Positions 1 through 47,363 of a DNA stretch of 47,363 bases are shown here, piece after piece. The notes under the pieces were generated by a model. That model was not told the DNA's origin. It saw nothing but the letters and a program-made list of their open reading frames with translations, and made no database searches. Both the position numbers and the translations under genes were made by a program. Source of the DNA: Candidatus Rokuibacteriota bacterium (GTDB lineage: Bacteria > Methylomirabilota > Methylomirabilia > Rokubacteriales > CSP1-6); contig JACPCF010000015.1 of NCBI GenBank assembly GCA_016179965.1, positions 1 through 47,363 of the forward strand, written 5' to 3'. How positions within the stretch are numbered: the stretch's first letter is position 1; each line of letters starts with the position of its first letter.

Positions 1-68
1 GCGGGGGCCGCGCTCACCCAGAGCGCGGCGCCGATGACGAGGGCGATGGCTGACAGCCGCTTCAGCAT
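1..68 (-). CDS. Start of a secreted protein (partial, runs off the window)
   Basis: Only the first 22 codons are present, starting with ATG at position 68 directly after the stop codon of the crotonase gene at 69-71. The peptide begins MLKRLSAIALVIGAALWVSA: a short basic start, a hydrophobic core and small residues, which is the layout of a Sec signal peptide. The mature part lies outside the window, so its function is unknown. The zero-base spacing to the upstream gene on the same strand suggests the same transcript as moeA-tldD-crotonase. Confidence 0.6.
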   Translation of the reverse strand, partial: MLKRLSAIALVIGAALWVSAAP

Positions 69-839
69 CTAGATGCGCTCGAAGGATCCGTGACGGCCGG
101 CCCCCGTGGCGAAGCGGGTGGCGCCAGCCCGCGCCTCCTCCACGAGGGGGCGATACCCCCCGCGGCCCTCGAGCCTCAGCGCCTCCGCCAGGTCGAAGTC
201 CCATTGGCGGTGGGCGGACATCCGGTCGGCCCGGAGGCAGATCTGGGGGAAGCGCGCGATCTCGCGCGCGAGCTTCTGGGCCTCGGCGCGCGCCTGGCCC
301 TTGGGGACCACGCGGTTGGCGAGCCCCCATTGAAGCGCCTCCGCCGCGCCCACGGGTCGGCCGGTAAGGATCATGTCGAGCGCGCGGCTCAAGCCGATCA
401 GCCGCGGGAGGCGGATGGTGCCGCCATCAATGAGCGGCACCCCCCAGCGCCGGCAGAAGACGCCGAACTGAGCGTCCTCCTCCATGACCCGGAGGTCGCA
501 CCAGAGCGCCAGCTCCAGGCCCCCGGCAACCGCGTAGCCGTCCACGGCCGCGATGACGGGCTTGCTCAAGAGCATCCGGCTGGGGCCCATTGGCCCGTCT
601 CCCTCGAGCTCGGATGGATCGCGGAGGCCACGGGCCGCGAGAGCCTTCAGGTCATACCCTGCGCAGAAGCAGCCGCCGGCGCCGCAGAGCACCACCGCCA
701 GCGCGTCGCCATCCGCCTCGGATGCCCGGAACGCCTCGCGCAGCGCAGCCGCAGTCTCGGGGTCCACCGCGTTCCGCGCCTCGGGTCGGTTGATGATGAC
801 CGTGGTGACGGGACCGTCCTTTTCGACCAGGACTTTCAT
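69..839 (-). CDS. Enoyl-CoA hydratase/isomerase family protein (crotonase fold)
   Basis: Crotonase-superfamily protein of 256 residues; such enzymes act on acyl-CoA thioesters in the cytosol. The oxyanion-hole segments are visible: CFCAGYDLKAL near residues 57-67 and AVAGGLELALWCDLRV near 103-118. The first catalytic Glu (E109) is kept. The second hydratase Glu position reads FGVFCRRWGVPL and has no Glu, so ordinary 2-enoyl-CoA hydration is doubtful and isomerase, hydrolase or other crotonase chemistry is possible. The start at 839 was chosen because AAGGAG lies about 9 bases upstream and the protein then begins MKVLVEKDGP in the usual way; an upstream ATG at 878 would overlap tldD. Lies third in a moeA-tldD-crotonase run. 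Confidence 0.85.
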   Translation of the reverse strand: MKVLVEKDGPVTTVIINRPEARNAVDPETAAALREAFRASEADGDALAVVLCGAGGCFCAGYDLKALAARGLRDPSELEGDGPMGPSRMLLSKPVIAAVDGYAVAGGLELALWCDLRVMEEDAQFGVFCRRWGVPLIDGGTIRLPRLIGLSRALDMILTGRPVGAAEALQWGLANRVVPKGQARAEAQKLAREIARFPQICLRADRMSAHRQWDFDLAEALRLEGRGGYRPLVEEARAGATRFATGAGRHGSFERI

Positions 840-858
840 GGGACGAGGCTCCTTCCTC

Positions 859-2442
859 TCAATCCATTGCGCCGACAACGGGGCCCGTGAGCCGCGCGCG
901 GCTCCGCATCGTCGGGCCGCCGTTGCCCAGCTTCTTGGTCTGCATGGGCTGGCCCTTGCCGCAGTTGGGGATGGGGTAGAGGCGGAAGTCCGACCCCACC
1001 GCGTCCACCTTCATCAGGTAGTCTTTCGTGTCGGCCATGATGCCGCCGTCCCGGTAGAGCTGGCCGAGCTGGCCGTTGCGGATCTCGTAGACCTTGCGCG
1101 CGGAGATGCGGAAGTTCTCGCGGCTCTCGGCGATGGAGGGGATCCGGTGCCCCACGAGGTAGTAGCCGTGATCCACCTCCGCGAGGATGTCGCGCGCGTG
1201 GCGGTCGCCCCGGTCGAAGACCGTGTTGGACATGCGGATCAGCGGGACCAGGGAGGAGTCGGTGGCCTTCCAATGGCCGTTCGGGTCGCCCCCGAAGATC
1301 GCTGCCGTCTGCCGGCTGTTCATGAATCCCTTGAAGATCCCTCGGTCGATGTGGACCACGCGCTTGGCCGGCGTGCCCTCGTGGTCGTACGTGTAGTGGC
1401 CGTAGCCGGGCAGCGAGGGGTCCGAGTACGCGGTGACCAGGGGAGAGGCGACGGGCTTGCCGATCTGATGCTCGTCGAGGGTCCGCAGCAGCCAGGAGCG
1501 GCCGGCGTAGGCCGTCTCCATTTTGAGGACGCGATCCAACTCCACGGGGTGGCCGATGATCTCGTGGGAGACGAGCGTGTTGTAGTGCGGGTCCGTCACC
1601 ACCACCACCTCCCGGTCGGTAGAGGGAAGGGCGGGGGCGTTGGCCAGCTCCACGGCCTCCCGCGCCAGGTCGAGCGAAAACCGGACGAAGGGCGGGAACG
1701 TCATGAACGGCTCGTTCACCCCGCGGTCGAGGATCTCCCACCCGCGCTGGTGGCCCAGGACGTCGTAGAGCTCCTGGCTCGTCCCGTTCGAGACGGCGAC
1801 GACGTAGCACATGCCCTGGGTCAGGGCGAAGCCCTGGTCGATCAGCGCCCCCTCGGAAGAGGCGAAGAGCTCGCGGGAGAGCTGGGTCATGGTGGAGATG
1901 AAGTTGTACTTCACGTGGTCGTGGATGCCGCCCACCTGTCGCGAGACGTCGGTCGTGTATCTCACCATCTCGGCGAGGCTCACCGAACGGGGATCAACCT
2001 CATATTCCGCCGGAACAACGTCCTGCCTCACCTGGATCGGGTGGAGGCGCGTGTCCGTCAGCGAGTCGCCGAGGCTTCCGAACTTCTCCCTGACCGTCGC
2101 CTTCAGCTCGCCGTTGGCCATGGCGCGGCGGTAGGCCCTTTCGATGCCTCCCTTCAAGGTCTTCTCGAGCGAATCCAGGTCGGCGGCGCCGAGGGATTGG
2201 CCGAAGTAGCCGGGCCCCACCATGCGCTCGCCGGCCAGGACGCGGATCCCGAAAGAGAAGCCGTAATCCTCGCCCGAGAACTTGCTGGCGCCGTTCTCGG
2301 CGGCCGCCGCTTTGCCCTCCGCCACTTCGAGCCTGACGTCGCAGTAGCGGAGGTGGGCCAGGCTTCGGGAATGGACGGTGGCGAGGTGGCGAACCATCTC
2401 TTTGACATCGTCGATGAGGGCGATAGTGATCTTCTTAGGCAT
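859..2442 (-). CDS. tldD: TldD/PmbA family metalloprotease
   Basis: TldD-type zinc protease of 527 residues. In E. coli TldD and TldE form a heterodimer that degrades unfolded peptides and matures modified peptides such as microcin B17. The metal site HEIIGH (HExxxH) sits at residues 293-298 in a conserved TldD context (SHEIIGHPVELDRVL). The C-terminus has the family-typical glycine-rich GNGGPTM segment. A GGAG stretch precedes the ATG by about 8 bases, and the start overlaps the moeA stop by 8 bases, implying translational coupling. No TldE/PmbA partner gene is in the window. The function is inferred from family; the substrate here is unknown. Confidence 0.9.
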   Translation of the reverse strand: MPKKITIALIDDVKEMVRHLATVHSRSLAHLRYCDVRLEVAEGKAAAAENGASKFSGEDYGFSFGIRVLAGERMVGPGYFGQSLGAADLDSLEKTLKGGIERAYRRAMANGELKATVREKFGSLGDSLTDTRLHPIQVRQDVVPAEYEVDPRSVSLAEMVRYTTDVSRQVGGIHDHVKYNFISTMTQLSRELFASSEGALIDQGFALTQGMCYVVAVSNGTSQELYDVLGHQRGWEILDRGVNEPFMTFPPFVRFSLDLAREAVELANAPALPSTDREVVVVTDPHYNTLVSHEIIGHPVELDRVLKMETAYAGRSWLLRTLDEHQIGKPVASPLVTAYSDPSLPGYGHYTYDHEGTPAKRVVHIDRGIFKGFMNSRQTAAIFGGDPNGHWKATDSSLVPLIRMSNTVFDRGDRHARDILAEVDHGYYLVGHRIPSIAESRENFRISARKVYEIRNGQLGQLYRDGGIMADTKDYLMKVDAVGSDFRLYPIPNCGKGQPMQTKKLGNGGPTMRSRARLTGPVVGAMD

Positions 2443-3643
2443 GCGGGTCTCCGAATGGCTCGACCAGGACGATCTCGCCGGGTTTCACGTCGCCACGCTC
2501 TTCCTCGATGACGATGAGACAGTTCCCCGCCACCATCGAAGTGAGGATGCCCGAACCCTGGGGGCCCGTGGTCCTGACTTCCCAGCCCCGGGGCCCGAAC
2601 GTCAGAATGCCGCGCTTGAACTCCCGCCGCCCCGGTTTCTTCCTCATGGGCTCGGCCGCCAGCGCGCGGAACTGGGTCGGGAAAATCTCGCGGCGGCCGG
2701 CCAGCTTCCAGAGCGCCGGGCGGACGAAGAGGAGAAAGGTCAGCATGGAGGCCACGGGGTTGCCCGGCAGGCCGAAGAAGAGCGCCTCGCCGATCCGGCC
2801 GACGGCCAGCGGCCGCCCGGGCTGCATGGCCACCTGCCAGAAGTCGATGCCCCCGATCTCGCCGAGCACGTCCTTGACGAGATCGTAGATCCCGACCGAG
2901 ACACCGCCCGAGGTCAGCACGAGGTCGGCCGCGCGGCCGGCCTCGAGGAGCCTCGCCCGGAGCTCATCGCGCACGTCGGGGACGATGCCGAAATCCATCG
3001 CCGCACCGCCGGCCTGCTCGACGAGACCCCGGAGCGAGAACCGGTTCGAGTCGTAAATCTGGCCGGGCTTGCGGGGCTCGCCGGGCTCCGCCACCTCGTC
3101 GCCCGTCGAGAGGATCGCCACGCGCACCTTCTGTCGCACGAGGACTTGGGGGAAGCCAAGCGAGGCGATGACCCCCAACTCCTGAGGGCGGAGGACGGTG
3201 CCGGCGCTGATGACGACCGCGCCGGCCCGAACGTCCTCGCCGCTGAGGCGGACGTTCGCGCCCCGGGCGATCGCCGGCACTTTGACCTGGTCGCCGGCGC
3301 GCTCGACCAGTTCCTGGGGGACCACGGCGCCGGTGCCCGCCGGCACCGGCGCCCCCGTCATGATGCGGACCGCCTGTCCCGGCTTGACCGTGCCGTCGAA
3401 GACCGAGCCGGCGGGGAGGTCGGCGATGACGTGGAGGGTGGCAGTACCCGCGGCCGGAATGTCTGAGCCCGCCACAGCGTAGCCGTCCACGGCCGAGTTG
3501 TCGGCGGGCGGCACGTCGAACGGCGCCCTGAGGTCGTCGGCCAGAACCCGGCCCAGCGCCTGAGCGACGGGGATGAGTTCCGGAGAGGTGACCGAGGTGA
3601 CCTGGGCCAGGATGTGGGCTTGCCCCTCCCCGACCGAGATCAT
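2435..3643 (-). CDS. moeA: Molybdopterin molybdenumtransferase MoeA
   Basis: MoeA inserts molybdate into adenylylated molybdopterin to give the Mo cofactor. The 402-residue protein shows the family order: an N-terminal domain with VDGYAVAGSDIPAAGTATL, then PGQAVRIMTGAPVPAGTGAV, then the MoCF-like domain with LVLTSGGVSVGIYDLVKDVL and PGRPLAVGRIG, and FFGLPGNPVAS. The frame is open far upstream of 3643, but homology starts at MISVGEGQAH, where an ATG sits 6 bases behind a TATAAT hexamer. Mo-hydroxylase subunits at the right end of this window would need this cofactor. Confidence 0.93.
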   Translation of the reverse strand: MISVGEGQAHILAQVTSVTSPELIPVAQALGRVLADDLRAPFDVPPADNSAVDGYAVAGSDIPAAGTATLHVIADLPAGSVFDGTVKPGQAVRIMTGAPVPAGTGAVVPQELVERAGDQVKVPAIARGANVRLSGEDVRAGAVVISAGTVLRPQELGVIASLGFPQVLVRQKVRVAILSTGDEVAEPGEPRKPGQIYDSNRFSLRGLVEQAGGAAMDFGIVPDVRDELRARLLEAGRAADLVLTSGGVSVGIYDLVKDVLGEIGGIDFWQVAMQPGRPLAVGRIGEALFFGLPGNPVASMLTFLLFVRPALWKLAGRREIFPTQFRALAAEPMRKKPGRREFKRGILTFGPRGWEVRTTGPQGSGILTSMVAGNCLIVIEEERGDVKPGEIVLVEPFGDPHA

Positions 3644-3649
3644 GGCGTC

Positions 3650-3655
3650 ATTATA
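3650..3655 (-). promoter_or_regulatory. -10 element placed for a leaderless moeA mRNA
   Basis: A perfect TATAAT on the minus strand ends 6 bases before the moeA ATG at 3643. Transcription normally starts about 7 bases after a -10 hexamer, so the mRNA would begin at or next to the ATG and carry no Shine-Dalgarno sequence. No convincing -35 was seen. The spacing is read from the sequence; leaderless translation is inferred. Confidence 0.5.
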
Positions 3656-3690
3656 CCCCAGCGGTTTTTGGTGTGCGCGGAGGCCTCTGC

Positions 3691-3696
3691 TATAGT
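3691..3696 (+). promoter_or_regulatory. Candidate -10 element (TATAGT) for the RDD protein gene
   Basis: TATAGT lies 16 bases upstream of the ATG at 3713 and would give a leader of roughly 10 bases. It diverges from the moeA -10 about 40 bases away, so this short gap would hold two back-to-back promoters. No clear -35 is visible. Confidence 0.35.
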
Positions 3697-3712
3697 GCGT
3701 CCTAGTTGAGCT

Positions 3713-4792
3713 ATGGCTCAGACCTGTCCGAAGTGCGGTTACGCCCAGGTGGAGGCGGACGAGTGCCCGCGCTGCCGCGTCATCGTCTCGCGGTACCGCG
3801 CCTACCTCGACAAACTCGGCCAGCAGCCGGCAGCGCCTGGGCCGCCGGCGCCGCCGCCGAGCCCCGGGGCCGCGCCGCCGCCACCTCCGGTGGCTGGCGG
3901 GATCTGGCCCGAAGGAAGCCCGGCCGGCTTCTGGATCCGCGCCGCGGCGCTGGTTGTTGACTCGTTCGTCCTCCAGGCGGTGTTTCTGCCCTTTCAGCTC
4001 CTGATCTACTACCCGACGCTGCTGGCCGGCGGCATCGGTCGGGGGCCCGACCCGGCTCGGCTCATCGCGGTGAACGCGGGGTACTTCGTGGTCGCGATCG
4101 CGGTCTCCGCGGGTTACGCCGTGTGGATGCACGGGAAGTACGGGCAAACCCTCGGCAAGATAGCGACCGGGGTGAAAGTGGTCCAGGTGAACGGGGAACC
4201 GATCGGCTACGGGCGCGCCCTGGGTCGCTGGCTCGGCTTGTTCCTGTCCACCATCACGCTGGGCATCGGCTACCTCATGGCGGGGGTCCGCTCCGACAAG
4301 CGCTCCCTCCACGATCTCGTGGCCGGAACGCGGGTGATGAAGGTCAGCCGTCCGTGGCTGGAGGGGAAGCCCGCCGGCTTCTGGATGCGGTTTGCGGCCC
4401 TGGGAATCGACTGGCAAGCGCTGTCTCTGCTGGCGGTGCCGGTCGGGATCGTCGCGGCCATCGTCATTCCCCTGTCGGTTGCGACGGGGAGGCGGACGGC
4501 AGGGGCCGCGGCCGTCATCACCTCGGCGCTGTTTCTCGTGGCATTCGTGATCGGCTACGGCATCTGGATGCACGGCAAGTGGGGGCAGACCCTCGGCAAG
4601 ATGGCGCTCGGCATGAAGGTCGTGCGCGTGGACGGGAGCCCCTTGGGCTACGGTGGCGCCTTCCTCCGCTGGATCGGCAGCGTGCTCTCGGCGCTTATTC
4701 TCTTCATCGGCTACATCATGGCCGGCCTCAGATCCGACAAGCGGGCCCTCCACGATCTCGTGGCCGGGAGCCGGGTCACCTACATCCGCTGA
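3713..4792 (+). CDS. Zinc-ribbon protein with two tandem RDD membrane domains
   Basis: The 359-residue protein starts with a small zinc ribbon (CPKCGY about residues 5-10, CPRC about 19-22), continues through a Pro/Ala/Gly linker, and then has two RDD domains. Each domain begins GFWxRxAALxxD, has hydrophobic segments, and ends in a WMHGKxGQTLGK stretch and a RSDKRxLHDLVAGxRV box. The two halves are strikingly similar, indicating an internal duplication. RDD proteins are poorly understood integral membrane proteins, some linked to transport or stress. Cytoplasmic-membrane location is inferred from the hydrophobic segments. The start is fixed by the ATG immediately before the zinc ribbon. Confidence 0.85.
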   Translation: MAQTCPKCGYAQVEADECPRCRVIVSRYRAYLDKLGQQPAAPGPPAPPPSPGAAPPPPPVAGGIWPEGSPAGFWIRAAALVVDSFVLQAVFLPFQLLIYYPTLLAGGIGRGPDPARLIAVNAGYFVVAIAVSAGYAVWMHGKYGQTLGKIATGVKVVQVNGEPIGYGRALGRWLGLFLSTITLGIGYLMAGVRSDKRSLHDLVAGTRVMKVSRPWLEGKPAGFWMRFAALGIDWQALSLLAVPVGIVAAIVIPLSVATGRRTAGAAAVITSALFLVAFVIGYGIWMHGKWGQTLGKMALGMKVVRVDGSPLGYGGAFLRWIGSVLSALILFIGYIMAGLRSDKRALHDLVAGSRVTYIR

Positions 4793-4805
4793 TCGCCCGC
4801 CGTGC

Positions 4806-4811
4806 TATACT
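4806..4811 (+). promoter_or_regulatory. -10 element placed for a leaderless DUF309 mRNA
   Basis: TATACT ends 7 bases before the GTG at 4819. The gap to the preceding gene is only 26 bases and no ribosome-binding site is visible, so the transcript would start at the GTG. This mirrors the moeA arrangement. Confidence 0.45.
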
Positions 4812-4818
4812 CCGGGCG

Positions 4819-5397
4819 GTGGCGCTGCCGCTCCCACTTCGAAACCGCCTGGCCGAATTGATCCTGGACTCCCTGCACGACCCCAAGGCCCGGAGCGCGC
4901 TCGGGGCGCTCGCCCGCTTCTGCGGCGAGCCCGAAGACGCCCCGGCGCCGCCCGAGGTCGTCGCCGAATTCCCAGCGGCCCTCAGGCGGGAGCACCATCG
5001 GTTCAGAAAGGAGCTCTGCGAGCGGACGCTGCGCGCCTGGGGCGTCGTGCGGGACCGGCCGCTGGCGGCGTCCGACCCCGGGCTCCCCGCAGCGCTGGAT
5101 CAGGCGACCGATCTCTTCGACGCGGGGCTCTACTTCGAGGTGCACGAGTTGCTGGAGCCTTACTGGATGCGGGCGGGGGGCGCCACGCGCGAGGCGCTTC
5201 AGGGGCTCATCCAGATCGCCGTCGGGTTCCAGCATCTCGTGAACGGGAACCTCGAAGGAGCGCGGATGCTCTTAGAGGAAGGGAGCGCGAAGGCAGAGGG
5301 GAAGCGGCTCGAGGGGCGGGATCTGAGCGGCTTCGCCCGCGCCGTCCGTGTCGCCGTGGCCTTTGCAGTATTTCCCCGCTTCCCGCGCGGAGGCTGA
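4819..5397 (+). CDS. DUF309 domain protein
   Basis: A 192-residue protein. Its C-terminal half carries the DUF309 signature: FDAGLYFEVHELLEPYW, followed by REALQGLIQIAVGFQHLVNG. The Glu/His-rich helix (YFEVHELLE) and the second helix with Q and H residues resemble a metal-binding helical bundle, but the family has no established reaction. The frame is open well upstream; GTG at 4819 was chosen because it follows TATACT by 7 bases and the residues before it are antisense-like Arg-rich translation of the RDD gene. The stop is 1 base before the next ATG, so it is likely co-transcribed with the ornithine-cyclodeaminase-family gene. Confidence 0.75.
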   Translation: MALPLPLRNRLAELILDSLHDPKARSALGALARFCGEPEDAPAPPEVVAEFPAALRREHHRFRKELCERTLRAWGVVRDRPLAASDPGLPAALDQATDLFDAGLYFEVHELLEPYWMRAGGATREALQGLIQIAVGFQHLVNGNLEGARMLLEEGSAKAEGKRLEGRDLSGFARAVRVAVAFAVFPRFPRGG

Positions 5398-5398
5398 G

Positions 5399-6364
5399 AT
5401 GGGCCGCGTGCGTCTGCTGACGGAATCAGAGGTGGCGACGCTGCTGACGATGTCGCTGGCGCTGGAGACGGTGGAGTCGGTCTTCCGCTGGCAGACGGCC
5501 GGCCAGACCGTGAACAAGCCGCGGGTGAGGCTCCGCGCTCCCAAGGGGCTTCTCCAGGTGATGCCCGCGGTGGTGCCGGAGGTCGGGGCCATGGGGCTCA
5601 AGGCGTACACCGTGGTCGCGGGGCGCGTGCGCTTCGTGGTGCTCCTCTTCAGCACCGAGACGGGCGAGGCGATCGGGATCTTGGAGGCGGATCGCCTCGG
5701 CCAGGTCCGCACCGGGGCGGCCAGTGGCGTGGCGACGAAGCACCTGGCGCGCCCCGACGCCGACGTGGTGGGCTGCTACGGCACGGGCTACCAGGCCGAG
5801 ACCCAGCTCGAGGCGATCTCTTCCGTAAGAAAGATCCGGCGGATCCAGGTCTATGGCCGGGACCCCGAGCGCCGTCAGCGGTTCGTCCGCACCATGGAGG
5901 AGCGCCTGAAGCTGCCGGTGGTGGCCGTGGAGCGGCCGGAGGCGGCGGCGCGCGGGGCCCTCATTCTCGTGACGATCACCAATTCGAAGACGCCGGTGCT
6001 CCAGGGGATCTGGGTCGAGCCCGGCGCCCACATCAACGCCGCCGGCTCAAACGCCCTCGACCGCGCCGAGCTGGACGTGGAAGCCGTCCGCCGCGCCGCG
6101 CTCGTTGTGGCCGATTCCCGGGAGCAGGCGCAGATCGAGTGCGGCGACCTGGTCGAACCCGTGAAGCAGGGCATCATCACGTGGGAGCGGGTGCACGAGC
6201 TCGGGGAAATCGTCGCCGGCAAGCGCCCTGGTCGGCTGTCACCCGAGGCCATCACGCTCTTCGAGTCCCAGGGGCTCGCCATGCAGGACGTCGCGGTGGG
6301 CGCCCGCCTGCTGGATTTAGCGCGCGCCAAGTCGATTGGCCGCGAGATCGAGTTCGGAGCGTGA
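5399..6364 (+). CDS. Ornithine cyclodeaminase/mu-crystallin family protein
   Basis: NAD(P)-dependent enzyme family covering ornithine cyclodeaminase, alanine dehydrogenase-like and ketimine reductase proteins; the precise substrate cannot be read here. The 321-residue protein has the nucleotide-binding stretch VVGCYGTGYQAETQLEAI and the family-typical EPGAHINAAGSNALDRAELD. An in-frame start lies 17 codons upstream, but the ATG at 5399 follows GGAGG and gives the normal N-terminus MGRVRLLTESEV. It sits 1 base after the DUF309 stop and 1 base before the next gene. Confidence 0.85.
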   Translation: MGRVRLLTESEVATLLTMSLALETVESVFRWQTAGQTVNKPRVRLRAPKGLLQVMPAVVPEVGAMGLKAYTVVAGRVRFVVLLFSTETGEAIGILEADRLGQVRTGAASGVATKHLARPDADVVGCYGTGYQAETQLEAISSVRKIRRIQVYGRDPERRQRFVRTMEERLKLPVVAVERPEAAARGALILVTITNSKTPVLQGIWVEPGAHINAAGSNALDRAELDVEAVRRAALVVADSREQAQIECGDLVEPVKQGIITWERVHELGEIVAGKRPGRLSPEAITLFESQGLAMQDVAVGARLLDLARAKSIGREIEFGA

Positions 6365-6365
6365 G

Positions 6366-6911
6366 ATGGGCAGACTTTATCTCGTGACCGACGGTGCCGA
6401 GGTCGCCCGCCGCCGGAAGCTCGTGGCGCCGGGGGTCCTCGTCGAGGTGTGGGGCGACCTCTACGACGCGGGCCATTTCTGGATGGGCGAACAGACCAAG
6501 GGATACCTGGACGGCGCAGGGCCGCCGCTTGCGACGAAGAGCATTCTCGATCCCGAGGCGGTCTCGGTCTACTACGGGCCACGCCTCTGCGACGTGGAGT
6601 CGCTGCCGAGCGAGGAGTCGCTGAAGAGCCGCGCGCTCTCGGCCCACGCGATCGGCGTGGCGTGGATCACCTTCGACCAGCTCGGCGAGCGGACGAAATA
6701 CGAGCCGGCCTCGCCGGCCGACCCGATCTTCTACCTCCGCCGCCCCGGCGGCCAGGCCGCCCACGTCTGGCGCCTGTTCAGGGCCAAGGACGAGGCCATC
6801 GTGTATATGGGAGAGTACTATGGCAAGGATTCCGAAGCCCGGGACTGGGCCGAGTCCCTCCCGGTTGGGAGTTTCGACGACCTGGTGGCGCGCTATGGAC
6901 AGAAGAGTTAG
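6366..6911 (+). CDS. Conserved-looking hypothetical protein
   Basis: I do not recognise this 181-residue protein. It begins MGRLYLVTDGAEVARRRKL and is mostly soluble-looking, with no signal peptide or membrane segment. Aromatic and acidic residues are frequent (for example GDLYDAGHFWMGEQTKGYL and YMGEYYGKDSEARDWAE). The ATG at 6366 starts 1 base after the preceding stop, and the gene overlaps the following propeller gene by 17 bases, so it is very likely translated in the same operon. Confidence 0.7.
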   Translation: MGRLYLVTDGAEVARRRKLVAPGVLVEVWGDLYDAGHFWMGEQTKGYLDGAGPPLATKSILDPEAVSVYYGPRLCDVESLPSEESLKSRALSAHAIGVAWITFDQLGERTKYEPASPADPIFYLRRPGGQAAHVWRLFRAKDEAIVYMGEYYGKDSEARDWAESLPVGSFDDLVARYGQKS

Positions 6912-7887
6912 CGGCCTCACGCTCGGCCTGTTGGTGCTGCTGGCCGCCTCGGCGGAGGCGGGGGGCTCGTTCTACGGGATCCAGCCAGGGGCGCGGCCCC
7001 AGGTGGAGGGCAGGATCACCGAGTGGAGTGTGCCGACGCCGCAGTTCGCGCGGGATCCGGCGCCGGCTCCCGACGGGAGCATCTGGATCACCGTGATGAA
7101 CGCCGACAGGCTGGCCCGCTTTGACCCCGCCACGAGGCAGTTCAAGGAGTACGACCTGCCGCGCGGCTCACGGCCCCACGGCGCGCTCGTGGATCGGGAG
7201 GGCCAGGTCTGGTACACGGGCCACGGCAACGGCAAGATGGGGCGGCTCGATCCCGCGACGGGGAAAATCACCGAATATGCCGCGCCTTCCGGCGGCGATC
7301 CGCACACCCTGGTCCAGGACGGACAAGGGATCATCTGGTTCACGGTGCTGCGGGGCGACCGGATCGGCCGCCTCGATCCCCGGACCGGTCAGATCACGGA
7401 GTACAAAGCGGTAGGCAGCCCGTACGGCATCACCCTCGACACGCAGGGGAACGTCTGGTACTGCGCCTTCGGCGGGAACAAACTTGGAAGGCTCGACCCG
7501 AAGACGGGGAAGGTCACCGAGATCGGGCTCCCCCGCGGGTCCACGCCGCGCCGGATGGCCACGGCCCCTGACGGCATGATCTGGGTCACGCTCTACGGCA
7601 GCGGAAAACTCCTCCGCGTGGATCCCGCGACGCTCGAGATGAAGGAGCACGCCCTCCCCGCCGGCTCCGGCGCGGGGCCATACGCCGTCACCGTGGACGG
7701 GGCCGGCGCCGTCTGGGTCAACGAGTTCTCCGCCGACACGATCGTGCGCCTCGACCCGCGGACCGGAGAGATGCGCGTCTTCAAGATCCCCACGGCCAAC
7801 GCCGGCGTCCGGAAGATGGCGGTGGACGCCCAGGGGCGGCTCTGGTATATGGGGAGCCACAGCGGGAAGCTGGGGGTGATCGAGTAG
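6895..7887 (+). CDS. Secreted beta-propeller protein, virginiamycin B lyase-like
   Basis: The 330-residue protein begins with a signal peptide (MDRRVSGLTLGLLVLLAASA, cleavage probably after AEA). It then repeats a module of roughly 42 residues built on GxIWxT...DRIGRLDPRTGQITEY, at least six times. This is the repeat of streptogramin/virginiamycin B lyase (Vgb) seven-bladed propellers. Most environmental homologues have no proven lyase activity, and the sequence alone does not show antibiotic resistance. ATG at 6895 was chosen because it gives the signal peptide; it overlaps the upstream gene by 17 bases. Confidence 0.8.
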   Translation: MDRRVSGLTLGLLVLLAASAEAGGSFYGIQPGARPQVEGRITEWSVPTPQFARDPAPAPDGSIWITVMNADRLARFDPATRQFKEYDLPRGSRPHGALVDREGQVWYTGHGNGKMGRLDPATGKITEYAAPSGGDPHTLVQDGQGIIWFTVLRGDRIGRLDPRTGQITEYKAVGSPYGITLDTQGNVWYCAFGGNKLGRLDPKTGKVTEIGLPRGSTPRRMATAPDGMIWVTLYGSGKLLRVDPATLEMKEHALPAGSGAGPYAVTVDGAGAVWVNEFSADTIVRLDPRTGEMRVFKIPTANAGVRKMAVDAQGRLWYMGSHSGKLGVIE

Positions 7888-7891
7888 CGCC

Positions 7892-8680
7892 ATGCCGCGC
7901 CTCGCCGTCAACAACGTCGGAATGCACTATGTGGAGTCGGGGCAGGGGAGCGCGCTCCTCCTGCTCCACGGCGTGGGCGGCTCCCACGAGATGTGGCTGC
8001 CCATCGTGCCCGAGCTGGCCAAGTCCCGCCGGGTCATCACGGCGGATCACCGCGGCCACGGCGCCTCGGACAAGCCCCGGGGGTCATACACGATCTCCCT
8101 CTTCTGCCAGGACTGGCTTGCGCTCATGGACGCCCTCAAGGTGGACCGCGCGCACCTGGTCGGCCTCTCCATGGGCGGGGCGATCGCGATGCGGTTGGCC
8201 TTGGAACATCCCCAGCGCGTGAGGTCGCAGGTGCTGGTGGACACGTGGGCCTTTCCCCACCCGGACTTCCTGGCGCTGCTCCGCAAGCGCCTGGAGCGGC
8301 TGGCCTCGGGGGACCTGGCGGCCTACGCCGATGAGGCCATTCCCCAGGTCTATTCACCGGCCTTCATCGCCGCGAACCCTCAGGCCATGGCCGATTACCG
8401 CGCGCGGGTGGCGACGCTCAACCCGGACTCCATCCGCGCCGCCGTGGATGCCTGCATCACCCACGACATGCGCGGGAGGCAGGCGGAGATCAAGGTGCCG
8501 ACCCTGGTGGTCGTCGGCAGCGAGGACCGGCTGACCCCCCCCTACCACTCCGAATACTTGGCGCGGACGATCCCCAACGCCCAGCTTGTGGTCATCCGGG
8601 GGAGCGGTCACATTCCCCACCTGGAAAAGCCCTGGGAGTTCCTCAAGGTGATGGCTGACTTTACCGCCTCAAGTTCGTGA
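7892..8680 (+). CDS. Alpha/beta hydrolase
   Basis: Cytosolic alpha/beta-fold hydrolase of 262 residues. The oxyanion segment LLLHGVGGS is near residues 23-31, the nucleophile is Ser93 in GLSMGG, the acid is probably the Asp in VGSEDRLTPP, and the histidine lies in GSGHIPHLEKP. The sequence resembles 3-oxoadipate enol-lactonase and related carboxylesterases, but the substrate is not determinable. It starts 4 bases after the propeller gene and is the last gene before a strong promoter on the same strand. Confidence 0.85.
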   Translation: MPRLAVNNVGMHYVESGQGSALLLLHGVGGSHEMWLPIVPELAKSRRVITADHRGHGASDKPRGSYTISLFCQDWLALMDALKVDRAHLVGLSMGGAIAMRLALEHPQRVRSQVLVDTWAFPHPDFLALLRKRLERLASGDLAAYADEAIPQVYSPAFIAANPQAMADYRARVATLNPDSIRAAVDACITHDMRGRQAEIKVPTLVVVGSEDRLTPPYHSEYLARTIPNAQLVVIRGSGHIPHLEKPWEFLKVMADFTASSS

Positions 8681-8708
8681 AATAAATAACATTCTCCCTA
8701 AGAAAATC

Positions 8709-8738
8709 TTGACAGGGTGGCGCAGGGGGCAGTAGGGT
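8709..8738 (+). promoter_or_regulatory. Sigma-70-type promoter for the RRM gene leader
   Basis: A perfect TTGACA (8709-8714) is followed 18 bases later by TAGGGT (8733-8738). Directly upstream is an unusually AT-rich stretch (8680-8708, including AAATAAATAA), which in this GC-rich window looks like an UP element. The expected start is near 8744-8746, immediately before the first leader hairpin. Confidence 0.6.
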
Positions 8739-8744
8739 TAGTCA

Positions 8745-8905
8745 ACGCGCAAAGGGTTCGGACCTTTGCGGCATTCTGGGGAGTGCCCTCAAAGACCGCG
8801 ACTCTTTGAGGGCTTTTTTGCAGCAGGGGGTGAAAGCCCCCCACCGCCGCCTGTGAGCCGAGGCGGAGTTCCGGACTCGGTCCTGTTCGCGGCACGGAGG
8901 ATCTG
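8745..8905 (+). ncRNA. Structured leader RNA with early terminator (candidate sRNA or attenuator)
   Basis: From the predicted start the RNA folds a perfect 8-bp hairpin (8748-8770, CGCAAAGG/CCTTTGCG, 7-base loop). It then forms a perfect 10-bp intrinsic terminator (8785-8819). Two further hairpins follow: GGGGG/CCCCC (8826-8841) and CCGCCT/AGGCGG (8847-8866). GGAGG at 8896-8900 precedes the ATG. The 3' arm of hairpin 1 (CTTTG) could alternatively pair with CAAAG in the 5' arm of the terminator, offering an antitermination switch. Products would be a short RNA of about 75 bases or a read-through mRNA. Function is inferred. Confidence 0.55.
8785..8819 (+). terminator. Intrinsic terminator inside the RRM gene leader
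   Basis: GCCCTCAAAG, a 9-base loop, CTTTGAGGGC, then TTTTTT: a perfect 10-bp stem with a U-tract. It lies between the promoter at 8709 and the RRM start codon at 8906, so it would stop most transcripts unless it is antiterminated. Confidence 0.8.
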
Positions 8906-9238
8906 ATGCCCGCAAAGTTGTTTATCGGTAACCTTTCCTTCCAGGCCACGGAAGAGGATCTCCGCGAGCTCTTCCAGCAGGCGGGAACCGTGGAGTCGGT
9001 CAGGATCGTGACCGACCAGTTCACGGGCAGGCCGCGCGGCTTCGGCTTCGTGGAGATGTCCACGAAGGAGGAAGCCACCAAGGCGATCGAGATGCTGAAC
9101 GGCCGGCTCTTCCGGGACCGCAACCTCGTCGTGGATGAGGCGCGGCCCCAGCCACAGCGCGGGAGCGGCGGTCCGCGGGGCGATCGGGGTCCCCGAGGCC
9201 CCGGCCCCGGCGGCGGCGGAGGCGGCTGGCGGCGCTAG
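8906..9238 (+). CDS. RRM-type RNA-binding protein with Gly-rich tail
   Basis: A 110-residue protein with one RNA recognition motif: RNP2 LFIGNL (about residues 5-10) and RNP1 RGFGFVEM (about 44-51). It ends in an Arg/Gly-rich tail (RGDRGPRGPGPGGGGGG). This is the size and layout of cyanobacterial Rbp and other bacterial glycine-rich RRM proteins, several of which are cold-induced RNA chaperones. The start follows GGAGG by 5 bases. It is monocistronic between a leader terminator and a strong downstream terminator. The long structured leader suggests post-initiation control, which is inference. Confidence 0.9.
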   Translation: MPAKLFIGNLSFQATEEDLRELFQQAGTVESVRIVTDQFTGRPRGFGFVEMSTKEEATKAIEMLNGRLFRDRNLVVDEARPQPQRGSGGPRGDRGPRGPGPGGGGGGWRR

Positions 9239-9247
9239 CGGTCTAGA

Positions 9248-9277
9248 CCCGGAGGGCGCCTGCCCTCCGGGTTTTTT
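9248..9277 (+). terminator. Intrinsic terminator after the RRM gene
   Basis: CCCGGAGGGC, a 4-base loop GCCT, GCCCTCCGGG, then TTTTTT: a perfect 10-bp stem plus U-tract, 9 bases after the RRM stop codon. Confidence 0.9.
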
Positions 9278-9309
9278 CCTGTTCACAAACACTAAACAGG
9301 AGTTGATAC

Positions 9310-10287
9310 ATGTGGGGCCAACTCGCTTACGAGTTCCTCCCGATCTCGACCGAGCGGCGGAGCCAGATCCTCCACCCGTTCGCCATCCCGTGTATGCAAG
9401 GAGTCCTTGCCCTGAACGTGACGCGGGGCTGCGCTCACGCCTGCGTCTATTGCTACGCTCGGGCGTATCCCGAAGCCCCGCCCCGCGGCCAACTGATGGT
9501 GTACGAGAATCTCCCGGCCCGCCTCGAAGCCGAGCTGGCCCGGATGCGCCGGCGCCCCCGCGCGGTGAGCCTCTGCACGGCGACAGATCCCTTCCAGCCG
9601 TTCCCCTCGCTGCTCGCCGTCACGTATCAGGCGGCCCAGATGCTGCTCAATCGGGGAATCTCCGTCACCTTCCTGACCAAGGGGTTTATTCCGGATGAAT
9701 TCGTCGCCCTCTTCGCGCGCTTTCCTGATCTCGTGAGGGCCCGCATCGGCCTCCTCTCGCTCGATCCGCGCTACCACCGGACCTTTGAGCCGGGGACGGC
9801 CCCGCCCGAGGTCAGGCTGGAGAACCTCAGGCGATTGCGTTTGGCGGGGATCATGGCAGGAGTCCGCCACGATCCCGTCATTCCAGGCGTGACCGACAAA
9901 CCGGAGGCGCTCGATCGCCTCTTCGCGGCCGTCCGGAAGGAAGGGATCACCAGCGTGGACGTGGGATATCTCTACATCCGTCCCGGCATTGCCCAGCTCC
10001 TGAGGGCAGAGCTACCGCCGGAGGTGTCGCGCCCGCTCCTCAGCCAGTTCAGGCGCGGCCCCATCGAGGAGGTGGCGGCCTCATCGCACACCCAGCTCCT
10101 GCCGCCGGAGATCAGGGTGCGGAGCTTCTATAACATCCGGCAGGCGGCACGCGAGCACGGGATCGTCCCGATCCTCTGCCGCTGCAAGAACCCCGACCTC
10201 AGGGCCGACCGCTGCCAGGGCTCCAAGGACCTGGCATATCGGACGCCGCCCCGCCGAGCCCGCCAGCTCTCCCTTTCCTTGACTTGA
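9310..10287 (+). CDS. Radical SAM protein, spore photoproduct lyase-like family
   Basis: The 325-residue protein carries the radical SAM motif with C41, C45 and C48 (RGCAHACVYCYAR), preceded by family-typical LNVTRGC. Later segments such as SLCTATDPFQPFP and RHDPVIPGVTD match the SPL-like/Rv2578c-type group. Most of that group has no known substrate and is not a true photoproduct lyase. Three cysteines near the C-terminus (C290, C292, C302; PILCRCKNP then DRC) could bind a second metal centre. AGGAG lies about 7 bases before the ATG. The gene follows a strong terminator, so it needs its own promoter. Confidence 0.8.
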   Translation: MWGQLAYEFLPISTERRSQILHPFAIPCMQGVLALNVTRGCAHACVYCYARAYPEAPPRGQLMVYENLPARLEAELARMRRRPRAVSLCTATDPFQPFPSLLAVTYQAAQMLLNRGISVTFLTKGFIPDEFVALFARFPDLVRARIGLLSLDPRYHRTFEPGTAPPEVRLENLRRLRLAGIMAGVRHDPVIPGVTDKPEALDRLFAAVRKEGITSVDVGYLYIRPGIAQLLRAELPPEVSRPLLSQFRRGPIEEVAASSHTQLLPPEIRVRSFYNIRQAAREHGIVPILCRCKNPDLRADRCQGSKDLAYRTPPRRARQLSLSLT

Positions 10288-10312
10288 CCTTTGAAGAGTC
10301 TTCTGTCCTACT
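10284..10312 (+). promoter_or_regulatory. Possible promoter for the selenoprotein methyltransferase
   Basis: TTGACC (10284-10289) overlaps the stop of the radical SAM gene and is followed 17 bases later by CCTACT (10307-10312), a weak -10. A start near 10319 would leave a leader of about 35 bases carrying a strong GGAGGGGGGAG ribosome-binding site. Confidence 0.35.
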
Positions 10313-10352
10313 ACTGAAAACGCACTAAGGGGTACCGGGGAGGGGGGAGATC

Positions 10353-11120
10353 ATGGCCTTAGATACCACGCTTCTTCGCAGCGAAATCCAGAAGGTCTAC
10401 AGCGAGGTGGTTCGCGACCCGAAGAAGGGATATCACTTTCACACCGGCCCTGAGTACGCTGCCGACCTGCTCGGTTATTCGCGGGCGGCCCTCGCCGAGC
10501 TCCCGGATTCGGTGACGGCGCCGTTTGCGGGGGTCGGCAACCCGCTGTCCATGGGACAACCGCGGCCGGGGGAGACGGTGGTAGACATCGGCGCCGGCAG
10601 CGGGATGGACACGTTCCTTGCCGCCAAGGCCGTCGGCAAGTCGGGGCGGGTCATCGCTGTAGACATGACCGAGGCGATGCTCGAGCGGGGTCGCGAGAAT
10701 GTGGCGCTGACGGGTATGACGCAGATCGAGTACCGCAAGGGGCTCGCCGAGTCCCTGCCTGTTGAAAGCGCTTCCGTCGATCTCGTGATCTCCAACGGGG
10801 TCATCAACCTCTCGCCCGAGAAGGACGTCGTCTTCCGCGAGGCCTTCCGCGTCCTGAAGCCCGACGGCCGCCTCCAGATCGGCGACATCGTGGTCCACAA
10901 GGACATCCCGCCGGCGGGTAGGGAAGACGTCGCGATCTGGACTGCCTGAATTGGCGGCGCTCTGCTGGAGGCAGAGTACATCGCCAAGATCAAGAACGCG
11001 GGGTTCGTGGACGTCGAGATCACGTGGCGCGGCAAGCCCTTCGCCGGCGCCTCGGGCCAGCGCAAGGCTGACAAGTATGAGCTCGAGGGGTTGAACATCC
11101 ACGCCCGGAAGCCGGCTTAG
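10353..11120 (+). CDS. ArsM-like SAM methyltransferase, probable selenoprotein (UGA = Sec199)
   Basis: Read with the UGA at 10947-10949 decoded, this gives 255 residues. Class I methyltransferase motif I is VVDIGAGSGMDTFLAA, followed by VIAVDMTEAML. The segment around UGA reads AIWTA-U-IGGALLEAEYIA, matching the conserved Cys-x-x-Gly-Ala region of arsenite methyltransferases, with UGA at the Cys. The frame then stays open to TAG at 11118-11120, and that stop overlaps the stop of convergent polB. The protein otherwise contains no cysteine, and the N-terminal ArsM Cys position reads AGVGNP, so the substrate may not be arsenite. A stop at UGA would remove the C-terminal 57 residues. Start ATG follows GGAGGGGGGAG. 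A nonsense mutation is the alternative. Confidence 0.8.
10953..10985 (+). promoter_or_regulatory. Candidate bacterial SECIS element
   Basis: A 6-bp stem CTCTGC/GCAGAG (10960-10965 with 10971-10976), extended by a G-U pair, closes the loop UGGAG with G in the second position. A lower stem GGCG/CGCC (10953-10956 with 10982-10985) supports it. Sixteen bases separate the UGA from the loop, within the usual bacterial SECIS spacing. The pairing is seen in the sequence; SelB binding is inferred. Confidence 0.65.
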
Positions 11121-13408
11121 TCGTCGGTGAGCGTGAGCTGGGTGGGGGTGGTCTCCTCGGCCTCTTCCTGGATCGGGATCAGGCCCTCGGGCTCGATGAG
11201 CGGGCGGAAGCGCTCCCAGAGCTCGCGCAGCTTCGCCTGGTAGTACTCGACGTTCTCGTCGGGCGCGGCGGGATCCCACTGGGTGGCGAGTTTGGCGGCC
11301 TCGTTGACCTTCGCCTTCAGCCCCTGGCCGGTGACGTAGTAGGAGACCTGGTCTCCGGGCTGGTACGGCCGCTCGGATCCGAGCGCTAGCTCGTACGGAG
11401 CCGCGGGATTCCGCTTTTCCCCCCGCACCTTTTCCTTGTAGGTCTCCAGCGAATCCTGAAGGGTCTCGGTCTTCATGAACTGCTTGACCGGCATCCGGTG
11501 GGCCGCGAAGTCGTCGAGGTAGCGCTGGACGAGCGCGGGGATCTCGGCGCGGCGCCCCGTCAGGAGCAGCCGGAACATCTCCTCCATCCACCTCCGCTGG
11601 AAGAGCTCGAGCCCGCGGGAGCGGAGGGCCGACCCCTTGACCGTCAGCCGGTCGCGCCCGTCCAGGAGCACGTAGTTCTTCATCTTGTAGCTGAACATGG
11701 CCGGATAGCGGCCGTCGAGCTCGAGGCTGATCCCCGGCGGCAGGCCGCGGGAGATGTCGGCGACCAGCGTCTCCTCGGCTGACTGTCCGGTCACCGGGAG
11801 CGGGGCGACGAAGTAGATGCCGTCGGTATCAATCTCGATCACCGTCGCTCCCCGCTCCCTGAGCGCGTCCACGACCTGCCGGATCAGCTTCCGTCCCTCT
11901 GCTGTCACCCGGTTGGCGGCGTCGAAGTCGTTCCAGTGCCCCATCGAGAAGCCGAGGTAGCCGTAGAAGGAGTTGATCAGGATCTTGAAGGTCTGCTGAA
12001 GCGCGCCGGCGTAGGCCCGCTCCTCCTCGGTGGGCGCTTCGCGTGCGAGGGCCTTGGCGGCGAGCCTGAACTCGCGGAGGTCCCGGAGGAGCAGCGGAAG
12101 GATTCCTAATTCGTCTTTCGCCGGGAAGATGGTGAACGTCAGCATGAGCGAGGGATAGAGGGACGCCACGTCCACGTGGAGCACCCGGTGGGCCACGCCT
12201 TGATAGAAGACGGCCGTGTAGCCGCCGGCGACCGCCGCGCCGGCCGAGGGCGTGGGAACCGCGCGGCGCTGGCGGAGGTGCTCCCGCAGGAGGAGGGCGT
12301 CGATCTTCGTCGCGTTGCCCTTGAGGATCACGCCCTGGTAGTCGAAGGGGAACATCTGGGCCTGGACGAAGTACGACTGGGAGAGAACCCGCCCGACGCC
12401 GAGCGTTTCCCGCACGTCGTCGAGGGCGTAAGCCATGAGCCGCTCGGGGTCCTCCTTGAAGATGCGCGGAATCTCGTTGGCCGGGAGGTAAGTCCGATCG
12501 GGTGCCGCCAGGCCGAAATGCCGAGCCACTTCTTTCAGCCCGTAGGACTCCAGGTCGCGGGCGCCGACGTCATAGTGCTGGACGAGAATCCACGTGTCCA
12601 CGATGTGCCGGCCGGTGATCTGGTAGCGGCGGTAGGAAATGGCGCGCTCGGCCACCTGCATCCGGGAGGCGTGGCCCCGGAGCGCCGAGCCGTCGCGTCC
12701 CCACCGGAGCTCCACCCCACACTGCTTGGCGCGCGCCTCCATGTACTCGAGGTCGAAGCGGAAGATGTTGTGCCCCTCGATGACGTCGGGGTCGCGCTCG
12801 CGGATCAGCCGGGAGCACTCCTCCAGCATCTCGGCCTCGGTTCTGTTCTGACCCGAGATCACGTGTTCCCATCCAGTGGAGTCGGCCATCGCGATGGCGA
12901 TGATGCGGTCCGACGGGCGCGCGGCGTGGGGGAACTCGAAGCCCTCCGCGGTGAAGACCTCGATGTCCAGCGCCATCCGGCGGAGGTCGGAGAACGCCAG
13001 GCCCAGGAACGAGGTCTTCCCCGTGAGCAGGAGGAACTGGTGGACGGCGTCGTTGAAGAACCGGTACCGAGCATCGGGGGCGGTGGACCCTTTGCCCGAA
13101 GTTTTTTGGCAATGGTCCCGCGCTTTCCCGGCAAGAGCCCAAGCGGGAAAGCGGGCCAGCCAGCGGTAGGTTCCCGGTCCGTCGAGGGGCGTGACCTCCG
13201 CTTCGCCCTTCCAGGTCTTCAGGAGGTCCGGGTCGGCGAGGAGGAGGAACGGCGAAAACGGCTCGGTGTGGGAGGCCAGGCGGCCGTCCTGGCGCCGGTA
13301 CACGCGGATCTTGTCCCCGCCGTCCAGCTCGAAGGCAAGGAGGCCGAGGGTCTGGTCGTGGCCGAAGAGGAGGGCGTTTTCTTGGAACCGGAGGGCCGGG
13401 AGCGCCAC
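11117..13408 (-). CDS. polB: Family B DNA polymerase (DNA polymerase II-like)
   Basis: A 763-residue B-family polymerase, near the length of E. coli Pol II. Exonuclease motifs: ALDIEVFTAEGF (D148, E150), GHNIFRFDLEYM and YALDDVRETL. Polymerase motifs: DVASLYPSLML (A), KILINSFYGYLGF (B) and EIDTDGIYF around residue 527 (C). All acidic catalytic positions appear intact, so a proofreading polymerase for damage tolerance or replication restart is likely. The GTG start at 13408 follows GAGG. Its TAA (11117-11119) overlaps the TAG of the convergent methyltransferase. The 168 bases upstream are a hairpin-rich repeat. Confidence 0.92.
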   Translation of the reverse strand: MALPALRFQENALLFGHDQTLGLLAFELDGGDKIRVYRRQDGRLASHTEPFSPFLLLADPDLLKTWKGEAEVTPLDGPGTYRWLARFPAWALAGKARDHCQKTSGKGSTAPDARYRFFNDAVHQFLLLTGKTSFLGLAFSDLRRMALDIEVFTAEGFEFPHAARPSDRIIAIAMADSTGWEHVISGQNRTEAEMLEECSRLIRERDPDVIEGHNIFRFDLEYMEARAKQCGVELRWGRDGSALRGHASRMQVAERAISYRRYQITGRHIVDTWILVQHYDVGARDLESYGLKEVARHFGLAAPDRTYLPANEIPRIFKEDPERLMAYALDDVRETLGVGRVLSQSYFVQAQMFPFDYQGVILKGNATKIDALLLREHLRQRRAVPTPSAGAAVAGGYTAVFYQGVAHRVLHVDVASLYPSLMLTFTIFPAKDELGILPLLLRDLREFRLAAKALAREAPTEEERAYAGALQQTFKILINSFYGYLGFSMGHWNDFDAANRVTAEGRKLIRQVVDALRERGATVIEIDTDGIYFVAPLPVTGQSAEETLVADISRGLPPGISLELDGRYPAMFSYKMKNYVLLDGRDRLTVKGSALRSRGLELFQRRWMEEMFRLLLTGRRAEIPALVQRYLDDFAAHRMPVKQFMKTETLQDSLETYKEKVRGEKRNPAAPYELALGSERPYQPGDQVSYYVTGQGLKAKVNEAAKLATQWDPAAPDENVEYYQAKLRELWERFRPLIEPEGLIPIQEEAEETTPTQLTLTDD

Positions 13409-13414
13409 TACTAT

Positions 13415-13566
13415 CCTCGGAGGGGGGCTTGGCCCCGCGACCCGACCCCAAGGGTCGGGTGGCCGCAGATGTGGCTCGCCTTCGCTCGCGCATGCGGCCA
13501 GGGTGAGACCGACTCGCTTCGCTCGCGGCTTCGGGGGCTGCCTCCCCCCAGAGGCATTCGAGCCGC
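13415..13566 (+). repeat. GC-rich intergenic palindromic repeat region
   Basis: The gap between polB and the TPR gene is filled by hairpins: ACCCGACCC/GGGTCGGGT with loop CAA (13440-13460), then a GGCCGCA/TGCGGCC pair enclosing CTCGCCTTCGCTCGCG, then further GC stems. Its ends (GGAGGGGGGCTTGG on the left, GCCTCCCCCCAGA on the right) resemble the repeats at 20526 and 22370; its first hairpin resembles that at 26179. No gene is seen in it. Confidence 0.6.
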
Positions 13567-13576
13567 GCGTGCCATC

Positions 13577-14062
13577 CTAGTTCAGCATGCCCAGCAGCCG
13601 GTGGAGTTCCTTGCGCGCAAGGACGTAGCCCGGCTCCAACTCGAGCGCGGCCTTGACCTCGCGGATCGCCTCCTGGATCTTCCACTGCTTGACGTACACG
13701 CGGCTCAGGTTGAAGTGGGGATAGTGGCGGGGCTCGTAGCGCCTGGCGGTCATGGCCTTCTGGAGCCAGGGGATGGCTTCCCCGTGCCGGCCGAGCTCGA
13801 TGAGGTAGGCGCCGATGTCGTTATAGGGGTTGCCGAAGTCGGGATCCACCTCGATGGCCCGGTGGCACTCGGCGATGGCCCGCTCGTAATCGCCCTGAAA
13901 GCTGTAGGCCCAGGCGCGGAAGGTGTGGGCCTCGGCGGTCGGTATGATCTCGATGGACTTGGTATAGAACTCGATGGCCGCGTCGAGGTCGCCCTGCATC
14001 TGGGCTTCGTAGCCCTTCTGGAAGTAGCTCAGGGCCTGCTCCGGCCCCCGATCTTCCGCCAC
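13577..14062 (-). CDS. TPR repeat protein
   Basis: A 161-residue soluble protein made largely of tetratricopeptide repeats: ALSYFQKGYEAQMQGDLDAA, IEFYTKSIEIIPTAEAH, RAIAECHRAIEVDPDFGNPY and AIREVKAALELEPGYVLA show the W/L-G-Y-A-F-A-P pattern. TPRs mediate protein-protein contacts; the partner is unknown. The frame continues upstream over the FrnE gene, but the repeats start right after GTG at 14062, which follows GAGG and lies 5 bases after the FrnE stop. Probably co-transcribed with the FrnE-like selenoprotein gene. Confidence 0.8.
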   Translation of the reverse strand: MAEDRGPEQALSYFQKGYEAQMQGDLDAAIEFYTKSIEIIPTAEAHTFRAWAYSFQGDYERAIAECHRAIEVDPDFGNPYNDIGAYLIELGRHGEAIPWLQKAMTARRYEPRHYPHFNLSRVYVKQWKIQEAIREVKAALELEPGYVLARKELHRLLGMLN

Positions 14063-14067
14063 GCCTG

Positions 14068-14685
14068 CTACCTCGGCGCCGCGGCTTCGAGCATTCTCCG
14101 GTACTCGACCCCGGACACCAGGCCCACGACGCGCTGACCGCCGTCCACCACGACCGTGGGGATGGCCCGGACCCCGCCCCGGGTGATCGCCTCTTCGTAA
14201 TCCTGCAGCACCCACTCGCGGGCCTTGCCGCTCTCGTAGTCGGCGAGGAAGCGCGTCATGTCGGCCCCCGATTCGCTGACGATCTCGACCACTTCGTCGG
14301 GGAGGGCGATGTTCTTCCCGCGGGTGAAGAAGGCCTCGTAAAGCCTGAGGTGGAGGCGCCGGAAAAGGTCCTCGCCCTGGAGGGCGACGCACTTGGCGGC
14401 TTCCAGGGCGGGCAGGCTCCAGGTCGGATAGTCGTCGCGGCCCCACATGGTGAAGACGACGCCGTCGGCCTCGGCCATCGCCGCGCAGCGCTTCCAGCCC
14501 TCTTCGCGGTAGGTGCCCTTGAAGGTCGCCGACGGGTCGGGCACGGGGCGCAGTGGAAAGGCTTTCCACTCGAGGACGAGCCGCGCTCCCATCTCCTGCT
14601 GGATCCGCTGGAGGCGCACGGCCGCCGGATAGCACCAGGGTCAGAGGTAGTCGGAGTATTCCGTGATGCGAAGGACGTCGCTCAT
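14068..14685 (-). CDS. FrnE/DsbA-like oxidoreductase, probable selenoprotein (UGA = Sec15, U-P-W-C)
   Basis: Starting from ATG at 14685 and reading the UGA at 14643-14641, the protein has 205 residues and begins MSDVLRITEYSDYL-U-PWCYP. That is the thioredoxin-fold active site of FrnE-type DsbA family proteins, with UGA at the first Cys of CxxC and the second Cys present (C18). Without read-through, translation would have to start at GTG 14619, after the active site, leaving an inactive protein. The rest matches the family (GVRAIPTVVVDGGQRVVGLV, cis-Pro loop). A canonical promoter TTGACC-N17-TAGAAT serves this ATG. The likely role is a cytosolic thiol-disulfide or isomerase reaction. A nonsense mutation is the alternative, but the intact promoter and upstream codons argue against decay. 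Confidence 0.85.
14608..14638 (-). promoter_or_regulatory. Candidate bacterial SECIS element (FrnE-like gene)
   Basis: Downstream of the UGA, GGCG (14626-14623) pairs with CGCC (14616-14613) around the 6-base loop GCCGUG, which begins with G. CUGG (14638-14635) can pair with CCAG (14611-14608) as a lower stem. Eighteen bases separate UGA and loop. The stem is shorter than in the methyltransferase gene, so this is weaker evidence. Confidence 0.5.
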
Positions 14686-14704
14686 GGGCGGGACTCTTGG
14701 GGGG

Positions 14705-14733
14705 ATTCTACCCCCGGGGAGGGAGGGGGTCAA
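14705..14733 (-). promoter_or_regulatory. Sigma-70-type promoter of the FrnE-like gene
   Basis: On the minus strand TTGACC (14733-14728), an exact 17-base spacer and TAGAAT (14710-14705) form a near-consensus promoter. Transcription would start near 14698, 13 bases before the ATG at 14685. This supports 14685, rather than an internal GTG, as the true start of the selenoprotein. Confidence 0.65.
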
Positions 14734-14743
14734 CGAAGGACCG

Positions 14744-14771
14744 TTGCGCCGCGTGGGGGTTCGGGTATTCT
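14744..14771 (+). promoter_or_regulatory. Promoter for a leaderless dienelactone hydrolase mRNA
   Basis: TTGCGC (14744-14749), a 16-base spacer and TATTCT (14766-14771). The -10 ends 6 bases before GTG 14778, the same geometry as at moeA. It diverges from the FrnE promoter. Confidence 0.45.
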
Positions 14772-14777
14772 TAGGTG

Positions 14778-15644
14778 GTGCGCCTCATGCGGATCGCCGC
14801 GTTGGTCTGCGCTGCCCTTCTCACCGGCTGCGCCGGCGGGGTGGTGACGTTCCCGAACATCACGCCCGGGAAGCCTATCGAGGTCCGGGGCGAGCTCTAT
14901 CGGCCGCCCGGGCCCGGCCCCTTTCCCGCGATGGTGCTCCTCCATGGATGCGGCGGCTCCGAGCCCCACCACGCGCGCTGGGCGAATTGGCTGAACGAGC
15001 GGGGGTACGTGGCGCTCGTGGTGGACAGCTGGGGGTCGCGCGGCATTGTCGAGAACTGCTCCAAGGGCACGCCCGACGTCGAGAACACCGACCGCTTCGA
15101 CGACGCCTTCGGTGCGCTCCGCTACCTCCAGTCGCGGCCGTTTGTGGACCCGGCCCGGATCGGGGCCATGGGGTGGTCCAATGGCGGAGTCTTCGCCATG
15201 GCCGTCGTCAACGGCCCCAGCCTCGAGCGCGCGCGAAAGCGGGGCGTGACGCTGCCCTCCGTGGGGTTCCGCCTGGGGATCGGACTCTACCCCGGTGGCT
15301 GCTTCTCGCTCGTCAAGGAAGTCGTTATCGCCCCCCTGCTGGTGCAGATCGGCGGCGCCGACGACTGGACCCTCGCCAGCACGTGCGAGGAGATGGTCAC
15401 CGCCATGCGCGCCAAAGGGGCCGACGCGACCATCAAGATCTACCCGGGCGCCTACCACTACTTCGACAACGTGGACTACGCGCTCCAGGTGTTCCCCGAC
15501 GTGGAGAACCGGAACAAGCCCGGCGGCTGCTGCGGGGCGTCGGTGGGCTACCAGCCCGAAGCCGCCGCCGCGGCGTTCGCCGAGGTGGAGGCGTTCCTGA
15601 GCCGGCATCTGAGGGGCGTGCCGCCGTCCCCGAGGCTCCCATGA
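14778..15644 (+). CDS. Dienelactone hydrolase family lipoprotein
   Basis: An alpha/beta hydrolase with an N-terminal lipoprotein signal (RIAALVCAALLTGC, lipobox LTGC), so probably membrane-anchored outside the cytoplasm. The core shows PAMVLLHGCGG, the nucleophile elbow GWSNGG with Ser, an Asp in GGADDWT, and YHYFD with the likely catalytic His. Extra cysteines (ENCSKG, GGCCGAS) may form disulfides. Possible starts are GTG 14775, GTG 14778 and ATG 14787; 14778 was chosen because it lies 6 bases behind the -10. The stop overlaps the next ATG. The substrate is unknown. Confidence 0.8.
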   Translation: MRLMRIAALVCAALLTGCAGGVVTFPNITPGKPIEVRGELYRPPGPGPFPAMVLLHGCGGSEPHHARWANWLNERGYVALVVDSWGSRGIVENCSKGTPDVENTDRFDDAFGALRYLQSRPFVDPARIGAMGWSNGGVFAMAVVNGPSLERARKRGVTLPSVGFRLGIGLYPGGCFSLVKEVVIAPLLVQIGGADDWTLASTCEEMVTAMRAKGADATIKIYPGAYHYFDNVDYALQVFPDVENRNKPGGCCGASVGYQPEAAAAAFAEVEAFLSRHLRGVPPSPRLP

Positions 15645-15790
15645 CGTCGAAGCAGGACCTCAGGGAAGCGACCTGGCGGCTCCTGGAGGTGCCCAAGCTG
15701 CGCGAGGAGGAGTGCTTGGAGTATCTTCCCGATGAGAAAATCGCCGCCATCCCCGGGCTCGGGCGCCTGCGCGCAGCCCGGGCCAGGTGA
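15641..15790 (+). CDS. Small hypothetical protein (49 aa)
   Basis: Begins MTSKQDLREATWRLLEVPKL and contains a Glu-rich stretch (REEECLEYLPDEKIAAIPGL). Its ATG overlaps the preceding TGA (ATGA), and it ends 9 bases before the next gene, so translational coupling is likely. Highly charged and soluble. I do not recognise the family; the overlap and dense packing are the main support. Confidence 0.55.
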   Translation: MTSKQDLREATWRLLEVPKLREEECLEYLPDEKIAAIPGLGRLRAARAR

Positions 15791-15799
15791 CGACCCACC

Positions 15800-16705
15800 G
15801 TGGACGCATCGGTCGAGCTGGTCAGACACCTTCGTCCGACGGTGGTCCACGTTCATACGGAGGTTCCCGCGGAGCACCCGTCCGCCCGGATTCTCGGAGA
15901 AGAGCGGTTCGGGTCGGGCACGGTGATCGACCCCTCGGGGCTGATCCTGACCGTCAATTACGTCGTGATGGGAGGCGAGAACATCCAGGTGTCGTTCGTC
16001 CAGGGGCGGCGCGCCAAGGCTGAGATCGTCGCTCAAGATTTCGACGTCGGCCTGGCGCTCCTGAAGGTGAAGCGCCAGGGGCTTCAAGCCGCCGAAGGGG
16101 GGGCCTCCGAGGAGATCGAATGCGGCGACCCCGTGTTCGTCCTGGCCTCGACGCAGCCCCAGGAGCGGCGGGTCTCTGGCGGCTTCGTCACGTACCTCGG
16201 TGAGTTCGAGGCGTACTGGGAGTATCTGCTCGACCGCGGGATCGTGTCGAGCGCCTTCAACCCCGGCTTCGGCGGCGGCGCGCTCTTCACCCTCGCCGGC
16301 CGCATGGTCGGCGTGGTCTCGCTGAACCTGAACGAGATCGCCCGGAACTCCCTGGCCATCCCCATCGAGCACTATTCGGCGAACCAGGAGGAGTTCCTCC
16401 GGTACGGCCGGGTGGTCAGCCGGCCCAAGCGTGCCTGGCTGGGCTTCTTCGCGTACTCCCTGGAGGAAGGCGTTGTCGTGGCCGGGCTCGTCCCGGAGGG
16501 ACCCGCCGAACGCTCGGGGCTCCGGGAGGGCGATCTCATCGTGTCGGTGGATCAGGAGGAGGTGTCGAGTCGCAAGGGGCTCTACCTCTCCCTCTGGCGC
16601 CACGGGCCGGGGGAAAAGATCCTGCTGGAGATCCTGCGGGACCGCGAGCTGAAGCGGATGGAGATCCTCACCGCGGACCGCGCCAATTTCTACAAGCAAC
16701 GGTGA
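15800..16705 (+). CDS. DegP/HtrA-like pseudoprotease with PDZ domain
   Basis: The 301-residue protein has the trypsin-like fold of S1C proteases (GSGTVIDPSGLILTVNYVV, then QDFDVGLALLKV, then AFNPGFGGGALF) followed by a PDZ domain (GVVVAGLVPEGPAERSGLRE, GDLIVSVDQEEV). The catalytic His of the NHVV motif is Tyr, and the nucleophile Ser of GNSGG is Gly; only the Asp remains. Proteolysis by the usual triad is therefore not expected, and a peptide-binding or scaffold role is inferred. There is no signal peptide, unlike periplasmic HtrA, so it is likely cytosolic. GTG start at 15800; the next gene follows after 16 bases. Confidence 0.8.
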   Translation: MDASVELVRHLRPTVVHVHTEVPAEHPSARILGEERFGSGTVIDPSGLILTVNYVVMGGENIQVSFVQGRRAKAEIVAQDFDVGLALLKVKRQGLQAAEGGASEEIECGDPVFVLASTQPQERRVSGGFVTYLGEFEAYWEYLLDRGIVSSAFNPGFGGGALFTLAGRMVGVVSLNLNEIARNSLAIPIEHYSANQEEFLRYGRVVSRPKRAWLGFFAYSLEEGVVVAGLVPEGPAERSGLREGDLIVSVDQEEVSSRKGLYLSLWRHGPGEKILLEILRDRELKRMEILTADRANFYKQR

Positions 16706-16721
16706 CGCGGAGGCCAGAGAC

Positions 16722-17513
16722 ATGGAGCTGGGACTGAAAGGGAAAGTCGCCATCGTGGCGGCGGCGAGCAAGGGCATGGGGAAGGCGGTGGCCACAGGGT
16801 TGGCCGGGGAGGGCGCGCGCGTGACGATGTGCGCGCGGACCGAGGCCGACCTGATCGCCGCGGCGAACGAGATCCGGGAGAAGACGAAGGGCGAGGTGCT
16901 GGCGGTTCCCGCCGACGTGACGCGGCTCGCCGACATCCAGCGGGTGGTCGGGAAGACCGTGGAGGCCTGGGGCGGCGTGGACATCCTCGTCGCCAACGCC
17001 GGCGGCCCTCCCCTCGGCACCTTCGATCAGATGACGGACGCCGAGTGGCAGGCCGCCTTCGAGCTCACCCTGCTCTCGACGATCCGCTTCATCCGCGAGG
17101 TGCTTCCCCACATGAGGAAGAACCGCTGGGGGCGGATCATCAACATCCAGTCGAGCTCGGTCAAGCAGCCGATCGACGGGTTGATCCTCTCCAACGGCAT
17201 CCGGCCCGGGGTGGTCGGGTTGTCCAAGACGCTGGCCACGGAGGTGGGAAAGGACAACATCCTGATTAATACGGTCTGCCCGGGCCGGATCCTCACCGAC
17301 CGCCTCCGCCAGGGCATCGGGAGGCGGGCCAAGGAGGCCGGCAAGTCCTTGGAGGAGTTCCTGCCGACGGCGGCCGCGGAGATCCCCCTGGGCCGGATCG
17401 GCAGCCCCGAGGAGTTCGCCAACATGGTGGTCTTCCTGGCGTCCGAGCGTGCCTCCTACGTGACGGGCGCGACGATTCAGGTGGACGGCGGCCTGATCCG
17501 CTCCATCGTCTAG
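16722..17513 (+). CDS. SDR family protein lacking the Tyr-Lys catalytic pair
   Basis: Short-chain dehydrogenase/reductase fold of 263 residues. The cofactor loop reads VAAASKGMGKA, followed by ANAGGPPLG (NAG motif) and RIINIQSSS with the Ser. Where most SDRs have YxxxK, this protein reads SNGIR, so both Tyr and Lys are replaced. The C-terminus SYVTGATIQVDGG is classical. This subtype occurs widely and is usually annotated as FabG-like, but standard ketoreduction is questionable. ATG 16722 follows the DegP-like gene by 16 bases. Confidence 0.85.
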   Translation: MELGLKGKVAIVAAASKGMGKAVATGLAGEGARVTMCARTEADLIAAANEIREKTKGEVLAVPADVTRLADIQRVVGKTVEAWGGVDILVANAGGPPLGTFDQMTDAEWQAAFELTLLSTIRFIREVLPHMRKNRWGRIINIQSSSVKQPIDGLILSNGIRPGVVGLSKTLATEVGKDNILINTVCPGRILTDRLRQGIGRRAKEAGKSLEEFLPTAAAEIPLGRIGSPEEFANMVVFLASERASYVTGATIQVDGGLIRSIV

Positions 17514-17522
17514 CCGGCCAGC

Positions 17523-18332
17523 GTGGTCCGGGGCTTCCGCGACGCCTTCTCCGGGTTTTTCGCCCACCAGGGGTTCTTCCTGGCTGCGGGGCTCTCCTTC
17601 TACTTTCTGATCTGCCTGATCCCCTTCCTGTTCCTGATCATCTCCCTGGTCGGCTTCATCCTGTCGAGCGAAGCGGCGACCCGCCAGGTCATCAACCAGC
17701 TCTCGCCCATCGTTCCCGTCTATCAGAAGGAGATCACCCGGGTCCTCCTGCGGATCGTCGCCACGCGCAACGTGTCGGGGATCCTCGGGACCGTGATCCT
17801 GATTTTGTTTTCCACCCAGCTCTTCGCCGGCGCCCGCGTGGTGCTGGACCGGATCCTCGGCGTCAAACGCGGTCGCGGCTATTTGAAGGGCATGCTGTAC
17901 GACATCCTCTGGATCTTTGTGATCGGGGTTCTGTTCCTGGCGGCCCTCGGCGCCACCGGCCTGTTTGCCTGGTTGCAGGTCTCCGTCTTCCGTCCAGCGG
18001 AGATGCCCCCGGAATGGGTCCACTACATGAGCATTGGGTTGGGCGTCGGCCTGGCGACGTGGATGTTCTACCTCCTCTACCGGCACCTGCCGAACCGGCG
18101 CATTCCTCGGGGCGCCGCGCTGGCGGGGGCGTTGATCGCCAGTGTGCTCTGGGAAGTGGCCAAGCAGCTCTTCCGCCTCTACATCGTGAAGGTGGGCGTG
18201 TACGATCAGATCTACGGGCCGCTGGGCGCCCTCGTGGCCTTCGTGATGTTCGTGTACTATTCGGCCATCGTCTTCGTCCTCGGCGCCGAGTACGTCGGCG
18301 CTCTCGAGCGCGGCGGCTTCGCCCGCAGCTGA
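17523..18332 (+). CDS. YihY/virulence factor BrkB family membrane protein
   Basis: Integral membrane protein of 269 residues with about six hydrophobic segments, including FFLAAGLSFYFLICLIPFLF, ILDFIVIG-like central helices and ALVAFVMFVYYSAIVFVLG near the C-terminus. The family-typical ending FVLGAEYVGALE is present. Once proposed to be RNase BN, this family is now regarded as membrane proteins of unclear role. GTG start at 17523, 9 bases after the SDR stop. Confidence 0.88.
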   Translation: MVRGFRDAFSGFFAHQGFFLAAGLSFYFLICLIPFLFLIISLVGFILSSEAATRQVINQLSPIVPVYQKEITRVLLRIVATRNVSGILGTVILILFSTQLFAGARVVLDRILGVKRGRGYLKGMLYDILWIFVIGVLFLAALGATGLFAWLQVSVFRPAEMPPEWVHYMSIGLGVGLATWMFYLLYRHLPNRRIPRGAALAGALIASVLWEVAKQLFRLYIVKVGVYDQIYGPLGALVAFVMFVYYSAIVFVLGAEYVGALERGGFARS

Positions 18333-18378
18333 CCGGGGGTGACCCGGATCGTGTCGATATGGTATCGTTCAGCGCGTC

Positions 18379-19587
18379 ATGAGCGCCGCGTCTCCGAGCC
18401 CCGCCCTTCCGCTCCAGGGCTACCGGGTCCTGGAGGTCGCCCACCTGATCGCGGGCCCGGTCTGCGGCATGTACCTCGGGGACATGGGCGCCGAGGTCAT
18501 CAAGGTGGAGGAGCCGGGGAAGGGCGACGCCTCCCGCTCCGTCTATCACGTCACGGCCAACGGCGAAGGCCCGCTCTATCTCACCATGAACCGCAACAAG
18601 CGGGGGATCGCGCTGGACCTCTCGTCGCGCGAGGGCCGGCAGGTCTTCTATCGTCTCGTCGAGCGGGCCGACGTCGTCATCGAAGCCTATCGCGGCGGCG
18701 TGGCCGAGCGTCTCGAGATCGACTACGCGCGGCTTGCGCGCGTGAACCCACGGCTCATCTACTGCTCCCTCTCCGCCTTCGGGCCGGAGGGCCCCTGGCG
18801 GGAGAAGCCGGGCCTCGACGCCCTGGTCCAGGCGATGAGCGGCCTCATGGCCATCACGGGCGAGCCCGACGGTGGGCCCGCGCTCTGCGGCGCCCCGGTG
18901 GTGGACACGATCGGCTCGCTGCTGGCCGCTCAGGGAATTCTCACCGCGCTGCTCCATCGGGAGAAGACCGGCGAGGGGCAGAAGGTGGATGTCTCCCTCC
19001 TCGACGGCGCGCTCCTCGCCCACGCCGCGCGCCTGTCCGTCTTCCACCTGACCGGCGAGGACCTGCCACGGCGTGGCAACGCCCACCCCGAGTTGGTCCC
19101 GTACCAGGCCTTCCGCGCCCAGGATGGGTGGGTGTTTGTCGCCGTGAGGACGGACAAGCTGTGGCGATCGTTCTGCGGGGCGATCGGCCAGCCCGGGCTG
19201 GCCGCCGACCCGCGCTTCGCCACCAAGGCCGATCGTCTCGCGCAGCGGACCGAGCTGGTGCCCATCCTGGAGGCGGTGGTCCGCGGGAAGACGGTGCGGG
19301 AGTGGATGGAGATCCTGGAGGCGGCGGACGTGCTCTGCGCTCCCGTCAACAACTACTCCGACATGGTCAAGGACCCGCAGGTGCTGGCCACCGGGATGAT
19401 CGTCGAGCAGGAGCACCCGAAGGCCGGGCGCTTCAAGACCATCGGGATTCCCGTCAAACTGGCGAAGAGCCCTGGTCGGATCCGCACCCCGGCGCCGGCG
19501 CTTGGCGAGCACACCGAGCAGGTCCTCCGCGAGGCCGGGTACGGGGACGCCGAGATCCGAAGCCTCCGTGAGCGCGGCGTGATCTAG
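18379..19587 (+). CDS. CaiB/BaiF (class III) CoA transferase
   Basis: A 402-residue family III CoA transferase; these move CoA between organic acids through an aspartyl-CoA intermediate. The N-terminus GYRVLEVAHLIAGPVCGMYL, the DMGAEVIKVEEP motif and RNKRGIALDL are typical. The catalytic Asp is D147 in KPGLDALVQAMSG. The substrate is not identifiable; neighbours (SDR, crotonase, acyl-CoA dehydrogenase) point to acyl-CoA metabolism. A TATCGT at 18363-18368 ends 10 bases before the ATG and could be a -10 element giving a very short leader. Confidence 0.9.
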   Translation: MSAASPSPALPLQGYRVLEVAHLIAGPVCGMYLGDMGAEVIKVEEPGKGDASRSVYHVTANGEGPLYLTMNRNKRGIALDLSSREGRQVFYRLVERADVVIEAYRGGVAERLEIDYARLARVNPRLIYCSLSAFGPEGPWREKPGLDALVQAMSGLMAITGEPDGGPALCGAPVVDTIGSLLAAQGILTALLHREKTGEGQKVDVSLLDGALLAHAARLSVFHLTGEDLPRRGNAHPELVPYQAFRAQDGWVFVAVRTDKLWRSFCGAIGQPGLAADPRFATKADRLAQRTELVPILEAVVRGKTVREWMEILEAADVLCAPVNNYSDMVKDPQVLATGMIVEQEHPKAGRFKTIGIPVKLAKSPGRIRTPAPALGEHTEQVLREAGYGDAEIRSLRERGVI

Positions 19588-19609
19588 TCCGACAGAGGAG
19601 ATAATCGGC

Positions 19610-20521
19610 ATGATGCTCAAGGACAAAGTGGCGGTGGTGACCGGGGCGGCCCGCGGGATCGGCCGCGAGATCGCCCTCCTCATGGCCAAGGAGGGCGCCA
19701 AGGTCGTGGTGAACGACTACGGCGGCAAGGAAGACGGGACCGGGGCGGCCCGGCCGCCGGCGGACGAAGTCGTGAACGAGATCAAAGCCCAGGACGGGCA
19801 GGCCGCGGCCAACTACGACTCCGTCGCCACCATGGCGGGCGGGAAGAGCATCATCCAGACCGCCCTCGACCACTTCGGCCGCGTGGACATCGTGGTGAAC
19901 AACGCCGGCATCCTCCGCGATCGGATGATCTTCAACATGACCGAAGACGAGTGGGACGCCGTCCTCGACACCCACCTGAAGGGCACCTTCGCCGTGACCC
20001 GCGCGGCGGTCCCGCTCATGCGCGAGCAGAAGTGGGGGCGCTTCATCAACATGACCTCCACCTCGGGGCTGGTCGGCAACGTCGGCCAGGCCAACTACGC
20101 CGCCGCCAAACTGGGCATCGTCGGCTTCACGAAGGTGGTGGCGCTGGACATGGCGCGCTACAACGTCACCGCCAACTGCATCTCCCCCTTCGCCTGGACG
20201 CGGATGATCGGGACCATCCCCACCGAGACCGAGGCCCAGAAGGCGCGCGTGGAGAAACTGAAGCAGCTCTCGCCCGCCCACATCGCCCCGATGGCCGTGT
20301 ACCTCGCCACCGAGGAGGCCAAGGACATCTCGGGCCAAGTCTTCGGCGTCCGCGGCAAGGAGATCATGCTCTTCAACCACATGCGCCCGATCCGCTCGAT
20401 CCACCACGCCGAGGGGTGGACGCCCGACCGGCTGGCGAAGATGTTCCCGGGCACGCTTCGCCAGCACCTGGTCCCGCTGGAGACGTCCGGCCAGTACTTC
20501 AACTACGACCCCCGCGTTTGA
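19610..20521 (+). CDS. SDR family dehydrogenase, MFE-2 3-hydroxyacyl-CoA dehydrogenase-like
   Basis: A 303-residue short-chain dehydrogenase with an intact active site: VVTGAARGIGREIAL cofactor loop, NNAGILRDRMIF, SSTSG-type Ser (NMTSTSG) and YAAAK. The insertion GGKEDGTGAARPPADEVVNE and the segment NAGILRD...F are typical of the dehydrogenase domain of peroxisomal multifunctional enzyme and related bacterial (3R)-hydroxyacyl-CoA dehydrogenases. GAGGAG precedes the ATG. The position after the CoA transferase fits a beta-oxidation-like role. Confidence 0.85.
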   Translation: MMLKDKVAVVTGAARGIGREIALLMAKEGAKVVVNDYGGKEDGTGAARPPADEVVNEIKAQDGQAAANYDSVATMAGGKSIIQTALDHFGRVDIVVNNAGILRDRMIFNMTEDEWDAVLDTHLKGTFAVTRAAVPLMREQKWGRFINMTSTSGLVGNVGQANYAAAKLGIVGFTKVVALDMARYNVTANCISPFAWTRMIGTIPTETEAQKARVEKLKQLSPAHIAPMAVYLATEEAKDISGQVFGVRGKEIMLFNHMRPIRSIHHAEGWTPDRLAKMFPGTLRQHLVPLETSGQYFNYDPRV

Positions 20522-20525
20522 CTCA

Positions 20526-20596
20526 GAGGGGGGCTCCGCCCCCCTTCCGATTCCTCCCCCCAGAAGGGGTTGCGCTGGCAAAGCCAGCGCTCGAAC
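20526..20596 (+). repeat. Two-hairpin intergenic element (copy 1)
   Basis: A 7-bp hairpin GGGGGGC/GCCCCCC with loop TCC (20528-20544), a linker TTCCGATTCCTCCCCCCAGA, and an 8-bp hairpin GCGCTGGC/GCCAGCGC with loop AAA (20572-20590). A reverse-oriented copy lies at 22370-22447. It could also slow or terminate transcription, though it lacks a U-tract. Confidence 0.7.
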
Positions 20597-20606
20597 GGAG
20601 GTTGGT

Positions 20607-21560
20607 ATGGACCGCGACCTCCTGATCGCCAGCCTGGCGGCGACGCCGGGCCTACTCCGGCTTCTGACCGACGACCTGTCGGCCGACCTGGCGGTCCGCC
20701 CTCCCAAACCAGGAGAGTGGTCCGTCGCCGAGGTGGTACGCCATCTCGTCGAGGGAGAGCGCGACACGTTCCTGCCCCGCCTCCGTCGGATGCTGGCCGA
20801 GGAGCGCCCGGTCTTCGAATCGCAGGATCGCGGGGCGGCCCGCGACGGCCTCGACCTCACCGCCCTCGTGGCGGGGTTCGAGTCGGCGCGGAGCGACGTC
20901 GTCGGGGTCCTGAGGGGCCTCGAGCCCGCCGGGTGGGCCCGGCAGGGGGTGAGCCCGAGCCGGGGCGCCGTCACCGTGGAGGGCTACGCCGCCACGATGG
21001 CCGCCCATGACACGGAGCACCTCCAGCAGATCCATCAGGTCCGCAGCGCCCTCGGCCTCCGCCCCAAGCGGACCGAAGCCCGCGTGGCGCTCCCGCTGGC
21101 CGAGATCGTCGCCGCGATCCAGCCGGTGCCAGAGAAGATCCTGGCGATCCGCCAGGGTCTCACTCCCCCGCAACTGAGCCAGCGCCCCCGGGAAGGGGAA
21201 TGGTCCATGAAGGAAGTGATGGCCCACTTCCTCAAGGTGGAGCGGGACGTCTTCCTGCTGCGGCTCCAGCGCATCGTCACCGAGGAGCGCCCCCGCTTCC
21301 AGCCCTTCGATGCCGACGCCTGGGCGGCCGAGCGCGACCACCGCGAGGGCGACTTCGGGGCCGACTGGCGCGAGTTCGCCGGGGCGCGCGCGGAGACCGT
21401 GGCCTTTCTCAAGGGCCTGGCGCCGGCCGCCGCCGACCGGATCGGCCTCTCGGGGTTCTTCGGGCCCGTCACTCTGGCGCAGTACGCCACCCACATCGTG
21501 GATCACGACATCGAGCACCTGGCCCAGCTCGAGGCCTGCCGCGCCGTCGTCGCCCGCTGA
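20607..21560 (+). CDS. Tandem DinB-like domain protein
   Basis: The 317-residue protein contains two DinB-type four-helix domains (about residues 1-150 and 160-317). Each has the first helix pattern GEWSVAEVVRHLVEGERD or GEWSMKEVMAHFLKVERD and a last helix with HDTEHLQQI or HDIEHLAQL, which supply the His metal ligands. DinB/YfiT proteins include mycothiol- and bacillithiol-dependent transferases and metal hydrolases; many are uncharacterised. The ATG follows GGAGG. It sits between acyl-CoA genes with no obvious functional tie. Confidence 0.85.
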   Translation: MDRDLLIASLAATPGLLRLLTDDLSADLAVRPPKPGEWSVAEVVRHLVEGERDTFLPRLRRMLAEERPVFESQDRGAARDGLDLTALVAGFESARSDVVGVLRGLEPAGWARQGVSPSRGAVTVEGYAATMAAHDTEHLQQIHQVRSALGLRPKRTEARVALPLAEIVAAIQPVPEKILAIRQGLTPPQLSQRPREGEWSMKEVMAHFLKVERDVFLLRLQRIVTEERPRFQPFDADAWAAERDHREGDFGADWREFAGARAETVAFLKGLAPAAADRIGLSGFFGPVTLAQYATHIVDHDIEHLAQLEACRAVVAR

Positions 21561-21568
21561 GGCGGATT

Positions 21569-22351
21569 GTGGCGGGATTCGAAACGCTCAGGCTGGAACG
21601 GGACGGCTCCATCGTCCACCTCATACTGAACAGGCCGGCCCAGCTCAACGCCATCAACTACCAAATGCTCGAGGACCTCTGGGCCGCCTGCGAGACGATC
21701 GAGGGCGATCCTTCCATCAAGGTCGTCACGCTGACGGGGGAGGGGCGGGCCTTCTGCGCCGGGGCTGACTTGCGCACGGTTCAGGAACAGTCGCCCGATC
21801 CTAACAAGTGGGAGGAGTTCATCCGGCTCTGGCACCGCGTCTTCAACCGGATCGAGGCCTTGCCCGTGCCGGTCATTGCAGGAGTGCACGGCATGGCGCT
21901 CGCGGGCGGGCTCGAGCTGACCATGGTGGCCGACCTTGTCATCGTCGACGAGGAGGCCAGGCTGGGTGATCAGCACGCCAACTTCGGGCTGGTGGCCGGC
22001 GGGGGCGGGACCCAGCGCCTGCCCCGCCTCATCGGGCTTCGGCGCGCCAAGGAGCTGATGCTCCTGGGGCACTGGCTCTCGGCGCGGGAGGCCCTTGAGT
22101 GGGGCCTTATAAACCGGATAGTTCCGACTGGTCAGCTCAGGGGCAAGCTGAACGAGCTGGCGGCCCAGCTCGCGGGCCTGAGCGGGTCAGCCAACCGGAC
22201 GATGAAGATGCTCGCGAACCGGGGGCTGGACCTTCCCCTGACCGAGGGTCTCGAACTCGAGATCCGCGGCGTTGCCCGGCACATGAGCTCGGCAGACGCC
22301 CGCGAAGGGCTCTCAGCCTTCGTGGAGAAGCGAAAGCCCAAGTTTGCCTAG
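21569..22351 (+). CDS. Enoyl-CoA hydratase/isomerase family protein
   Basis: Second crotonase, 260 residues: LNRPAQLNAINYQMLEDL at the start, AFCAGADLRTV for the first oxyanion strand, and GMALAGGLELTMVADLVI with the first catalytic Glu. The second Glu position reads QHANFGLVAGGGGTQRL (Ala), so as with the crotonase at 69-839 true hydratase activity is uncertain. The frame is open upstream over the DinB gene; GTG 21569, 8 bases after the DinB stop, gives the normal N-terminus VAGFETLRLERDG. No clear Shine-Dalgarno is visible. Confidence 0.88.
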   Translation: MAGFETLRLERDGSIVHLILNRPAQLNAINYQMLEDLWAACETIEGDPSIKVVTLTGEGRAFCAGADLRTVQEQSPDPNKWEEFIRLWHRVFNRIEALPVPVIAGVHGMALAGGLELTMVADLVIVDEEARLGDQHANFGLVAGGGGTQRLPRLIGLRRAKELMLLGHWLSAREALEWGLINRIVPTGQLRGKLNELAAQLAGLSGSANRTMKMLANRGLDLPLTEGLELEIRGVARHMSSADAREGLSAFVEKRKPKFA

Positions 22352-22369
22352 GGGCAAGGGCGTCGCTCG

Positions 22370-22447
22370 GTTTCGAGCGCGGGCTTTGCCCGCGCAAGCT
22401 TGGTTCTGGGGGGAGGCATCGGAAGGGGGGCGAAGCCCCCCTCCGAA
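22370..22447 (-). repeat. Two-hairpin intergenic element (copy 2, inverted)
   Basis: In the minus orientation this is a 7-bp GGGGGGC/GCCCCCC hairpin with loop TTC, then TTCCGATGCCTCCCCCCAGA, then an 8-bp hairpin GCGCGGGC/GCCCGCGC with loop AAA. Compared with copy 1 one base pair of the second stem changed from T-A to G-C, keeping pairing. It separates convergent crotonase and acyl-CoA dehydrogenase genes. Confidence 0.7.
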
Positions 22448-22450
22448 TGT

Positions 22451-23602
22451 CTAGCGGTAGGACATGAACTCGCGGCCGTAGACCTCGCGCGCGACGATCC
22501 CCTTCATGATCTCGGGAGTGCCGTCGCCGATCTCCAGCCCGATGACATCCCTGAGGCGCTGCTCCAGCGGGGACTCCTGGTTGTAGCCGTAATGGCCGTG
22601 GAGGATGAGGCAGGCGTGGATGGCTTCCACCGCGGCCTTGGGGCCGAGCCACTTGGACATCGCCGACTCCTTGGTGTGGGGAAGGCCCTGATCCTTGAGC
22701 CAGAGACACTTGTAGGCGATCAGCCGCGCCCCTTCGAGCACCGTCAGGTGCTCGCCCACCTGGAAGGCTACCCCCTCGAACTTGGCCAGCGGACGGCCGA
22801 AGGCGTGGCGGGTCTTCGTGTACTCGATGGTCTCTTCCACAGACTGGAGCGCCGTGCCGACGGCTGACAGCGCGATGAAGGCGCGGTTGAAGTCGAAGGA
22901 GACCATTGCCCCCGCGAACCCCTCCCCCTCGGCTCCGAGCCGGAAACCGGCTGGGATGCGCGTCCCGTCGAAGAAGAGCGATCCGCGTGCCGTCAGCCGC
23001 TCCCCCGGGCTCTGGTACACGGCGCGGGTGATTCCGGGACGATCGAGGGGCACCAGGAACGCCGAGATACCGCCTGATCCGGTCTCGCCCGTCCGGGCGA
23101 AGACGATGCAAGCATCCGCGTATCCGCCGAACGTGACCGAAGCCTTCTCGCCCGTGATGACGTACTCGTCCCCCTGCTTGACGGCGCGGGTCACGAGGTT
23201 CGCCGCGTCGGAGCCCACGGCGGGCTCGGTCAGGCCGAAGGCGATCACGGCCTCCCCCCGGGCCAGGCGCGGTAGCCACTCGGCCTGGACCTCGGCCGTC
23301 GCCCTGTGGCGGAGGAGTTCCGCCGGTATGCAGGAGAGCTGGATGAAGGCGCCGTAGTTGAAGTCTCCGCGCGCCAGCTCCTCGGAGGCGATCCCACCCG
23401 TGACGAACGCCGCGTCCTGCCCGCCGTAACGCTCGGGCACCCTGAGGCCGAGCAAGCCGAGCTGGCCCATTTCTAGAATCTTCTCGCGCGGGAACTTCTC
23501 GCCGCGGTCCCACCGATGATAGTTGGGCAGGAGCTCGGTCTTGGCGTACTGGCGGAGCGTTTTCTGGAGGAGCAGCTGCTCTTCGGTGAACGCGAACTCC
23601 AT
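22451..23602 (-). CDS. Acyl-CoA dehydrogenase
   Basis: FAD-dependent acyl-CoA dehydrogenase of 383 residues, introducing the alpha-beta double bond of an acyl-CoA. Visible features: MEFAFTEEQLLLQKTLRQYA start, GLLGLRVPERYGGQDAAFV, FGLTEPAVGSDAANL (FAD/substrate signature), ITGEKASVTFGGYADA, and the C-terminal ILHGHYGYNQESPLEQRLRD and IGDGTPEIMKGIVAR. The position of the usual catalytic Glu lies in the final helix region, but substrate specificity cannot be told. ATG 23602 was chosen for the typical N-terminus; an in-frame start 14 codons upstream is possible. TAGGGT lies 7 bases before this ATG. Confidence 0.9.
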   Translation of the reverse strand: MEFAFTEEQLLLQKTLRQYAKTELLPNYHRWDRGEKFPREKILEMGQLGLLGLRVPERYGGQDAAFVTGGIASEELARGDFNYGAFIQLSCIPAELLRHRATAEVQAEWLPRLARGEAVIAFGLTEPAVGSDAANLVTRAVKQGDEYVITGEKASVTFGGYADACIVFARTGETGSGGISAFLVPLDRPGITRAVYQSPGERLTARGSLFFDGTRIPAGFRLGAEGEGFAGAMVSFDFNRAFIALSAVGTALQSVEETIEYTKTRHAFGRPLAKFEGVAFQVGEHLTVLEGARLIAYKCLWLKDQGLPHTKESAMSKWLGPKAAVEAIHACLILHGHYGYNQESPLEQRLRDVIGLEIGDGTPEIMKGIVAREVYGREFMSYR

Positions 23603-23658
23603 GGCCCACACCCTACCACACGCCTCCTGTGTTACGCTAGACATTCGGGGGGGCCGAC

Positions 23659-24030
23659 ATGCAGGAGCCGTTCTTTCTCCGTCACAAGGAGGTGCGCATC
23701 GTGCGGCTGGCCGACGACTTCCATCACATCCGAGCGTCGCTGACCATCGAGTACCCGTCCATGAGGGTCCTCCACGCCGAGAACCGCTACGGCTGCCCGC
23801 ATCTCATGGAGGTCATCACCGACATCGGCCGCGCGGCGTTCCAGATCCACATGGCAAACCTCAGGAAGCGCGCCCTGGAAACCCCCGACCTGGCGAAGCT
23901 CCTCGACCAGCCCCTGGAGAAACGCAAGTTCGCCCTCGGCGCGATGCCCCGGCTCGCCGACTCGTGCTGGGTCTTCAACACCGCCAACGACGAGCGCTTC
24001 GAGCAGCAGTGGCGCGAGCAGCAGCAGTAG
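23659..24030 (+). CDS. Hypothetical protein, possibly DUF2889-like
   Basis: A 123-residue soluble protein beginning MQEPFFLRHKEVRIVRLADD. The segment RYGCPHLMEVITDIGRAAFQ resembles the conserved Cys-x-His-Leu end of DUF2889 proteins, but the rest is shorter and diverged, so this assignment is tentative. It ends in a Gln-rich tail (FEQQWREQQQ). It diverges from the acyl-CoA dehydrogenase and overlaps the phosphatase start by 22 bases, suggesting an operon with phoD. Confidence 0.6.
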   Translation: MQEPFFLRHKEVRIVRLADDFHHIRASLTIEYPSMRVLHAENRYGCPHLMEVITDIGRAAFQIHMANLRKRALETPDLAKLLDQPLEKRKFALGAMPRLADSCWVFNTANDERFEQQWREQQQ

Positions 24031-25373
24031 TCGTCCTCCGGGCCCTCGCGCTCGGCCTCTGCCTCGCGGTCCTTCCCGCGTCCGCCGACTCGCCGCTCCT
24101 GATCACGGTAGGGGAGGTGACGGCCACCGGCGCGGTCGTCTGGGCGCGCGGCTTCGAGGAGCGTCCCCTCACGGTGGAGTACGCCCCCGCGGCGGGCGGC
24201 GCGCCCGCCGTCGCTTCGGTGACGCTGACCCGGAACGCCGACCTCGCGGGAAAGGTCGCGCTGACCGGGCTTACCCCGGCGACCCGCTACACCTACCGCG
24301 TCCGGCACGCAGGGGAGAGCGTCGAAGGGAGCTTCGTCACCGCGCCGGCTCGGGATCAGGCCCGTCCCGTCACCTTTCTCTGGAGCGGCGACCTCGGAGG
24401 CGGTCGCCAGAACTGCCGCCACATCCAGGACGGCTACCCCATCTTCCGGCCCCTGGCGCAGCGCAAGCCCGACTTCTTCCTGTTCGTGGGGGACACGACC
24501 TACGCCGATGTCCGCTGCGGCGGCCCCGACCGGGTGCCGGGCTATGACTTCGTCGCCACCAACGTGGACGGGTTCCGGGAGAAGCACCGCTACAACCGCG
24601 CCGACCCCGGCGTCCAGGAGTTCTTCCGCTCCACGTCCGTCTATGCGATCTGGGATGACCACGAGGTCAAGAACGACTTCTCGGGATCGAGCGAGCCGCT
24701 GATGCCGCTGGGCCGGAGGGCCTTCATCGAGTACTGGCCGATCCAGCCGCCGCTCGACGAGCCGACCCGCCTCTACCGCAAGTTCCGCTGGGGGAAGTTC
24801 CTGGAGGTGTTCATCCTCGACACGCGCCAGTACCGCAGCCCCAATACCGACCCGGACGGCCCCGCCAAGACGATGCTGGGGCCGGCGCAGCGCCGCTGGC
24901 TGATCGACAACGTCTCGACGTCCACCGCCGTCTGGAAGGCCATCGTCTCGAGCGTGCCGCTCTCCGTCCCCACCGGCCGCACCGGGCGGGACTCCTGGTC
25001 CAACGCCACCGTCTTCGGCGTCCCGGAGGAGAACGCGACGGGATTCGCGGTGGAGCGGGACCTCATTCTGCGAAGGCTCCGCGACCGGAAGGTGAAAAAC
25101 CTCGTCTGGCTCGTCGCCGACGTCCACCACGCCGAGCTGATCCGGCATGCTCCCTGGCCGGAGTTCGCCTTCCACGAGTTCATCGCCGGGCCTCTCTCGG
25201 CCACCCGCGGGCGCCCGCGGCCGCTGGACCAGGGGCTGAATCCGCGCTCGCTTTACGGCCTGGGGGAGATTGACAACTTCGGCGAGATCGCCATCGACTC
25301 GGTGGGCCTCACGGTCCGCATCGTCGACGTGACCGGCGCGGTCCGATTCACCCACACGATCGGACCGGAGTAG
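24009..25373 (+). CDS. PhoD-like alkaline phosphatase/phosphodiesterase, secreted
   Basis: A 454-residue exported metallophosphatase. The signal peptide is MARAAAVVVLRALALGLCLA with cleavage likely after ASA. A PhoD-type N-terminal beta domain follows (TYRVRHAGESVEGSFVTAPA). The catalytic domain shows FLWSGDLGGGRQN, FFLFVGDTTYADVRC, YAIWDDHEVKNDF and LVWLVADVHHAEL, the metal-binding pattern of PhoD enzymes, which need Fe and Ca. No twin-arginine is evident, unlike classical PhoD. The GTG start overlaps the previous gene and is the first start that yields the whole signal peptide. Likely role: release of phosphate from organic esters. Confidence 0.85.
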   Translation: MARAAAVVVLRALALGLCLAVLPASADSPLLITVGEVTATGAVVWARGFEERPLTVEYAPAAGGAPAVASVTLTRNADLAGKVALTGLTPATRYTYRVRHAGESVEGSFVTAPARDQARPVTFLWSGDLGGGRQNCRHIQDGYPIFRPLAQRKPDFFLFVGDTTYADVRCGGPDRVPGYDFVATNVDGFREKHRYNRADPGVQEFFRSTSVYAIWDDHEVKNDFSGSSEPLMPLGRRAFIEYWPIQPPLDEPTRLYRKFRWGKFLEVFILDTRQYRSPNTDPDGPAKTMLGPAQRRWLIDNVSTSTAVWKAIVSSVPLSVPTGRTGRDSWSNATVFGVPEENATGFAVERDLILRRLRDRKVKNLVWLVADVHHAELIRHAPWPEFAFHEFIAGPLSATRGRPRPLDQGLNPRSLYGLGEIDNFGEIAIDSVGLTVRIVDVTGAVRFTHTIGPE

Positions 25374-25379
25374 TAGCCC

Positions 25380-25437
25380 CTCACCCTACCTCTCCCCCCG
25401 GGGGAGAGGAGAAGAGGTACGGGGCATCGGGTGAGGG
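25380..25437 (+). repeat. CTCTCCCC/GGGGAGAG palindromic repeat (copy 1)
   Basis: An intergenic palindrome built around CTCTCCCC...GGGGAGAG, preceded by CACCCTACC and followed by GGGGCATCGGG. A closely similar copy lies at 34553-34625. The eamA-like frame on the minus strand ends inside it, so its last codons are repeat-derived. Confidence 0.7.
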
Positions 25438-26155
25438 CGGTTGAGGAGGAAGATCCCCAGCGCAACCAGGGCCACTGCTCCCCAGAGGAGCGGGGAGATC
25501 CTCTCGCCGAGGAGGAGCCCCCCCGCGAAGACGCCGAAGACCGGTGTCCAGAAGGAAAAGGCCGCCAGGTTGGACGCCGGGTAGTGGGCCAACAGCCAGA
25601 ACCACGTGAGGTAGGAGATGAAGGCGACGAGCACACTCTGGTAGAGGAACGCCGCGATCACCAGGGGGCGGAGGTCGGTTCGCCGCTTGATGACCACCGT
25701 CGTCGCGCCCCACATGAAGGCGGCGATCAGCTCCAGCAGATCGCCCAGGAGCTCGCGCGGCGTGGGGAAGGTGAGGCTGTCGAAGACCGCGAGCCAGAGC
25801 CCGGCGAACGCCAGGGCGAGACCCACCACTTTCCTCGGGCTGAGCGGCTCGTCGGGGAGGAAGAGGTGGGCGCCCAGGGCGACGAAGAAGGGCGCCGTAT
25901 AGAGGAAGATCACGCTGTGGGACGCGGTGGTGAGGACGAGCCCCCAGTAGAGGAAGACGAACTCCCCGGCGAAGAGGAGCCCGATCAGAGTCCCGTGGCC
26001 GAGGGTCCCGTCGCGCTCGAAGAGCCGGACGCCCCGCACCGCGCACCACGCCAGCAAGAACAGCGTTGCCACCAGCGAGCGGAGCCCCGCGCCCAGAATC
26101 GGGGTGATCCCTGTGTTGCTGATCTTGATGGCGACCAGACCATGAGGATCGCCAT
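25386..26155 (-). pseudogene. EamA/DMT family transporter, frameshifted near the N-terminus
   Basis: The intact part (25386-26072, 228 residues) has about eight hydrophobic helices and the second EamA domain (LIAAFMWGATTVVIKRRTDL, FWTPVFGVFAGGLLLGERIS). The first helix is missing from that frame. Upstream, ATG at 26155 reads MAILMVW and then loses frame, while the continuing frame reads VAIKISNTGITPILGAGLRS, the expected next residues. A deletion of a few bases around 26130-26140 explains this. It may be a pseudogene, a sequencing error, or a shorter protein from GTG 26072. The 3' end runs into a repeat (TSSPLPRGER). Confidence 0.6.
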
Positions 26156-26178
26156 GGCCAGCGCGTCGAGGTGCTGCG

Positions 26179-26240
26179 ACCCACCCGCAAGGGGTGGGTG
26201 CCCGTAGAGGTTGCTCGCTCCGCTCGCGCGTTCGGCTGGG
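26179..26240 (+). repeat. GC-rich hairpin repeat upstream of the threonine synthase gene
   Basis: ACCCACCC/GGGTGGGT with a 5-base loop (26179-26199) is followed by GCTCGCTCCGCTCGCG. The same order, a 3-base-loop hairpin then CTCGCCTTCGCTCGCG, occurs at 13440-13500, so both belong to one repeat class. Confidence 0.5.
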
Positions 26241-26246
26241 CCGCGC

Positions 26247-26252
26247 TATGAT
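26247..26252 (+). promoter_or_regulatory. Candidate -10 element (TATGAT) of the threonine synthase operon
   Basis: TATGAT would give a leader of about 37 bases that includes the AAGGAG ribosome-binding site before GTG 26296. A TTGACA at 26266-26271 is also present, but its matching -10 would fall beyond the ribosome-binding site, so it is less likely. Confidence 0.35.
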
Positions 26253-26295
26253 ACGGCATTCGGGATTGACATTTCTCGAAAAGGAGTGTTAAGTA

Positions 26296-27555
26296 GTGAA
26301 AATCGTTATGGGGAAGCTGAAAGGCCTGAAGTGCAGGGAGTGCGGGCGCAGGTACCCGTCCTCGCCCGTCCACATCTGCGAGTTCTGCTTCGGCCCCCTC
26401 GAGGTGGACTACGATTACGACGCCTTGAAGGGGACCATCACCCGCCAGTCCATCGCCGCCGGTCCTCCCAGCATCTGGCGCTACAAGGAGCTGCTCCCCA
26501 TCGAGGGCGACGTCGCCGTCGGCCATCACGTCGGCTTCACGCCGCTCATCCGCTCCCAGAACCTGGCCGAAGAGCTGGGGGTGCGGGAGCTCTGGATCAA
26601 GAACGACTCGGTCTGCCATCCCACCTGGTCCTTCAAGGACCGGGTCGTGTCCGTGGCGGTGACCAAGGCCAAGGAGTTCGGCTTCGACACCGTAGCCTGC
26701 GCCTCCACCGGGAACCTGGCCAACTCGGTGGCCGCCCATGCTGCCGAAGCGCGCATGAAGAGCTACATCTTCATCCCTGCCGACCTGGAACAAGGCAAAA
26801 TCGTCGCCACCCTGGTCTACCAGCCCACGCTCGTCGCGGTGGAGGGGACCTACGATGAGGTCAACCGCCTCTGCTCGGAGGTCTCGGACAAGTACCGCTG
26901 GGCCTTCGTCAACATCAACATCCGGCCGTACTACTCGGAGGGCTCCAAGACCTACGGCTACGAGATCCTGGAGCAGCTTGGCTGGCGGGCGCCGGGTCAC
27001 ATCGTCGTGCCCTGCGCCGGCGGGTCGCTGATCACGAAGATCTGGAAGGCGATCCGGGAGTGCGCCACGCTCGGGTTGATCGACCGGCCGGCCACCAAGA
27101 TGCATGCCGCCCAGGCCGTCGGTTGCGGCCCGATCGTCACCATGGTGAAGAACGACACCGACATCCTGACGCCGGTCCGGCCCAACACCATCGCCAAATC
27201 ACTGGCTATCGGCAACCCCGCCGACGGCTACTACGCTTACCGGTCCGTCAAGGACTCCGGCGGCTATGGCGAGCACGCCACCGACGAGGAGATTGTGGAG
27301 GGGATGCTGCTGCTGGCCCGCACGGAGGGGATTTTCACCGAGACCGCCGGCGGCGTCACCGTGGCGGTCACGAAGAAATTACTCGAGAGGGGCGTGATCC
27401 CGCGGGACGAGTCGGTGGTGATCTGCATCACCGGCAACGGCCTCAAGACGCCGGACGTGCTGTACGAGCGGTTGGAAACCCATGTCACGATCCGCCCGTC
27501 GCTGTCGGCCTTCGACCGGGCGCTGGCGGATCTGAAGTCCCAGGCGCGGTCATAG
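26296..27555 (+). CDS. thrC: Threonine synthase-like PLP enzyme
   Basis: A 419-residue fold type II PLP enzyme; threonine synthase converts O-phosphohomoserine to threonine. The N-terminus holds a zinc ribbon (CRECGRRY, then CEFCFGPLEVDYDYD). HVGFTPLIRSQNL and SVCHPTWSFKDR with the PLP lysine K114 follow, then ASTGNLANSVAAHAA and PCAGGSLITKIW. AAGGAG precedes the GTG start. The next two genes encode a MoaD/ThiS-like carrier and a NIL-domain protein. That neighbourhood hints the enzyme may take part in sulfur amino acid synthesis rather than, or besides, threonine; this is inference. Confidence 0.88.
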   Translation: MKIVMGKLKGLKCRECGRRYPSSPVHICEFCFGPLEVDYDYDALKGTITRQSIAAGPPSIWRYKELLPIEGDVAVGHHVGFTPLIRSQNLAEELGVRELWIKNDSVCHPTWSFKDRVVSVAVTKAKEFGFDTVACASTGNLANSVAAHAAEARMKSYIFIPADLEQGKIVATLVYQPTLVAVEGTYDEVNRLCSEVSDKYRWAFVNINIRPYYSEGSKTYGYEILEQLGWRAPGHIVVPCAGGSLITKIWKAIRECATLGLIDRPATKMHAAQAVGCGPIVTMVKNDTDILTPVRPNTIAKSLAIGNPADGYYAYRSVKDSGGYGEHATDEEIVEGMLLLARTEGIFTETAGGVTVAVTKKLLERGVIPRDESVVICITGNGLKTPDVLYERLETHVTIRPSLSAFDRALADLKSQARS

Positions 27556-27568
27556 AGGAGAGGACACG

Positions 27569-27847
27569 ATGCCAGTTCTGGTGCGAATCCCCACCCCCCT
27601 CAGAGCGGTCACCAAGGGCGCGGGAGAGGTGCAGGCCAAGGGCGACACCGTGGGCGACCTGATCGAGGACCTCGACCGGCAGTTCCCGGGGCTCCGGGAG
27701 CGCCTGGTCGAGGAGGGCGGCGAGCTCCGCCGGTTCATCAATATCTACGTCAACGAGGAGGACATCCGCTTCCTCCAGGGGAAGAAGACGTCGCTGAAGG
27801 AAGGCGACCATGTGTCCATCGTCCCCGCCATCGCCGGAGGCCGCTAG
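27569..27847 (+). CDS. MoaD/ThiS-like sulfur carrier protein ending Gly-Gly-Arg
   Basis: A 92-residue ubiquitin-like protein (MPVLVRIPTPLRAVTKGAGE start, FINIYVNEEDIRFLQG, DHVSIVPAIAGGR end). Sulfur carriers are adenylated and thiocarboxylated on a C-terminal Gly-Gly. Here one extra Arg follows, which would have to be removed first; an extra C-terminal residue trimmed by a JAMM-type protease is known for the HcyS carrier of Wolinella. The tail IAGG resembles CysO of mycobacteria. GAGGAGAGG precedes the ATG. Clustered with threonine synthase and NIL genes. Confidence 0.85.
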   Translation: MPVLVRIPTPLRAVTKGAGEVQAKGDTVGDLIEDLDRQFPGLRERLVEEGGELRRFINIYVNEEDIRFLQGKKTSLKEGDHVSIVPAIAGGR

Positions 27848-27859
27848 CGCGGCGCCGCC

Positions 27860-28102
27860 ATGGCGCGAATGCGCGTCCGGCTGACGTTCCCGCCCGAGCG
27901 CATCCAGGAGCCCGTCATCTACCACCTGGTGAAGGACTTCGACATCGTGACCAACATCCGGCGGGCGGACGTCACGGCCGACCACGGGTGGGTGATCCTG
28001 GAGCTCGAGGCCAAGGAGGAGACCCTGGAGCGCGGCATCGCCTGGCTCAAGGGCAAGGGAGTCAAGGTGGACCCTATTGAGCGGGACGTCATCGTCCCGT
28101 AG
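27860..28102 (+). CDS. NIL domain protein
   Basis: An 80-residue stand-alone NIL domain: RVRLTFPPERIQEPVIYHLV, DFDIVTNIRRADVT, GWVILELEAKEETLERGIAW and GVKVDPIERDVI. NIL domains occur at the end of methionine ABC transporter ATPases and fused to ferredoxins in proteins needed for homocysteine formation in methanogens. Its place 12 bases after the sulfur carrier gene supports a shared role in sulfur amino acid metabolism. No ferredoxin cysteines are present. Confidence 0.85.
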   Translation: MARMRVRLTFPPERIQEPVIYHLVKDFDIVTNIRRADVTADHGWVILELEAKEETLERGIAWLKGKGVKVDPIERDVIVP

Positions 28103-28106
28103 TGCC

Positions 28107-28586
28107 GTGCCAACTAATCACTTGCGCTTCGCGCTTGCTAGTGCCCTCGCCGTCGTGCTCGCCGCTGGCTGCGCGGCTCCCGTCATCACCCCCACCGTCG
28201 TGCGTGATCCCAAGTTCAACTATCCGGCCACAGATGCGAAGGCGGTCACGATTTACACGAATCCTCCCGCCGCTGAGTACGAGGTGATCGGGGAGGTGCG
28301 GACCCGGGTCTCTGCCAATACCCCGATGGACCGGGTCGAAGCCGCCTTGAAGGAAGAAGCCGCCAAGATCGGGGCCACCGGCGTCGTGATGGTCGTCAAA
28401 GGCGTGGTGACCGAGCAGAAGATCCAACGCCCGGCCGCCGGTTCCCAGCAGCCCATCGGGACCTCCGGAGCCCCAGGCGGGGGCGGCGTCGCCACCCTCC
28501 CCACCCAGACCGGGCGGACCGAGGAGGTCACGATCCAGGTCCACGAGAAAGAGATCACCGGGGTCGTGATCCGCTTCAAGAAGTAG
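28107..28586 (+). CDS. Small lipoprotein of unknown function
   Basis: A 159-residue protein with a lipoprotein signal (MPTNHLRFALASALAVVLAA, lipobox LAAGC, C22). The mature part contains YEVIGEVRTRVSAN and RVEAALKEEAAKIGATGVVM, a pattern seen in small outer-membrane-associated proteins, and a Gly/Pro-rich loop before a final beta-rich stretch (VTIQVHEKEITGVVIRFKK). GTG 28107 was chosen because it gives the shortest complete lipoprotein signal, 4 bases after the NIL stop. I cannot assign a function. Confidence 0.7.
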   Translation: MPTNHLRFALASALAVVLAAGCAAPVITPTVVRDPKFNYPATDAKAVTIYTNPPAAEYEVIGEVRTRVSANTPMDRVEAALKEEAAKIGATGVVMVVKGVVTEQKIQRPAAGSQQPIGTSGAPGGGGVATLPTQTGRTEEVTIQVHEKEITGVVIRFKK

Positions 28587-28603
28587 GTCCCGGCCTTCCC
28601 TCC

Positions 28604-29770
28604 ATGATCTCCAAGCGGGTCCAGGGATTCACCGAATCGGTGATCCGGGAGATGACCCGGGTCAACAACCAGTACGGGGGCGTCAACCTCGCCCAGGGGA
28701 TGCCCAATTTCCCCCCGCCCAAGGAGCTCTTGGCGGCCGCCCACCGCGCCATTGACGGAGACTTCCACCAGTACGCGATCACCTGGGGCACGCCCCGGCT
28801 CCGCCAGACGATCGCCGACAAGTACCAGAAGTTCTACGGCATGGAGCTGGATCCGGACCGCCACGTCACGGTCTGCTGCGGCTCCACTGAGACGATGCTC
28901 TCCACCCTGCTGGCCGTCCTGAACCCCGGCGACGAGGTGATCATCTTCGAGCCGTTCTACGAGAACTACGGTCCTGGCTGCATCATCTCGGGGGCTGAGC
29001 CGGTCTTCGTCCCGCTGGAGCCGCCCGACTTCTCGTTTGACCCCGACCGGCTGGCCAAGGCCGTGGGCCACCGGACGAAGGCCATCATCTTCAACAGTCC
29101 GAACAACCCCACGGGGAAGGTCTTCACCCGCCGGGAGCTCCAGATCATCGCCGACCTCTGCCTGGAGTACGACCTCCTGGCGATCACCGACGAGATTTAC
29201 GAGCACATCATCTTCGACGGCCAGACTCACACGCCCATTGCCACGCTGCCCGGGATGGCGGAGCGGACCGTCACGATCTCGGGGATCTCCAAGTCCTACT
29301 CGGTCACCGGCTGGCGGGTCGGGTACGCCGTGGCGTCACCCGAGATTTCCCTCGGCATCCGGCGGGCCCACGACTTCGTGACCGTGGGCGCTCCCCATCC
29401 GCTCCAGGAGGCTGCGGTGACGGCGCTTACACTGCCGGACTCTTACTACGTCTGGCTGCGCGAGATGTACCAGGCCAAGCGGGACCTGCTGCTGGAACTC
29501 ATCGAGGCCGCCGGGTTCGTCGCCTACAAGCCCCGGGGCGCCTACTACATCCTTACCGACGTCGCCCACTTCCTCCGGCGCTTCAACTGCGCCGACGACA
29601 CCGCCTTCGCTATGTACCTGGTGAAGGAAGTCGGGGTCACGACGGTGCCGGGCTCTTCCTTCTACGCCCACCCGGAGCTGGGCAAGACCAAGATCCGTTT
29701 CTGCTTTCCGAAGACCGACCCCATGCTCCAAGAGGCCGGCCGCCGCCTGCAGAACCTGAAGCAGGCGTGA
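28604..29770 (+). CDS. Class I/II PLP-dependent aminotransferase
   Basis: A 388-residue fold type I aminotransferase. Visible motifs: NLAQGMPNFPPPKELL, CCGSTETMLSTLLA, FNSPNNPTGKVFTR, ITDEIYEHIIFDG and SGISKSYSVTGWRVGY with the PLP lysine K230, then KIRFCFPKTD with the carboxylate-binding Arg. The sequence resembles kynurenine/methionine-type and aspartate aminotransferase subgroup I gamma; the amino donor is uncertain. It overlaps the glycerate kinase start by 4 bases (GTGA), implying coupled translation. Confidence 0.88.
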   Translation: MISKRVQGFTESVIREMTRVNNQYGGVNLAQGMPNFPPPKELLAAAHRAIDGDFHQYAITWGTPRLRQTIADKYQKFYGMELDPDRHVTVCCGSTETMLSTLLAVLNPGDEVIIFEPFYENYGPGCIISGAEPVFVPLEPPDFSFDPDRLAKAVGHRTKAIIFNSPNNPTGKVFTRRELQIIADLCLEYDLLAITDEIYEHIIFDGQTHTPIATLPGMAERTVTISGISKSYSVTGWRVGYAVASPEISLGIRRAHDFVTVGAPHPLQEAAVTALTLPDSYYVWLREMYQAKRDLLLELIEAAGFVAYKPRGAYYILTDVAHFLRRFNCADDTAFAMYLVKEVGVTTVPGSSFYAHPELGKTKIRFCFPKTDPMLQEAGRRLQNLKQA

Positions 29771-31068
29771 CGCTGAGGGAGACGGGGCTTCAGATCTTTC
29801 GGGCGGCGCTCCGGGCCGGGGACGCCGGCCCCCTCGTCACCCGCGCCCTCGGGTCCGTTGACCTTTCGCGCCACCGGCGGGTCCTGGTGGTCGGGGCGGG
29901 GAAGGCGTCAGGCGCCATGGCGCGCGCCCTCGAGGGGGTGCTGGGCGATCGGATCTCCGACGGTCTCGTGGTGGTCAAGGACGGCTACACGGCGCCCACC
30001 AGGAGGATCAAGCTCGTGGAGGCCGGCCATCCCATCCCCGACGAGCGGGGGCTCAGCGCCGCGAGCGAGATCCTCACCCTGGCCGGCTCGGCAGGCGCCG
30101 ACGATCTGGTGATCGTGCTCATCTCCGGCGGGGGGTCAGCCCTCACCCCGTGCCCCGCCCCGCCCATCACCCTCCGAGAAAAGCAAGCCCTGACTCGGCT
30201 CTTCCTGGCGGCCGCGTCCACCATCAACGAGCTGAACGCCGTGCGCAAGCACTGCTCGCTCTTCAAGGGCGGGCGCCTGGCCCAGGCAGCCAGCCCGGCG
30301 CCGGTCCTGGCGCTCATCCTCTCGGATGTGATCGGTGACCCCCTCGACGTCATCGCCTCCGGGCCTACCGCTCCTGACCAGACCACCTACAGCGAGGCCC
30401 TGGCGATCCTCGATCGCTTCGGCCTTCGAGCCAAAGCGCCCAGAGCTGTCGTCGAGCACCTGGAGCGAGGAGCCAGGGGAGGGATCCCCGAGACTCCTAA
30501 GGCTGACAACCCTCTCTTTCGGAACGTCCAGAACATCGTAATAGGGAACAACAGCCTCGTCGTCCAGGCCGCTGTCCGGGAGGCGGAAGGCCTCGGGTTT
30601 CATACCCACGTTCTGACCAGGTCGCTTCGAGGCGAGGCGCGAGAGACGGCAAAGGAGTTCGTCAGATTGGCCCAGGAGATCAGGAGATCCGGCAAGCCGG
30701 CGGCTCCGCCGGCGTGTCTGATCGCCGGGGGAGAGACCACGGTCACCGTCAAGGGGAAAGGGAGGGGGGGACGCTGCCAGGAGTTCGCTCTGGCCGCGGC
30801 GCTCGCCATTCAGGGGATGGAGGACGTGCTGGTCTTGGCGGCCGGCACCGACGGTACCGACGGCCCCACCGACGCGGCGGGAGCCGTCGCGGATGGGAAC
30901 GCGATCACAAGGGCTCAACGTCGGAATCTCGACGCTCAGGCTTCGCTCGAAGCCAATGATTCGTATCGCTTCTTCTCGGGCCTGGGCGATCTGGTCAAGA
31001 CCGGCCCCACCAACACGAACCTCTTGGACCTCTACCTCCTGCTGGTCGGCCCGCTGCCTTCCCGATAG
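29767..31068 (+). CDS. Glycerate 2-kinase (GckA/TtuD, MOFRL family)
   Basis: A 433-residue protein. The N-terminal DUF4147 domain carries VLVVGAGKASGAMARALEG, EAGHPIPDERG, LISGGGSAL and NAVRKHCSLFKGGRLAQ; the C-terminal MOFRL domain carries GGETTVTVKGKGRGGRCQEF and AAGTDGTDGPTDAAGAVADG. Family members phosphorylate D-glycerate to 2-phosphoglycerate in the serine cycle, photorespiration-like routes or glyoxylate use. Pairing with an aminotransferase suggests a serine/hydroxypyruvate/glycerate route, but no hydroxypyruvate reductase is here. GTG start within the preceding stop. Confidence 0.88.
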   Translation: MTLRETGLQIFRAALRAGDAGPLVTRALGSVDLSRHRRVLVVGAGKASGAMARALEGVLGDRISDGLVVVKDGYTAPTRRIKLVEAGHPIPDERGLSAASEILTLAGSAGADDLVIVLISGGGSALTPCPAPPITLREKQALTRLFLAAASTINELNAVRKHCSLFKGGRLAQAASPAPVLALILSDVIGDPLDVIASGPTAPDQTTYSEALAILDRFGLRAKAPRAVVEHLERGARGGIPETPKADNPLFRNVQNIVIGNNSLVVQAAVREAEGLGFHTHVLTRSLRGEARETAKEFVRLAQEIRRSGKPAAPPACLIAGGETTVTVKGKGRGGRCQEFALAAALAIQGMEDVLVLAAGTDGTDGPTDAAGAVADGNAITRAQRRNLDAQASLEANDSYRFFSGLGDLVKTGPTNTNLLDLYLLLVGPLPSR

Positions 31069-31116
31069 GCGAAACGCTCTGAAGGTGTGATTTCACGAAA
31101 GCCCAGTGCCGAAACC

Positions 31117-31165
31117 CACAGGGTTTTCCACCGGGGGCGCACAGGAAATGTGGAAAACTCCTGTG
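31117..31165 (+). promoter_or_regulatory. Long inverted repeat at the rlmN-lar operon promoter
   Basis: CACAGGGTTTTCCAC (31117-31131) and GTGGAAAACTCCTGTG (31150-31165) are inverted copies differing by one bulged base. A nested palindrome CACAGGA/TCCTGTG (31140-31146 with 31159-31165) overlaps the right arm. The right arm ends 1 base before a TATCCT hexamer, covering the -35 region, so it could be an operator. There is no U-tract, so it is not a typical terminator. Confidence 0.55.
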
Positions 31166-31166
31166 C

Positions 31167-31172
31167 TATCCT
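31167..31172 (+). promoter_or_regulatory. -10 element (TATCCT) of the rlmN-lar operon
   Basis: TATCCT ends 6 bases before GTG 31179, the same spacing as at moeA and the dienelactone hydrolase gene, placing the transcript start at the GTG of a 45-codon ORF. Confidence 0.45.
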
Positions 31173-31178
31173 AGCGCC

Positions 31179-31316
31179 GTGCCGATAACCGTCGCATCCC
31201 TGCGTTCTCGGTCGTCGCCGATCCTCACGTACAACTGCGTACGTTCCGGTCGGCTCCTTCCTCGGGCCTTGGCCTGCTCGATTCTCGGCCCGGCGCAATG
31301 GGTAGGTCGGCAATGA
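31179..31316 (+). CDS. Possible 45-residue leader peptide coupled to rlmN
   Basis: A GTG-initiated frame running to a TGA that overlaps the rlmN ATG (ATGA at 31313-31316). The peptide starts MPITVASLRSRSSPILTYNC and is Ser/Arg-rich with two Cys. It begins 6 bases behind a -10 hexamer, so it would be a leaderless upstream ORF. Inside it ACGTAC and GTACGT can form a small hairpin (31225-31242). No family is recognised and chance cannot be excluded; the exact ATGA overlap and promoter spacing are the support. Confidence 0.4.
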   Translation: MPITVASLRSRSSPILTYNCVRSGRLLPRALACSILGPAQWVGRQ

Positions 31317-32365
31317 GCCGGCTCGACCTCCTTTCCCTTCTGCCCGACGAGCTCGAAGCGCTGGCCCGCCGCCTCGGTGCCGACCCCTATCGCGGCCGCC
31401 AGCTCGCCGCCTGGCTCTTCAAGAAGGGCGTCTACGACCCCCAGGCCATGTCGAACCTCCCCAAGGAGTTCAGGGTGCGGCTCGGGGAGGAGGCGTTCGT
31501 CGGGGTTCCAGAGGTGGAGCGAGTGACGCGCTCTCAGGACGGGAGCCAGAAGGTTGTCTTTCGCCTGGCCGACGGCGCCCGCGTTCAGTCAGTCCTCATG
31601 CCGGACCGCGATCGGCTCACTCTCTGCCTCTCGACCCAGGTGGGGTGCGGGTTCGCCTGCGCGTTCTGCTTCACCGGGACCATGGGCCTCGAGCGCAACC
31701 TGACGGCAGGGGAGATCGTGGGCCAGCTGGCGGCCGTGCGCCAGACCCTCGAGCCTGAAGCGCGCGTGACCCACCTGGTCTTCATGGGAATGGGTGAGCC
31801 GCTGGCCAACTACGACGCCACCGTCAAGGCGGTCAGGCTCCTGACCCATCCTGACGCCTTCGGCTACTCCCCCCGGAGGATCACGGTCTCCACCGTGGGG
31901 CTGGTCAGCGGGATCAAGAAGCTCGCGAAGGAAAACCTCAAGGTCAATCTGGCGATCTCGCTTCACGCCACGACGGATGAGGTCCGGGAGCGGCTCATGC
32001 CGGTGAACCGCAGCTGGTCGCTGGAGGATCTCCTGGCGGCCTGCCGCCGCTTCCCGCTCCCCGTGCGCCAGCGGATGACCTTCGAGTACGTGCTGCTCGA
32101 CGGTGTCAACGATTCGCCTGAGGATGCGATATTATTGACCCGCCTCCTCAAGGGAATCCGCGCCAAGGTCAACGTGATCCCGTTCAACGACTGGGAGGGC
32201 TCGGGCTTTCGGCGGCCGCCCCTCCAGCGCATCCTGGGGTTCCAGGCGACCCTCCAGGAACACGGGATCACCGCCACCGTCCGCTGGTCGAAGGGTGAAG
32301 ATATCGGCGCCGCCTGCGGCCAGCTGAAGGAGCTTCAGATCGCGCAAGGATTGCTGGAACGATGA
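31313..32365 (+). CDS. rlmN: Dual-specificity 23S rRNA/tRNA adenine-C2 methyltransferase RlmN
   Basis: Radical SAM enzyme methylating A2503 of 23S rRNA and A37 of some tRNAs. The 350-residue protein has the CX3CX2C cluster C112, C116, C119 (VGCGFACAFCFTG), FMGMGEPLANYD, ITVSTVGLVSGI, LAISLHATTDEVR and NVIPFND. C335 in AACGQL corresponds to the C-terminal cysteine that forms the methyl-transfer adduct. An ATG 5 codons upstream is possible; 31313 gives the better start and overlaps the upstream small ORF. Its TGA overlaps the mtaB start. Confidence 0.93.
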   Translation: MSRLDLLSLLPDELEALARRLGADPYRGRQLAAWLFKKGVYDPQAMSNLPKEFRVRLGEEAFVGVPEVERVTRSQDGSQKVVFRLADGARVQSVLMPDRDRLTLCLSTQVGCGFACAFCFTGTMGLERNLTAGEIVGQLAAVRQTLEPEARVTHLVFMGMGEPLANYDATVKAVRLLTHPDAFGYSPRRITVSTVGLVSGIKKLAKENLKVNLAISLHATTDEVRERLMPVNRSWSLEDLLAACRRFPLPVRQRMTFEYVLLDGVNDSPEDAILLTRLLKGIRAKVNVIPFNDWEGSGFRRPPLQRILGFQATLQEHGITATVRWSKGEDIGAACGQLKELQIAQGLLER

Positions 32366-33672
32366 GCAAAACCATTGCATTCGCGACGGTCGGCTGCCGG
32401 CTCAACCAGGCCGAGACCCAGGAGATGGAGGAACTCCTGGCCTCCCGCGGCTACCGCGCCGTCCCCTTCGAAGAGCCGGCCCAGGTGTACGTCATCAACA
32501 CCTGCACCGTGACGGGGCGGGCGGACTTCTCCGACCGCCAGATGATCCGCCGGGCGATCGCCCGGAACGCCGAGGCGCTGATCGTGGTGGCGGGCTGCTA
32601 CGCCCAGACCGACGCGGCGGCGATCGCGCGCATCCCCGGCGTGGACCTGATCGTGGGCAACCAGGAGAAGTACGAGCTGGCCAGCCTGCTCGACTCCCTC
32701 ACCAAGCGCGCGAAGCCGGTCGTGAGGGTGGGGGATATCCGGAAGGCCGCGAAGGTCCCGGTGGGCCCCGTGACCCACTTCAGGGGACGCTCCCGGGCCT
32801 TCCTCAAGGTGCAGGACGGCTGCCAGCACCGCTGCGCCTTCTGCATCGTCCCCTACGCGCGCGGCGGGAGCCGGAGCCAGGAGCCCAAGGTGATTGTGGA
32901 CCAGGTGTACCGGCTCGTGGAGTCCGGCTACGGAGAGGTGGTGCTGACCGGGGTGGACACGGGCTACTACGGCTGGGACCTCTTCCCGCGCACCAACCTC
33001 GCCGCCCTCATCCGTCAGATTCTCGGCGTGCCTGGCCTCCGCCGGCTCCGCCTTTCCTCCATCCTGTCGCCATACTTCACCGACGAGCTGATCGAGGTGG
33101 TCGCGGGCTCGCCCCGCCTCTGCCCCCATCTTCACATCCCGCTCCAGTCGGGCAGCGACCGCATCCTCCGCCTCATGCGCCGCCCTTATAACACGAGGAT
33201 TTACCAGTCACTGCTTGAGAGGCTTTCGAGGGCCATTTCCGACCTCGGCCTGGGGGCCGACGTGATCGTGGGCTTCCCCGGAGAAACGAAGGCCGACTTC
33301 GAGGCGACCCGGGCGCTGATCGAGGCGCTCCCGTTCTCGTACCTCCACGTCTTCTCCTACTCCGACCGCAAGGGGACGGAGGCCACACGCCTGCCCGGTC
33401 ATCTTCCCGCCCGGACCATCACCGAGCGAAGCAAGGCGCTCAGACAGTTGGGCCGCGCGAAGAACCTGGCCTTTTGCCGCCGCATGGTCGGCCGGCCCTG
33501 GGAGGTTCTCGTCCTTGAAGAGCGCGACAAGTCCACGGGACGCCTCACCGGGCTGACCGGAAACTACGTGGAGGTCCTCTTCGAGGGACCCGACGAGTGG
33601 ATGGGCCGCTTCGTCAACGCGACCGTGACCGAGGCGGCCGCCGACCGGACCGTGGGCGAGGTCGTGGGGTGA
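32362..33672 (+). CDS. mtaB: tRNA (t6A37) methylthiotransferase MtaB
   Basis: Radical SAM methylthiotransferase of 436 residues that converts t6A37 to ms2t6A37 in ANN-decoding tRNAs. The UPF0004 domain has C12 (TVGCRLNQAE), C48 (NTCTVT) and C79 (VAGCYAQTD) for one 4Fe-4S cluster. The radical SAM domain has C154, C158 and C161 (GCQHRCAFCIVPYARG). A TRAM-like end follows (TGNYVEVLFEGPDEWMGRFV). The CRLNQAE signature favours MtaB over MiaB or RimO. It overlaps rlmN by 4 bases and the next gene by 4 bases. Confidence 0.93.
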   Translation: MSKTIAFATVGCRLNQAETQEMEELLASRGYRAVPFEEPAQVYVINTCTVTGRADFSDRQMIRRAIARNAEALIVVAGCYAQTDAAAIARIPGVDLIVGNQEKYELASLLDSLTKRAKPVVRVGDIRKAAKVPVGPVTHFRGRSRAFLKVQDGCQHRCAFCIVPYARGGSRSQEPKVIVDQVYRLVESGYGEVVLTGVDTGYYGWDLFPRTNLAALIRQILGVPGLRRLRLSSILSPYFTDELIEVVAGSPRLCPHLHIPLQSGSDRILRLMRRPYNTRIYQSLLERLSRAISDLGLGADVIVGFPGETKADFEATRALIEALPFSYLHVFSYSDRKGTEATRLPGHLPARTITERSKALRQLGRAKNLAFCRRMVGRPWEVLVLEERDKSTGRLTGLTGNYVEVLFEGPDEWMGRFVNATVTEAAADRTVGEVVG

Positions 33673-34670
33673 ACGAAATCAAGATCGGCGTCATCGGGGG
33701 AAGCGGGCTTTACGAGCTCGAGGGCCTCACCGATGTCCGCTGGACCAAAGTCAAAACGCCCTTCGGCGATCCATCGGACGCCTACTGCGTCGGCCGGCTC
33801 GGGAACCGCACGGTCGTGTTCCTCCCGCGCCACGGCAGGGGCCACCGGCTCATGCCCTCCGAGCTGAACTTCCGCGCCAACATCTACGGCTTCAAGGCGC
33901 TCGGGGTCGAGTGGGTCATCTCGATCAGCGCCGTGGGGAGCATGCGGGAGGACATCCGCCCCCTCGACCTCGTCATTCCCGACCAGTTCTTCGACTGGAC
34001 CAAGCGACGGCCCTCGACCTTTTTCGGGAACGGGATCGTGGCGCACGTGGGGATGGCCGACCCGGTCTGCCAGGATCTCGCCGATCGCCTCGAAGCAGCC
34101 GCGCGGGCCACCGGAGCCACGGTGCACCGCGGCGGGACCTATCTCTGCATCGAGGGCCCCCAGTTCTCTTCCAAAGGCGAGTCGCGCATCTATCGGCAGT
34201 GGGGCGTGGACGTGATCGGGATGACCAACATGCCCGAGGCCAAGCTGGCCCGTGAGGCGGAGCTCTGCTATTCGACGCTCGCGCTGGCCACCGACTACGA
34301 CGTCTGGCACGAGAGCGAAGAAGCGGTCAGCGTGGAGGCAGTGGTCGCCAACCTCCTGAAGAACGCCGCAACGGCCAAGGAGGTCCTGCGGCACGTCATC
34401 CCGCAGATCGGGCCGCCCCGACGCTGCGGCTGCCCCATGCTCCTCCGGAATGCCGTGATCACCAACCCGTCGGCCTTCCCGCTGCGGACCCGCAAGGCCC
34501 TGGACCTGTTCCTGGGAAAGTATTTTCCGACGCGCCGAGCCTCTCCCCCTGCCCTCTCCCCCCTCGCCCTACCTCTCCCCACTGGGGAGAGGAGAAAAGG
34601 TGAGGGGCATCGAGGGGGGGAGAGGATTAAGGTGAAGGGGGCGAGTGCCCGGAGGGCGCGCCGTGGCTGA
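33669..34670 (+). CDS. mtnP: S-methyl-5'-thioadenosine phosphorylase with repeat-encoded C-terminus
   Basis: MTAP/PNP family enzyme cleaving methylthioadenosine with phosphate to adenine and methylthioribose-1-phosphate. Motifs: IGVIGGSGLYELEGL, FLPRHGRGHRLMPSELNFRA, SISAVGSM, GTYLCIEGPQFSSKGES, GMTNMPEAKLAREAELCYS and ATDYDVWH; the last favours MTA over purine nucleosides. The core ends near residue 285 (LDLFLGKYF). The remaining about 48 residues (SPLALPLPTGERRKGEG and onward) translate an intergenic palindromic repeat, so the original stop has been lost. GTG overlaps the mtaB stop; the frame overlaps pfkB by 8 bases. Confidence 0.9.
   Translation: MNEIKIGVIGGSGLYELEGLTDVRWTKVKTPFGDPSDAYCVGRLGNRTVVFLPRHGRGHRLMPSELNFRANIYGFKALGVEWVISISAVGSMREDIRPLDLVIPDQFFDWTKRRPSTFFGNGIVAHVGMADPVCQDLADRLEAAARATGATVHRGGTYLCIEGPQFSSKGESRIYRQWGVDVIGMTNMPEAKLAREAELCYSTLALATDYDVWHESEEAVSVEAVVANLLKNAATAKEVLRHVIPQIGPPRRCGCPMLLRNAVITNPSAFPLRTRKALDLFLGKYFPTRRASPPALSPLALPLPTGERRKGEGHRGGERIKVKGASARRARRG
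34553..34625 (+). repeat. CTCTCCCC/GGGGAGAG palindromic repeat (copy 2), inside mtnP
   Basis: CCCTACCTCTCCCC, a short loop, GGGGAGAGGAGAAAAGGT and GGGGCATCGAGG closely match the copy at 25380-25437 in the same orientation. It is translated as the C-terminal tail of the MTA phosphorylase and lies just ahead of the pfkB ribosome-binding region. Confidence 0.75.
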
Positions 34671-35571
34671 CCTCCTCGTCGTCGGCTCGGTGGCGCTCGA
34701 CAGCATCACCACGCCCTTCGGGCAGGTGACCGAAGTCCTCGGCGGCTCGGCCACCTACTTCTCCTACGCCGCCGGCTTCTTCACCGACGTGAAATTGGTA
34801 GCGGTGGTTGGAGAGGACTTCCCGAAGGCGCACCTGGTGACGCTCAAGGATCGCGGCGTAGATCTGTCCGGGCTCCAGGTCGCTCACGGGCAGACCTTCC
34901 GCTGGGTGGGGGAGTACGGCTTCGACCTGAACGAGGCCAAGACCCTCGACACGCGGCTCAACGTGTTCGCCAACTTCCGGCCGTCCCTTTCGGGGGCGCA
35001 CAAGAAGGTCCCCTTCCTCTTCCTCGCCAACATCGATCCTGAGCTCCAACTCGAAGTGCTGCGCCAGGTGGAACGGCCACAGTTGGTGGCCCTCGACACG
35101 ATGAACTTCTGGATCGAGGGCAAGCGCCAGGCGCTGCTTAAGGTGCTGGCCGAGGTGGACGTCCTCCTCATCAACGACGCGGAGGCACGCCAGCTCGCGC
35201 GGGATCCCAACGTCATCAAGGCGGCGCGCGCGATCCTCGGCTTCGGCCCGCGCACCGTCGTGGTCAAGCGCGGCGAGTACGGCGCCCTGATGGTCTCCAA
35301 CGGCTCCTTCTTTTTCGTTCCGGCCTACCCGATGGAGTCGGTTCTCGACCCCACGGGGGCGGGGGACGCCTTCGCCGGAGGTTTCATGGGCTACGTGGCG
35401 CGTGAGGGCCGGACGGATCTGGAGTCGGTGCGCCGCGCCATCGTCTTCGGCTCGGTGATGGCGTCGTTCACCGTGGAGGACTTTTCCCTGAACCGTCTCC
35501 TGAGCCTCAAGCCAGAAGAGATCGAGCGCCGCTACGCGTCCTTCCAGGACCTCGTGCGCTTCGAGATCTGA
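34663..35571 (+). CDS. PfkB family carbohydrate kinase
   Basis: A 302-residue ribokinase-fold kinase: LLVVGSVALDSITTPFG start, LGGSATYFSYAAGFF (substrate-side Gly-Gly), VVVKRGEYGAL and DPTGAGDAFAGGFMGYVA with the catalytic Asp and anion hole. Being directly after MTA phosphorylase, it may act in methylthioribose or nucleoside-derived sugar salvage, but the sequence does not prove the substrate. GTG 34663 follows GGAGG by about 9 bases; GTG 34645 is an alternative. It ends 1 base before larE. Confidence 0.85.
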   Translation: MADLLVVGSVALDSITTPFGQVTEVLGGSATYFSYAAGFFTDVKLVAVVGEDFPKAHLVTLKDRGVDLSGLQVAHGQTFRWVGEYGFDLNEAKTLDTRLNVFANFRPSLSGAHKKVPFLFLANIDPELQLEVLRQVERPQLVALDTMNFWIEGKRQALLKVLAEVDVLLINDAEARQLARDPNVIKAARAILGFGPRTVVVKRGEYGALMVSNGSFFFVPAYPMESVLDPTGAGDAFAGGFMGYVAREGRTDLESVRRAIVFGSVMASFTVEDFSLNRLLSLKPEEIERRYASFQDLVRFEI

Positions 35572-35572
35572 G

Positions 35573-36418
35573 ATGACTCCCACGCTCCGCGCGAAGTACG
35601 ACCGCCTGCTGGGCATCCTGAGAGAGCTGGAGAGCGTCATCGTGGCGTTCTCCGGCGGGGTGGATTCCACGTTTCTGGCCAAGGCGGCCAAAGACGCGCT
35701 GGGTGACAGGGCTCTCCTCGTCACCGCCGACTCGGAGACCTATCCTGTGTCCGAGCTCGAAGAAGCGAGGAGGCTGGCGCATCACCTCGGGATGCGGCAC
35801 CTCGTCGTCGAGACCCGCGAGCTGGATAACCCCGAGTACGCGGCGAACTCACCCAACCGCTGCTTCTTTTGTAAGGAGGAGCTCTTTGCGAGGTTGGCTC
35901 CAGTGGCGAAGCGGGAAGAGGCGGCCCACCTCGTGTACGGCGCCAACATGGACGACCTGGGCGATCACCGCCCGGGCATGGAGGCGGCCAAGCGGATGGG
36001 GGTGAGGGCGCCCCTGATCGAGGCCGAGTTCTGGAAGGCCGAGATCCGCGAGCTCTCCCGCGAGTTCGGGCTGCCGACCTGGGACAAGCCCTCCTTCGCC
36101 TGCCTCTCCTCCCGCTTCCAGTACGGCGACGCCATCACGGCGGAGAAGTTGAGGCAGATCGACGCGGCGGAGGCGATCGTCCGAAGCCTGGGCTTCAAGC
36201 AGTTCCGAGTCCGTCACCACGACCGCCTCGCGCGCCTGGAGATCGCCGGCGAGGAAATGGGGCGGCTCTGGGAGGACGGAGTCCAGGAGGCCATCGTGGC
36301 GCGCCTGAGGGAACTCGGCTATCTCTACGTTACCGTGGACCTCCAGGGGTTCAGGAGCGGGAGCGCCAACGACGCGCTCAAGCTGATGCAGATCCTCCGG
36401 GAGAAGGGACGGGCGTAG
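35573..36418 (+). CDS. larE: LarE, sacrificial sulfur transferase of nickel-pincer cofactor synthesis
   Basis: PP-loop ATPase of 281 residues that adenylates the P2CMN carboxylates and donates sulfur to form pyridinium-3,5-bisthiocarboxylate mononucleotide. The PP-loop is FSGGVDS (residues 26-32). C177 in SFACLSSRF lies where Lactobacillus LarE has its sacrificial Cys176. Another pair, C97 and C100 (NRCFFCKEEL), is present. Some LarE proteins use three cysteines to carry a 4Fe-4S cluster instead of sacrificing one, and C97/C100/C177 could allow that; this is inference. First of three lar genes, in the order E-B-C. Confidence 0.9.
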   Translation: MTPTLRAKYDRLLGILRELESVIVAFSGGVDSTFLAKAAKDALGDRALLVTADSETYPVSELEEARRLAHHLGMRHLVVETRELDNPEYAANSPNRCFFCKEELFARLAPVAKREEAAHLVYGANMDDLGDHRPGMEAAKRMGVRAPLIEAEFWKAEIRELSREFGLPTWDKPSFACLSSRFQYGDAITAEKLRQIDAAEAIVRSLGFKQFRVRHHDRLARLEIAGEEMGRLWEDGVQEAIVARLRELGYLYVTVDLQGFRSGSANDALKLMQILREKGRA

Positions 36419-36420
36419 GA

Positions 36421-37179
36421 GTGGACCGCGAGAAACTCCGCGCGCTTCTCGAGGACGTCCGGGCGGGCCGGCTGTCGCCCGATGAGGCCTTTGCCCGGCT
36501 CAGGGACCTCCCGTACGAGGATCTGAGGTTCGCCAAGGTGGACCTGCACCGGTCTCTCCGCGCGGGCGCGCCGGAGGCCGTCTTCTGCCAGGGGAAGACC
36601 CCAGAGCAGGTGGTCGCCATCCTGTCGCGGCTGGCCGCCCATCACGACAACGTTCTCGCCACTCGCGCGACCCCGGAGGTGGCGCAGGCGATCGCCACCG
36701 CAGGCCTGCCTCACGATTATCACGCCCAGCCCCGGATCGTCGTCGTCAAGCCGAAGCGGACCGAGGGCGTCGGGCTGATCGCCGTCGCGAGCGCCGGGAC
36801 CTCCGACATCCCGGTCGCCGAAGAAGCGGCGGTGACGGCTGAGGTCCTCGGTAATCGCGTGGAGCGGGTATACGACTGCGGCGTGGCGGGCCTCCATCGC
36901 CTGCTCGACCACCACCACGTGCTCGGTGAGGCCAACGTCATCATCGCCGTCGCGGGGATGGAGGGGGCGCTGCCGAGCGTGATCGGCGGCCTTGTGGATC
37001 GCCCCGTCCTCGCCGTCCCCACGAGCGTCGGCTACGGCGCCTCCTTCGGCGGGATCGCGGCGCTCCTGGCGATGCTGAACTCCTGCGCGCCGGGGGTCAG
37101 CGTCGTCAACATCGACAACGGCTACGGCGCCGCTGTGCAGGCCAATCAGATCAACAAGCTCATCGCGAAGATCCGGTGA
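36421..37179 (+). CDS. larB: LarB, NaAD carboxylase/hydrolase of nickel-pincer cofactor synthesis
   Basis: A 252-residue LarB; it carboxylates and hydrolyses nicotinic acid adenine dinucleotide to pyridinium-3,5-biscarboxylate mononucleotide (P2CMN). The N-terminal helical part is followed by a PurE-like Rossmann domain: VASAGTSDIPVAEEA, DCGVAGLHRLLDH, VAGMEGALPSVIGGL and PTSVGYGASFGG. GTG 36421 lies 2 bases after the larE stop. The stop overlaps larC by 4 bases. Together with LarE and LarC it supplies the Ni cofactor of lactate racemase and other LarA-like epimerases. Confidence 0.92.
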   Translation: MDREKLRALLEDVRAGRLSPDEAFARLRDLPYEDLRFAKVDLHRSLRAGAPEAVFCQGKTPEQVVAILSRLAAHHDNVLATRATPEVAQAIATAGLPHDYHAQPRIVVVKPKRTEGVGLIAVASAGTSDIPVAEEAAVTAEVLGNRVERVYDCGVAGLHRLLDHHHVLGEANVIIAVAGMEGALPSVIGGLVDRPVLAVPTSVGYGASFGGIAALLAMLNSCAPGVSVVNIDNGYGAAVQANQINKLIAKIR

Positions 37180-38363
37180 TGAAGGTCGCCTACTTCGATT
37201 GCCCCAGCGGGGCCAGCGGCGACATGATCCTGGGCGCTCTGGTTGACGCCGGCGTGTCCCTGGATTCGCTGCGGGCGGAGCTGGCCAAGCTCCCGCTTCA
37301 GGGGTATCGCCTGACCGCGCGCGAGGTGAAGCGTGGAGCGTTCAGGGCCACCAAGGTTGACGTGGAAGTGGATGCTCAGGCCCACCGCCAACACTGGAAC
37401 CTCCCCGAGATCGTCGGCCTCCTGGATCGGAGCGGGCTGCCCGATCGGGTGAAGGCGGACGCAAGGCGCATCTTCACGCGGCTGGCCGAGGCTGAGGCCC
37501 GCGCCCACGGCGCCACCGTGGGTGAAGTGCACTTCCACGACGTCGGTGCCGTAGATGCGATCGTGGATGTGGTAGGGGCAGTGCTGGGGCTTCATCTCTT
37601 GGGCGTCGAGGCCGTCCACGTCTCGGCGCTCCCTCTGGGCGGTGGGATGGTGGACGGGCCCCACGACAAGATCCCGGTCCCCGGGCCGGGGACCGCTGAG
37701 CTGCTGAAGGGGTTTCCCGTCTATGACAATGGGGTCAAGGCCGAGCTCGTGACCCCGACCGGCGCCGCGATCCTCACTACTCTCGCGGCCTCAGCGGGGT
37801 CCATCCCGCCGATGACCGTCGAGCGCGTGGGGTACGGGGCGGGGAGCATGGAGCTGACGATCCCGAATCTGCTCCGCTGCTTCGTGGGGACGGCGGCGAC
37901 GGAGGCGCCCGGCAGGGAGACGGTCGTCCAGTTAGAGACGACCATCGACGACATGTCCCCCCAGCTCTACGAGCCGCTGATGGATCGGCTGCTGGAGGCG
38001 GGGGCGCTGGACGTCTTCCTGACGCCCGTCATCATGAAGCGGAGCCGGCCCGGCGTGGTCCTCACCGCGCTCGCTGAGCCGTCAAAGGTGAGGGACCTTT
38101 CGACCATTCTGTTCGAGGAGAGCACGACGATCGGGGTCCGCTGGGCCGAGTACCAGCGCAGCCGGCTGGAGCGGGAGCTGGTCACCCTGCCGACTGCCTA
38201 CGGGCCCGTGCAGTTCAAGCTCTCGCGGCTCGGGGGGAAGCTCGTCACGGTGACGCCGGAGTTTTCGGAGGTCACCCGGATCGCCCGGGAGAAGGGGCTG
38301 CCGGTCCGGGAAGTGCTCGAGCAGGCCCGCACGGACGCCCGGCGGCTTCTCGAAGCCCCCTGA
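37176..38363 (+). CDS. larC: LarC, nickel insertion enzyme of nickel-pincer cofactor synthesis
   Basis: A 395-residue LarC, a CTP-dependent nickel cyclometallase. It begins KVAYFDCPSGASGDMILGAL, has the metal-binding EVHFHDVGAVDAIVDV, and continues through PGPGTAELLKGFPVYD to the C-terminal domain with ETTIDDMSPQLYEPLMDRLL. In Lactobacillus larC is split into larC1 and larC2 joined by programmed frameshifting; here it is a single uninterrupted frame. ATG lies in the larB stop (ATGA). A strong hairpin 5 bases downstream closes the operon. No larA or lactate permease gene is in the window. Confidence 0.92.
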   Translation: MMKVAYFDCPSGASGDMILGALVDAGVSLDSLRAELAKLPLQGYRLTAREVKRGAFRATKVDVEVDAQAHRQHWNLPEIVGLLDRSGLPDRVKADARRIFTRLAEAEARAHGATVGEVHFHDVGAVDAIVDVVGAVLGLHLLGVEAVHVSALPLGGGMVDGPHDKIPVPGPGTAELLKGFPVYDNGVKAELVTPTGAAILTTLAASAGSIPPMTVERVGYGAGSMELTIPNLLRCFVGTAATEAPGRETVVQLETTIDDMSPQLYEPLMDRLLEAGALDVFLTPVIMKRSRPGVVLTALAEPSKVRDLSTILFEESTTIGVRWAEYQRSRLERELVTLPTAYGPVQFKLSRLGGKLVTVTPEFSEVTRIAREKGLPVREVLEQARTDARRLLEAP

Positions 38364-38367
38364 GACA

Positions 38368-38398
38368 ACCCAGCCCCCGCCTCGGGCGGGGGCTGGGT
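38368..38398. terminator. Strong GC hairpin after larC
   Basis: CCCAGCCCCCGCC, loop TCG, GGCGGGGGCTGGG: a perfect 13-bp stem extended by an A-T pair. No U-tract follows on either strand, so termination may depend on Rho or on the stem strength alone. It lies between convergent larC and the minus-strand lipoprotein gene and could serve both. Confidence 0.65.
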
Positions 38399-38413
38399 GC
38401 TGCTGCGTGAGGA

Positions 38414-39355
38414 TCAGGCGGTCTCGCGACGGCTCTTACGGGGAGCGCTGGTGCGCGAGCGAGACGTGCCACCCGGCGCGGCAGGCACGGGATCGAACCA
38501 ATTGTTGTAGCCCGCCGGCGCCGCGGTCACGTTGATCGCCGCTCTCACTTTGGCCATGGACTCCTGGATGATCTGGGCGGTCTCGCCCGCCATCCAGCGC
38601 CGCTCCGCCTGCCAGTAGTCGGGCGAGCGCTTTCCCGACTTGACGGACTCGGCCGCCAGGACCATCAGCGTCGCGACGATCTTGTCCTGCCTCAGGAGCG
38701 CGTACTCGAATCCGGTCCAGTCGATGACCTCGTCCACAATCTGGCCGTTGACATCGCGCTCGTAGGCCTCCCGCCAGCCCATGTTATCCGGGCGGAAGGT
38801 CGTCGCGATCCCCGTGTGTTTGGAGACCACGCGGAACGGCTGCATGCCTGGATGCCGGTACACCACGGCGAGCAGAATGTGTCCCCGGCTCCGCGTGTGG
38901 GTGTAGACCCCGGTGAGAACATAGTGCTGGGCCTTCTCCTCGGGCATCCCCTGAGACACCAGCAGGCGCTGGAAGGCTTTTGTGGCCTCTGCCATCGCCT
39001 CGGGGCGGTAGCGCCCGTAGAGGCCGCTCTCGCCGGCGATCTCGCCGGTCTGCGGGTTCACCCGGGGATCGGTGATCGAGACGCCGAACGTCGCCTTGTA
39101 CGAATCGTCCAGCGAGACCGCCTGGGCCTGGAGCAGCCCCCGGTTGAGCTCTGCCAGTCCGGTCCCGATCGTGTAGGGGAGAAACGCCAACCCCTGGAGG
39201 ATCCCCGCGACGATCATGAAGGGGGAGAGTATCAGGTTGATGAGTCCCCTGCCGAAGGTCTCCATGGCCAGCTGGCCATCGTACGTGACGCAGCCGGTGA
39301 GCAGCAGGGCCGTGATGAGTAGCACGCTCGTCATTCGCTTCATCGTTCTGGTCAT
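38414..39355 (-). CDS. Lipoprotein of unknown function
   Basis: A 313-residue lipoprotein: MTRTMKRMTSVLLITALLLT followed by GC (lipobox LTGC, C22). A second hydrophobic stretch (LINLILSPFMIVAGILQGLA) follows and could insert in a membrane. The remainder is soluble (DDSYKATFGVSITDPRVNPQ, LLAVVYRHPGMQPFRVVSKH, DWTGFEYALLRQDKIVATLM) and ends in a basic Ser/Arg tail. I do not recognise the family. AGGAGG lies about 6 bases before the ATG, supporting this start over longer frames. It follows a 43-residue membrane protein gene on the same strand. Confidence 0.75.
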   Translation of the reverse strand: MTRTMKRMTSVLLITALLLTGCVTYDGQLAMETFGRGLINLILSPFMIVAGILQGLAFLPYTIGTGLAELNRGLLQAQAVSLDDSYKATFGVSITDPRVNPQTGEIAGESGLYGRYRPEAMAEATKAFQRLLVSQGMPEEKAQHYVLTGVYTHTRSRGHILLAVVYRHPGMQPFRVVSKHTGIATTFRPDNMGWREAYERDVNGQIVDEVIDWTGFEYALLRQDKIVATLMVLAAESVKSGKRSPDYWQAERRWMAGETAQIIQESMAKVRAAINVTAAPAGYNNWFDPVPAAPGGTSRSRTSAPRKSRRETA

Positions 39356-39384
39356 GGCTTGCCTCCTTCGTGGGCCAGCTGTGG

Positions 39385-39516
39385 TTACTGTTTCGTTCCG
39401 AAGTCCTGAATGACCGAGACGACCAGCATCAGGAGCAAGATGGAGAGGAGAATCAGAAACTTGATCCGGTCGACCCATTCAGGGCGTGACCCTCGGGGGA
39501 CGTGGACCGATTTCAT
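39385..39516 (-). CDS. Small single-span membrane protein (43 aa)
   Basis: The peptide starts MKSVHVPRGSRPEWVDRIKF, then has one transmembrane helix (LILLSILLLMLVVSVIQ) and a short DFGTKQ tail. AAGGAG lies about 6 bases before the ATG at 39516, a good start. Basic residues before the helix suggest an N-in orientation. It sits 29 bases upstream of the lipoprotein gene on the same strand and probably shares its transcript. No known family recognised. Confidence 0.65.
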   Translation of the reverse strand: MKSVHVPRGSRPEWVDRIKFLILLSILLLMLVVSVIQDFGTKQ

Positions 39517-39665
39517 GCTTTCTCCTTTCGCCACGGGGTTGCCTGCCCCTTCCCAACTTCCTGCCCACGGCTCCACGCAACCCGGATGCCACCCGAGAGG
39601 GATTAAAGAAAACGGATGGTTAGACGAGGGGAGGGGCGACGGGCGGTGGCAGCACTGGTAAAAAC

Positions 39666-39696
39666 TTGAGCAGTGGACTTACCGGGGAGGTAGAAT
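39666..39696 (+). promoter_or_regulatory. Possible promoter of the sigma-54 activator fusion gene
   Basis: TTGAGC (39666-39671) and TAGAAT (39691-39696) are 19 bases apart, longer than ideal; the -10 ends 9 bases before ATG 39706, so any leader would be very short. No sigma-54 -24/-12 element was seen in the 39517-39705 gap. Confidence 0.35.
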
Positions 39697-39705
39697 ACCG
39701 CCGGC

Positions 39706-42700
39706 ATGAAACCCCTGGCGGAGTTGATCGGCGAGAGCCCCGTGGTCGTCGCCGTCCGCGAGAAGGTGGGGCGGCTGCTCCAGCTCCAGTCAGAATCCCG
39801 TCGAGTTCCCCCCATTCTCATCCAAGGCGAGACCGGTACCGGCAAGGGGCTCGTCGCGCGGGCCATCCACCGGGCGGGACCGCGCCGCGATGGCCCCTTC
39901 GTGGACGTCAACTGCGCGGCCATCCCCGAGACCCTGTTGGAGGCGGAGATGTTCGGCTTCGAGCGGGGGGCCTTCACCGACGCCCGGCAGGCGAAGGCGG
40001 GGCTCTTTCAAGCCGCCCACCGTGGGACGATTTTCCTGGACGAGCTGGGGCTCCTCCCCGAAGCTCTCCAGGCCAAGCTCCTCAAAGTGATCGAGGAGCA
40101 GTCGGTGCGGCGGCTCGGCAGCACCCGGAGCGAGCCGGTGGACGTCTGGACGCTTACGGCCACGAGCGAGGATCTGGCCGTGGCCGCGCGCGAGCGGCGG
40201 TTCCGCGAGGATCTTTACCACCGGCTGGCGGTCTTGACCGTCTGGCTGCCGCCGCTCCGAGAGCGGGGGGAAGATATCCTCCTGCTGGCCGACCACTTCC
40301 TCGCCCGCGCCTGTGCCGATTACCAGTTGCCGCCGAAGGAGCTGGGCGCCGGCGCGCGGACCGCCCTCCTGGCGTACCGCTGGCCCGGGAACATCCGGGA
40401 GCTCTCGAACGTGATGGAGAGGGTAGCGCTCCTGGCGGAGGCCCCCGTGGTGACGGTGGAGACGCTGGGGCTGCCGGGCGCCACCCCTGCGGAGCCGCGG
40501 GAGACCGGGCGAGGGGAGGAGCGGGGTTCTCTCGACGACGCTGTGCGTGATCACCTCCTGGAGGTGCTCGGCCAGACCAACTGGAACATCTCGCGGGCGG
40601 CGGGGCGGCTCGGGATCTCGCGCAACACGCTCCGCTCGCGGATCGAAAAGCACGGGCTCCGCCCCGGCGCGCCGGCCCCGTCCACCCGGCGCCGACCGTC
40701 ACGGCCGGCGGCCGCCGCGCCCCGGCTCCCCGAGGCCGTGCCGGGAGCGATTCCACCACCCACGGCTGTCCGCTGGGAGCCGCGACGCCTGACGCTCCTC
40801 CGGGCGGCCCTGCTCCGGCCGGCTCAAGCGGCCTCGCCGCTGGCCGCAAGCCGCGCGCTCGAGGTGCTCGTGGAGAAAGTGCAGAGCTTCGGGGGGCGGG
40901 TCGAGGAGATGGGCGCCTCGGGCATTGTGGCCGCGTTCGGGCATGAGCCGGTGGAAGACGCGCCGCGGCGGGCCGCCCACGCCGCCATGGCGATCCATAA
41001 CGCCGCCGAGCGCGCCGGAGTGGTTCCAACGGAGCCGCTGGGGGTCAAGGTCGGGATCCACGTGGGCCAGTTCCTGGTCGGGCGGGCGAGCGGCGGCCCG
41101 GAAATCGATCTCGACGCCAAGCGCCAGGCGTGGACAGTCCTCGAGGCGCTGGTGGCGCGCGGCGCGCCGGCCACGACCGTCGTCAGCGACGCGGCGGCGC
41201 CGTTCCTCGAGCGGCGTTTCGACTTGGCGCCCCTGGGCGCCCTCGGCCAGGCGCCGGGACAGGCCTACCGGCTTGGGAGGCGGGAACGCACCGGGCTCGG
41301 CCTTGGACGGCGGATGGTCAGGTTCGTCGGGCGCCGCGATGACATGGAGCTTCTCCAGAGCCGCCTGGCTTCGGCCACCGAGGGACACGGCCAGGTGGTG
41401 GGGATCGTCGGCGAGGCGGGCATCGGCAAGTCCCGGCTCCTCTTCGAGTTCAGGCAGAGCCTCCGTGGAAAGGAGATCACGTACCTCGAGGGGCGATGCC
41501 TCTCCTACGGGGGAGCCATTCCCTATTTCCCGATTGTGGACATCCTCCGGCGCAACTTCGGGATCACGGAGACCGACCAGCCAGAAGCCATCAGCGAGAA
41601 GGTTCGGGCGGGGCTCCGGCAGGTCGAGATGGATCCGGAGGAGTGGGCGCCGTTCGTGCTCCAGCTGCTCGGCGTGAAGGAAGGAACGGATCGGCTGGCC
41701 GAGCTGAGCCCCGAGGCGATCAAGGATCGCACCTTTGAAACGCTTCGCCAGTTGTGCCTCAAGGGCAGTCAGCTCCAGCCCCTCATCCTGGTGCTCGAAG
41801 ACCTCCATTGGAGTGACAAGACATCGGAGGAGTGCGTGGCCTTCCTCGTGGAGAGCATTTGGGGTTCCCCCGTACTCTTCCTCTGCACCTATCGGCCGGG
41901 TTATCGGCCACCTTGGATGGACAAGTCCTACGCGACCCAGGTTGCCCTCCAGCCGCTGTCACCCCAGGACAGCCTGAGCGTGGTGAAGTCCGTACTCCAG
42001 ACGGAGCAGGTCCCCGACCCCCTCGCCCAGCTGATCCTCGCCAAGGCGGAGGGGAATCCCTTCTTTCTGGAGGAACTGAGCCGGGTCATCGGAGAGGAGG
42101 GTGATCCTCACCCCGCACACGCCGTGCCGGAGACCATCCAGGAGGTGCTTCTCGCGCGGATTCATCGGCTCGCCGACGAGCCCAAGCAGCTCCTCCAGAC
42201 TGCGTCCGTCCTTGGCCGAGAAGTTTCGCTGCGTCTCCTCGGGGCGATCTGGGAGGGGCCGAGCGCGGTGGACTCCCACCTCCGCGAGCTCATGCGGCAG
42301 GAGTTTCTCTATGAGAAGACCCGGGCGGCGGAGCCGGTGTACGTCTTCAAGCATGCCCTGACCCAGGAGGTGGCCTACGAGAGTCTTCTGCCGGCACGCC
42401 GCCAGGCCCTCCACGCCGCCGCCGGAGGGGCCCTCGAGCGGATCCATGCGGACCGCCTTGAGGAGGCCTACGATCACCTGGCGTACCATTACGCGAGGAC
42501 CACCGAAGCCGCCAAGGCCGTCGAGTATCTGACGCGCGCCGCCGCGAAGGCGGCCCGGGCACACGCCCACACGGAAGCCGTCAGGGCCGTCCAGGAGGCG
42601 CTGGCTCACGTCGAGCATCTCCCCGCCGCGGAACGCGAGCCGAAGCTGCTCAATCTCATCCTTCAGCAGGGCGCTTCCCTCATCCCGCTCGGTCGCATCC

Positions 42701-43764
42701 CGGAGATCCTCGAGCTCCTCCTCCGGAAGCAGGAGGATCTCGCGCGGGTGGAGGATCCCGCGCGGATCGGGCGCTACTACTTCCAGCTGGGCCGGGTTTA
42801 CAGCTTCCTCGGCGACCACGAGCGGGCGGCCCGATGCGCCCAGCAAGCCATCGAGGAGGCCAAGCGCTCCGGCGATGAAGCCACCATCGGAAAGGCTTAT
42901 TTTCTGCTGTCGCTGGAAGGGATCTTCTCGGGTCAGGCGCTTCAGGGGATCGAGCACGGCCGACACGCAGTGGCGCTCCTCGAGCGGACGGACGAGCCCT
43001 GGTGGGTTGGGTCCGCCCTGTGGGTGGTGGGCCTCAATCATTCTCAGGTGGGGGAGTTTGAATCAGCCTTGGAGGCCCAGGCCCGGGCCCAGGCTATCGG
43101 AGAAGCCATCAGTGATGCTCGCCTCCAGTCGCTGACGGAGTGGGGGAAGGGGATCGTCCGCGCGGCGATGGGGGAGTGGGACACGGGGATCCAGGCGTGT
43201 CGGCTAGCCCTGGACCGCGCTCCCGACCCGCTTCACACGGCCCTCGCGTCGGGTTGGCTCGGTTACGCGTATCTGGAGAAGGGGGACGCGGCCCAGGCCA
43301 TCTCGCTGCTGGAGGCGGCCGTCGCGCAGTTCGGTCAGTACGAGTTCCGGCCGCTCGAAGGCTGGTTCACCATCTTTCTGGCCGAAGCCTACCTCCTGAA
43401 GGGCGACGTTGACATGGCGCGCGCCCGCGCTCTGAACGGGCTCGATCTCACCCGGCACGCGAAGTTTCGGTACGGGACCGGCTGGGCCCAGCGGGCCCTC
43501 GGCCGGATCGCCAGGGTGGGCGGGGCGCTGTCGGAAGCCGAGCGCCATTTGAAGGAGGCCCTCGCAACCTTCGACTCGATTCAGGCTCGCTACGATGTGG
43601 GACGCACCCACCTGGACTTGGCCGCCCTCGCCCACGCCCAGGGGAACCGCGAGGCGGCCGCCGCTCACCTTGACGAGGCGCGTCAGGTGTTCGCCGCCCT
43701 CAGGATCCCCACGTACCTCGAGCGAGCCTCCCAGCCCCTTGACAGCCCGAATCGGGTCGGCTAG
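39706..43764 (+). CDS. Sigma-54 AAA+ activator fused to HTH, degenerate cyclase, AAA and TPR domains
   Basis: A 1352-residue multidomain regulator. Residues 1-245 form a sigma-54 activator AAA+ domain: Walker A GETGTGKG (41-48), sigma-54 contact loop GAFTDA (88-93, canonical GAFTGA) and Walker [10 protein letters not shown] (107-115). A Fis-type HTH follows at about 275-317 ([20 protein letters not shown]). Residues about 355-525 resemble a class III cyclase ([33 protein letters not shown]), but the metal Asp positions are lost. A second P-loop GEAGIGKS starts near 569, with [12 protein letters not shown] near 694. TPR-like repeats fill about 930-1352. There is no receiver or PAS domain. Likely a DNA-binding transcription factor whose ATPase is controlled by the STAND-like part; target genes are unknown. 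Confidence 0.85.
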
Positions 43765-43785
43765 GGTTGGGATCGCTCACCAACC
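43765..43785 (+). terminator. Weak hairpin after the regulator gene
   Basis: GGTTGG, a 9-base loop, CCAACC, directly after the regulator stop codon and 20 bases before the ribosome-binding site of the molybdenum hydroxylase operon. There is no U-tract, so termination is uncertain. Confidence 0.3.
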
Positions 43786-43819
43786 AGTCATCTTCTCCAA
43801 TCCTAAGGAGGTGGCGGCA

Positions 43820-44287
43820 GTGAAGATCAAGGTCACGATCAACGGGGTCGCATACTCGCACGAGGTGGAACCTCGCCTCCTCCTGGTCCACTACATCCGG
43901 GACGTGGTGGGCCTCACCGGCACCCACATCGGCTGCGACACGAGCCAGTGCGGCGCCTGCACCGTCATCTACAACGGGATGGCCGTGAAGTGCTGCACGC
44001 TGCTGGCGGTGCAGGCCGACGGCGCCGACATCCTCACCATCGAGGGGCTCGCCAAGGACGGGCAGCTCCACCCCATCCAGGAAGGCTTCTGGGAGAAGCA
44101 CGGGCTTCAGTGCGGCTACTGCACGCCCGGGATGATCCTGGCGGCCTACCAGATGCTCCAGCGCTCGCCCAACCCCAGCGAGGCGGAGATCCGGCACAAT
44201 CTCGAAGGCAACCTCTGCCGCTGCACGGGCTACCACAACATCGTGAAGTCGATCCAGTACGCCGCCCAGAAGATGGCCGGCAGGTAG
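43820..44287 (+). CDS. Molybdenum hydroxylase small subunit, 2Fe-2S (CoxS-like)
   Basis: A 155-residue iron-sulfur subunit of the xanthine/aldehyde/CO dehydrogenase family, passing electrons between the molybdenum site and FAD. The plant-type cluster motif is [14 protein letters not shown] plus a later Cys (KCCTLLA); the second cluster is [16 protein letters not shown] and [19 protein letters not shown] at 43805-43811 sits 8 bases before the GTG start. First gene of the order S-L-M; carbon monoxide is not assumed as substrate. Confidence 0.92.
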
Positions 44288-44296
44288 GGGGGCGCC

Positions 44297-46648
44297 ATGG
44301 CGACCGCGACCAGGCTCTTCGGCTCTTCGATCAAGCGCCGGGAGGATCCCCGGTTCATCACCGGCAAGGGCACGTACGTGGACGACGTGAAGCTGCCGGG
44401 CATGACGTATGCGGTCTTCGTCAGGAGCCCCCACGCCCACGCCCGGATCAAGAGCATCAACACGGCCAAGGCGAAATCCGCGCCGGGGGTGGTGGCCGTC
44501 TTCACCGGCCAGGACGTCCAGACGGGGCCGCTCCCGTGCGCGTGGCTGCTTCCCGGGATCAAAATCCCGCCGCGCCCGGTTCTGGCCCAGGGGAAGGTCC
44601 GCTACGTCGGCGAGCCGGTGGCGATCGTGATCGCGGAGAGCGCCTACGCCGCCAGGGACGCCGCGGAGCTGGTGGACGTCCAGTACGAGCCGCTCCCGGC
44701 CGTCGTGGACTGCCAGAAGGCCCATGCGAAGAGCGCCTCGCAGCTCTTCGACGACGTCCCCGAGAACCAGTCCTTCGACTGGTCCATCGGTGACAAGGCG
44801 AAGACGGACGAGGCCTTCAAGGCCGCCGCCGTCGTCGTCAAGCAGCGGCTGGTGAACCAGCGGCTGATCACCAACGCCATCGAGCCGCGCGCGTGCGCGG
44901 CCTCCTACGCGCCCGCGACGGGCGACCTGACCCTGTGGGTCACCTCCCAGAACCCCCACGTCGCCCGGCTCCTGATCGCGGCCTTCATCCTCGGGATGCC
45001 GGAGCACAAACTCCGGGTGATCTCCCCCGACGTGGGCGGTGGTTTCGGCTCCAAGATCCCCGTCTACAACGAGGAGGTGGCGGTCTCCTGGGTCTCCAAG
45101 GCGCTCGGGCGCCCGGTCAAGTGGACCGCCGAGCGGCGCGAGAGCTTCATGAATGACGCCCACGGGCGCGATCACATCACCGAGGCCGAGATGGCCTTCG
45201 ACAAGGCCGGGAAGATCCTGGGGCTCCGCGTGACCACCCACGCCAACCTGGGCGCCTACCTCTCGACAATGGGCTCGCTGGTCCCCTCGTACCTCTACGG
45301 CCCGCTCCTGTCCGGGGTCTACACGATCGCCACGGTCTTCTGCCGGGTGTGGGGGGTCCTCACGAACACTTCCCCCACCGATGCGCTCCGCGGCGCCGGC
45401 AGGCCCGAAGCGGCCTATCTCATGGAGCGGATGGTGGACCTGGGGGCCCGGTCCCTCGACATGGACCCGGCCGAGCTCAGGAAGAAGAACTTCATTCCCG
45501 CCGACAAGTTTCCCTACCAGACGCCGGTCGCCTTCGTCTACGACAGCGGCAATTACGGCCTGGCGCTCGAAAAGGCTCTCGAGATGGTGGGCTACAAGAA
45601 GCTGCGCGAGGAGCAGGAGAAGGCCCGGAAAAGCGGCCAGTACCTCGGCATCGGGCTTTCGACCTACATCGAGGCGTCCGGCCCCGCGCCGTCCCAGGTC
45701 GCGGGCGCTCTCGGCGCCCAGGCCGGGCTCTGGGAGAGCGCCTCCGTGCGCGTGCATCCGACGGGGATGGTGACGGTCTTCACGGGCTCCCACTCCCACG
45801 GCCAGGGTCACGAGACGACGTTCGCGCAGCTCGTGGCGGACGACCTGGGAATCCCCATCGAGCACGTGGAGATCGTCCACGGCGACACCGGTGCCATCCC
45901 GTTCGGCATGGGGACCTACGGCAGCCGGAGCGCGGCCGTCGGCGGCAGCGCGATCTACACGAGCCTCCAGAAGATCAAGGAGAAGGGACGGAAGATCGCG
46001 GCCCACCTCCTGGAGGCCGCCGAGGGCGACATCGTCTTTGAGGGGGGCAAGTTCTCCGTCAAGGGCTCGCCGGACCGCGCCAAGGCCTGGGGCGAGGTGG
46101 CGCTGATGGCCTACCTCGCCCACAACCTGCCTCAGGGCATGGAGCCGGGCCTCGAGGTCGCGAGCTTCTTCGATCCTCCCAACTTCACCTTCCCCTACGG
46201 CGCTCACATCGCCGTCGTGGAGGTGGACCCGGAGACCGGGAGCGTGAAGATCCTCCGCTACGTGGCGGTGGACGACGTCGGGAAGGTGATCAACCCGATG
46301 ATCGTTGACGGGATGGTCCACGGCGGGGTCACCCACGGCATCGGCCAGGCCCTCTGGGAGTGGGGGGTGTACGACGACAACGGCCAGCTCCTCACCTCCA
46401 CGCTGATGGACTACGCCATGCCGAAGGCCGACCAGCTCCCGATGTACGAGACCGACCGCACCGTGACCCCGTCCCCGGTGAACCCGATCGGCGTCAAGGG
46501 GGCGGGGGAGACGGGGACCATCGCGTCCACTGCCGCCGTCGCCAACGCGGTGCTCGACGCGCTTGCCCCGTTCGGCATCACTCACCTGGATATGCCGCTG
46601 ACGCCCGCGCGGATCTGGCAGGCCGTGAAGGCCGCCGGGAAGAAGTAA
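44297..46648 (+). CDS. Molybdenum hydroxylase large subunit (CoxL/XdhA-like, not form I CODH)
   Basis: A 783-residue molybdopterin subunit. It begins with SSIKRREDPRFITGKGTYVD, then VDVQYEPLPAVVD, SPDVGGGFGSKIPVYNEE, the active-site loop TDALRGAGRPEA, GSHSHGQGHETTFAQ, GTYGSRSAAVGGSA and the catalytic Glu region VKGAGETGTI. Form I CO dehydrogenases carry AYxCSFR in the loop; ALRGAGR marks the wider form II/aldehyde-xanthine group, so the substrate is unassigned. Requires Mo cofactor, in line with moeA at the left end. It starts 9 bases after the small subunit gene. Confidence 0.9.
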   Translation: MATATRLFGSSIKRREDPRFITGKGTYVDDVKLPGMTYAVFVRSPHAHARIKSINTAKAKSAPGVVAVFTGQDVQTGPLPCAWLLPGIKIPPRPVLAQGKVRYVGEPVAIVIAESAYAARDAAELVDVQYEPLPAVVDCQKAHAKSASQLFDDVPENQSFDWSIGDKAKTDEAFKAAAVVVKQRLVNQRLITNAIEPRACAASYAPATGDLTLWVTSQNPHVARLLIAAFILGMPEHKLRVISPDVGGGFGSKIPVYNEEVAVSWVSKALGRPVKWTAERRESFMNDAHGRDHITEAEMAFDKAGKILGLRVTTHANLGAYLSTMGSLVPSYLYGPLLSGVYTIATVFCRVWGVLTNTSPTDALRGAGRPEAAYLMERMVDLGARSLDMDPAELRKKNFIPADKFPYQTPVAFVYDSGNYGLALEKALEMVGYKKLREEQEKARKSGQYLGIGLSTYIEASGPAPSQVAGALGAQAGLWESASVRVHPTGMVTVFTGSHSHGQGHETTFAQLVADDLGIPIEHVEIVHGDTGAIPFGMGTYGSRSAAVGGSAIYTSLQKIKEKGRKIAAHLLEAAEGDIVFEGGKFSVKGSPDRAKAWGEVALMAYLAHNLPQGMEPGLEVASFFDPPNFTFPYGAHIAVVEVDPETGSVKILRYVAVDDVGKVINPMIVDGMVHGGVTHGIGQALWEWGVYDDNGQLLTSTLMDYAMPKADQLPMYETDRTVTPSPVNPIGVKGAGETGTIASTAAVANAVLDALAPFGITHLDMPLTPARIWQAVKAAGKK

Positions 46649-46661
46649 AGGGGGGATCGCC

Positions 46662-47363
46662 ATGTATCCGGCCCAGTTCGACTACCACAGCCCAGCCAGC
46701 GTCCAGGAGGCGATCTCCCTCCTGGGCCGGCTCAAGGACGACGCGAAAGTCCTGGCAGGCGGCCACAGCCTGATCCCCATGATGAAGCTCCGCCTGGCCC
46801 AGCCCAAGCACCTCATCGATCTCCGCAAGGTTCCGGGGCTCTCGGGGATCAAGGAGGACGGCGGGGCCATCGCCATCGGGGCGCTGACGACCCACTACGC
46901 CGCGGAGTCCTCGTCGCTCCTGAAGCAGAAGTGCCCGCTCCTGAGCGAGACCGCCGGCACGATCGGCGATCCCCAGGTGCGGAACATGGGGACGATTGGA
47001 GGAAGCCTGGCCCACGCTGATCCGGCTGCCGACTACCCAGCCGCCGTCATCGCGCTGGGGGCCGACCTGGTGGCGGAGGGCCCCAAGGGCAAGCGCATCA
47101 TCAAGGTGGACGACTTCTTCAAGGGACTTCTCACCACTGCCCTCCAACCAGACGACATTCTTGTCGAAATTCGGATCCCCTCCTGGCCGGCCGGGACTGG
47201 GATGGCGTACATGAAGTTCCCCCATCCCGCCTCGCGCTTCGCCGTCGTCGGGGTCGCGGTGGTCCTGACCGTTGATGGCAAGGGCGCATGCTCCAAGGCG
47301 GGTGTCGGCATCACGGGGGCGGGGACCAAGGCGGTTCGGGCCAAGGGCGTCGAGGCGGCGCTC
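46662..47363 (+). CDS. Molybdenum hydroxylase FAD subunit (CoxM-like), partial at window end
   Basis: The first 234 codons are present and the gene runs off the window. It begins MYPAQFDYHSPASVQEAISL and shows both FAD-binding motifs, AGGHSLIPMMKLRL and MGTIGGSLAHADPAAD, followed by KVDDFFKGLLTTAL and PHPASRFAVVGVAVVL. GGGGG precedes the ATG at 46662, 13 bases after the large subunit stop. It completes the small-large-medium set for a heterotrimeric hydroxylase. Confidence 0.92.
   Translation, partial: MYPAQFDYHSPASVQEAISLLGRLKDDAKVLAGGHSLIPMMKLRLAQPKHLIDLRKVPGLSGIKEDGGAIAIGALTTHYAAESSSLLKQKCPLLSETAGTIGDPQVRNMGTIGGSLAHADPAADYPAAVIALGADLVAEGPKGKRIIKVDDFFKGLLTTALQPDDILVEIRIPSWPAGTGMAYMKFPHPASRFAVVGVAVVLTVDGKGACSKAGVGITGAGTKAVRAKGVEAAL

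Follow-up and report, generated by a model that had tools for sequence, protein, structure and literature searches.

The stretch of DNA analysed here, referred to below as the window, comprises 47,363 nt from a Candidatus Rokuibacteriota bacterium, a dweller of soil or groundwater. It carries a gene for a protein of the eukaryote-like RRM type of RNA-binding protein, whose product matches the Pfam RRM_1 model (E 1.5e-25) and is represented by a close orthologue in some 50 of the family's 57 genomes. A terminator follows straight after the gene, which therefore looks like a monocistronic unit. Ahead of it, sequence and folding place on the forward strand, in this order, a promoter, two hairpins (H1 and H2), an intrinsic terminator (T) and its run of six U residues, the end of which lies 86 nt before the RRM start codon (Table 1).

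Table 1. Features at and around the RRM leader of the window
Feature	Position	Strand	Description
Hydrolase gene	7892-8680	+	Upstream neighbour of the RRM gene
Conserved box	8674-8694		TTCGTGAAATAAATAACATTC, just 5' of the -35 box
Promoter	8709-8738	+	TTGACA (8709-8714), 18-nt spacer, TAGGGT (8733-8738)
Transcription start	8744-8746	+	Expected
H1	8748-8770	+	CGCAAAGG/CCTTTGCG, 8 bp, 7-nt loop, -11.6 kcal/mol (fold)
H2	8770-8787	+	GGCATTC/GAGTGCC, 7 bp, -8.6 kcal/mol (step-by-step folding)
T stem-loop	8785-8813	+	11 bp, -17.1 kcal/mol; probable attenuator of the RRM gene
U6 tract	8814-8819	+	Expected 3' end of a short RNA of about 75 nt
Second leader element	8846-8900	+	GCCGC/GCGGC (8846-8850/8889-8893) enclosing CCGAG/CTCGG (8858-8862/8876-8880)
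Ribosome-binding site	8896-8900	+	GGAGG
RRM gene	8906-9238	+	110 aa, one RRM domain and a Gly/Arg-rich tail
Terminator after RRM gene	9245-9273	+	13-bp stem
Promoter-like site	43739-43767		TTGACA-N16-18-TAnnnT form

The promoter had been called strong in a sequence-only reading of this DNA, a description that suits its perfect -35 box, which is retained in relatives, but not its -10 box, which has three of the six consensus bases and causes a simple promoter scan to miss it. The sole other site of this general form in the window also has TAGGGT as its -10 box, and this sequence may hence be usable as a -10 element in the host genome. The box just upstream of the -35 element overlaps the stop codon of the preceding gene, and a similar form (GTGAAA..AACATTC) is conserved in genomes of the family both with and without T; it is probably a regulator site. 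Many family genomes that do not carry T (L021-L024, L028-L033, L040-L054) have a different promoter form upstream of the RRM gene, TTGACATGCGTCACCYSCTGTCA, overlapped by an inverted TGACA..TGTCA that looks like an operator.

The 8-bp hairpin that had been noted ahead of the terminator is present exactly at its place, and the terminator itself likewise, although its stem has 11 bp and not the 10 first counted. H2, which the earlier reading had not listed, shares three nucleotides (8785-8787) with the foot of T; in step-by-step folding H1 forms first, H2 second and T last, capturing those three foot bases from H2. The folding stability of the whole 197-nt leader is not unusual (z -1.24). Shuffled windows would be expected to contain the T pattern 0.09 times. 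The window is very poor in strong intrinsic terminators, with two on both strands together, T and the terminator at 9245-9273, and these flank the RRM gene. Other transcription units of the window may rely on Rho.

Twelve genomes of the class, from five families, have this layout ahead of an RRM gene, as does one deltaproteobacterial genome. The 12 comprise six of the window's own family (G000, G001, G002, G018, G021, G022), one from each of two other families of the order (G037, G038), three of family f7 (G047, G088, G089) and one of family f8 (G048). A model built on H1, H2 and T strongly matches only the first eight of these, in each case before the RRM gene, and its weaker matches include G089 and G047, likewise before the RRM gene; further weak matches (L073-L075, L077-L080, L082-L084, L089-L091) have no RRM gene nearby and were set aside as chance terminators. 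An exact scan for the stem followed by a T-run over about 85,000 species genomes returned at least 116 loci, and among the matches listed three directly precede an RRM gene: those in G037, in G088 and in the deltaproteobacterium (G095, locus L171). The last is the one RRM-adjacent match outside the phylum among those listed and is suggestive rather than conclusive, but its layout is complete: TTGACT-N17-TATGAT, a CAAAG..CTTTG hairpin, T, 28 nt and the ATG. Within the phylum of that genome this T stem occurs in 1 of 59 RRM leaders, namely its own. A search of plasmids gave no match.

Within the window's own family T is found in only six of about 50 genomes, and most RRM leaders are without it; the attenuator must hence be dispensable. 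On a rough RRM gene tree, which has low support in places, every outgroup carries T, and inside the family it occurs at two positions, a distribution that looks like that of an ancestral element lost several times. Other RRM paralogues of the class have a different terminator or none. Promoter-terminator leaders with different stems are also seen at other RRM genes (L289, L290, L311). A recurring stem of another kind, around GCCGCGAGGAC, is shared by paralogues at L289, L290, L263, L251, L274, L276 and L281, lying 27-29 nt before the RRM start at L289 and L290 and 126-138 nt upstream at L276 and L281. At L278 and L280 the RRM gene seems to be preceded by the end of a cold-shock-like gene.

In the covariation analysis that the earlier reading had proposed, 98.6% of the cells are paired across the 13 T stems, six pairs are invariant and the loop is variable, and double changes are seen at two pairs, an inner A-U becoming G-C and an outer G-C becoming C-G or A-U; H1 has two pairs with compensatory changes in G038. 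Across T leaders the stem CCYUCAAAG/CUUUGRGG hardly varies, and UCAAAG is constant in 13 of 13. This constancy exceeds what base pairing demands, and termination alone does not explain the letters of the stem. The exact palindrome CTCAAAG..CTTTGAG occurs in 8 of the 13 genomes tested, always ahead of the RRM gene, with one extra match in G018 that falls within coding sequence. The U tract is imperfect in G022, G018, G038 and G048, and weak in G038 (GTTGTTG).

Between the window and G018, H1, H2 and T together differ at 1 of 66 positions, as against 19 of 41 fourfold sites of the RRM gene (Fisher p 7e-9), 11 of 18 positions of the promoter spacer and 32 of 84 in the later half of the leader, and G022 and G021 agree (p 2e-4 and 3e-3). 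In comparison with the distant G038, T differs at 3 of 26 positions and fourfold sites at 27 of 38 (p 2e-6). Judged by these substitution counts, H1, H2 and T (against G018) and T (against G038) are under purifying selection. In G001 and G002, which belong to the window's own genus, 10-13 of the 66 positions differ, level with fourfold sites, and H1 is degraded. We note that H1 is identical in G018 and G021 and thus unchanged in a more distant genome, yet decayed in these two of the same genus, in one of which (G002) H2 is intact. H2 is also kept in G038, with an altered loop, and is not evident in G037. In families f7 and f8, H1 is absent in the form it has in the window.

We suggest that the leader is probably a cis-acting transcription attenuator of the RRM gene. 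In all 13 genomes an intrinsic terminator stands between promoter and gene on the same strand, the arrangement by which an attenuator is recognised. In G037, G038, G047, G088, G089, G048 and G095 the distance from T to the ATG is 28-45 nt, which leaves no room for another promoter, and at the f7, f8 and G095 loci the neighbouring upstream gene is divergent, so that T cannot be the terminator of that gene. Taken together, this anatomy argues that T is a premature terminator and that the RRM protein can be made only by reading through it. The window by itself would permit another view, with T terminating the co-directional hydrolase gene, which ends 105 nt before it, and the RRM promoter lying downstream of T. 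We hold this to be very improbable: the promoter seen here lies between the hydrolase gene and T, outside the family the interval from T to the ATG is as short as described, and the neighbour differs between genomes, its divergence in several of them contradicting such a role. The attenuator architecture and RRM link proposed in the sequence-only reading are conserved in relatives, and no other role is obvious for a terminator placed and oriented as T is.

Under the attenuator hypothesis RNA polymerase would start near 8745, make H1 and H2, and at T either terminate, releasing a transcript of some 75 nt, or read through into the RRM gene. We infer that the read-through fraction is regulated, as we infer termination itself. 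The regulator would most likely be the RRM protein, since the element occurs in a single copy and goes with one gene only, which encodes an RNA-binding protein, and the regulator would bind the H1-H2-T hairpins or the constant CCUCAAAG/CUUUGAGG arms. A high level of the protein would then bring more termination, a negative feedback whose direction is presumed. Such autoregulation is plausible given the genomic association. A more specific proposal, which we offer only tentatively and regard as doubtful, is that the arms are the RRM binding site in an old autoregulated attenuator and that the 75-nt RNA also titrates the protein. Were that true, its occurrence in a deltaproteobacterium would imply that attenuator and RRM gene as a pair either predate the phyla or moved between them.

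It is also conceivable that the signal sensed by the leader is temperature, or a metabolite or protein other than the RRM protein. The cyanobacterial RRM protein Rbp1 is reported to be needed for cold adaptability (PMC9333190), and the upstream arm of a terminator hairpin can be a target of NusA (PMC2965389). We consider this somewhat unlikely, since the element occurs once per genome before a single gene, unlike a general signal, and no Rfam riboswitch or thermometer scores above threshold. Indeed, the whole window yields no riboswitch, thermometer or sRNA family at the gathering score, nor do the f7 and f8 loci, which agrees with the initial impression that no known riboswitch was to be recognised; the best sub-threshold match, to PreQ1-III, lies on the minus strand with 23.7 of 63 bits. 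A leader-peptide attenuator was rejected because inspection of the aligned leaders by eye revealed no short ORF that is conserved and has a ribosome-binding site at the right distance.

A different emphasis would make the short H1-H2-T RNA the main product, acting in trans as an sRNA or as a titrator of the RRM protein, with the RRM mRNA arising from occasional read-through. In favour of this, G018, G021 and G022 keep the loops nearly as unchanged as the stems (1-3 of 66 positions differ), which is beyond the needs of an attenuator, and the Bacteroides RRM protein RbpB binds many sRNAs (PMC11697453). Across families, however, only the sequence of the T stem and the layout are kept, while the loops, H1 and H2 change, and in the genomes tested the element is not found apart from the RRM gene; we therefore think it rather unlikely. 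Under the attenuator reading the RNA is in any case a necessary by-product of termination at T.

How an antiterminated state might form is a separate matter. It had been proposed that CTTTG in the 3' arm of H1 pairs with CAAAG in the 5' arm of T. The complementarity exists, but the pairing is not supported: it amounts to 5 bp, is no better than in shuffles and is lost in G001 and G002. Pairing between leader and T exceeded that of dinucleotide shuffles in no genome, no alternative fold better than CTTTG:CAAAG was found, and the overlap of H2 with the base of T is limited to 3 nt. Pairing of the H1 3' arm with CCGCAAAG at the RRM start was rejected and not counted, because the GCAAAG at the start codon also occurs in genomes that have no T and reflects Ala-Lys codons.

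The second leader element, directly 5' of the ribosome-binding site, is an insert of the window's family between T and the RRM gene and is conserved also in genomes without T; its outer stem, GCCGC/GCGGC, is invariant and for that reason offers no proof by covariation. The family has perhaps moved from transcriptional control at T to translational control at this element.

The nearest named kind of RNA is the Chlorobi-RRM motif (RF01697), which owes its name to an association with RRM genes and is a candidate cis-regulatory RNA of Chlorobi (PMC2864571). We would make the distinction between the two: that motif belongs to another phylum, and in none of the 13 genomes is the leader matched by its model, no score reaching the gathering score of 45 bits and the best being 17.6 bits elsewhere in G022. 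In Bacillus subtilis, operons of RNA-binding proteins are enriched for attenuators, and rimP-leader, rpsL-leader and others likewise place a premature terminator before the gene of an RNA-binding protein that probably regulates itself (PMC2965389); they differ from the present leader in their proteins and RNA motifs, and the binding partner here is putative. RbpB of Bacteroides thetaiotaomicron, a bacterial RRM-1 protein, has an RbpB site in its own mRNA, suggesting autoregulation, but it comes from another phylum, and the available excerpts of that paper mention no terminator attenuator of rbpB (PMC11697453). A literature search, outside which most subscription journals lay, found no paper on this leader in Methylomirabilota or Rokubacteria.

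RNA-binding proteins of the RRM type rank among the most common in eukaryotes. To our knowledge, few targets of the bacterial ones are known. A leader whose conservation alongside one RRM gene extends to the individual letters of its terminator stem is a ready candidate target RNA, and one that offers a simple read-through assay. It also suggests an RRM gene family that has been shifting between transcriptional control, exerted at T, and perhaps translational control, exerted immediately before the gene.

Follow-up and report, generated by a model that had tools for sequence, protein, structure and literature searches.

Does an in-frame UGA in the gene of an ArsM-like methyltransferase encode selenocysteine (Sec), and is the product then an arsenite methyltransferase? 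This question is raised by a gene on a contig of Candidatus Rokuibacteriota (phylum Methylomirabilota), of which we analyzed a stretch of 47,363 nucleotides (here called the window). Based on sequence comparison, we regard it as nearly certain that UGA codon 199 of this gene specifies Sec and, with only slightly less confidence, that the product is a selenoprotein with a single-Sec site. Judged by the residues at its ligand positions, the protein is unlikely to be a canonical arsenite methyltransferase.

The reading frame and its conservation

From the ATG at 10353 the conventional open reading frame ends at the TGA at 10947-10949 after 198 amino acids; read onward to the TAG at 11118-11120, the frame comprises 255 codons with the UGA as codon 199 (Table 1). 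The original prediction had described a UGA with open frame on either side, a truncation by 57 residues in ordinary annotation, a protein without any other cysteine and a new stop overlapping that of the convergent gene. Translation bore this out: the 255-residue read-through protein contains 0 Cys, and the TAG overlaps the stop of a convergent family-B polymerase gene (TTA 11117-11119). We rejected the open frame past the UGA as evidence. By itself it carries no weight, because such frames are so common at the 68% GC of the window, where at least 56 open codons follow 425 of 1600 stops (27%) and 57 of the 129 stops (44%) that close frames of at least 150 codons. The combination of features is, by its conservation across other genomes, well beyond chance.

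Table 1. Coordinates of the read-through gene and its parts in the window
Feature	Position	Strand	Evidence
Purine-rich stretch GAGGGGGGAG, likely ribosome-binding site	10340-10349	+	Sequence; inference
Full read-through gene, 255 aa and stop TAG	10353-11120	+	Translation; homologues aligned end to end
Codons 28-30, His-Phe-His	10434-10442	+	Alignment
Codon 61, Val, at the position of arsenic-ligand Cys72 of CmArsM	10533-10535	+	Alignment to ArsM structures
SAM-binding motif VDIGAGSG, codons 77-84	10581-10604	+	Conserved columns; Pfam methyltransferase domains
Codon 149, Gly, at the position of arsenic-ligand Cys174 of CmArsM	10797-10799	+	Alignment to ArsM structures
UGA codon 199, predicted to be read as Sec, aligned with CmArsM Cys224	10947-10949	+	TGA or Cys codons in homologues
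C-terminal 56 codons, helix and last two core strands	10950-11117	+	AlphaFold2 model; purifying selection
SECIS-like hairpin with a stem of 8 bp and a GGA loop; UGA-loop distance 17 nt	10959-10977	+	Covariation, folding, published bSECIS constraints

TGA is kept at codon 199 in 11 orthologues and 20 paralogous genes. The orthologues belong to Methylomirabilota (L018, L084, L085, L135, L086 and L087; about 62-82% identity) and Chloroflexota (L049 and L051-L054, n=5; 43-51% identity). The tally covers homologues with a readable site, and a contig present under two names was counted once (L018 = L047, L087 = L048, L135 = L019/L050). A further 58 homologues carry TGC or TGT at this position and a single one, L088, carries TAA, so that the predicted conservation of Cys at the site was confirmed, with L088 as the exception. 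A sequencing error in place of TGC or TGG, raised as a possible source of the TGA, is not borne out by the data, since the UGA is present again in independent assemblies.

The codons downstream of the UGA are under purifying selection. Between close relatives, the pairs that are not too diverged to inform, pN/pS was 0.16-0.42 after the UGA versus 0.14-0.21 before it. An AlphaFold2 model of the 255-residue protein (pLDDT 94.8, pTM 0.93, Sec modelled as Cys) places helices and the last two strands, 219-227 and 245-252, past residue 199. Because these residues supply the last two core strands, a 198-residue product would be left without part of the fold.

In L088 (G063:C265) the sequence downstream of the TAA still appears to be selected (pN/pS 0.16 versus L086), and the TAA reflects either an assembly error or a lesion of very recent origin. 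Neither tRNA-Sec nor selB was found in this bin, which is 76% complete, while its selD still has a TGA. A reading of UAA as Sec is not supported by this bin without tRNA-Sec and selB matches, by its TGA in selD or by the tRNA-Sec genes found, all of which have the anticodon tca. A second irregularity concerns the orthologue of G003 (L135, G003:C253): a change of frame near position 3370, around residue 157, breaks it in two, probably through an assembly error.

Selenocysteine machinery and a covarying hairpin

The genome of the window (G000, 92% complete) was searched family by family for the Sec machinery. As the original prediction had proposed to check, selA, selB, selC and selD are all present: selC, with the anticodon tca, selA and selB cluster within a 5-kb stretch of contig 34, and selD is located elsewhere, on contig 96. 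In the selD gene (L080:1501-2520, G000:C96), residue 11 of the matched stretch corresponds to an in-frame TGA, and SelD is therefore likely a selenoprotein itself. Across the phylum, selB scored above the cut-off in 84 of 95 genomes. Two genomes with a UGA orthologue, G042 and G003, yielded no tRNA-Sec at the threshold used, and selB was not detected in G042; both carry a UGA-containing selD, and bin incompleteness is the likely cause of these gaps.

A 6-bp stem with the loop UGGAG had been predicted 16 bases after the UGA. This element (CTCTGC-TGGAG-GCAGAG, 10960-10976) is indeed present, but the 16 nt are the distance from the UGA to the loop, and the stem begins at 10 nt. As folded, the hairpin has the 8 bp and GGA loop listed in Table 1, with -10.3 kcal/mol. 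The fold of 10950-10990 reaches -21.0 (z -4.5), and the 45 nt past the UGA fold more stably than 5000 of 5000 synonymous recodings, among which a hairpin with as many pairs appears in 2.2%. Single-gene folding energy was dropped as a SECIS test because it is weak for many genes, and covariation was used in its place. All orthologues of the subfamily carry the hairpin after the UGA, with the consensus GCUCU[G/C/A]CU-GGA-[A/G]G[C/G/U]AGAGU, and TusA-fused and related paralogues have a hairpin of different letters with the same GGA loop after theirs. Over 17 genes, 98.5% of cells were paired, compared to at most 55% when the partner was slid; the shuffles ignore relatedness, and part of the covariation lies between subfamilies. 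Both partners had changed in four pairs, and one of these four occurs as G-C, C-G and A-U. Stems of at least 7 pairs were found in 26 of 32 UGA genes versus 3 of 58 Cys genes.

The published bSECIS model allows a loop of 3-9 nt with G in the first two loop positions, an upper stem of 4-16 bp, a distance of 16-37 nt from the UGA and a minimum free energy of at most -7.5 (PMC13188914). With its 3-nt GGA loop, 8 bp, 17 nt and -10.3 kcal/mol, the hairpin falls within these limits; together with the covariation, this upholds the predicted bacterial-SECIS-like element 3' of the UGA. An Rfam scan of the window at gathering cut-offs gave no match. The analysis adds a covarying SECIS-like element from the phylum Methylomirabilota.

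Two other readings of the UGA have to be weighed against these data. A gene caller would end the frame at the UGA, leaving either a real 198-residue product or a decayed pseudogene, and L088, in which the corresponding codon is TAA and the hairpin stem contains a mismatch, could be cited in favor of such a true stop. We consider it highly improbable, given that the protein after the UGA is conserved and under purifying selection, that the hairpin covaries, that the other homologues without UGA all have Cys at codon 199 and that the short product would lack two core strands in the AlphaFold2 model. Equally remote is decoding of the UGA as an amino acid other than Sec, whether through a recoded genome or through general read-through. 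Any read-through results in the full-length protein, but the aligned residue is Cys and never Trp, adjacent frames terminate in TGA, and the genome has the complete Sec machinery and the gene a SECIS-like hairpin. The Sec reading of the original prediction is supported by this machinery, by Cys or UGA in the homologues, by recurrence in assemblies and by the covarying hairpin. SelB and tRNA-Sec would thus decode UGA 199 as Sec, with the hairpin at 10959-10977 directing them.

Fold, ligand positions and possible substrate

Pfam and NCBIfam assign the protein to the class I SAM methyltransferases, with the arsenite methyltransferase model NF008823 as the nearest family. Among solved structures, CrArsM, CmArsM and human AS3MT are closest in both sequence and fold; they share the fold (TM-score by query 0.64-0.77) and the SAM site, and the window protein has the ArsM fold together with the SAM motif. 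It scored 228 bits on NF008823 and remains below the curated cut-off of 263. The Sec forms tested on this model reached 150-242 bits, all under the cut-off, and the Cys-triad form L044 reached 336. The methyltransferase domain of three multi-Sec selenoprotein families, ArsM_AhpD_UU (NF041537), ArsM_DUF2284_UU (NF041536) and MTase_UXPK_star (NF047649), covers nearly the whole window protein, with 202-209 bits compared to cut-offs of 460-575. Members of these families are fusion proteins for which two or three Sec are listed, whereas the window protein is a lone domain of 255 residues with one Sec, and with its scores below the cut-offs it belongs to none of them.

Sec in arsenite methyltransferase-like proteins was found in a 2008 GOS survey (PMC2398784), and reviews from 2022 and 2026 list a Sec arsenite methyltransferase with the motif UxxG (PMC9312934, PMC13188914), the latter citing Fomenko 2007 (PMC13188914). 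Sec at the UxxG site of ArsM-like proteins is thus already known, and the window gene adds another example. Like the published family (NF008823 / PRK11873), its product has the ArsM fold and one Sec with xxG after it (UIGG in the window protein). The window protein differs in its score below the family cut-off and in Val and Gly at the Cys72 and Cys174 positions, the published Sec members having been compared by motif only. In the papers on Sec ArsM that we consulted, we found no statement that Sec forms have lost the other arsenic ligands. For one Methylomirabilota genome, 63 predicted selenoprotein genes were recently reported (PMC13188914).

In CmArsM, Cys72, Cys174 and Cys224 are the arsenic ligands; C174A is inactive on arsenite and methylarsenite, and C72A is inactive on arsenite (PMC3877260). 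Compared to this enzyme, the shorter window protein has Val61 and Gly149 at the first two positions and Sec199 aligned with Cys224, and thus lacks the set of three Cys ligands. Gly occupies position 149 in 30 of 30 aligned Sec forms, and none of the 30 has Cys at 61; the UAA gene L088 matches them at both positions. Among the 58 Cys199 forms, 53 have Cys at the Cys72 position and 52 at the Cys174 position, with both present in 52. Neither is present in five (L056, L057, L058, L060 and L062), which the tree groups with the window clade at moderate support. In the Sec forms of the genomes sampled, the presence of Sec coincides completely with loss of Cys174, an association that comprises two well-supported and at most four independent changes, too few for significance. 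Codons 28-30 read HFH in the Sec subfamily and HFP in its Cys cousins, and the Cys-triad forms lack this motif in the alignment.

The name ArsM-like methyltransferase holds for the fold. Activity as an arsenite methyltransferase is in doubt, since Cys is missing from two of the three ligand positions. Sec199 would occupy the place of the arsenic-ligand Cys224, and its selenolate is, by sequence, the only chalcogen ligand that the protein offers. From the ligand losses and the sub-cut-off scores we infer that one selenolate serves as the ligand and that the substrate is something other than arsenite bound through three ligands. The selenolate alone may capture a soft electrophile or metalloid that needs one protein ligand, or it may share the substrate with a small thiol or a partner protein; the captured substrate would then be methylated by SAM. 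Inorganic arsenite would fit this less well than would a mono-ligand arsenical (dimethylarsenite, for example) or a species of sulfur or selenium. It is quite conceivable, although we say so with reserve, that the substrate is something other than inorganic or monomethyl arsenite, and the real target of the enzyme may not be arsenite.

A selenoprotein could still be a true arsenite or methylarsenite methyltransferase if Sec199 and glutathione or another small thiol replaced Cys72 and Cys174; glutathione could supply the missing ligands. The nearest fold and family are those of arsenite methyltransferases, and both reviews list Sec at the Cys224-equivalent site under that name (PMC9312934, PMC13188914). 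Against this stand the inactivity of CmArsM C174A on both substrates, the Gly at the Cys174 position in all sampled Sec forms, the score below the curated NF008823 cut-off and a Cys-triad ArsM (L130) that the same genome carries and that would be available for the job. We regard this role as possible but somewhat doubtful. Returning to a non-arsenite substrate, we tentatively suggest, with no greater confidence, that such Sec-dependent methyltransferases form a class of their own that is widespread in Methylomirabilota and also occurs in Chloroflexota. In this class the Cys trio would be cut down to a single Sec (or, in rare cousins, a single Cys), and the substrate would be a different soft species, perhaps a compound of sulfur or selenium.

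Automatic annotation would cut the protein at residue 198, so that the active residue is lost, and would tend toward the name arsenite methyltransferase; for the Sec forms sampled, the comparison gives a testable reason for doubt.

Gene neighborhoods and related UGA-containing genes

Comparison of the orthologue loci revealed no gene common to all neighborhoods, and the contexts vary. The idea of a sulfur or selenium substrate comes from the TusA, DsrE, rhodanese and metallo-beta-lactamase-fold neighbors of some orthologues, a sulfur theme that is suggestive only. In the window itself, the gene upstream encodes a radical SAM protein that shows no obvious connection.

At L116, a Sec-ArsM/TusA fusion, TusA and DsrE are found upstream. 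At L054, a metallo-beta-lactamase/rhodanese protein is encoded directly upstream and an ArsR/rhodanese protein farther away, and at L135 a neighboring gene encodes a fusion of NifU with a Cys/Met-metabolism enzyme. Another orthologue is immediately preceded by the gene of a metallo-beta-lactamase-fold hydrolase (L131:4751-5530), which has an in-frame TGA of its own at 4808-4810 (CASYLFG-U-GGKS), likely another Sec that replaces Cys.

Sec ArsM-like domains with a C-terminal TusA-like domain are encoded at L116:1673-2794 and L119:598-1779, the former followed by the TusA and DsrE genes. Several more UGA-containing ArsM-like subfamilies were observed in Methylomirabilota (L111-L129); those tested score below the cut-offs of existing NCBIfam models, and each subfamily has a hairpin of its own after the UGA.
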